Notes under the pieces: model-generated
What the model was told of the DNA's origin: nothing
What the model saw: the letters and a program-made list of their open reading frames with translations, nothing else
Databases searched by the model: none
Made by a program: the position numbers and the translations under genes
IMG/VR virus record: IMGVR_UViG_3300025425_000185
Coordinates: 1-22,103 of that record
DNA: 22,103 bases
Reading direction: 5' to 3' (one strand)
Source of the DNA: a virus
In this document: piece by piece, positions 1 through 22,103 of the stretch
How the letters are laid out: the number at the start of each line of letters is the position of its first letter
Numbering within the stretch: the stretch's first letter is position 1

Positions 1-1032
1 AAGTTCTGCAGGGCCTCGAATGATAAGCGGCACAACGGCACTAGCGGATTCCTCATCTCTAATAGGTGTAGTCATTGCATCAATAAGTTGTTCTTCAAAC
101 TCGTCTTCTGCTTCTTCAGCAGTAAAGGCAGAGGGGTCAACGTCAACGTCAGAGTCCAGAGGGAAATCTCCATCACCTTGAGCAGCGACAGAAAGACCGT
201 CAGGGAGATAGAGCGCACCGGCATTAAGACGGCTACGAGCAGTGGCGCGGAAGGTACGGTTAAGCAAAAGTAATTCCGCACACATGTCTAATAGACCACG
301 CAAACTCGAATCGGCTTCATCTGAGTAGCGAGGATGTGAACGCCAGATACGCCCGACGAAAGATCTTTCGCCTAGCGATATTGGGCTTCCCATCGCGGAA
401 GAAGCGGAGCCTGAGTTACCTCCGGGTGCTTGTTCACGTCGGCCTACAACAATAAAATTACCTCGAGCATCTGTCATCAGTTCATCTGTAGATCTGATGT
501 CCCAGCTCTCAGGAAGTCCTGTCCCGATGCGTGCGGGCATCTGAACCAGATAGCACTCTCCAGTGACAGAAAGATTAAGAGCTGCGTCTTTAAGTAGGCC
601 CGCTTGACCTCCGTAAGCAGAATCTAAACGTTCTAGTGCACGTTCGGCAGCAGCAGCAAGACGCTGATCAATTTTTTCGGAGCGAGATACAGGAGATGGA
701 GCCTCCGCTGGATCTTCAACAACTGCGGCATACATACGAATGCGAGAGACAACGGATGCAACAAGATTAAATGCGTATTTGATTTCGCCAATAGCATCGT
801 AATATTCCCAGGCTTCAGATTGCCATGCGCTCGAGGCGGCAGAGCGACGCATACGGAATTGATCGAACTCGCCCTTGTCATTAATCTTTACTTGAGCAGC
901 AGCAGCCGTAAGCGTGCGAGGAGCTCCGTAGGGTGCAGACTTAGCTGTATTTACACCAGGGGAAAGGAATGTTGACGGAAGAAGTTCTTTGCTAGTAGAT
1001 GGTTCATTAGAGTCCCTACTAAAAATGCCCAC
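1..1032 (-). CDS. Phage portal protein, N-terminal part (runs off the left edge)
   Basis: An open frame of 344 codons runs leftward to the window edge without a stop. It begins at GTG (1030-1032), five bases after AGGAG. The protein starts MGIFSRDSNEP and contains a helical stretch LVASVVSRIRMY near residue 90 and LLLLNRTFRATARSRLNAG near residues 245-265. These resemble the N-terminal half of actinophage portal proteins, the dodecameric ring through which DNA enters the capsid. An acidic segment (DSDVDVDPSAF, then EEAEDEFEEQ) follows near the edge. It is the last gene of a leftward run 2578-1032, which fits an HTH/terminase-to-portal order. Identification is by pattern memory; the C-terminus is not visible. 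Confidence 0.8.
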   Translation of the reverse strand, partial: MGIFSRDSNEPSTSKELLPSTFLSPGVNTAKSAPYGAPRTLTAAAAQVKINDKGEFDQFRMRRSAASSAWQSEAWEYYDAIGEIKYAFNLVASVVSRIRMYAAVVEDPAEAPSPVSRSEKIDQRLAAAAERALERLDSAYGGQAGLLKDAALNLSVTGECYLVQMPARIGTGLPESWDIRSTDELMTDARGNFIVVGRREQAPGGNSGSASSAMGSPISLGERSFVGRIWRSHPRYSDEADSSLRGLLDMCAELLLLNRTFRATARSRLNAGALYLPDGLSVAAQGDGDFPLDSDVDVDPSAFTAEEAEDEFEEQLIDAMTTPIRDEESASAVVPLIIRGPAEL

Positions 1033-1066
1033 TTACACTCCTGTCATACGGTTGCGGTACATACGG

Positions 1067-1348
1067 TCAGCTGTCCGAATGTGCGGCTAGTAGTGCTGCC
1101 GCTGCAGAGAGAGCTAGAACCATCTCGACAGCGGTAGTTGTTCTAGGCGCAATCATACGGGATAATTGAAGTGCTGATGCCGCATAAACGCTGCTACACC
1201 AGTCGCACGTAATGAGATACCCGAGACGGGATGTCTCTGGGGGGTGCGTTTCCCAGATACGGTCGCGGATTGGTGCTGTAATTTCATCGGTAGTGATGAG
1301 ACGAGTCAGTCGATATGTGGCAAGTGCGCTCGTGATAAGACTTTGCAT
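1067..1348 (-). CDS. DUF1360-family phage protein
   Basis: This 93-residue protein has the DUF1360 signature: an N-terminal YRLTRLITTDEI segment, a PIRDRI segment, then LGYLITCDWCSSVYAA with a Cys-x2-Cys pair. A hydrophobic C-terminal helix (VEMVLALSAAAALLAA) suggests membrane association. The start follows a good ribosome site (AGGAG, eight bases before ATG) that overlaps the stop of the gene before it. The function of DUF1360 is unknown; it occurs near capsid and portal genes in actinophages. It belongs to the same leftward operon as the portal gene. Confidence 0.8.
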   Translation of the reverse strand: MQSLITSALATYRLTRLITTDEITAPIRDRIWETHPPETSRLGYLITCDWCSSVYAASALQLSRMIAPRTTTAVEMVLALSAAAALLAAHSDS

Positions 1349-1353
1349 AGTGT

Positions 1354-1719
1354 CTACTCCTGTGGGTCGTTATTAGATGTAACTTGTTTTCCAAATGGAG
1401 ACCAGCTCCGCAATCGTGAACCGCAGCCGCAGTTTTCGTCCTTGCGAAAAGCAAGAATCTTCCCAGAAACGGTGATTGCGTTGTGTTGGGCGTCTGATTT
1501 GTTGTAATCAGCCAGTTTTTCCTTAAAAATGATGCTAAATCCTTCAGGAGTGTCTACTACAACATATATTGTTGAGTTTAGAATAGATACCCTGCATCTG
1601 TCTACTCTGCGCGTTTCTTTGGGTTTATCTTGAAAAAAGATCAATTTTGTGTAGTCAGACAGCGATTCGGGGGGTGCTACAAGGATAACCGCAGGAAAAA
1701 GGTCTAGTTTTTTGATCAT
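1354..1719 (-). CDS. Unknown protein with C-terminal CGCGSRLRSW motif
   Basis: This 121-residue protein has a mixed alpha/beta look and ends with FRKDENCGCGSRLRSWSPFG. I remember similar Cys-Gly-Cys-Gly tails on small proteins beside portal genes of actinophages. The two cysteines might bind metal. The start codon overlaps the stop of the upstream gene (ATGA), so it is probably translationally coupled. No function can be given. Confidence 0.75.
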   Translation of the reverse strand: MIKKLDLFPAVILVAPPESLSDYTKLIFFQDKPKETRRVDRCRVSILNSTIYVVVDTPEGFSIIFKEKLADYNKSDAQHNAITVSGKILAFRKDENCGCGSRLRSWSPFGKQVTSNNDPQE

Positions 1720-2060
1720 TTAGGGGCATCCGTGTATTTTGTAGGGATATAAAAGTCAGTCCACCCGAGTTGATCCTGTGCAATAGGTAGTAAAATGATG
1801 ATTGGAGTTGTTGGAGTAGAAGCGACAAGCAGATCTGCGAGCGTTTCGGGGGTTGCAAGGGGGCAGGATGCGAATTCAGGGGTATTTTGCAAGGTTTTTA
1901 GTGGAAATGCCATCGGATGAGGGCTCAAACGATCAGTAAGCGTCATAAGTAGCCTCGATTGTGGCTTATTGTCGCGGTCGGGGTTCATCCAGACCAGAAT
2001 AGCAAGCTCAGATGCCTCAAAAGTACCAGATTCGGTACGATATTGCCGCTTGGGAGTCAT
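1716..2060 (-). CDS. Unknown protein in the portal-proximal operon
   Basis: This 114-residue protein is not recognised. It is proline- and threonine-rich, has a hydrophobic strand (TPIIILLPIA) near residue 90, and has no Cys pairs or transmembrane helix. Its start shares one base with the upstream stop (TAATG). An AAAGGA ribosome site lies inside the end of the upstream gene. It overlaps the next gene by four bases. The tight overlaps on both sides support it as a real member of the leftward operon. Confidence 0.65.
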   Translation of the reverse strand: MTPKRQYRTESGTFEASELAILVWMNPDRDNKPQSRLLMTLTDRLSPHPMAFPLKTLQNTPEFASCPLATPETLADLLVASTPTTPIIILLPIAQDQLGWTDFYIPTKYTDAPK

Positions 2061-2578
2061 TATTTGTCCTTTTTAGCGTGAAGTGAGATGCGCCGTGCTA
2101 CCGCTCGATAGGTAATACCCGCTGCCGCTGCAATATCGGAGGTAGGTACCCCGTAAGAGTGCAACTGAACAGCTAAACGGGTGAGTTCTTGGTTCGCCTG
2201 AGCGGTAACCGAGTTACCTGGGGTTCGCGCTCGGTATCTACGGGATAATTGTGCGAGTTCTCGCAGGTGAGGGCGCAGATCTGGCGGTACTTTAGGTGCA
2301 ATCGAGCGCGCTTGAGGAGTGCGTAGGGTAGGAACTGCATGAAAGAGCGAATGATTCGGCGCTTGAGGAATGGCCCTGCGCTGAGGGGTGGGGGTAGGAG
2401 CATTACGAACCCAGTAATGGACTGTAGTCTTTGCTTTCTCAGGGTTTAGTGAACGCCCAAGGGCTGCAAAAGACCAACCGTTATGATGCAATGCCGCAAG
2501 ACGAGAGTGCATCTCGGGGATGGGAAGAGCCTCAAGAAAACGGACCTCATCTTGAGGCAAATGGGAGTCGAAACGCAT
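2060..2578 (-). CDS. Helix-turn-helix DNA-binding protein, possible small terminase-like protein
   Basis: This 172-residue protein has two HTH-like segments joined by a basic, proline-rich linker. The first is near residues 25-55 (LAALHHNGWSFAALGRSLNP, then VHYWV). The second is near residues 135-165 (LHSYGVPTSDIAAAAGITYR). It is the first gene of the leftward structural run, where a small terminase or regulator is common, but no terminase-specific motif is visible. Its architecture resembles the protein at 8813-9388. The ribosome site before its ATG is weak (TAGAG), so a nearby alternative start is possible. Confidence 0.7.
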   Translation of the reverse strand: MRFDSHLPQDEVRFLEALPIPEMHSRLAALHHNGWSFAALGRSLNPEKAKTTVHYWVRNAPTPTPQRRAIPQAPNHSLFHAVPTLRTPQARSIAPKVPPDLRPHLRELAQLSRRYRARTPGNSVTAQANQELTRLAVQLHSYGVPTSDIAAAAGITYRAVARRISLHAKKDK

Positions 2579-2657
2579 AAAAGCACTCTACCGTATTTTT
2601 AATTAACGTACAGCACTAAAGTCGGACAGATCTTGTACGATTGTTGAAAGTGTGAAG

Positions 2658-2671
2658 CTTAAACGTTTAAG
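2658..2671. repeat. 14-bp perfect palindrome CTTAAACGTTTAAG
   Basis: It is a perfect palindrome in the AT-rich 130 bp before the leftward HTH gene. It is followed by T- and A-runs up to about 2710. The central AAACGTTT matches the core of the palindrome at 7614-7631. It could be an operator for the structural operon or part of an AT-rich unwinding region. No clear -35/-10 pair was found beside it. Confidence 0.5.
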
Positions 2672-2839
2672 TTTTTTAAAAATTTTTCCAAAATTACGAA
2701 GCGTTTTTTAGAGGGGGGTGGGGGTGGCTACTTTATTGGACGAAGAGGAGAAAGTATGAACATTAACTTTATTTGAATTTGGTTGCTGAGTTGGCTCCGG
2801 GTACATTGGGCACTCTCCAAAAACGTTTCCTAAACTTTC

Positions 2840-2919
2840 GTCCGAAATCCGGACGGATCCGAAATCTTTGGCGTCTGAGACAACATGCCTATCCGACCAT
2901 GAAATATCTCTGAGACAAC
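2840..2919. repeat. Short repeats in the divergent gene-free region
   Basis: A small inverted repeat (GTCCG, five-base spacer, CGGAC) lies at 2840-2854. TCCGAAATC occurs twice close together. TCTGAGACAAC occurs at 2874-2884 and 2909-2919, 35 bp apart. The 72-codon open frame covering this stretch has no ribosome site and no protein-like pattern, so I treat 2711-2940 as non-coding. Confidence 0.45.
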
Positions 2920-2949
2920 CGATCAACCGATGACCGTTAAATTATGTGA

Positions 2950-3307
2950 TCACAAATTGACAGGCAAATTGGCAGGCAAACAAATGAGCACTAACAGATT
3001 GACAGACATCAAACAAACTGACAGACAAACAAACTGACAGACAATCATCTGACAATCATCTGACAATCAAATGAGAGACATCAAACTGACAGACATCAAA
3101 CTGACAGACATCAAACAAACTGACAGACATTGACAGACATCAAACAAACTGACAAACAAACTGACAAACAAACTGACAGACATTGACAGATAGACATTGA
3201 CAGATAGACATTGACAAATTGACAAACAAACTGACAGACATCAAATTATGTATATACATCAAACATACATACATCTGACAGATATACATCAAACATACAT
3301 ACATCTG
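2950..3307. repeat. Degenerate tandem repeat array (TGACAGACATCAAACAAAC words)
   Basis: About 350 bp built from variations of CTGACAGACATCAAACAAA and its fragments (GACAAACAAACTGACA, GACAATCATC, GATAGACATTGACA). Copies differ in length and order, so this is not a CRISPR array with unique spacers. One strand is almost free of G runs. It lies between the leftward structural genes and the rightward cassettes. That position would suit an origin, a packaging region or a genome end, but nothing in the sequence decides which. Confidence 0.85.
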
Positions 3308-3308
3308 A

Positions 3309-3353
3309 CATACATACATACATACATACATACATACATACATACATACATAC
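3309..3353. repeat. (CATA)n microsatellite, about 11 units
   Basis: A pure four-base repeat of about 45 bp that grows out of the end of the preceding degenerate array. Open frames across it on both strands are low-complexity artefacts. Such a tract is prone to slippage, so its length may vary between genomes or be misassembled. Confidence 0.9.
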
Positions 3354-3373
3354 CTACATCTGACCCATCTGGC

Positions 3374-3401
3374 CTACTACCTACTACCTACTACCTACTA
3401 C
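3374..3401. repeat. Four tandem CTACTAC heptamers
   Basis: Four exact copies of a 7-bp unit end at the GC-rich hairpin. The unit shares CTACTA with the dispersed TGCTACTAAG word found from 5768 onward, but this may be coincidence. Confidence 0.85.
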
Positions 3402-3426
3402 TAGGGGGTGGGGGGCAGCCCCCTAG
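3401..3426. terminator. GC-rich inverted repeat, possible terminator
   Basis: CTAGGGGG and CCCCCTAG pair over 8 bp around a 10-base G-rich loop. There is no T-tract on either side, so intrinsic termination is uncertain. It separates the repeat array from the promoter-rich stretch ahead of the rightward genes. A structural boundary or genome-end role is also possible. Confidence 0.45.
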
Positions 3427-3443
3427 CCGTCCATAACCGACTC

Positions 3444-3692
3444 ACCGCATCCGCATGACCCTGACATGTAGTTACCTAAGGCAACGCGCCTACATTGACC
3501 GCATCCCTCTTATGGCCTAGTGCCTATGGCCTATGACCTATGGCTAAGCCAATCCATTAACCGCATCCGCATCTCATGGCAGGCAATTGGGCAGGACTAG
3601 CCCCCCAAACATTAACCGCATCCGCATGAAATAATATATTCTTGTATACATAAATGCTTTAATTCATCTAGAATTGACAACCGCATCCGCAT
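3444..3692 (+). repeat. Iterated ACCGCATCCGCAT element (4 full copies, 1 partial)
   Basis: Full copies begin near 3444, 3560, 3615 and 3680, with a partial copy near 3499. Each contains CCGCAT twice, and the copies are about 45-60 bp apart except for the wider first interval. The last copy fills the spacer between the -35 and -10 boxes of the first rightward promoter. The one before it is followed by a similar TATATT. Such positions suit operator sites for a regulator, but that is inference. Related repeats of CCTATGGC lie at 3521-3546. Confidence 0.7.
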
Positions 3693-3700
3693 AGTATATT
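3674..3700 (+). promoter_or_regulatory. Sigma-70-type promoter of rightward cassette 1
   Basis: TTGACA (3674-3679), a 15-base spacer and TATATT (3695-3700). The spacer consists almost wholly of the ACCGCATCCGCAT repeat, so a protein bound there would block RNA polymerase. The predicted transcript begins just at the following hairpin. Confidence 0.65.
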
Positions 3701-3709
3701 CTTATGTCA

Positions 3710-3726
3710 TGTCGCAAGGGGCGGCA
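3710..3726 (+). promoter_or_regulatory. 5'-terminal mRNA hairpin, stem 6 bp, loop AAGGG
   Basis: TGTCGC and GCGGCA pair over six positions (one G-U) around the loop AAGGG. It starts nine bases after the -10 box, so it should form the very 5' end of the transcript. Equivalent hairpins with different stems but the same loop follow three other rightward promoters. Confidence 0.7.
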
Positions 3727-3742
3727 AAAGATAGGGGATATC

Positions 3743-3994
3743 ATGAATACCGTATTAGCAGATCGCAAGGCTTTATTAGGAGACCGCATCTCTGGTGTAG
3801 TCATTACTTTCACAGATGGGTTCACCTGGTCTGGTGAGTTCAACGCAACCTACGGAGACCGCAAACTCACCGCGCTACTCGCAACATGTGATCAAGCCAA
3901 GGTCAGCGCGGTATATCTCCAAGTAACGAGCGATCCAACTCCAACTACCGCACTCACATACCCGCACATTACATTCTTAGATGAGGGGAGATAA
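3743..3994 (+). CDS. Unknown 83-residue protein, rightward cassette 1
   Basis: The chosen ATG lies six bases after AGGGGA, the ribosome site used by all the neighbouring rightward genes. The longer frame from 3704 would start inside the predicted 5' hairpin region and has no ribosome site. The protein (MNTVLADRKALLGDRISGVV...) looks like a small globular alpha/beta protein with one Cys and no membrane helix. It is not recognised. It has a private promoter and terminator, so it is expressed as a single-gene unit. Confidence 0.75.
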   Translation: MNTVLADRKALLGDRISGVVITFTDGFTWSGEFNATYGDRKLTALLATCDQAKVSAVYLQVTSDPTPTTALTYPHITFLDEGR

Positions 3995-4009
3995 CCCCTA
4001 ATCTCCAAC

Positions 4010-4040
4010 AGAGCCCCCTACCGCAAGGTGGGGGGCTCTT
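4010..4040 (+). terminator. Intrinsic terminator of cassette 1
   Basis: AGAGCCCCCTACC and GGTGGGGGGCTCT pair around a GCAA tetraloop, followed by TT. Nearly the same hairpin ends the next cassette, so the terminator itself is part of the repeated cassette design. Confidence 0.85.
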
Positions 4041-4044
4041 CCAC

Positions 4045-4072
4045 TTGACAATATAACCGCACTATGTAATAC
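4045..4072 (+). promoter_or_regulatory. Promoter of rightward cassette 2
   Basis: TTGACA (4045-4050), 16 bases, then TAATAC (4067-4072). The stretch from ACTATG through the following hairpin (4061-4097) is identical to 4426-4462 before cassette 3, which points to duplication or gene conversion of the control region. Confidence 0.75.
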
Positions 4073-4080
4073 TTAAGACA

Positions 4081-4097
4081 TGGAGCAAGGGGCTCCA
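4081..4097 (+). promoter_or_regulatory. 5'-terminal mRNA hairpin, stem 6 bp, loop AAGGG
   Basis: TGGAGC and GCTCCA pair perfectly around AAGGG, eight bases after the -10 box. The loop exposes a ribosome-site-like AAGGGG, but the real site (GAGGGGA) lies further on, before the ATG. Confidence 0.75.
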
Positions 4098-4120
4098 TAC
4101 ATCTCCTGAGAGGGGATCCC

Positions 4121-4315
4121 ATGTCAAAGAAAATCAGAGCAACCGTATTGCTCCACTGTGATGTTGCCGAACGCGCAGAGTCATTCGAGCGCATAGTTTC
4201 AATCGGTGTCATCAAGGGTGGCCTAGCGTGGTGCTCCAATTGTGGACACCTTGATCATGACTATATCGTCTGGGACACTCCCGAACGTCGAACCTATACG
4301 CGCCACGCGGTTTAG
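4121..4315 (+). CDS. Unknown 64-residue protein with Cys-x2-Cys, rightward cassette 2
   Basis: The start follows GAGAGGGGATCCC at good spacing. Residues 37-45 (WCSNCGHLDH) hold a Cys-x2-Cys followed by two His, which could bind zinc. The N-terminus is basic (MSKKIRA). There is no signal or membrane segment. The protein is not recognised. It is a single-gene unit between its own promoter and a GCAA-loop terminator. Confidence 0.7.
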   Translation: MSKKIRATVLLHCDVAERAESFERIVSIGVIKGGLAWCSNCGHLDHDYIVWDTPERRTYTRHAV

Positions 4316-4327
4316 GTCAAGACTTTG

Positions 4328-4358
4328 AGAGCCCCCTACCGCAAGGTGGGGGGCTCTT
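4328..4358 (+). terminator. Intrinsic terminator of cassette 2
   Basis: It is the same AGAGCCCCCTACC / GGTGGGGGGCTCT stem with GCAA loop as at 4010-4040, followed by TTTC. Confidence 0.85.
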
Positions 4359-4409
4359 TCATATCCGCAAGCGCGCGACACGCTGAAATAAATAACTATC
4401 CGTTTGGAC

Positions 4410-4437
4410 TTGACATACTTTCAGTACTATGTAATAC
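4410..4437 (+). promoter_or_regulatory. Promoter of rightward cassette 3
   Basis: TTGACA (4410-4415), 16 bases, then TAATAC (4432-4437). From 4426 on it matches the promoter and leader of cassette 2. Confidence 0.75.
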
Positions 4438-4445
4438 TTAAGACA

Positions 4446-4462
4446 TGGAGCAAGGGGCTCCA
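4446..4462 (+). promoter_or_regulatory. 5'-terminal mRNA hairpin, loop AAGGG (copy of 4081-4097)
   Basis: It is an identical 17-base hairpin eight bases after the -10 box. The leader after it differs from that of cassette 2, so the identity is confined to the promoter-hairpin block. Confidence 0.75.
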
Positions 4463-4479
4463 CAAAAAAAGGGGACATC

Positions 4480-4974
4480 ATGACCATGACCGCGACAATC
4501 TCACCCGCCACAGAGCGTCAAGTTTCATACCTTACGCACCTACTCAACACACGCACCGAGTTGGCCGAAATTCGCGTAGCACTACTGTCGCGCATTGAGT
4601 CTGGAACACTAGATAAGGATCTGGCCTCGCGTAGCATTAATCTGTTATTGCAAGCGCCTAAGATCGTTGTCGCGCCGACCGCGCCTCTCGAAGTGGGTAT
4701 GTACCGCGTGAACGGGGACATATTCCGTGTGGTCAAGTCACGCGAGTCTGGCAACCTATACGCGAAGCGTCTCGATATGTTGGCTGAAGGTAACGCTCAA
4801 TTTGTTTACGCTGCCGGTGCTATTCGCACACTCACCGCCGAGGATCGTATGACATTGGCCGAGGCTAAGGCGTGGGGCGTGGAGTTCGGTTTTTGTTGCG
4901 TATGCGCTGCCATGCTAACTAATCCCGTTAGCGTGGCTGCCGGTATTGGCCCCGTATGTGGGGGGCGCGTGTAG
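4480..4974 (+). CDS. DUF6011-type Cys-motif protein, rightward cassette 3
   Basis: This 164-residue protein starts at ATG seven bases after AAAGGGGA. The last 30 residues (FGFCCVCAAMLTNPVSVAAG, then IGPVCGG) match the DUF6011 pattern: a Cys-x2-Cys, a Ser in the middle and GIGP-x-C, probably a small zinc site. The N-terminal part (ATERQVSYLTHLL near residue 10, basic/helical to residue 55) resembles the region that precedes this motif in other phage proteins. The middle (residues 68-100) looks like a small beta domain. The function is unknown, possibly nucleic-acid binding. It is the longest of the five autonomous rightward genes. Confidence 0.8.
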   Translation: MTMTATISPATERQVSYLTHLLNTRTELAEIRVALLSRIESGTLDKDLASRSINLLLQAPKIVVAPTAPLEVGMYRVNGDIFRVVKSRESGNLYAKRLDMLAEGNAQFVYAAGAIRTLTAEDRMTLAEAKAWGVEFGFCCVCAAMLTNPVSVAAGIGPVCGGRV

Positions 4975-4985
4975 TCCTCTTGCCT

Positions 4986-5017
4986 AGCGCCCCTCACCCT
5001 CACGGGTGGGGGGCTTT
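4986..5017 (+). terminator. Intrinsic terminator of cassette 3
   Basis: AGCGCCCCTCACCC and GGGTGGGGGGCT pair with a short loop, followed by TTTT. Confidence 0.8.
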
Positions 5018-5022
5018 TGCGT

Positions 5023-5128
5023 GAGCCGTAGGCGCGTAGGCGCGTAGGCGTGAGCGTGAGCGCGTGAGCGCGTGAGCGCGTAGGCGTGAGCGCGTGAGCG
5101 CGTAGGCGTGAGCTCGTGAGCGCGAGTA
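5023..5128. repeat. GC-rich tandem array of GCGTGAG and CGCGTAG heptamers
   Basis: About 105 bp is made of two related 7-bp units, GCGTGAG and CGCGTAG, in mixed order, directly after the cassette 3 terminator and before the cassette 4 promoter. It has no open frame of interest. It may be a slippage-generated spacer or a multi-site binding region. Confidence 0.8.
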
Positions 5129-5157
5129 GACACGCCGAAACTAATTCCGCGTAGGTA

Positions 5158-5186
5158 TTGCATTACCCTGCACTTTGCTGTACTGT
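5158..5186 (+). promoter_or_regulatory. Promoter of rightward cassette 4
   Basis: TTGCAT (5158-5163), exactly 17 bases, then TACTGT (5181-5186). The TTGCAT form of the -35 box is the one also used by many leftward promoters in this window. Confidence 0.6.
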
Positions 5187-5193
5187 CAGGCTA

Positions 5194-5211
5194 TGCCCAA
5201 CTCGGGGCGCA
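5194..5211 (+). promoter_or_regulatory. Weak 5'-terminal hairpin of cassette 4
   Basis: GCCC and GGGC (plus one G-U) can pair around AACTCG, seven bases after the -10 box. The position matches the hairpins of the other cassettes, but the loop and stem length differ, so it is a divergent member. Confidence 0.4.
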
Positions 5212-5229
5212 CAGATAGGGGAATATCAA

Positions 5230-5466
5230 ATGAGTCAAAATCTTAAGCCCGTTACATGGGAAGAGGCCGTTGCGAATAGTGGACGATACGCATGGGAGAT
5301 AGATGCTAACGGTGAGCGTAAGGGGTACGGGAACAACTGGGGTCAGCCATTCATGTGGAAGCACTTTGACAAGAGTTACCCCGCTATCCGCTGGTGTAAC
5401 GGGGTCTCAGAGGGTATGCAACTAATGGAGGGCTTGACGTTGGAGTGGGAGTGTGAGACCTCCTAG
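5230..5466 (+). CDS. Unknown 78-residue protein, rightward cassette 4
   Basis: The ATG follows ATAGGGGA at slightly long spacing (nine bases). The earlier ATG at 5158 lies in the -35 box region and is excluded. The protein is rich in Trp, Gly and acidic residues (NNWGQPFMW near residue 37, LEWECETS at the end) and has no membrane segment. It is not recognised. It has its own promoter and GCAA-loop terminator. Confidence 0.7.
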   Translation: MSQNLKPVTWEEAVANSGRYAWEIDANGERKGYGNNWGQPFMWKHFDKSYPAIRWCNGVSEGMQLMEGLTLEWECETS

Positions 5467-5472
5467 ACATCA

Positions 5473-5507
5473 AGTGAAGCCCCTCACCGCAAGGTGGGGG
5501 GCTCACT
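5473..5507 (+). terminator. Intrinsic terminator of cassette 4
   Basis: AGTGAAGCCCC and GGGGCTCACT form a long stem that continues through CACC/GGTG to a GCAA loop. It uses the same loop and G-rich right arm as the other cassette terminators. Confidence 0.8.
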
Positions 5508-5522
5508 CATGTATCCCCTAAC

Positions 5523-5551
5523 TTGACATCAGATTAGGGCTACGCTACACT
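5523..5551 (+). promoter_or_regulatory. Promoter of rightward cassette 5
   Basis: TTGACA (5523-5528), 17 bases, then TACACT (5546-5551). Confidence 0.7.
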
Positions 5552-5558
5552 CAAGCCA

Positions 5559-5575
5559 TGCACCAAGGGGGTGCA
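5559..5575 (+). promoter_or_regulatory. 5'-terminal mRNA hairpin, stem 6 bp, loop AAGGG
   Basis: TGCACC and GGTGCA pair perfectly around AAGGG, seven bases after the -10 box. The stem sequence differs from 4081-4097 at paired positions while the loop is kept, which is compensatory change. Confidence 0.75.
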
Positions 5576-5591
5576 AGACAAGGGGCAAGAC

Positions 5592-5714
5592 ATGACAACC
5601 GAGATCAAGACCGAGACCGAGACCGAGACATGCACCCTATGTGGGTCAGCAAGTAGCCGATACTTTGGCAAGCACCTAGTGTGCTTCATCTGCTACGCGG
5701 ATCTGGTCGAATAA
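5592..5714 (+). CDS. 40-residue zinc-ribbon-like micro-protein, rightward cassette 5
   Basis: The start follows AAGGGGCAAGAC. The N-terminus is a Lys/Glu/Thr repeat (IKTETETETE). Then come CTLCGS near residue 14 and CFICYADL near residue 31, two Cys-x2-Cys knuckles about 14 residues apart, typical of a small zinc ribbon. It probably binds nucleic acid or protein, but no specific function can be named. Codons show clear protein constraint despite the small size, and it has its own promoter and terminator. Confidence 0.75.
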   Translation: MTTEIKTETETETCTLCGSASSRYFGKHLVCFICYADLVE

Positions 5715-5727
5715 ATCAGCAACTAGG

Positions 5728-5758
5728 AAAGCCCCTCATCTCAAACATGGGGGGCTTT
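5728..5758. terminator. Bidirectional terminator between convergent units
   Basis: AAAGCCCC and GGGGCTTT pair, with partial pairing inside, flanked by A on the left and T on the right. It can serve the rightward cassette 5 and, on the other strand, the leftward lysis-like genes that end at 5779. Confidence 0.75.
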
Positions 5759-5778
5759 CACTTATAGTGCTACTAATA

Positions 5779-6189
5779 CTAATCGGTTACGGTTGCCCCT
5801 GTATCTTTGAGCAGAGCCTTAACGGTGTCCATATCGGCTATACCTGTTACCAACAGTCCTGATGCACTCTGAAACGCTGACAGAGCCTTTACTGTCCCAT
5901 CAGATAGCCATCCACGGAGATCTCCACGCGCATCCCCGTAGCCTAACTCTGTCAATCTATCTTGCACGACTGCCACGCTAATACTTCGAAGGGCGCGTGC
6001 TTGATATACAAGTGATCCCACTACAACATCCACGGATCCAATCGAGGACACTACCGCAACGGGCTTAGGCGGGGCAGGAACGGGCTTAGGAGCGACAACA
6101 CTCTCACCATCACTCTTACTAGCTGGCACTACATTTAAGGGCGTAGGGGCAGGCTTAGGGCTTTCATTAGGTGTCGGGGCATCAGTCAT
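5779..6189 (-). CDS. Peptidoglycan-binding protein (PG_binding_1-like), probable lysis or cell-wall protein
   Basis: This 136-residue protein has a proline/alanine-rich, low-complexity N-terminal half (residues 1-45). It is followed by a PG_binding_1-like fold near residues 65-132 (VQDRLTELGY, TVKALSAFQSASGL, GIADMDTVKALL). Such domains anchor lytic enzymes to peptidoglycan; no catalytic domain is present here. No ribosome site precedes the ATG. Instead TATACT lies exactly six bases before it, suggesting a leaderless transcript. Two small membrane proteins precede it, which together look like a lysis-type cluster. Confidence 0.75.
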   Translation of the reverse strand: MTDAPTPNESPKPAPTPLNVVPASKSDGESVVAPKPVPAPPKPVAVVSSIGSVDVVVGSLVYQARALRSISVAVVQDRLTELGYGDARGDLRGWLSDGTVKALSAFQSASGLLVTGIADMDTVKALLKDTGATVTD

Positions 6190-6195
6190 GAGATT

Positions 6196-6201
6196 AGTAT
6201 A
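6196..6201 (-). promoter_or_regulatory. -10 box TATACT six bases before the ATG (leaderless start)
   Basis: On the minus strand TATACT-N6-ATG places the expected transcription start at the start codon of the peptidoglycan-binding gene. No convincing -35 box is seen. The same TATACT-N6-ATG layout precedes the rightward gene at 6618. Confidence 0.45.
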
Positions 6202-6205
6202 AGCG

Positions 6206-6358
6206 TTATACGCGTTCCCTATTGGAGAGAATTGCAGACACTACGGCAGCCATACCAAATGCAATAGACTCTGACTCATGTCCTAGCACCGCAAGGACGA
6301 CAGATACAACGGCGAGCAATGCCGAAACTACGGCAGCCCAAACTATACGCTTCATCAT
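6206..6358 (-). CDS. Small two-helix membrane protein, holin-like
   Basis: This 50-residue protein begins MMKRIVW. It has one strongly hydrophobic helix at residues 5-26 (VVSALLAVVSVVLAVL) and a second, shorter one at residues 33-45, split by GHESES, with a charged C-terminus (NRERV). Size, topology and position before a peptidoglycan-binding gene suit a holin or holin-like protein, but there is no sequence-specific proof. The ribosome site AGGA overlaps the stop of the upstream gene, ten bases away. Confidence 0.6.
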   Translation of the reverse strand: MMKRIVWAAVVSALLAVVSVVLAVLGHESESIAFGMAAVVSAILSNRERV

Positions 6359-6367
6359 GATCTCATC

Positions 6368-6520
6368 CTAGCGTAGATATTCCGCACAGTAGGCACTTTG
6401 ACGACTCTCGCCCGACCTGCATTCCTCTGGTGTAACGGCGTAGATAGCAGCACTCACTAGCCCTAGCAATGCCATAGCCAATACAATCTTGCCTCTGAGT
6501 GTCAATCGTACATCTTTCAT
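6368..6520 (-). CDS. Small single-pass membrane protein
   Basis: The chosen ATG follows ATAGGGGACACC. A longer frame to 6553 lacks a ribosome site. The 50-residue protein has a basic N-terminus, one membrane helix at residues 10-30 (KIVLAMALLGLVSAAIYAV) and a short tail with two Cys (EECRSG, AYCAEYLR) that would lie outside the membrane if N-in. It may be an antiholin, a second holin or another membrane micro-protein. It leads the leftward unit 6520-5779. Confidence 0.65.
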   Translation of the reverse strand: MKDVRLTLRGKIVLAMALLGLVSAAIYAVTPEECRSGESRQSAYCAEYLR

Positions 6521-6605
6521 GGTGTCCCCTATGTGTTGTCGTTGTGTTAGCACTATCCTACACTATCCAAACGATAATACCTAGCGCACCACGCTTAAAG
6601 TGTCA

Positions 6606-6611
6606 TATACT
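6606..6611 (+). promoter_or_regulatory. -10 box TATACT six bases before ATG 6618
   Basis: TATACT is followed by six bases and ATG. No -35 match is seen at 16-18 bp. It is the mirror of the arrangement at 6196-6201. Confidence 0.4.
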
Positions 6612-6613
6612 CC

Positions 6614-6635
6614 TGTCATGATAGGTCACATGACA
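6614..6635 (+). promoter_or_regulatory. Hairpin enclosing two candidate start codons
   Basis: TGTCATG and CATGACA pair perfectly over 7 bp around an 8-base loop. The two candidate ATGs of the following gene (6618 and 6630) lie within the two arms, so folding would hide both. Confidence 0.45.
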
Positions 6636-6752
6636 TGGGACTACGCAATAACCGTAGGAATAGGTTTGGGAGCCTTTGCGCTAGGCGCAGCGATCCTGAG
6701 CATATTCTTGGAGATTGTTTGCCTCAGGCCAACCAAACGCAACGGCAAGTAA
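6618..6752 (+). CDS. 44-residue single-pass membrane micro-protein
   Basis: The frame MIGHMTWDYAITVGIGLGAF continues into ALGAAILSIFLEIV and ends in a basic tail (CLRPTKRNGK): one membrane helix with a positive C-terminus. It points right, against its leftward neighbours. A start at 6630 (40 residues) is also possible, since TAGG lies seven bases before it. The upstream ATG fits a leaderless transcript. The function is unknown. Confidence 0.55.
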   Translation: MIGHMTWDYAITVGIGLGAFALGAAILSIFLEIVCLRPTKRNGK

Positions 6753-6764
6753 CCGAGACTGCTA

Positions 6765-7322
6765 CTAATATCTTTGTACGATAATAGTAACTGGATCCGA
6801 TGTACCTGTATCGTATCTGCTTGCCGCTTGCAATGCCTCTTTGATCATAACCTTAGCACCGCTTAATGTCCTGGGCTTCTTGTTTAAGACATGCAACGCG
6901 CCTAATGCGTATGAGGATCCACTACCTACCGAATATAACCCCGTATCATCTCGAATACATTCATAGCCTCCCCCTACTTCATATAACACCCCGCGAACTG
7001 CAACAATAAATACTGAGTCATGCTCGTTGTCTTTGCCATAGAAATTATTATCAAAGCAAACTTTGAGAGCAGGAACAAAACGGGATACCATAAACTTATC
7101 CAGCCCCTCATCTGGGATCTTCCCTACAATCGGTGGCACGAATGTATGGGTAAGAATATTGACGGCGCGAACATCTCCTGCTGTCCCTATGAGAAACTCA
7201 CCATTAGAAATCAACTTACTAAACGATGATGGCAATCGAAATTTTTTTGACTCCTCACTCACCTGTGAGTCAGCGCCCATAACAGCCCATGAAGATCCTT
7301 GAACTCCAATAATGGTTGTCAC
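6765..7322 (-). CDS. N-terminal-nucleophile hydrolase, HslV / proteasome beta-subunit-like
   Basis: Starting at GTG 7322 the protein reads M-TTIIGVQGSSWAVMGADSQ. Removal of Met exposes Thr1, as in HslV and mature proteasome beta subunits. Counting from Thr1, Asp17 sits in GADSQ and a Lys at position 35 (FSKLI) matches the catalytic Lys33 region. GTAGDVRAVNIL and SVGSGSSYALGAL match the conserved GSG segment, and RYDTGTSDPVTIIV fits the C-terminal strand. The 185-residue length suits a beta-type subunit without propeptide. It would form a ring peptidase that needs an ATPase partner; none lies beside it. The stop codon is formed by the TGCTACTAA repeat. A longer frame upstream would bury the Thr. 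Confidence 0.8.
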   Translation of the reverse strand: MTTIIGVQGSSWAVMGADSQVSEESKKFRLPSSFSKLISNGEFLIGTAGDVRAVNILTHTFVPPIVGKIPDEGLDKFMVSRFVPALKVCFDNNFYGKDNEHDSVFIVAVRGVLYEVGGGYECIRDDTGLYSVGSGSSYALGALHVLNKKPRTLSGAKVMIKEALQAASRYDTGTSDPVTIIVQRY

Positions 7323-7323
7323 C

Positions 7324-7584
7324 CTATGACCCGGACTCCGGATACCACAAAACATCTCTCAACTTAGAATCGTAGATATCTCCTCTCGAATTATGCTTGT
7401 CATGAGAAATGTCCTCGTCATTAAGTAGCGCATCCAACGATAGTACGGCTGTGTATTCAGGCTCATCGAACATAATGACGATCTTTGTTTCTCCTGTGTC
7501 TGGGTCATCGACTATTGCCGCGTAGAAGGGGGCAGCGTGACCATTACTGTGAAAGGAACTCTGAACGATCTCGATGTTAGACAT
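7324..7584 (-). CDS. Unknown phage protein, 86 residues
   Basis: The chosen ATG gives MSNIEIVQSSFHSNGHAAPF, then FYAAIVDD, TAVLSLDALLND and RGDIYDSKLRDVLW. I remember this order of segments (HSNG, FY, D-x2-L, RGD-x-Y-x3-LR) from small proteins in many phages whose role is unknown. A longer GTG-started frame to 7710 would run through a terminator-like hairpin and the A6/T6 palindrome, so I reject it. There is no strong ribosome site before this ATG. The stop lies two bases before the GTG of the HslV-like gene, so the two are probably co-expressed. Confidence 0.65.
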   Translation of the reverse strand: MSNIEIVQSSFHSNGHAAPFYAAIVDDPDTGETKIVIMFDEPEYTAVLSLDALLNDEDISHDKHNSRGDIYDSKLRDVLWYPESGS

Positions 7585-7613
7585 GTGAATAGCGTACATC
7601 CAATCTGTATCAT

Positions 7614-7631
7614 AGAAAAAACGTTTTTTCT
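7614..7631. repeat. A6/T6 palindrome AGAAAAAACGTTTTTTCT (copy 1 of 5)
   Basis: It is a perfect 18-bp palindrome, the only copy with CG rather than CA in the centre. It lies between a GC-rich hairpin and the start of the 86-residue gene, the same order as at the other four copies, although no clear promoter follows here. Confidence 0.8.
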
Positions 7632-7657
7632 CAGCTCCACATCCACAATAAAGACGG

Positions 7658-7686
7658 CTGACCTCTGGGAAGTATCCAGAGGCCAG
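7658..7686 (-). terminator. Strong hairpin, probable terminator or processed leader
   Basis: CTGNCCTCTGG arms pair over 11 positions with one mismatch and a short loop, followed on the minus strand by a TTTATT stretch. It separates the genes ending at 7771 from the 7584-6765 pair. Confidence 0.6.
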
Positions 7687-7770
7687 CCTTCGTGGGTAAG
7701 GGGTTCCCACATCTAAGGAGCACGGAAAGGGGATTACATGCTACTACTTAGAAGTCAAAGTGTACCGCAT

Positions 7771-7992
7771 CTATGGCATGTCCTCGTCCACGATACCTAT
7801 CTGATTGGACTTTTCATCTATGTCATCAAACCCGTAATGCTCTGATAGGAATACGGTGGCAATCCTTATGGCAAAGTCCTCGTCCTCTTCGTCCTCGTAA
7901 CGTAGCCCCTCATCTAGTATGACCGTAGTTGTCAGCGCAAAGTAGTCACCTACAAACATGACCGTTTTCGTACTTTCTATGCGATCTACCAT
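7771..7992 (-). CDS. Unknown acidic 73-residue protein
   Basis: The ATG follows GAAGGTGAGTGAA inside the end of the preceding gene. The protein (MVDRIESTKTVMFVGDYFAL) is strongly acidic in the middle (EDEEDEDF) and at the end (IGIVDEDMP). It has no Cys or membrane helix. Its acidity might suggest a DNA-mimic or protein-binding role, but this is speculation. It is third in the leftward operon from the promoter at 8655-8683. Confidence 0.65.
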   Translation of the reverse strand: MVDRIESTKTVMFVGDYFALTTTVILDEGLRYEDEEDEDFAIRIATVFLSEHYGFDDIDEKSNQIGIVDEDMP

Positions 7993-7993
7993 T

Positions 7994-8161
7994 TCACTCA
8001 CCTTCACAATCGAAGTCGGTTACTCTACAAATCGCACAAACCGTTCCCTTGCAACCTGTTTTGTTATGGAGAGGGCAGTTGATCCAATTAACCCTCACCT
8101 CACAGTGGGTTATTACACCGTAGAAGTCTTCACCATAATTTTCTTTATTAAACTTTCTCAT
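7994..8161 (-). CDS. Unknown 55-residue Cys-rich protein
   Basis: The start follows GGGAGAGTGAGTGAA, one base after the stop of the gene before it. The protein holds THCEVRVNWINCPLH near residues 19-33, then GCKGTVCAICRV and a final FDCEGE: six or more Cys/His that could bind one or two zinc ions. It is not recognised. The N-terminal MRKFNKENYG is basic. Confidence 0.65.
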   Translation of the reverse strand: MRKFNKENYGEDFYGVITHCEVRVNWINCPLHNKTGCKGTVCAICRVTDFDCEGE

Positions 8162-8162
8162 T

Positions 8163-8450
8163 TCACTCACTCTCCCCCTCACCTATCTGTGTTGTCTTTA
8201 GTAGCATGGCAAGTTTTTCCTCGCCCAATCCTAGAGCCGTCCAAAGACTGAGAAACATTATCTCCGTATCCATTTTCATGGAGAGCATCATCATAAGATT
8301 ACTTTGATCTTCCTTTGCGGTATCTCCGATCTCTTCGATCTCATGGTTTAGTGTGCTTAGCAGCCCACCTAATGCCGTAGCAAGTACGCTTACCTCATCT
8401 TGACTGAGCATGAGTCCTAACTCTTCTGCGCTGTTCATTTGAAGTCTCAT
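8163..8450 (-). CDS. Unknown helical 95-residue protein
   Basis: The start follows AAGGGGTAAGACA. The protein (MRLQMNSAEELGLMLSQDEV) looks all-helical with many Leu, Met and Glu and an acidic tail (IGEGESE). It has no Cys or membrane helix. It is the first gene after the promoter at 8655-8683. Its roughly 200-base leader contains a hairpin (8484-8516) and a TGCTACTAA copy (8471-8479) just before the ribosome site. A longer GTG-started frame through that hairpin has no ribosome site. Confidence 0.7.
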   Translation of the reverse strand: MRLQMNSAEELGLMLSQDEVSVLATALGGLLSTLNHEIEEIGDTAKEDQSNLMMMLSMKMDTEIMFLSLWTALGLGEEKLAMLLKTTQIGEGESE

Positions 8451-8483
8451 TGTCTTACCCCTTCTTGTAGTTAGTAGCAAGCA

Positions 8484-8516
8484 GTAGAGGGAGGGTTCTT
8501 CTGCACCTCCCACTAC
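8484..8516 (-). promoter_or_regulatory. Leader hairpin before the 95-residue gene
   Basis: GTAG-x-GGGAGG and CCTCCC-x-CTAC pair over 10 bp with one mismatch and a 11-base loop. It lies in a 200-base leader without a convincing gene. It could be an attenuator, a terminator or an mRNA-stabilising element. Confidence 0.5.
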
Positions 8517-8654
8517 CGTGAACTTATTGTCCCCTATCTGTGTTCTGTGCCTAGGGGATTATGTCCCTTTGGCTGGCGGTTTTGGAGTATCCCCACCCTC
8601 ACTCCTTTACTTAAATCATGTGACTCACTCCTTAGTTGTTGTGTTGTTAGTACA

Positions 8655-8683
8655 ATAATATATGACATTACTTTGTTTGTCAA
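8655..8683 (-). promoter_or_regulatory. Leftward promoter abutting the tRNA gene
   Basis: On the minus strand TTGACA, 17 bases, TATTAT: nearly consensus. The -35 box begins three bases after the tRNA 3' end. It drives 8450-7771. Confidence 0.75.
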
Positions 8684-8686
8684 GTG

Positions 8687-8759
8687 TGCCCTCGGAGGGA
8701 ATCGAACCCCCAACCTACCGGGTAGAAGCCGGTTATTCTGTCCGTTGAACTACGAGGGC
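8687..8759 (-). tRNA. tRNA-Arg (anticodon UCU)
   Basis: The 73-base cloverleaf is complete: acceptor GCCCTCG with CGAGGGC (7 bp), D arm GTTC/GAAT, anticodon stem ACCGG/CCGGT with loop CTTCTAC giving anticodon UCU, variable loop AGGTT, T arm GGGGG-TTCGATT-CCCTC, and discriminator A. CCA is not encoded. It would read AGA codons and may supply Arg decoding for the phage. It stands alone, preceded by the back-to-back repeat at 8769-8788. Confidence 0.92.
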
Positions 8760-8768
8760 GTGAGTGTC

Positions 8769-8788
8769 GTGCTACTACTTAGTAGCAC
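8769..8788. repeat. Back-to-back TGCTACTAA copies forming a 20-bp palindrome
   Basis: GTGCTACTA, CT, TAGTAGCAC: two copies in opposite orientation with a 2-bp centre, just upstream of the tRNA in its reading direction. A degenerate version lies at 7739-7753. As DNA it is a two-fold symmetric site; as RNA it would fold into a hairpin. Confidence 0.85.
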
Positions 8789-8812
8789 TCCACTTCACTA
8801 CACAATATGATC

Positions 8813-9388
8813 TTAGACTTTCCGATACTTAATCGGACTAAAGGCTTCAGATCCACCATTGGTTTTCTTGTACCCATAACGCACTAGACGACTCTCGATA
8901 CCGCAAGGCAGCACGTCTAGCAACTTTCCTAAACGGTACACACTTACGCCTTCTACGGTATGCGCGTGCCAAATTAACCCGACATACTCTTCAGCCTCTG
9001 CTCTGTTGTGGCTGTGATTAAATCGTACCTCCGCAGCGAGTGGCTTTAGTTCTCTTAGTCGTGCCAGAGTTTCGTCACTAGGCATAGGTCTTGGGGCAGC
9101 CCTAGGCTTTTCAATGCGATCTGGTAAGTCTGGGACTGGGAGAGAGTCAATGCCATGAGTAGTTACATAGTCCCAATAAGGATTAGTGTCAGAAACACTT
9201 GGATGCACGCACTGACGTACTCGCTCACGTGAGAGATCTCCAGCAGCGACTGCAACAGAGTTATGCGTCCATCCATTCATTACTAGACGTAGCATGTAGG
9301 AGTCTCGCAAAGATTGTGGTTCACCTGAGATCTTATTAAAGGCGTCTGCTACCTCTACTGGTAGATAAGACTTTCGTTTAGTTTTCAT
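8813..9388 (-). CDS. DNA-binding protein with two helix-turn-helix segments
   Basis: This 191-residue protein has an HTH near residues 35-62 (LRLVMNGWTHNSVAVAAGDL, then SRERVRQ), the RERVRQ ending being typical of sigma-region-4-like helices. A second HTH-like segment lies near residues 145-175 (VEGVSVYRLGKLL, then IESRLVRYGY). Proline-rich residues 80-105 link them. It is probably a transcriptional regulator and a candidate reader of the repeated DNA sites in this window, though that link is guesswork. The ribosome site AGGGA is far from the ATG (about 13 bases). The architecture resembles 2060-2578. Confidence 0.7.
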   Translation of the reverse strand: MKTKRKSYLPVEVADAFNKISGEPQSLRDSYMLRLVMNGWTHNSVAVAAGDLSRERVRQCVHPSVSDTNPYWDYVTTHGIDSLPVPDLPDRIEKPRAAPRPMPSDETLARLRELKPLAAEVRFNHSHNRAEAEEYVGLIWHAHTVEGVSVYRLGKLLDVLPCGIESRLVRYGYKKTNGGSEAFSPIKYRKV

Positions 9389-9464
9389 TATTATTAGTAT
9401 TCCCTCTATCTCTTAGTAGCGTAGGTGGCGAGCACCTGCGTGGCTGTCTATTTAACTTTACCTT

Positions 9465-9493
9465 ACTTTACTTTACAATATATTTAATTGCAA
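9465..9493 (-). promoter_or_regulatory. Leftward promoter of the two-HTH gene
   Basis: TTGCAA, 17 bases, TAAAGT on the minus strand. The A6/T6 palindrome lies 24 bp upstream, the same distance as at 11256-11284 and 12826-12854. Confidence 0.65.
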
Positions 9494-9517
9494 ATCTGAC
9501 CGCGTATCGTGGCTCTC

Positions 9518-9535
9518 AGAAAAAACATTTTTTCT
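9518..9535. repeat. A6/T6 palindrome (copy 2 of 5)
   Basis: AGAAAAAACATTTTTTCT, palindromic except for the central CA, placed 24 bp upstream of the -35 box at 9493. Confidence 0.85.
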
Positions 9536-9551
9536 AAGCTGGCGGCAACTT

Positions 9552-9577
9552 AGGGGCGCGACTCTCGCCACGCCCCC
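9552..9577 (-). terminator. GC-rich terminator after the 107-residue gene
   Basis: GGGGCG and CGCCCC arms with partial inner pairing lie between the stop at 9591 and the palindrome at 9535. A variant repeat copy (9579-9587) lies between stop and hairpin. Confidence 0.6.
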
Positions 9578-9590
9578 TCGCTACTAATAC

Positions 9591-9914
9591 CTACGCCCTC
9601 ACAAGTCTGGCCTCGTTCCTTGGCAGGTTTCGCAATGGTGCGTCTCTGTCTGCCCACACCTTCTCTGTAATGCGGTCGTTAATCTCTGGGTGAGTCTTCA
9701 AGAATGCCCAAAGCTCTGTATCCTCTTCGAGGTATATCTTTCCGCGCGCTTCGTCTATGTATCCGTATCCTGTCCCACAATCAAATGCTTCTGGGAATTC
9801 TGCTAAGTCTACCTCTAACCAACCATGTCCAGGATCTGTGATAAATATCAATGGTGTTGTCATCTCTTTGTCACTCTCTCTCTTAGTAGCATGAATAATG
9901 GGAACATAAATCAT
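9591..9914 (-). CDS. Unknown 107-residue protein with DPGHGWLEV segment
   Basis: The start at 9914 follows GGGGGAGTGAGCGAG. A later ATG (MTTPLIF) has a poor site. The protein reads MIYVPIIHATKRESDKEM, then FITDPGHGWLEVDL, YGYIDEARGKIYLEEDTELW. I recall similar GHGWL...YLEED proteins in many phages, function unknown. The Ala-Thr-Lys at residues 9-11 is encoded by a TGCTACTAAG copy. The start is seven bases after the upstream zinc-ribbon gene. Confidence 0.7.
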   Translation of the reverse strand: MIYVPIIHATKRESDKEMTTPLIFITDPGHGWLEVDLAEFPEAFDCGTGYGYIDEARGKIYLEEDTELWAFLKTHPEINDRITEKVWADRDAPLRNLPRNEARLVRA

Positions 9915-9919
9915 CTCGC

Positions 9920-10045
9920 TCACTCCCCCTCTTTCCGACAGGGGGGGCAAATTGCGTCCCCCTCATTATTGGTGCGTAGGTTTGAGTAAAGATACTCATT
10001 GGTGCAGTATCCGCAGGTCTCCACGTAATCTTGAGCCGGTGCCAT
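9920..10045 (-). CDS. 41-residue zinc-ribbon micro-protein
   Basis: The start follows ATAGGGGACATC. The protein has CGYC near residue 11 and CPPC near residue 33, two Cys-x2-Cys knuckles 22 residues apart, with an acidic, hydrophilic middle. It is a minimal zinc ribbon, probably binding nucleic acid or a protein partner. It is the first gene after the promoter at 10084-10112. Confidence 0.7.
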   Translation of the reverse strand: MAPAQDYVETCGYCTNEYLYSNLRTNNEGDAICPPCRKEGE

Positions 10046-10062
10046 GATGTCCCCTATCTCTG

Positions 10063-10076
10063 TGCCCGTGTTGGCA
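10063..10076 (-). promoter_or_regulatory. 5'-terminal hairpin of the 10045 transcript
   Basis: TGCC and GGCA pair around a six-base loop (AACACG), seven bases after the -10 box on the minus strand. It is short but in the same position as the stronger hairpins elsewhere. Confidence 0.4.
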
Positions 10077-10083
10077 TGTCTTT

Positions 10084-10112
10084 AGTCTACATTAGTCATC
10101 TGACAATTGCAA
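10084..10112 (-). promoter_or_regulatory. Leftward promoter of 10045-9591
   Basis: TTGCAA, 17 bases, TAGACT on the minus strand. Confidence 0.65.
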
Positions 10113-10143
10113 GTCAAACACACATTTTGCCTGTCTCTCTCTC

Positions 10144-10224
10144 TTAGTAGCATCGTCGAATGAATATGATCCCCGCGCCGAATCCCATTAGAATCCCCGC
10201 AAGTACCGCTTGGGCTATCTCCAC
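10144..10224 (-). CDS. 26-residue membrane micro-protein
   Basis: From GTG 10224, after GAAGGGG at seven bases, the frame reads VEIAQAVLAGILMGFGAGII and ends FIRRCY: one membrane helix with a basic end. The last three codons (TGC TAC TAA) are the TGCTACTAA repeat itself, which supplies the stop. A GTG at 10230 is an alternative start. It is last of a four-gene micro-operon. Confidence 0.5.
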   Translation of the reverse strand: MEIAQAVLAGILMGFGAGIIFIRRCY

Positions 10225-10226
10225 GA

Positions 10227-10340
10227 TCACCCCCCTTCGCAATCGTGACCATACGCCCATTCTTGAGCGTCATCAAATACTGTCCACGTCCGCAAACACT
10301 CTACGCACTTAAACGCAATCGTGCTCCCTCTTAGTAGCAT
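10227..10340 (-). CDS. 37-residue Cys/His micro-protein
   Basis: The frame from ATG 10340 reads MLLRGSTIAFKCVECLRTWT and continues VFDDAQEWAYGHDCEGG: Cys-x2-Cys, then His-x-Cys at the end, a small zinc-finger-like layout often seen in phage micro-proteins. The first codons are formed by the TGCTACTAAG repeat read as ATG CTA CTA AGA. The ribosome site is weak (GGAAG ten bases upstream). The stop overlaps the next gene's start region. Confidence 0.55.
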   Translation of the reverse strand: MLLRGSTIAFKCVECLRTWTVFDDAQEWAYGHDCEGG

Positions 10341-10342
10341 GA

Positions 10343-10459
10343 TTATTTCTTCCACAATTTATTGTGGCAGTGCCGGCAACGCTCTGTGTATTCCGGCTGA
10401 ATCTGAATCGCAGGATACATATTGCAATCCTTGCAAAGTGTCTGTGTCTGTGTTGTCAT
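10343..10459 (-). CDS. 38-residue zinc-ribbon micro-protein
   Basis: The start follows a TGCTACTAAG copy and AAGGGGAGATC. Cys-x2-Cys (LCKDCN near residue 9) and a second CRHCHN near residue 28 make a zinc ribbon with a Lys-rich end (KLWKK). There are two more small genes downstream and one upstream in the same operon. Confidence 0.65.
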   Translation of the reverse strand: MTTQTQTLCKDCNMYPAIQIQPEYTERCRHCHNKLWKK

Positions 10460-10485
10460 GATCTCCCCTTCTCTTAGTAGCACGA

Positions 10486-10668
10486 TTAAACGAATAGTGC
10501 TACGAACAATATGAATCCGAACATGAGGGCGATACCGCCAATGATGTCCACGCCTGTCAATGGGCGTTGGTTGCGTGATGCGCGACGTGCGCGAGCCTTA
10601 CTCTTTGCTGAGCGACGCTTTGCGTGGCCTATGGTTCCGAGTATCGCGCTATCTGGCATGAACCTCAT
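10486..10668 (-). CDS. 60-residue basic membrane protein
   Basis: The start follows GAGGGGCACAAA. Residues 14-37 are very basic (HAKRRSAKSKARARRASRNQ). Residues 42-60 form a membrane helix (IIGGIALMFGFILFVALFV) ending at the C-terminus. This is a tail-anchored layout with a cytoplasmic positive domain, which could bind nucleic acid or phospholipid heads. It is not recognised. It is first in the operon 10668-10144. Confidence 0.65.
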   Translation of the reverse strand: MRFMPDSAILGTIGHAKRRSAKSKARARRASRNQRPLTGVDIIGGIALMFGFILFVALFV

Positions 10669-10704
10669 TTTGTGCCCCTCTCGCTCGTTTGTGCTTGTGG
10701 TGTA

Positions 10705-10733
10705 ACAATATCACAATGCACTGACATATGCAA
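10705..10733 (-). promoter_or_regulatory. Leftward promoter of 10668-10144
   Basis: TTGCAT, 17 bases, TATTGT on the minus strand. Confidence 0.7.
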
Positions 10734-10759
10734 ACTGAGAGCAATCTTTGCGTGTCTTT

Positions 10760-10788
10760 CTTAGTAGCATATAAATCGTGCTACTAAA
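10760..10788. repeat. Inverted pair of TGCTACTAA copies between operons
   Basis: Two copies in opposite orientation are separated by nine bases, between the terminator 10795-10827 and the promoter 10705-10733. The copies can pair over 9-10 bases. Confidence 0.8.
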
Positions 10789-10794
10789 GTGTAG

Positions 10795-10827
10795 GGGGAG
10801 AGAATGTCAGACATGCACTCTCTCCCC
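10795..10827 (-). terminator. Terminator after the DUF3846 gene
   Basis: GGGGAGAGA and TCTCTCCCC pair over 9 bp. The loop itself can fold (ATGTC/GACAT). Confidence 0.75.
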
Positions 10828-10837
10828 TTGACTAGGA

Positions 10838-11212
10838 TTAGTTACCGCGCGCCATAAGCGCATTACCAAACCGCGTGACTTGCAACGTAATGGCGATATT
10901 CTGAATCTCTTGCGCGCTCTCTAAACTTAACTCTGTTTCGTAGCCCTCATCATCAGGCTTACCTACGACAACGATATTACCCATGATCACGTCGGTCTGA
11001 CCATATACGCTCTCCCAAAGCAGCGTGCCCACTTCATTGAGAGGTAGGCCAATCATCTTGCCCTCTTCATTGAGATAGAAATCAAACTCTTCTAACCGTA
11101 CCGCTTCGATATATCCGCCGACCTCGCGCTGTAATTGTGCCAGCCCGCCCTCGCGTGGCAGGTCAATCAGAGTTGTTTCTAATGTCTCTGCGTTCACTGT
11201 CAATGCCCTCAT
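10838..11212 (-). CDS. DUF3846-family protein
   Basis: This 124-residue protein (MRALTVNAETLETTLIDLPR) runs through LAQLQREVGGYIEAVRL, FYLNEEGKMIGLPLNEVGT, IMGNIVVVGKPDDEGYETEL. This is the DUF3846 pattern: a GYIE strand, an NEEGK turn, N near position 68 and the GN-x-V-V-G strand. DUF3846 is common in phages and mobile elements and has no agreed function. The start at 11212 follows AAAGGACACAGC. ATG 11227, five codons earlier, follows AAGGGGGG, but that lies inside the predicted 5' hairpin. It is a single-gene unit with its own promoter and terminator. Confidence 0.8.
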   Translation of the reverse strand: MRALTVNAETLETTLIDLPREGGLAQLQREVGGYIEAVRLEEFDFYLNEEGKMIGLPLNEVGTLLWESVYGQTDVIMGNIVVVGKPDDEGYETELSLESAQEIQNIAITLQVTRFGNALMARGN

Positions 11213-11230
11213 GCTGTGTCCTTTCATTGA

Positions 11231-11248
11231 TCACCCCCCTTGGAGTGA
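11231..11248 (-). promoter_or_regulatory. 5'-terminal hairpin of the DUF3846 transcript
   Basis: TCACTCC and GGGGTGA pair over 7 bp (one G-U) around AAGG, seven bases after the -10 box. It resembles the AAGGG-loop hairpins of the rightward cassettes. Confidence 0.65.
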
Positions 11249-11255
11249 TAGATAA

Positions 11256-11284
11256 ATTACATCATGAAAATAATTATCTGTCAA
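11256..11284 (-). promoter_or_regulatory. Leftward promoter of the DUF3846 gene
   Basis: TTGACA, 17 bases, TGTAAT on the minus strand, with the A6/T6 palindrome 24 bp upstream. Confidence 0.75.
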
Positions 11285-11308
11285 GTCTGACCGCGCGGCG
11301 GGGATGTC

Positions 11309-11326
11309 AGAAAAAACATTTTTTCT
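11309..11326. repeat. A6/T6 palindrome (copy 3 of 5)
   Basis: AGAAAAAACATTTTTTCT with flanking CAG/CTG, extending the symmetry to 20 bp apart from the centre. Confidence 0.85.
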
Positions 11327-11344
11327 GGTTCCTCGAAACTAAAC

Positions 11345-11370
11345 GGGAGCCACGAATCTCCGCGACTCCC
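11345..11370 (-). terminator. Possible terminator after the 36-residue gene
   Basis: GGGAG and CTCCC arms with partial inner pairing; no long T-tract follows. Its place between a stop codon and the palindrome matches the other intergenic units. Confidence 0.5.
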
Positions 11371-11386
11371 CTCTATTTTTCGCGTG

Positions 11387-11497
11387 CTACCAAAGTAGTC
11401 CGTGACTTTGCATGGACATAACCATGCCTATCAGCGTCCCAACTATGGCCAAGGATAGGACTACCCCTGTAATCGTCTTTGCTTTGTCTGTTGTCAT
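11387..11497 (-). CDS. 36-residue membrane micro-protein
   Basis: The start follows TGCTACTAAGAGAGAGACATC, so the repeat and the ribosome site form one leader. The protein MTTDKAKTITGVVLSLAIVG continues TLIGMVMSMQSHGLLW: one membrane helix at residues 8-28. The stop TAG is part of a one-base variant of the repeat (TGCTACCAAAG on the plus strand). It is second gene after 11569-11961, but a strong terminator lies between, so it may need read-through. Confidence 0.6.
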   Translation of the reverse strand: MTTDKAKTITGVVLSLAIVGTLIGMVMSMQSHGLLW

Positions 11498-11532
11498 GAT
11501 GTCTCTCTCTTAGTAGCACACTGTTATGGTGT

Positions 11533-11559
11533 GGAGAGGGGGCGCGTGTCCCCCTCTCC
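11533..11559 (-). terminator. Strong terminator after the 130-residue gene
   Basis: GGAGAGGGGG and CCCCCTCTCC pair over 10 bp around a seven-base loop. Confidence 0.75.
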
Positions 11560-11568
11560 GAGTCCTAA

Positions 11569-11961
11569 TTACTTAGGCAACACCTTAAGGTAGGTGTCAT
11601 GCTTGGTAGCAGCGGTCTTAGCGGTCTCAACTGCTTTGGGATCTCTGTCCATGAGCGTTGCCCAGATGTCGGGGTAGAGTCCCTCTAGTGCTTCGAGAAA
11701 CCCATCTACGCTCACGCTAGTTGTTGCAACTTCTTTGACTTCACAGATGATGTCTCCCTCGACATTGAGGATAAGGCGCGCACGATCTCCCGTGGCAACT
11801 TTGATTGCAACCTTGGCAGCGTCCTCAGCCTTAGTGCACTCTCTCTTAGTAGCACGCATGTTACTCACTTGAGCGATAGCAGCGATAAGTGCGCTGTCTG
11901 CCACTACTGCGCCACGGTGCGAAACGCTAACCGTGCCCTTGTTTGTCTTTTTGATAGTCAT
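11569..11961 (-). CDS. 130-residue protein, paralogue of 15521-15913 (copy A)
   Basis: Starting at ATG 11961 after GAAGGGGTCAAG, it reads MTIKKTNKGTVSVSHRGAVV. It shares the same length and many segments with the gene at 15521: SNMRATK, RARLILN-x-EGDIICE, LYPDIWATLMDRDPKA-x-E, AATK and a VLPK end. The many Lys-Thr and Ala-Thr-Lys pieces are basic; no known domain is recognised. One Ala-Thr-Lys (11845-11854) is an exact repeat copy. The other (near 11606) uses GCT ACC AAG and so lacks the exact repeat. It has its own promoter, 5' hairpin and terminator. Confidence 0.75.
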   Translation of the reverse strand: MTIKKTNKGTVSVSHRGAVVADSALIAAIAQVSNMRATKRECTKAEDAAKVAIKVATGDRARLILNVEGDIICEVKEVATTSVSVDGFLEALEGLYPDIWATLMDRDPKAVETAKTAATKHDTYLKVLPK

Positions 11962-11980
11962 CTTGACCCCTTCACTTTTG

Positions 11981-11995
11981 TACGGGCTTTCCGTA
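11981..11995 (-). promoter_or_regulatory. 5'-terminal hairpin, stem TACGG/CCGTA, loop AAAGC
   Basis: It is a perfect 5-bp stem eight bases after the -10 box. The loop AAAGC recurs at 13643-13657 with another stem. Confidence 0.65.
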
Positions 11996-12003
11996 TAAGT
12001 AGA

Positions 12004-12032
12004 ACAATACACTAAGTGACTGACATGTGCAA
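12004..12032 (-). promoter_or_regulatory. Leftward promoter of paralogue A
   Basis: TTGCAC, 17 bases, TATTGT on the minus strand. A small AACCTA/TAGGTT inverted repeat (12038-12052) and a TGCTACTAAG copy (12067-12076) lie upstream. Confidence 0.7.
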
Positions 12033-12085
12033 GCCTAAACCTAAATTAGGTTCCGCGTGTTTGTCGTGCTACTAAGTAGATCTAA

Positions 12086-12250
12086 TTAGTCCACATAAAT
12101 CTGCGTAATCCGCGCACTCTCTGGCATGTTGTCGAACGTGCCCTGAACAATCTCTGCCAGTCTTTTGGGACTATGGCACTCAAACGTGAAAGTTTGTGTC
12201 GGAGCAATCCCCTTAGCCTGATCATGAATTGTTAATGTAACTCCAGTCAT
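12086..12250 (-). CDS. 54-residue unknown protein overlapping the gene before it
   Basis: The ATG follows GAGGGGGTGAGCGAG, the same ribosome-site wording as before 9914. It reads MTGVTLTIHDQAKGIAPTQT, then FTFECHSPKRLAEIVQGTFD and ends RITQIYVD. It looks like a small beta/alpha protein; no family is recognised. It overlaps the end of the upstream gene by 29 bases in another frame. The strong ribosome site and protein-like codons support it. Confidence 0.6.
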   Translation of the reverse strand: MTGVTLTIHDQAKGIAPTQTFTFECHSPKRLAEIVQGTFDNMPESARITQIYVD

Positions 12251-12560
12251 CTCGCTCACCCCCTCTCTTTAGTAGCACCGCTGTAACCTTATCCATAGCA
12301 TCATGGCTAGTTCCACCTATGTGCCAGTCATAAACTTCATGGAATCCAACCGCGCCCATTTCGTAGCGTTTCCAGTCATAGATAGTCGCGCATGTTCCAT
12401 CATCAAACATGATGCCCCACTCTGTCATGACTTTTTCGTCATTGTCGGTGCTGTCGTACAGAGGTGCGCCAAACACCTCTTCGATACGCGCTCTAGTTAT
12501 GTCTATGCGCCCCTGTAAACATGTCCCATTGGCGTAGTCCAGACTCATGTCGAATGCCAT
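12222..12560 (-). CDS. Unknown 112-residue protein
   Basis: The ATG at 12560 follows AAGGGGGCGAGTGAT and overlaps the end of the upstream gene. The protein (MAFDMSLDYANGTCLQGRID) continues with RIEEVFGAPLYD, WGIMFDDGTCATIYDWK and HIGGTSHDAMDKV. I remember a GAP...W-x-I-x-FDDGT-x-ATIYDWK-x-Y...W-x-IGG order from actinophage proteins of unknown role. A repeat copy near the 3' end is read as VLLK here, a different frame from the usual Ala-Thr-Lys. Confidence 0.65.
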   Translation of the reverse strand: MAFDMSLDYANGTCLQGRIDITRARIEEVFGAPLYDSTDNDEKVMTEWGIMFDDGTCATIYDWKRYEMGAVGFHEVYDWHIGGTSHDAMDKVTAVLLKRGGERDDWSYINNS

Positions 12561-12561
12561 A

Positions 12562-12771
12562 TCACTCGCCCCCTTCATTCTTAGGGGCAAGTGCTAACTT
12601 TTGACCGTGCCCCACGCCCAATTTCCCGCAGCCGTATGAGATCCAATGATCTAGGCACATGTTCGCCCACGCACCCATAGTCGTGCGCCCGTCAATCTTT
12701 GCTTCTGATCCGCACCCAAAGTCACAGAATGGTCGGACTGAAACTACTGTGACTGTCCCTTGCTTTGGCAT
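12562..12771 (-). CDS. 69-residue Cys-containing protein
   Basis: The start follows GGGGAGAT. The protein holds FCDFGCGSEAKIDGRTTMGA, then WANMCLDHWISYGCGKLGVG. I recall the run CDFG-x-GSEAKIDG...MC-x2-HW-x3-G from many actinophage small proteins. The Cys/His set (C16, C20, C39, H42) could bind zinc. It is the first gene after the promoter at 12826-12854. Confidence 0.7.
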   Translation of the reverse strand: MPKQGTVTVVSVRPFCDFGCGSEAKIDGRTTMGAWANMCLDHWISYGCGKLGVGHGQKLALAPKNEGGE

Positions 12772-12825
12772 ATCTCCCCGCCCCTTTCGATCCGCGTATT
12801 TCGCTGATCATTTTGTGCTACTAAG

Positions 12826-12854
12826 AGAATACATTAACTTTAGTGATTATGCAA
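12826..12854 (-). promoter_or_regulatory. Leftward promoter abutting a TGCTACTAAG copy
   Basis: TTGCAT, 17 bases, TATTCT on the minus strand, followed at once by CTTAGTAGCAC (12816-12825), so transcription should begin inside the repeat. The A6/T6 palindrome lies 24 bp upstream of the -35 box. Confidence 0.75.
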
Positions 12855-12878
12855 GTCTGGCGAATAACTTGGCACTTC

Positions 12879-12896
12879 AGAAAAAACATTTTTTCT
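12879..12896. repeat. A6/T6 palindrome (copy 4 of 5)
   Basis: AGAAAAAACATTTTTTCT. Here no GC-rich terminator hairpin is seen between it and the stop at 12932, only a degenerate repeat copy (12913-12920). Confidence 0.85.
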
Positions 12897-12931
12897 GGTC
12901 GCAACTTTCTCCTGCTACTTAATAATTTCGT

Positions 12932-13135
12932 TCACTCCCATGACTCACCAGCGTACGAAGGATCAAAGTCACTTGGCGCGTTGCGTGGATAACGTAGTCT
13001 GATCTGCTCGTCGCGCTCTAGTGCTTCGCCCCAGTGATTCTCGCATCTTGCAATCTCTACACCCGTACCTGACAGAGATTCGCGGTATTCCACTGTTCCC
13101 TTACATTTGTCCGTGTGGTCTTGTAGGCAAGTCAT
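12932..13135 (-). CDS. 67-residue Cys/His actinophage protein
   Basis: The start follows AGAGAAGGGGAAACGAA, itself just after a repeat copy. The protein has HTDKCKGTVEYRESLSGTG, then RCENHWGEAL, and ends PSDFDPSYAGESW. I remember this Cys-x-Gly-x-VEYR...SGTG...RC-x2-HW...DFDP-x-YAGE pattern from many actinophage genomes; the role is unknown. Cys3, Cys11, Cys31 and His34 may bind zinc. It is last of the three-gene operon from 13694. Confidence 0.7.
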   Translation of the reverse strand: MTCLQDHTDKCKGTVEYRESLSGTGVEIARCENHWGEALERDEQIRLRYPRNAPSDFDPSYAGESWE

Positions 13136-13163
13136 TTCGTTTCCCCTTCTCTTAGTAGCATGA

Positions 13164-13409
13164 TTAAATATCTAGCAGCGTTATCGCGTAGCGATTGCCT
13201 GCTAGTTTGTCCTCGCAACCTTGGCAGCCCTTATTCGAGAAACCCAGATCCGTGTTTGTCGGAATAATTGTGGTGGTCGTATCGCCTGCAAACTTTGACA
13301 GTGGCTCATGCTCTGGCTCACAGCCTAATTCGTGCGCGTCGTATCCAGCAGCAGACATGACGCAATCTAGGCAAACTGCATATTCTGTCTCAGAAAATTT
13401 TATGCTCAT
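13164..13409 (-). CDS. 81-residue protein with two Cys-x2-Cys knuckles
   Basis: The ATG follows AAAGAGGGACATC, after a repeat copy. The protein reads MSIKFSETEYAVCLDCVMSA and later FSNKGCQGCEDKLAGNRYAI. Two Cys-x2-Cys knuckles are about 48 residues apart, and the Leu-Ala-Gly-x-Arg-Tyr ending matches a layout I recall from phage zinc-ribbon proteins. A longer frame to 13466 has no ribosome site. Function is unknown. Confidence 0.7.
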   Translation of the reverse strand: MSIKFSETEYAVCLDCVMSAAGYDAHELGCEPEHEPLSKFAGDTTTTIIPTNTDLGFSNKGCQGCEDKLAGNRYAITLLDI

Positions 13410-13423
13410 GATGTCCCTCTTTC

Positions 13424-13624
13424 TTAGTAGCACAATGTAATTGGTTGGTGGTTCTCGCACTCGCACAGTTGAAACTTTATCGCGTAAAGAGCGAGTGAGT
13501 GCCAGTCAGGTGCGCTAAATGTTTCCAGTGGCTGAGTCGCGCACATTATGGCAGGACTCTTGAAATTAGTTACCGTGAAACCAGCGGAAACAATCGCCGT
13601 GTTCTGTGCTTGAGTGATGCTCAT
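13424..13624 (-). CDS. Unknown 66-residue protein ending in a repeat copy
   Basis: The ATG follows ATAGGGGACATCAG. The upstream part of the frame (to 13828) lacks a ribosome site and crosses the promoter. The protein (MSITQAQNTAIVSAGFTVTN) continues FKSPAIMCATQPLETFSAPD and ends ECENHQPITLCY. The final codons TGC TAC TAA are the repeat. Three Cys and two His are present. It is first in the operon 13624-12932. Confidence 0.65.
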   Translation of the reverse strand: MSITQAQNTAIVSAGFTVTNFKSPAIMCATQPLETFSAPDWHSLALYAIKFQLCECENHQPITLCY

Positions 13625-13642
13625 CTGATGTCCCCTATCTTG

Positions 13643-13657
13643 ACCGCGCTTTGCGGT
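13643..13657 (-). promoter_or_regulatory. 5'-terminal hairpin, stem ACCGC/GCGGT, loop AAAGC
   Basis: It is a perfect 5-bp stem eight bases after the -10 box. It has the same loop as at 11981-11995 with a different stem. Confidence 0.65.
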
Positions 13658-13665
13658 ATGTATCC

Positions 13666-13694
13666 AGCGTATCAGTACTCTCTGACAAGTGCAA
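13666..13694 (-). promoter_or_regulatory. Leftward promoter of 13624-12932
   Basis: TTGCAC, 17 bases, TACGCT on the minus strand, with TG one base before the -10 box. A repeat copy (13702-13711) lies seven bases upstream of the -35 box. Confidence 0.7.
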
Positions 13695-13706
13695 GACTGC
13701 CTGCTA

Positions 13707-13880
13707 CTAACTAGACTTAGACTCATTAACTGCTTTGCGCTCGATTTCGGCGCGTGATCTGTTTCGTTTCGTGCGCCTGTCGGCAAAGCGTGGCGCGTGA
13801 GTATTGAGCGCGAAGTTTCCGGGCGCACCTACCCCGTACAAGGTGCGCCCCCTGTCCTTCTTAGTAGCACGATTAGCCAT
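13707..13880 (-). CDS. 57-residue basic protein
   Basis: From ATG 13880 the protein reads MANRATKKDRGRTLYGVGAP, then FADRRTKRNRSRAEIERKAV. It is strongly basic, with a C-terminal Arg-rich helix that could bind nucleic acid. Its ATK (residues 5-7) is an exact repeat copy, and its stop TAG is formed by another copy in the opposite orientation (13702-13711), so the gene is bracketed by inverted repeat copies. No good ribosome site is seen; coupling to the gene ending at 13890 is likely. It contains a perfect 10-bp inverted repeat at 13821-13850. Confidence 0.6.
   Translation of the reverse strand: MANRATKKDRGRTLYGVGAPGNFALNTHAPRFADRRTKRNRSRAEIERKAVNESKSS
13821..13850 (-). repeat. Perfect 10-bp inverted repeat inside a gene
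   Basis: GGGCGCACCT and AGGTGCGCCC flank a 10-base spacer within the 57-residue gene. It would be called a terminator if the frame were not coding; no T-tract follows. Confidence 0.6.
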
Positions 13881-13889
13881 GATGCAAGT

Positions 13890-14195
13890 CTACCTTAGGT
13901 ATCCGCGCACTAGACTCTGTTGCTTCGACGTGGTAACGCTGTACTTAACCTCTGGTACGCGCACCGTGTCACCGTATGCCCATGCAATCGGCGTGGCATA
14001 CGAATAGATTACATAAACGCTGTCAGCATTGTCTTTTGCGCGTTGAATGTCGGCGCGTAGGACGCTTGCGTCATGGGTTGGGAGTCGCCCTAATGAGGCG
14101 TATTCATTCTGGACGTACTCGGCAGTCATGCTGTTGCCGGTAAAGATTTCGCGCTCGGAGATCTTGCCCTTAATGCCCGCGTAACTTAGTGCCAT
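13890..14195 (-). CDS. 101-residue phage protein with PEVKYSVTTSKQQ segment
   Basis: The ATG follows GAAGGAGAGACATC. The protein (MALSYAGIKGKISEREIFTG) continues YVIYSYATPIAWAYGD, then PEVKYSVTTSKQQSLVRGYL. I recall small proteins in many phages with the order Y-x-TPIAW...VP-x-x-YS-x-TTS-x-x-Q; their role is unknown. It is the first gene after the promoter at 14238-14266. Confidence 0.7.
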   Translation of the reverse strand: MALSYAGIKGKISEREIFTGNSMTAEYVQNEYASLGRLPTHDASVLRADIQRAKDNADSVYVIYSYATPIAWAYGDTVRVPEVKYSVTTSKQQSLVRGYLR

Positions 14196-14237
14196 GATGT
14201 CTCTCCTTCGTTGTAGGTGATTGTTTGTGCTACTAAG

Positions 14238-14266
14238 AGAATACGCGAACTCGACACTAAGTGCAA
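14238..14266 (-). promoter_or_regulatory. Leftward promoter abutting a TGCTACTAAG copy
   Basis: TTGCAC, 17 bases, TATTCT on the minus strand, followed at once by CTTAGTAGCAC (14228-14237), exactly as at 12826-12854. The A6/T6 palindrome lies 30 bp upstream. Confidence 0.75.
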
Positions 14267-14296
14267 GCCTAAGCAAAAAAAAAGAAAGGTCTGTCC

Positions 14297-14314
14297 AGAA
14301 AAAACATTTTTTCT
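14297..14314. repeat. A6/T6 palindrome (copy 5 of 5)
   Basis: AGAAAAAACATTTTTTCT between the terminator 14331-14352 and the promoter 14238-14266. The distance to the -35 box is 30 bp rather than 24; an A-run on the plus strand near 14276-14286 fills the extra space. Confidence 0.85.
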
Positions 14315-14330
14315 GAGCGACCGGCGCAAC

Positions 14331-14352
14331 GGGGAAGGATTTCTCCTTCCCC
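14331..14352 (-). terminator. Terminator after the 90-residue gene
   Basis: GGGGAAGGA and TCCTTCCCC pair over 9 bp around a four-base loop. Confidence 0.75.
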
Positions 14353-14362
14353 TGTCGTGCTA

Positions 14363-14635
14363 CTAATCAGGTGCTTGGGATTTCTCTTGCTCTTGATCCC
14401 ATAGATTCTCGCGCTCCGCGTCTATCCGCATCAGAATGTCTGCAACTGTCGGCGCGGTATCGAAGTCCAGTCCGTCGTGAATGTCGCGCTGTACTCCGAA
14501 TGGCGATTCATATTCTGTTTCTGCGAATACAAACGTCATTCCGTCACTCATGACCTGCATCATGATCTCCCAGACTTCGGATCCGTTCTCGATCTCGAAG
14601 TTCACTCTCTTAGTAGCAACTGCATATCCGTTCAT
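14363..14635 (-). CDS. Unknown acidic 90-residue protein
   Basis: The ATG at 14635 follows GGTGG at five bases. A GTG three codons earlier (14644) is an alternative. The protein (MNGYAVATKRVNFEIENGSE) continues WEIMMQVMSDGMTF, then ILMRIDAERENLWDQEQEKS. It is acidic, with a mixed beta then helical look, and is not recognised. Its ATK codes from an exact repeat copy, and the stop TAG TAG is an opposite-orientation copy. It is last of four genes in the operon from 15443. Confidence 0.7.
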   Translation of the reverse strand: MNGYAVATKRVNFEIENGSEVWEIMMQVMSDGMTFVFAETEYESPFGVQRDIHDGLDFDTAPTVADILMRIDAERENLWDQEQEKSQAPD

Positions 14636-14636
14636 T

Positions 14637-14735
14637 TCAACCACCCACTTCTATCGCGCCTGCAACCAACATGATCGCAAGGATCCCACCTATCGCGCCC
14701 GTCAGCTTGACGGTTGCCCATACTCTTAGTAGCAC
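14637..14735 (-). CDS. 32-residue membrane micro-protein started by the repeat
   Basis: The start codon GTG is the first part of a repeat copy (GTGCTACTAAG read as GTG CTA CTA AGA) and follows a strong GAGAAGGGAGAAAAC ribosome site. The protein LLRVWATVKLTGAIGGILAI continues MLVAGAIEVGG: one membrane helix. Its stop overlaps the region of the next gene's start. Small size makes it tentative. Confidence 0.55.
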   Translation of the reverse strand: MLLRVWATVKLTGAIGGILAIMLVAGAIEVGG

Positions 14736-14767
14736 GTTTTCTCCCTTCTCCGTGAGAGTCACCGTGT

Positions 14768-15157
14768 TCACCACCCCTCATCTTTCATCTGTTCGTAGCG
14801 CGCCTCGCCTGCATCTTGACGGTAGGCCTCATCAAGTTCGTCCATTGTTGAACACCAACTAATCTCACCGCACTCATCACATACGGTCTCGCCTTCTGTC
14901 CAGTCCACGCCGTGATCCTCTTGCACCGGCACAATCAAGTTGTAGACGACTGTGGAAACGTCTGTTTCAGATTCTGCGCGGTCTTTCCGTAGGCACTCTG
15001 TGCATACGCCTAGGTCTCCTCTAATTGTTAGCACCTCTACGCCGTCATACTTAGTAGCAACTAAACCAAACTCCTCGCGCAGATCCTCGCGCACTTTGTC
15101 CGTGATTAACCGATAGTTGTCTAGGTCGGTCTTTGTTGTTTCGTACCTGCGACTCAT
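14768..15157 (-). CDS. 129-residue protein with Cys-x2-Cys pairs
   Basis: The start overlaps the upstream stop (ATGA). The N-terminal half is helical and charged (KTDLDNYRLITDKVREDL). VCTEC near residue 52 and VCDECGEISWC near residues 92-102 give five Cys, suggesting a zinc site. The tail (DELDEAYRQDAGEARYEQ) is helical and acidic. An in-frame ATK near residue 34 is a repeat copy. It is not recognised. Confidence 0.7.
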   Translation of the reverse strand: MSRRYETTKTDLDNYRLITDKVREDLREEFGLVATKYDGVEVLTIRGDLGVCTECLRKDRAESETDVSTVVYNLIVPVQEDHGVDWTEGETVCDECGEISWCSTMDELDEAYRQDAGEARYEQMKDEGW

Positions 15158-15387
15158 GATGATATCCCCTCGCCCAGCAAGTCCTTAACGTCCGTTAGTG
15201 CTTCGCGCTTGCCTTTCATTGACCGCTTGTATGTCTTGCCGGTTGCTTCCTCGATAATCGCAACCGCGTTTCGTGATCCGTTGCGAGTGAGTTCCATCGC
15301 CCCGTTGCTCTTTAGATACATGTCCAGTGCTTGCATGGAAACGAATAACCGTATCCGACTGCTTTGTGGATTCAAGATTGTTGTCAT
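15154..15387 (-). CDS. Unknown 77-residue basic protein
   Basis: The ATG at 15387 follows AAAGGACACCAG. The longer frame to 15513 crosses the promoter. The protein (MTTILNPQSSRIRLFVSMQA) continues MYLKSNGAMELTRNGSRNAV, then TYKRSMKGKREALTDV: basic, alpha/beta, no Cys. It is first of the operon 15387-14363 and coupled to the next gene by ATGA. Confidence 0.65.
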   Translation of the reverse strand: MTTILNPQSSRIRLFVSMQALDMYLKSNGAMELTRNGSRNAVAIIEEATGKTYKRSMKGKREALTDVKDLLGEGISS

Positions 15388-15415
15388 CTGGTGTCCTTTC
15401 GTAGGTGGTGTGTCC

Positions 15416-15443
15416 AGTTTATCAGTTCTGACCGACAATGCAA
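15416..15443 (-). promoter_or_regulatory. Leftward promoter of 15387-14363
   Basis: TTGCAT, 16 bases, TAAACT on the minus strand, the same -10 box as the promoter of paralogue B. A repeat copy (15468-15477) lies about 25 bp upstream. Confidence 0.65.
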
Positions 15444-15482
15444 GCCTGCCCCCTGCGCGCCGTGTCGTGCTACTAACCGATT

Positions 15483-15513
15483 GTGAGAGGATCCCGATTG
15501 GGGATCCCCTCAC
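15483..15513 (-). terminator. Terminator after paralogue B
   Basis: GTGAG-x-GGATCCC and GGGATCC-x-CTCAC pair with a GATT-type loop. Confidence 0.7.
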
Positions 15514-15520
15514 GCTCCGA

Positions 15521-15913
15521 TTACTTCGGCATAACTCTGTAACTCACTCCCTCTTTAGTAGCAGCGACCTTGGTCAGTTCGATCGCCCTGGGGTCGGAGT
15601 CCATGAGTACCGCCCACTCTTTTGGGTACAGCCGTTCTAGTTCGATGATGAAGTCATCAAGTTTAGTTGTTTCGGCAACAACTTTGATGATCTCGCAAAT
15701 TACGTCCCCGTCCTCATTGAGGATAATTCGAGCGCGGTTCCCAGCAGCCTGCTCCACTAGATCCTTGGCGGTCTTTTCTTTGTTCGTGCATTGCTTCTTA
15801 GTAGCACGCATGTTGCTGATTACTGCTACTGCTTCGGCTACCTCGCCGGTTGCAACCAGCGCGCCCTTATGGGATACCGATACGGTTCCCTTGTTCGTTT
15901 TGCGTATAGCCAT
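15521..15913 (-). CDS. 130-residue protein, paralogue of 11569-11961 (copy B)
   Basis: The ATG at 15913 follows AAGGAGTCCAC. The longer frame to 16117 crosses the promoter. It reads MAIRKTNKGTVSVSHKGALV, with SNMRATKKQCTNKEKTAKDL, RARIILNEDGDVICEI, LYPKEWAVLMDSDPRAIEL, AATK and a VMPK end, aligned over the full length with copy A. The domain is unknown. Both Ala-Thr-Lys codon triplets are repeat copies here. It has its own promoter, a strong 5' hairpin and a terminator. Confidence 0.75.
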   Translation of the reverse strand: MAIRKTNKGTVSVSHKGALVATGEVAEAVAVISNMRATKKQCTNKEKTAKDLVEQAAGNRARIILNEDGDVICEIIKVVAETTKLDDFIIELERLYPKEWAVLMDSDPRAIELTKVAATKEGVSYRVMPK

Positions 15914-15930
15914 GTGGACTCCTTGCTCAT

Positions 15931-15951
15931 CACCACGGGCTGTCCGTGATG
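15931..15951 (-). promoter_or_regulatory. 5'-terminal hairpin, 8-bp stem, loop ACAGC
   Basis: CATCACGG and CCGTGGTG pair over 8 bp with one G-U around ACAGC, five bases after the -10 box. It is the strongest of the leftward 5' hairpins. Confidence 0.7.
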
Positions 15952-15956
15952 TGTTC

Positions 15957-15985
15957 AGTTTAGCAAAGTAGAGTCCAACATGCAA
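15957..15985 (-). promoter_or_regulatory. Leftward promoter of paralogue B
   Basis: TTGCAT, 17 bases, TAAACT on the minus strand. A repeat copy (16019-16028) lies about 33 bp upstream, as before paralogue A. Confidence 0.7.
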
Positions 15986-16042
15986 GCCGTTATCGAAACT
16001 TGATCGCGCGCCGTGTCGTGCTACTAACGTCAGACAAGTCAA

Positions 16043-16068
16043 ACCCCCCACGCCTAAACATGGGGGGT
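16043..16068 (-). terminator. Terminator after the VWA gene
   Basis: ACCCCCCA and TGGGGGGT pair over 8 bp around a 10-base loop. It is flanked by repeat copies in opposite orientation at 16019-16028 and 16107-16116. Confidence 0.75.
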
Positions 16069-16120
16069 GACTTTGTGCGCGTGCCGGACACGAAGGGGAC
16101 AACCTTCTTAGTAGCACGCG

Positions 16121-17926
16121 CTACATCTTGCGCGCCGTTGCGCTTGAGATCGCTTTTTCACATGCAGCACCGATCTTGTCGGCAGCAGCCGTTGGGCTAA
16201 ACCTGCCGGATAGTACGACCGCGTTGTCACCAGCCAATGCCCTAGCCGTTGAACCTTCGTCAAACGGTAGCCATACAACCGCCACGCCCTGTTCAGCGCA
16301 CCGCTTGACCCAGCGTTGGGCAGCGACCGCCTCGTCCCTGACATAGTGACCGTCACTAACAACTACCAGCAGTCTTGCACCCTCGCCGTTTAGCAGGTTG
16401 ATCGAACCGTCAAGAGCAAGGAAAGCGTCATTAAACTTTTCGGTTGCGTCGGAAGCGGTATAGACCTTGACCTGATCCATGCGCTCGCCGGGTCGAAGTG
16501 TGGGGAATACCGTGTTGCCGTAGTAGACCATTGCAGCCTTGCCCTGAACACGGACGGCAGCCTCGCTCAAGACATATGCCGTAGTTGCCATTGGCTCCAT
16601 AGCGTCGCCCATTGAGCCGGAGATATCCACCATGACTCCGATAGTCAATGTGGGTTCGTCCGTTTGTTTGCGAACCTTCTTGCGCCATGCCTCTGGTTGT
16701 GTCATCACTCCGCGCGATTTCATGGCAGCACCTTGAACCGCTGTTCGTGCGCGAAGCCGTCCGGGTGGAGTAATGCTTGACACCTTGGTCACATCACGGT
16801 CGCGGTACTTTGCCTTCTCCAACTTAGTAGCAATAATTGTTGCAGCGATCCGTTCATCTGACCGTGGATTTCGGGTCTCTTTCAACGTAGAGAATGTTCC
16901 GGCTCCAACAACTTCTGCCGTACCAGATCCAAAGATTTTGCTCGCCATTTCTTTGGCATCTTTTCTCTCTTTGGATTTGTCTGACTTTTCTTTGACAACT
17001 TCTTCATACTTTTCCATTGTCTCCGCGTCGCCAAGTGAGTCACTGTTACTAACGGATACGTTGTCGGCAGCCTCGTTTAATGCGTCCATAAGATCTTCCA
17101 TAAACTCGTTGCCTTCGCCTTCGCCTTCGCCTTCGCCTTCGCCTTTGCCTTCGCCAGAGTCCGGGGAACCTTCGCCTTTTTCCTCTGCTACCTCGCGCAC
17201 AATCTTTGCCCACTCAATCGCAATCGGGTACATATCGGTAGCGTCATAATGATAGCCATGCCTCTGTGCCTTAGTAGCAAGATCGCGCAACTCTGCAATC
17301 ACATCTAGCCCTAAGTATTCGTCAATCAAGTCCGTAACTTTTGCGACATCTCGAAACTTTAGAATCCCAAGATCAACACGCGCCCAAACTAATGCGACCA
17401 GTAGGGCAGCCTTCTCTGTGCTACTCATCTCTGCAAACTGTTCGCCAGCGTCTGCGATAACAATTTCCATAGCGCAAGTCTCAAGGAAAGGCTTTGCTTT
17501 TGGATTCGACCGAATACCGTGTGCTTCGATCCGACTTTCCTCTAGCAGCATCAAAGCCTCAAACTCATCTTTCTTTAGATCTTTTCGTGCCTCTAGTAGA
17601 TCCCACTTTGAGAACTTTGCATGAAAGGCTTCGTGCAAGATCGCACCGACAGCGCGTGGAAACTCGTAGCGTCCTGACCGCGTAGTCAAGTCAATGTCGG
17701 CAGGCTCTACGCCATAACCGAAAGCAACGTCTACGTTCACCTCAACCTCTGCGCTTGCAGGTATGAAACATGCAGGGGCTTCTCCACCAGCACCAGATCC
17801 AACGTAGGCAATAATGTCTGACCGATCTGACCACTCATTTGCGAGTGCGCCAACCTGACTGCCAACTCTCAACCACTTAGGGTCTGTCATCTCTGCGCGT
17901 GTTCCGTCAATTTTGTAGTGTCCCAT
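16121..17926 (-). CDS. VWA-domain protein with N-terminal metallopeptidase-like motif
   Basis: This 601-residue protein starts after AAAGGACACAAA. The N-terminal domain has HEAFH at 98-102 and a downstream LLEESRIEAHG (128-138) that could supply the third ligand, the layout of the DUF2201-type putative metallopeptidase domain. Residues 250-275 are a Gly-Glu repeat (GEGEGEGEGE). The C-terminal VWA domain has the metal-site motif DISGSM (435-440), later Thr/Asp (ASDAT, VVVSDGHY near 526). Such VWA proteins work with MoxR AAA+ ATPases, and one is encoded directly upstream. They probably act together in remodelling a protein complex. In-frame repeat copies code IIATK and LATK. Confidence 0.85.
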   Translation of the reverse strand: MGHYKIDGTRAEMTDPKWLRVGSQVGALANEWSDRSDIIAYVGSGAGGEAPACFIPASAEVEVNVDVAFGYGVEPADIDLTTRSGRYEFPRAVGAILHEAFHAKFSKWDLLEARKDLKKDEFEALMLLEESRIEAHGIRSNPKAKPFLETCAMEIVIADAGEQFAEMSSTEKAALLVALVWARVDLGILKFRDVAKVTDLIDEYLGLDVIAELRDLATKAQRHGYHYDATDMYPIAIEWAKIVREVAEEKGEGSPDSGEGKGEGEGEGEGEGNEFMEDLMDALNEAADNVSVSNSDSLGDAETMEKYEEVVKEKSDKSKERKDAKEMASKIFGSGTAEVVGAGTFSTLKETRNPRSDERIAATIIATKLEKAKYRDRDVTKVSSITPPGRLRARTAVQGAAMKSRGVMTQPEAWRKKVRKQTDEPTLTIGVMVDISGSMGDAMEPMATTAYVLSEAAVRVQGKAAMVYYGNTVFPTLRPGERMDQVKVYTASDATEKFNDAFLALDGSINLLNGEGARLLVVVSDGHYVRDEAVAAQRWVKRCAEQGVAVVWLPFDEGSTARALAGDNAVVLSGRFSPTAAADKIGAACEKAISSATARKM

Positions 17927-17996
17927 TTTGTGTCCTTTGTTTAGTGTCCGATTACTTATGGAAAGCGTATCACCATGCTACTAAGAATGGAAGGGT

Positions 17997-18026
17997 GGGG
18001 GAGTCAGCACCTACACCGACTCCCCC
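17997..18026 (-). terminator. Hairpin between the MoxR and VWA genes
   Basis: GGGGGAGTC and GACTCCCCC pair over 9 bp around 12 bases. No T-tract follows, so it may be a partial terminator or a processing site that sets the MoxR:VWA ratio. Beyond it lie a repeat copy (17976-17985) and a TGATACGCT -10-like box that could give the VWA gene its own promoter. Confidence 0.6.
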
Positions 18027-18045
18027 GATCTGCCAGATCGAAGGA

Positions 18046-19086
18046 TTAGATCTTGGCAGGCTTGCACTCACTACCGAACGCTCGCGTCAGTACGTCAGCG
18101 ACGACTGGGCGGTCAATTTCGGGTGCAGCAGCGAGTAGGTTTGATATGGCGAACGGGACTCCGAACGATACGGATATATCGCGGAAGGCCAGTAGTTCGC
18201 GCATTTGTGGAGACCATGAAACTTCGTGGCTCGCTTGCTTCTTGGCTAGATTCTGTGCAGCCGTCACCATAGTGGTGCTTACGCCTAGTTTGCGTGACAG
18301 ACTCCAATCTGTTGTCATCTCTGCCTGAATAGTGAACCGCGACAGCAAAGCCTCTGACAACCGAACGCCGGGTGCGTTTGGGTTAGTAGCAGCGATTACA
18401 TAGAACTCTGGGTGAGCCTTGACTGTGCCTCGCTCTGGGTTTGCGGTGACAGTGATCTCGCGCCGTCCGTCCATGAGTCCGTACACAATGGAGAGAACCT
18501 TCGGATCAATGAGTCCGACCTCATCTATGAAGTAGACTCCACCAGTTTCGGCAGCCTTTAAGAGATCGCCGTCCAACCACTCGAAGCCACCACTAGGTGT
18601 CTGAATATATCCACCGATCATGTCTGCCACTTCGGTATCGCCAGTCCCCAAGATCGTGTAGATATTATCACCGAAAGCAGCCTCAACTAGTGCAGTCTTT
18701 CCGCAGCCGGGTGCGCCGTAGAGCAGCGAGAACATTGGAGAGCCGGAACTTTCTGTGAAGGCTTGCGCCGTAACTTCACGCGCCTTGCGTAGGGCAGCGA
18801 CATCTCCATGCTCTCCCCATTCGCGGGTGTGATAGATCATTCCATTAGGTCGCAGATATTCGGTATCTGCATCTAATGACTCAACGGTGGGAAGTGCCTT
18901 TGGAGTCTTTGGCTTGCGTGTCCCATTTGCAGCACGTTCGACGTACCGACCCTGTGGCAATACCTCTGATGACAATTTCATAGCAGACTCTGGTACGTCC
19001 ATTTGTGCAGCGACTTCGACAACCATGCTCCAGAACTTTGTTGGCTCTGAGACTGATCCGATATTTGCAAACTTTTCTGATAACAT
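18046..19086 (-). CDS. MoxR-like AAA+ ATPase
   Basis: The start at 19086 follows AAGGAT at six bases. An ATG at 19125 has no site and reads through the repeat. In the 346-residue protein the Walker A motif GAPGCGKT is at about 124-131, Walker B VYFIDEVG at about 184-191, sensor 1 VIAATNPNAPG at about 230-240 and an Arg-finger-like LLSRF near 250. GGYIQTPSGGFEWLDGDLLK before Walker B fits the MoxR/CbbQ type. It hydrolyses ATP to remodel a target together with a VWA partner, here the next gene. A repeat-like copy is read as AATN within sensor 1, where the protein motif itself explains it. Confidence 0.88.
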   Translation of the reverse strand: MLSEKFANIGSVSEPTKFWSMVVEVAAQMDVPESAMKLSSEVLPQGRYVERAANGTRKPKTPKALPTVESLDADTEYLRPNGMIYHTREWGEHGDVAALRKAREVTAQAFTESSGSPMFSLLYGAPGCGKTALVEAAFGDNIYTILGTGDTEVADMIGGYIQTPSGGFEWLDGDLLKAAETGGVYFIDEVGLIDPKVLSIVYGLMDGRREITVTANPERGTVKAHPEFYVIAATNPNAPGVRLSEALLSRFTIQAEMTTDWSLSRKLGVSTTMVTAAQNLAKKQASHEVSWSPQMRELLAFRDISVSFGVPFAISNLLAAAPEIDRPVVADVLTRAFGSECKPAKI

Positions 19087-19111
19087 TTTTTTATCCTTCG
19101 GCTCGTTGCTA

Positions 19112-19603
19112 CTAAATAGTGGCAAGTGTAGGTGTTGTGGTTATTTCTTCATTTACAACGTCAGTTGGATATCCCGGAATCATTAGACGGGATTGCGTGA
19201 TGCGATAAAGCAATTTGGTAGGTGTCTTGTTTATGGAGATATGATCCATATCCATTTTGGAGACCTCAACCAGAATTGGATCTGCTACTAAGAACCAATC
19301 TCCGCGTGCCAGTTGCTCGAACAATGACGAGGCGTACCTCATGCGATTGTCGCAGTAGATCTCTTTTAGAGCGTCTACGTTTGACCCTGCGTAGGTTGTA
19401 ATTGGGTCAGTGGTAGATAGTGTGCTGAAACGCCATTGCTTGCGTGGTGTAGATAGGCTGATTGTTCGGCGCACAATGTGCATCTGAACCTTGTCGCCTG
19501 CTGTGTTGCGTCCGTCAGGAGTAACAATAACCTGCGTGGTGGTGCCGGGGCGTACAAACTCGCCATAAACGGCGATCCCCTGAACTGACTTAGTAACGTC
19601 CAT
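19112..19603 (-). CDS. Unknown 163-residue protein before the MoxR gene
   Basis: The start follows GAAGGAAATAAA. The protein (MDVTKSVQGIAVYGEFVRPG) looks beta-rich with segments TTQVIVTPDGR, FEQLARGDWFLVADPILVEV and KLLYRITQSRLMIPGY. No family is recognised. It is the first gene after the promoter at 19649-19677 and directly precedes MoxR, so it may be a substrate or adaptor of that system; this is inference from position only. Its stop codons TAG TAG belong to a repeat copy (19107-19116). Another copy (19283-19292) lies in frame as LVA. Confidence 0.65.
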   Translation of the reverse strand: MDVTKSVQGIAVYGEFVRPGTTTQVIVTPDGRNTAGDKVQMHIVRRTISLSTPRKQWRFSTLSTTDPITTYAGSNVDALKEIYCDNRMRYASSLFEQLARGDWFLVADPILVEVSKMDMDHISINKTPTKLLYRITQSRLMIPGYPTDVVNEEITTTPTLATI

Positions 19604-19648
19604 TTTATTTCCTTCTGTCGTTTAGTAGGTGTTTTCCTTACAAGAGCA

Positions 19649-19677
19649 AACTTACAGGTTATTCGAGTACTTGTCAA
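19649..19677 (-). promoter_or_regulatory. Leftward promoter of the MoxR operon
   Basis: TTGACA, 17 bases, TAAGTT on the minus strand. Two repeat copies (19700-19709 and 19724-19733) lie just upstream. Confidence 0.7.
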
Positions 19678-19740
19678 ATCTATATCGAAGTTTGCGTGTT
19701 GCTACTAAGTAGATACGCAACTTTGCTACTAAATACGAAA

Positions 19741-19762
19741 GTCCCCACCTCACGGCAGGGAC
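19741..19762 (-). terminator. Terminator after the 77-residue gene
   Basis: GTCCC and GGGAC arms with inner pairing, followed on the minus strand by TTTCG. Confidence 0.6.
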
Positions 19763-19781
19763 GATCATATAAATCGTGCTA

Positions 19782-20015
19782 CTAAGGAATATCTATTCCC
19801 AATTTCTGGAAGTAAGTATTGTAGTCATCTGTTCGACCACCCTCAATCCAATCGGAGATCGTTCGACCGGCAGTAGGGCGCAACTCATCTGTCACGCCAT
19901 CTAGCAACTCGAAGTCAAGGTCTGTCCATGCAGACGTATCTACAACGGTGAGACCTCCTGCATTCCCGTAGTTCCCGTCAGTTGCGAAGTAAGTAAGTGA
20001 TGTCACGTTACTCAT
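19782..20015 (-). CDS. 77-residue actinophage protein of unknown role
   Basis: The start overlaps the upstream stop (ATGA). The protein (MSNVTSLTYFATDGNYGNAG) continues GLTVVDTSAWTDLDFELLDG and ends FQKLGIDIP. I recall short proteins with FATDGNYG...VVDTS-x-WT-x-x-DF from actinophages; no function is known. Its stop TAG TAG is a repeat copy (19777-19786). Confidence 0.7.
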   Translation of the reverse strand: MSNVTSLTYFATDGNYGNAGGLTVVDTSAWTDLDFELLDGVTDELRPTAGRTISDWIEGGRTDDYNTYFQKLGIDIP

Positions 20016-20674
20016 ATTAGTGCCTCCATTTCTATTTCGTTTTTGTCAATTATCATATTCGGATCAAACTTAGTCGGGCAATCATCAAACGGAATATCAT
20101 CTTGATCTTCTGCATCTTCGCAATAGCAGTAGTCGCGCCGTTTCATTGTGTCCTCATGTGTCTCTGGGATATCCCACGAATCATTGACGACAATCTCCCC
20201 GCCCGTAATCTCTAAGTCCTCACCGAAACCCTGCTCTTCTTCCCAGAAGAGTGTCATGTTTAGCGTTGGGTATTGCTCTGCCAACTTAGCAAGTACGATA
20301 GTTGGTGGACTCCACGCCGTTTGGAAGTGGTAGGAAGCCTGACTCTCCTTCTCTCCGTGAGTTACTTCACTTGTAGCATCACAGGCTTCCCACTTAGTAT
20401 TCCAGTGGGTGTTGTTCCAGCCGTACCAGAACGGATGTGCGCCTGCGCGACCTTCCATAGACTCGTTGTACTTACCCAAGTCCTCGCCTTCAGGCCGTGA
20501 GATATTCCAGAATGAGAAATCTTGATCTGTGACTACGGCATCTACCGCAATCATCTTGCCGTCTGCCCACTCAGAACCTTTTGTGGTGTAGGGGGCAGAT
20601 ACCTGCGCGACTAGGCGCGTGATCTGCTCTTTGTCTCCGGTAATGTTTAGGCTGTTATGAACCCAGTTTGGCAT
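20012..20674 (-). CDS. Api92-like (ferredoxin-like fold) phage protein
   Basis: The start at 20674 (MPNWVHNSLNITGDKEQITR) follows GGAG at seven bases; an ATG four codons earlier is possible. The N-terminal MPNW-x-x-N-x-LNITG, the HWNTKWEA segment near residue 92 and the FQTAWSPP segment near residue 120 match the ferredoxin-like Api92-type family found in phages and plasmids. The function is unknown. The C-terminal 60 residues are acidic, with several Cys (YCYCEDAEDQDDIPFDDCP) that could bind metal. Confidence 0.78.
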   Translation of the reverse strand: MPNWVHNSLNITGDKEQITRLVAQVSAPYTTKGSEWADGKMIAVDAVVTDQDFSFWNISRPEGEDLGKYNESMEGRAGAHPFWYGWNNTHWNTKWEACDATSEVTHGEKESQASYHFQTAWSPPTIVLAKLAEQYPTLNMTLFWEEEQGFGEDLEITGGEIVVNDSWDIPETHEDTMKRRDYCYCEDAEDQDDIPFDDCPTKFDPNMIIDKNEIEMEALI

Positions 20675-20705
20675 TTTGTTCTCCATCTCTTGTAGGTGTT
20701 TACCT

Positions 20706-20734
20706 ATTATAGAGGTTTACTTTCACGCGGTCAA
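20706..20734 (-). promoter_or_regulatory. Near-consensus leftward promoter
   Basis: TTGACC, 17 bases, TATAAT on the minus strand. The -35 box overlaps the stop codon of the 47-residue gene. A small AGGT/ACCT hairpin follows the -10 box. It drives 20674-19782. Confidence 0.8.
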
Positions 20735-20874
20735 GCCGCGAGATCACTTGCTACTAAAGAGTAGACATTTTGCGGTTTTCCAAGATGGCCGCGCAATTTG
20801 TCTAAAGTTTCGCTGTCTGTTACCCACTCGAAGATCGTGCCGTCCGTGTCTTCAACTTCGATAAAGATTGGCAT
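20731..20874 (-). CDS. 47-residue unknown protein
   Basis: The start follows AGGAG at six bases. The protein MPIFIEVEDTDGTIFEWVTD continues SETLDKLRGHLGKPQNVYSL. It looks like a small beta-hairpin plus helix. A repeat copy (20749-20758) near the end is read in frame as LVA. No family is recognised. No promoter was found directly upstream. Confidence 0.65.
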   Translation of the reverse strand: MPIFIEVEDTDGTIFEWVTDSETLDKLRGHLGKPQNVYSLVASDLAA

Positions 20875-20940
20875 TGTCTACTCCTGGTTTCTAGTTTTTG
20901 TCGTTTTGTCGTTTGTTTTTTCGTGCTACTAAGAAAGGTG

Positions 20941-20978
20941 AGTCCCGCCAGAGGACGGGGGAGAACTCTGACGGGACT
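20941..20978 (-). terminator. Terminator between 21054 and 20874
   Basis: AGTCCCG and CGGGACT with inner AGAG/CTCT pairing. A second inverted repeat (TTGTTGG / CCAACAA, 20981-21012) stands just before it. A repeat copy (20924-20933) follows. Confidence 0.65.
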
Positions 20979-21053
20979 CGTTGTTGGGAGAAGGGGGGTT
21001 CTCTACCAACAAGATTAGAGGCTACCGAATCGGTTGCCCGTTGTCAAGCCGTG

Positions 21054-21548
21054 TCACCACGATGCTTGATATGTCAAACTCCAGTCCCAGCCCTCGCCGG
21101 TTTCTGGAAGTTCTTCGAGGATACGGTCTATACCTTCGATTGTGTCCTTCAGATCTTGAATATAGTAATCGTCAATTTCTGACCCACCGAAGAAGAACCC
21201 ATCGGATGGGGGAAGCACCGTACGCGCATGAGTATCAAGAGACATACCTGCTGGAACACTCATAGCGTCTACGCAAAGATCGCGCAACGTAGTTATATTT
21301 TCACGGGTTACCGGAATTACTTGGCACTCGTCCTCGCCGCCTGCCAGTTCGTTGACAAACCAGCCGTGGATCGCGTTTGCCTTGCGCCAGTAGAGTGCGG
21401 TTACTTCTACTGTGACATATTTGCTGTTCGAATTACCGATCTTATCCAGCCCTGCCGCCGCCATAATTGCGTCGTATGAAGCGGATTCGGTGTCGTTGAT
21501 ATACGAGCCGAAGTTCTTACTTACTCTCAAGTACTGATCTAAACCCAT
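21054..21548 (-). CDS. Widespread phage protein, MGLDQYL / YWRKANAIH type
   Basis: The start follows GGGAGCAAGACA. The 164-residue protein begins MGLDQYLRVSK, has YWRKANAIHGWFVNE near residues 53-67, LPPSDGFFFGG near residue 111, and DDYYIQDLKDTIEGI. I know this order of segments from many phages and some plasmids of unrelated hosts; the function is still unknown. It has a private promoter and a long leader hairpin. Confidence 0.75.
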   Translation of the reverse strand: MGLDQYLRVSKNFGSYINDTESASYDAIMAAAGLDKIGNSNSKYVTVEVTALYWRKANAIHGWFVNELAGGEDECQVIPVTRENITTLRDLCVDAMSVPAGMSLDTHARTVLPPSDGFFFGGSEIDDYYIQDLKDTIEGIDRILEELPETGEGWDWSLTYQASW

Positions 21549-21582
21549 TGTCTTGCTCCCGTCTTAGTGTAATGTCATTTGG

Positions 21583-21633
21583 TTGTACGGCGAAGGAGCG
21601 AGTCGTTAGGGGTCGCATACCCTCGCCGTACAA
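21583..21633 (-). promoter_or_regulatory. Long 5' leader hairpin of the 21548 gene
   Basis: TTGTACGGCGA and TCGCCGTACAA pair perfectly over 11 bp around a 29-base loop that holds more G/C pairs. It begins six bases after the -10 box. Confidence 0.7.
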
Positions 21634-21639
21634 GTTCTA

Positions 21640-21667
21640 TTATTACATTTTTTCTGGCGGTTGTCAA
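21640..21667 (-). promoter_or_regulatory. Leftward promoter of the 21548 gene
   Basis: TTGACA, 16 bases, TAATAA on the minus strand. The spacer holds CAGAAAAAATGT, half of the A6/T6 palindrome. A repeat copy (21680-21689) lies 12 bp upstream. Confidence 0.65.
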
Positions 21668-21696
21668 CCTTCTAACTCGTGCTACTAAGAAACATC

Positions 21697-21939
21697 TCAG
21701 TCCTCTAGTGCTTCGTTTACTCTCTCACGGATTAGTTCTGTCATCTCTCCGTTTACGTTTTCCATATCTCTGTGCTCTCTAAACTCCATAAGTGCAACAG
21801 CGGTTTCCCATTGCTCATCGCTTAGCACGCCGTCTTCTGTCATACCGGCTCCGAAGGTCTTGTCCCAAGAAATCAAGAAGATATCGTCCTCCGGTTTGTA
21901 GTGGTCGTTAAGTTGCTGAATTAAATCTTTTACTTTCAT
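21697..21939 (-). CDS. Unknown acidic 80-residue protein
   Basis: The start follows GGGAGTACGAA. The protein (MKVKDLIQQLNDHYKPEDDI) continues FLISWDKTFGAGM and SDEQWETAVALMEF. The opening helix plus KPEDDIFLISWDK strand resembles a small phage/bacterial family I remember only vaguely. It is acidic, with no Cys or membrane helix. Confidence 0.7.
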   Translation of the reverse strand: MKVKDLIQQLNDHYKPEDDIFLISWDKTFGAGMTEDGVLSDEQWETAVALMEFREHRDMENVNGEMTELIRERVNEALED

Positions 21940-21979
21940 TTCGTACTCCCGTCATTTGGTGGCAGTCCCTCTGCCTAAA

Positions 21980-22102
21980 CTATTTTTTAGTCGCGCTGAA
22001 TACTATGTCAGCCTTGCCGAACACACATAGGCGGCACCTACTACATGCCGATCCTTCGGTTGTGATTAATCCGAACGCCTGCGCTTTATTATTCTCTGGG
22101 CA
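21980..22102 (-). CDS. C-terminal end of a Cys-rich protein (enters from the right edge)
   Basis: Forty codons read CPENNKAQAFGLITTEGSAC, then SRCRLCVFGKADIVFSATKK and stop. Cys residues at visible positions 1, 20, 23 and 26 suggest a metal site. I recall C-terminal ends of this type (SAC-x2-C-x2-C...D-x-VFS) in actinophages but cannot name the protein. The start lies outside the window. Confidence 0.6.
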   Translation of the reverse strand, partial: CPENNKAQAFGLITTEGSACSRCRLCVFGKADIVFSATKK

Positions 22103-22103
22103 C

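What the first reader, a model, noticed from the sequence alone, without database searches (positions are those of the whole stretch)
6765..7322. Phage-encoded HslV / proteasome-beta-like threonine hydrolase
With the GTG start, Thr is residue 2 and becomes the N-terminal nucleophile after Met removal. Asp17 and a Lys at 35 are in the expected places, and the GSG segment is present. A phage carrying its own ring peptidase subunit could degrade host proteins, replace host proteasome parts, or act in capsid maturation. There is no obvious HslU or Mpa-like partner beside it, though a MoxR ATPase is encoded 11 kb away.
Basis: partly seen in the sequence, partly recalled or inferred. Interest (0 to 1): 0.75.

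Follow-up and report, generated by a model that had tools for sequence, protein, structure and literature searches.

The report
Phage proteasome-like threonine peptidase subunit
This virus of (probably) freshwater actinobacteria carries a gene for a proteasome-like protein-cutting subunit with an intact active site; such genes were already known in many phages, but none has a known job, and this one belongs to a distinct actinobacterial-phage branch that lacks the ATP-driven partner such proteases usually have.

Summary
The gene is on the minus strand (7322→6765, GTG, 185 aa); the + strand of the interval is full of stops. The protein hits Pfam Proteasome (1.6e-7) and PHROG 1040 'peptidase HslV family' (1e-24). 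AlphaFold gives a proteasome-type Ntn fold (pLDDT 96); best solved match is the stand-alone bacterial homologue BPH (TM 0.80), then HslV. The start is secure: all 253 phage relatives begin Met-Thr (one Met-Ser) and 210 have no possible upstream start. Thr2, Asp18, Lys36, Gly49, Gly133/135 and Asp171 are (nearly) invariant. It is not HslV proper: 37 bits against a cut-off of 137, no HslU-type ATPase in 21 of 22 relative genomes, a longer acidic pore loop, a separate branch in the tree. It is not the capsid protease (its best relative, DSL-LC01, has its own). The MoxR ATPase is a CobS/CobT-type pair that many relatives lack. Phage proteasome homologues were catalogued in 2021 (PPH, AAH), with no actinobacterial phage encoding AAH; this clade, rich in WhiB and including Microbacterium and Arthrobacter phages, is a separate sister branch. 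A conserved 86-aa gene lies directly upstream in many members, a lead for function. New member of a known kind.

The parts
6765..7322 (-). Proteasome/HslV-like N-terminal-threonine peptidase subunit, 185 aa, GTG start
   Evidence: Translation; Pfam PF00227; PHROG 1040; AF2 pLDDT 96.1, pTM 0.91; Foldseek BPH/HslV
7317..7319 (-). Codon of Thr2 (ACA), the predicted nucleophile Thr1 after Met removal
   Evidence: 61 of 62 clade sequences Thr, 1 Ser; start position fixed by upstream stops in 210/253 relatives
7269..7271 (-). Codon of Asp18 (mature Asp17), catalytic triad
   Evidence: Invariant 62/62 and in the 109-sequence alignment
7215..7217 (-). Codon of Lys36 (mature Lys35; the proteasome Lys33 position), catalytic triad
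   Evidence: Invariant 62/62 and in the 109-sequence alignment
7014..7052 (-). Pore-loop segment between helix H2 and the next strand (residues 91-103): 13 residues, acidic; HslV has 11 with net positive charge
   Evidence: Alignment comparison; helix and strand limits from the model
6918..6926 (-). GSG segment (residues 133-135), proteasome Ser129 region
   Evidence: G133 and G135 invariant
6810..6812 (-). Codon of Asp171 (proteasome Asp166 position)
   Evidence: 61/62 Asp, 1 Glu
7324..7584 (-). Conserved 86-aa gene of unknown family directly upstream (one base between its stop and the GTG); candidate regulator/adaptor
   Evidence: Adjacent in 43 of 81 clade loci at offsets -67..+3 nt; independent scan: 68 of 80 loci have the peptidase within 75 nt, 6 lack it in the record held; no Pfam, PDB fold or INPHARED match
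18046..19125 (-). AAA_5 (MoxR/CobS-like) ATPase; considered as unfoldase partner and judged unlikely
   Evidence: PF07728 8.2e-21; AAA_5 absent from 8 of 22 relatives that carry the peptidase
16121..17926 (-). CobT/VWA-like protein, the usual companion of the CobS-like ATPase
   Evidence: Homologous to the DSL-LC01 gene annotated cobalamin biosynthesis protein

Best explanation
The gene encodes an active, homo-oligomeric, self-compartmentalising N-terminal-threonine peptidase of the proteasome superfamily (group I of Fuchs, Alva and Lupas 2021, beside HslV and BPH). Host methionine aminopeptidase removes the initiator Met, exposing Thr1; Asp17, Lys35 and the backbone around Gly48 form the classical catalytic site. 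There is no propeptide. Subunits most likely stack as a double ring with the active sites inside (inferred from the fold, not shown). As in BPH, entry is controlled by a longer acidic pore loop rather than by an HslU-type unfoldase, so it probably works without a dedicated ATPase, on unfolded, small or adaptor-delivered proteins, as an accessory (non-structural) function during infection of an actinobacterium. Shown: gene, start, fold (prediction), conserved active site, lack of a cognate AAA_2 unfoldase in relatives, accessory gene position, actinophage context. Inferred: ring assembly, ATP independence, substrates and biological role.
For: Fold and family. Start and active site. No HslU/ClpX-type AAA_2 in 21 of 22 whole records; the complete 41-kb Arthrobacter phage Pitbull has the peptidase and no AAA, AAA_2 or AAA_5 match. 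Pore loop 13-21 aa, mean net charge -3.3 in the clade against 11 aa, +1.4 in 12 bacterial HslV; BPH has the same trait and no known unfoldase (PMC5777263). Accessory position among small and nucleotide-metabolism genes. Actinobacterial host: WhiB in 19 of 28 clade records, control 1 of 14; DSL-LC01 predicted to infect Actinomycetia (PMC10611076); Microbacterium and Arthrobacter phages in the same branch.
Against: Oligomer not modelled; only a monomer prediction exists. BPH itself was inert on standard substrates (PMC5777263), so peptidase activity of such stand-alone homologues has not been shown in vitro there. The proteasome Ser169 position is Thr here. Absence of an unfoldase in the phage does not exclude use of a host ATPase (ClpX/ClpC/Mpa). 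No BPH or PrcB sequences were available for the tree.
Confidence: 0.62

Rival explanations
1. It is a true HslV-type subunit that docks onto a host or phage AAA+ unfoldase (host Mpa/ARC or ClpX/ClpC, or the CobS/MoxR ATPase in the window) and degrades unfolded host proteins with ATP.
For: Closest named family in sequence searches is HslV; a CobS-like ATPase lies 5-10 kb upstream in 25 clade loci.
Against: HslV curated cut-off missed (37 against 137 bits); for the top HslV the profile matches only the ends and not the middle H1-H2 region; HslV's basic pore residues are replaced by acidic ones; AAA_2 absent in 21/22 records and AAA_5 absent in 8 of 22; HslV has no entry for Actinobacteria in Table 1 of PMC8665760; the CobS-like ATPase is paired with a CobT/VWA gene instead.
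Confidence: 0.2
2. It is a prohead/capsid maturation protease or virion component.
For: Phage heads are matured by self-assembling proteases; the gene lies a few kb from terminase and portal.
Against: DSL-LC01, same gene order, has a head-maturation protease (phrog_18402, 1.4e-58) between portal and major capsid protein; in other phages the gene sits among nucleotide-metabolism and small accessory genes.
Confidence: 0.04
3. It acts with the 86-aa upstream protein as a dedicated two-gene module: the small acidic protein is an adaptor, inhibitor or gate for the peptidase.
For: Most conserved neighbour; locked adjacency (-67..+3 nt) in 43/81 loci while the next neighbour drifts by 1 kb; 68 of 80 loci found through the small gene alone carry the peptidase within 75 nt.
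Against: The other half of the clade, and all other phage peptidases tested, lack it; six loci of about three lineages, one on a 127-kb contig, have the small gene without a peptidase in the record held, so it must have some use of its own; shared order may only reflect common descent.
Confidence: 0.2
4. It is an Ntn enzyme that has left general proteolysis, for example a specific amidase or protein ligase like the monomeric homologue connectase.
For: Connectase shows that the fold can do this (PMC8665760); no activity is known for phage members.
Against: Compact subunit with both helix pairs and no active-site-covering insertion; the conserved acidic pore loop fits a ring.
Confidence: 0.1

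Closest known systems
PHROG 1040 'peptidase HslV family' (phage family)
   Same: Window protein and all 109 aligned phage relatives match it; N-terminal Thr, Asp, Lys, GSG conserved
   Different: Nothing that excludes membership; PHROG gives no tested function
BPH, betaproteobacterial proteasome homologue (PDB 5ovs/5ovt/5ovu; PMC5777263)
   Same: Best fold match, TM 0.80; no propeptide; longer acidic pore loop; no partner unfoldase
   Different: About 20% identity; found in actinobacterial phages, not betaproteobacteria; 14-mer assembly untested
HslV (ClpQ/CodW) of HslVU
   Same: Fold (TM about 0.7), TT-I start, Asp17, Lys, GSG segment
   Different: Below curated cut-off, separated by a long supported branch, pore loop longer and acidic, no HslU
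AAH and PPH, phage-borne proteasome homologues of Fuchs, Alva and Lupas 2021 (PMC8665760)
   Same: Group I, spread by phages, no co-occurring AAA+ partner noted there either
   Different: Has helix H2 that PPH lacks; groups apart from the Streptomyces, Rhizobium and Paraburkholderia plasmid proteins used as AAH stand-ins; that study found no actinobacterial phage with AAH
Actinobacterial 20S proteasome PrcB
   Same: Fold, catalytic residues
   Different: PrcB has a propeptide and alpha partners; match weak (17.5 bits against 191.9)

Membership tests
PHROG 1040 peptidase HslV family | Profile match over the full protein | tested here: met
   E 1.1e-24, residues 1-183; 109/109 relatives
Proteasome superfamily (PF00227) | Score over gathering cut-off and Ntn four-layer fold | tested here: met
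   31.6 bits against 22.4; AF2 model matched to BPH, HslV and 20S beta
Proteasome superfamily (PF00227) | N-terminal Thr/Ser exposed, Asp17, Lys33, oxyanion Gly | tested here: met
HslV (TIGR03692 / NF003964) | Score over the equivalog cut-off | tested here: not met
   36.1 against 157.75 and 37.4 against 137 bits
HslV (TIGR03692 / NF003964) | Genomic or functional partner HslU | tested here: not met
   No AAA_2 in 21 of 22 relative records; the window is a fragment, so its own genome is not fully tested
HslV (TIGR03692 / NF003964) | Short basic H2-S7 pore region | tested here: not met
   13-21 aa, net -3.3 against 11 aa, +1.4
BPH | Best structural similarity and long acidic pore loop | tested here: met
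   definition from PMC5777263
BPH | Phylogenetic grouping with BPH sequences | not tested
   BPH sequences were not obtained with these tools
BPH | Tetradecameric double ring | not testable with these tools
   Only monomer prediction available
PPH (PMC8665760) | About 140 residues, helix H2 missing | tested here: not met
   185 aa, H2 at 71-92 in the model
AAH (PMC8665760) | Clusters with actinobacterial/alphaproteobacterial homologues | tested here: inconclusive
   Streptomyces, Rhizobium and Paraburkholderia plasmid homologues fall in another clade (SH-aLRT 98), window clade separate (89); AAH reference alignment not available
Prohead/capsid maturation protease | In the head module, protease next to portal and capsid genes | tested here: not met

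The most novel reading that the evidence does not exclude
A branch of actinobacterial phages carries its own ATP-independent proteasome-like chamber, gated by an acidic loop and served by a dedicated small adaptor encoded in the adjacent gene, which selectively destroys host or defence proteins during infection: a two-gene phage degradation system with no AAA+ motor.
Probability: 0.13. Interest if true: 0.7.

Novelty: new member of a known kind. Interest (0 to 1): 0.36.

Why it matters
Proteasome-like peptidases are spread through hundreds of phages, yet I found no paper that gives any of them a function or partner; the 2021 survey reported no informative gene context and no actinobacterial phage with AAH. 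Here there is an actinophage branch with an intact active site, no dedicated motor and a tightly linked small gene, which gives a concrete pair to co-express and test. If active, it would be a virus-borne protein-degradation chamber that works without ATP.

Tried and rejected
Upstream ATG at 7355 as true start: rejected, relatives have stops in that stretch and all start M-T or M-S. Capsid protease: rejected. MoxR/CobS as unfoldase: rejected as conserved partner. Search for cellular relatives in GTDB genomes: the first alignment gave no usable pattern, the next scan no relatives, the last one contig of a gammaproteobacterial MAG (L257), possibly a misbinned phage contig, not pursued. The place relative to AAH used plasmid proteins as stand-ins because the published alignments could not be obtained. 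The upstream 86-aa gene as strict partner: weakened, because 6 of 80 loci found by it have no peptidase in the record held. Fold search of the 86-aa protein: no significant match (model pLDDT 77). Literature searches for phage HslV function: nothing. PADLOC: no match for the peptidase.

Full report
What is there. The window is a whole 22,103-base IMG/VR virus record, a fragment. The reported interval holds a gene on the minus strand: GTG at 7322-7320, stop ending at 6765, 185 residues. Four further IMG/VR contigs carry an identical protein.

Is it real. The protein matches Pfam PF00227 Proteasome above the gathering score, PHROG 1040 'peptidase HslV family' at 1e-24, and HslV chains in the PDB at 3e-6 alone or 5.5e-16 as a 109-sequence profile. 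AlphaFold2 on that alignment gives mean pLDDT 96.1 and pTM 0.91, with the strand/helix order of a proteasome subunit: helices 51-59, 71-92, 136-146, 153-170 and no C-terminal H5. Foldseek against the PDB returns over a thousand matches at E <= 0.001, those listed being proteasome-type chains led by BPH (TM 0.80) and HslV (about 0.7); against viral models, phage proteins including one annotated HslV (TM 0.94).

Start and active site. In 253 phage relatives the protein starts Met-Thr (252) or Met-Ser (1); 210 have no in-frame start codon between the previous stop and that position. Two of the scans were seeded with that N-terminus, but the one seeded on the GSG segment shows the same. So the threonine is residue 2 and is exposed by removal of Met (established rule for Met-Thr, not tested here). 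Asp18, Lys36, Ala48-Gly49, Gly133 and Gly135 are invariant in 62 distinct sequences of the clade, Thr2 and Asp171 in 61. A decayed or non-catalytic protein would not be expected to keep this set.

Which family. Known phage relatives are many: Geobacillus E3, Psychrobacter D'Alembert, Vibrio, Salmonella and Escherichia phages, jumbo phages, Microbacterium phage Pumpernickel, Arthrobacter phages Pitbull and Hum25, and the lake phage DSL-LC01. IMG/VR scans confirmed 517, 314 and 371 relatives in three separate, possibly overlapping lists. A maximum-likelihood tree (quick search, SH-aLRT support) puts cellular HslV on a long, supported branch of its own; phage proteins with MTCI starts form a clade (98) with Streptomyces, Rhizobium and Paraburkholderia plasmid proteins; the window, DSL-LC01, Pumpernickel and Pitbull form a separate clade (89). 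The tool warns of long branches, and BPH and PrcB are not in the tree.

Fuchs, Alva and Lupas (PMC8665760) named 22 proteasome-like subfamilies, two of them widespread in phages: PPH (about 140 residues, lacking helix H2) and AAH. The window protein has H2, so it is not PPH. Whether it is AAH in their sense could not be decided; by the plasmid stand-ins it is a sister group. They reported no actinobacterial phage with AAH, no gene context suggestive of function and no AAA+ partner. The present clade is most likely actinophage: WhiB, absent from 13 of 14 control genomes, occurs in 19 of 28 clade records, DSL-LC01 is a predicted Actinomycetia phage (PMC10611076), and two members were isolated on Microbacterium and Arthrobacter. 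The window's own closest contigs showed no WhiB, but they are fragments.

How it probably works. HslV needs HslU; this branch has no HslU/ClpX-type AAA_2 domain in any of the clade records searched, and only one jumbo phage outside it does. The MoxR-like ATPase in the window is AAA_5 of CobS type next to a CobT/VWA gene, as in DSL-LC01; AAA_5 is missing from Pitbull, E3, J2-1, D'Alembert and four clade contigs, and Pitbull, a complete 41-kb genome, has no AAA match at all. The loop between H2 and the next strand, which in HslV is a short basic linker and in BPH a long acidic gate (PMC5777263), is 13-21 residues with mean net charge -3.3 in this clade against 11 residues and +1.4 in 12 HslV. 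This points to a BPH-like, unfoldase-independent ring. Ring formation, ATP independence and substrate are inference; BPH itself was inert on standard substrates.

Capsid maturation is unlikely: DSL-LC01 has a head-maturation protease between portal and major capsid gene, and in other phages the gene lies among nucleotide-metabolism and small accessory genes.

A lead. The gene directly upstream (7584-7324, 86 aa) is the most conserved neighbour: 43 of 81 loci, always within -67 to +3 nt, while the next neighbour drifts by a kilobase. An independent scan with this small protein found the peptidase within 75 nt in 68 of 80 loci. But six loci of about three lineages have it without a peptidase in the record held, one of them 127 kb long, and half of the clade lacks it. 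It may be an adaptor or regulator, or only a stable neighbour. It has no known family and no clear fold.

Verdict. The finding is correct in substance and belongs to a known phage family; what is added is the actinophage branch, the lack of a motor, the acidic gate and the linked small gene.

Noticed in passing
window 16121-19125: CobS-like AAA_5 ATPase and CobT/VWA-like protein pair, up to 71% identical to relatives in other actinophage contigs, more conserved than the peptidase
   Followed up: partly
window 3013-3401: Cluster of short tandem repeats (periods 4, 12, 14, 15, 30) in a stretch without a clear gene; another with period 22/8 (GCGTGAGC) at 5019-5124
   Followed up: no
window 11569-12012 and 15521-16117: Two ORFs with similar sequence (TIKKTNKGTVSVSHRGAVVA... 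/ AIRKTNKGTVSVSHKGALVA...), an apparent gene duplication
   Followed up: no
window 8686-8759: tRNA-Arg (tct) on the minus strand
   Followed up: no
L015:8001-9167: Pseudoalteromonas phage J2-1 has the peptidase fused to a C-terminal stretch of about 200 residues of unknown kind
   Followed up: no
L257:6380-6982: Relative (37%) on a contig binned in a gammaproteobacterial MAG, the only match in the GTDB genome collection by that scan; possibly a misbinned phage contig
   Followed up: no
L007:12001-12690: DSL-LC01 peptidase has a lysine/arginine-rich C-terminal tail of about 40 residues not present in the window protein
   Followed up: no
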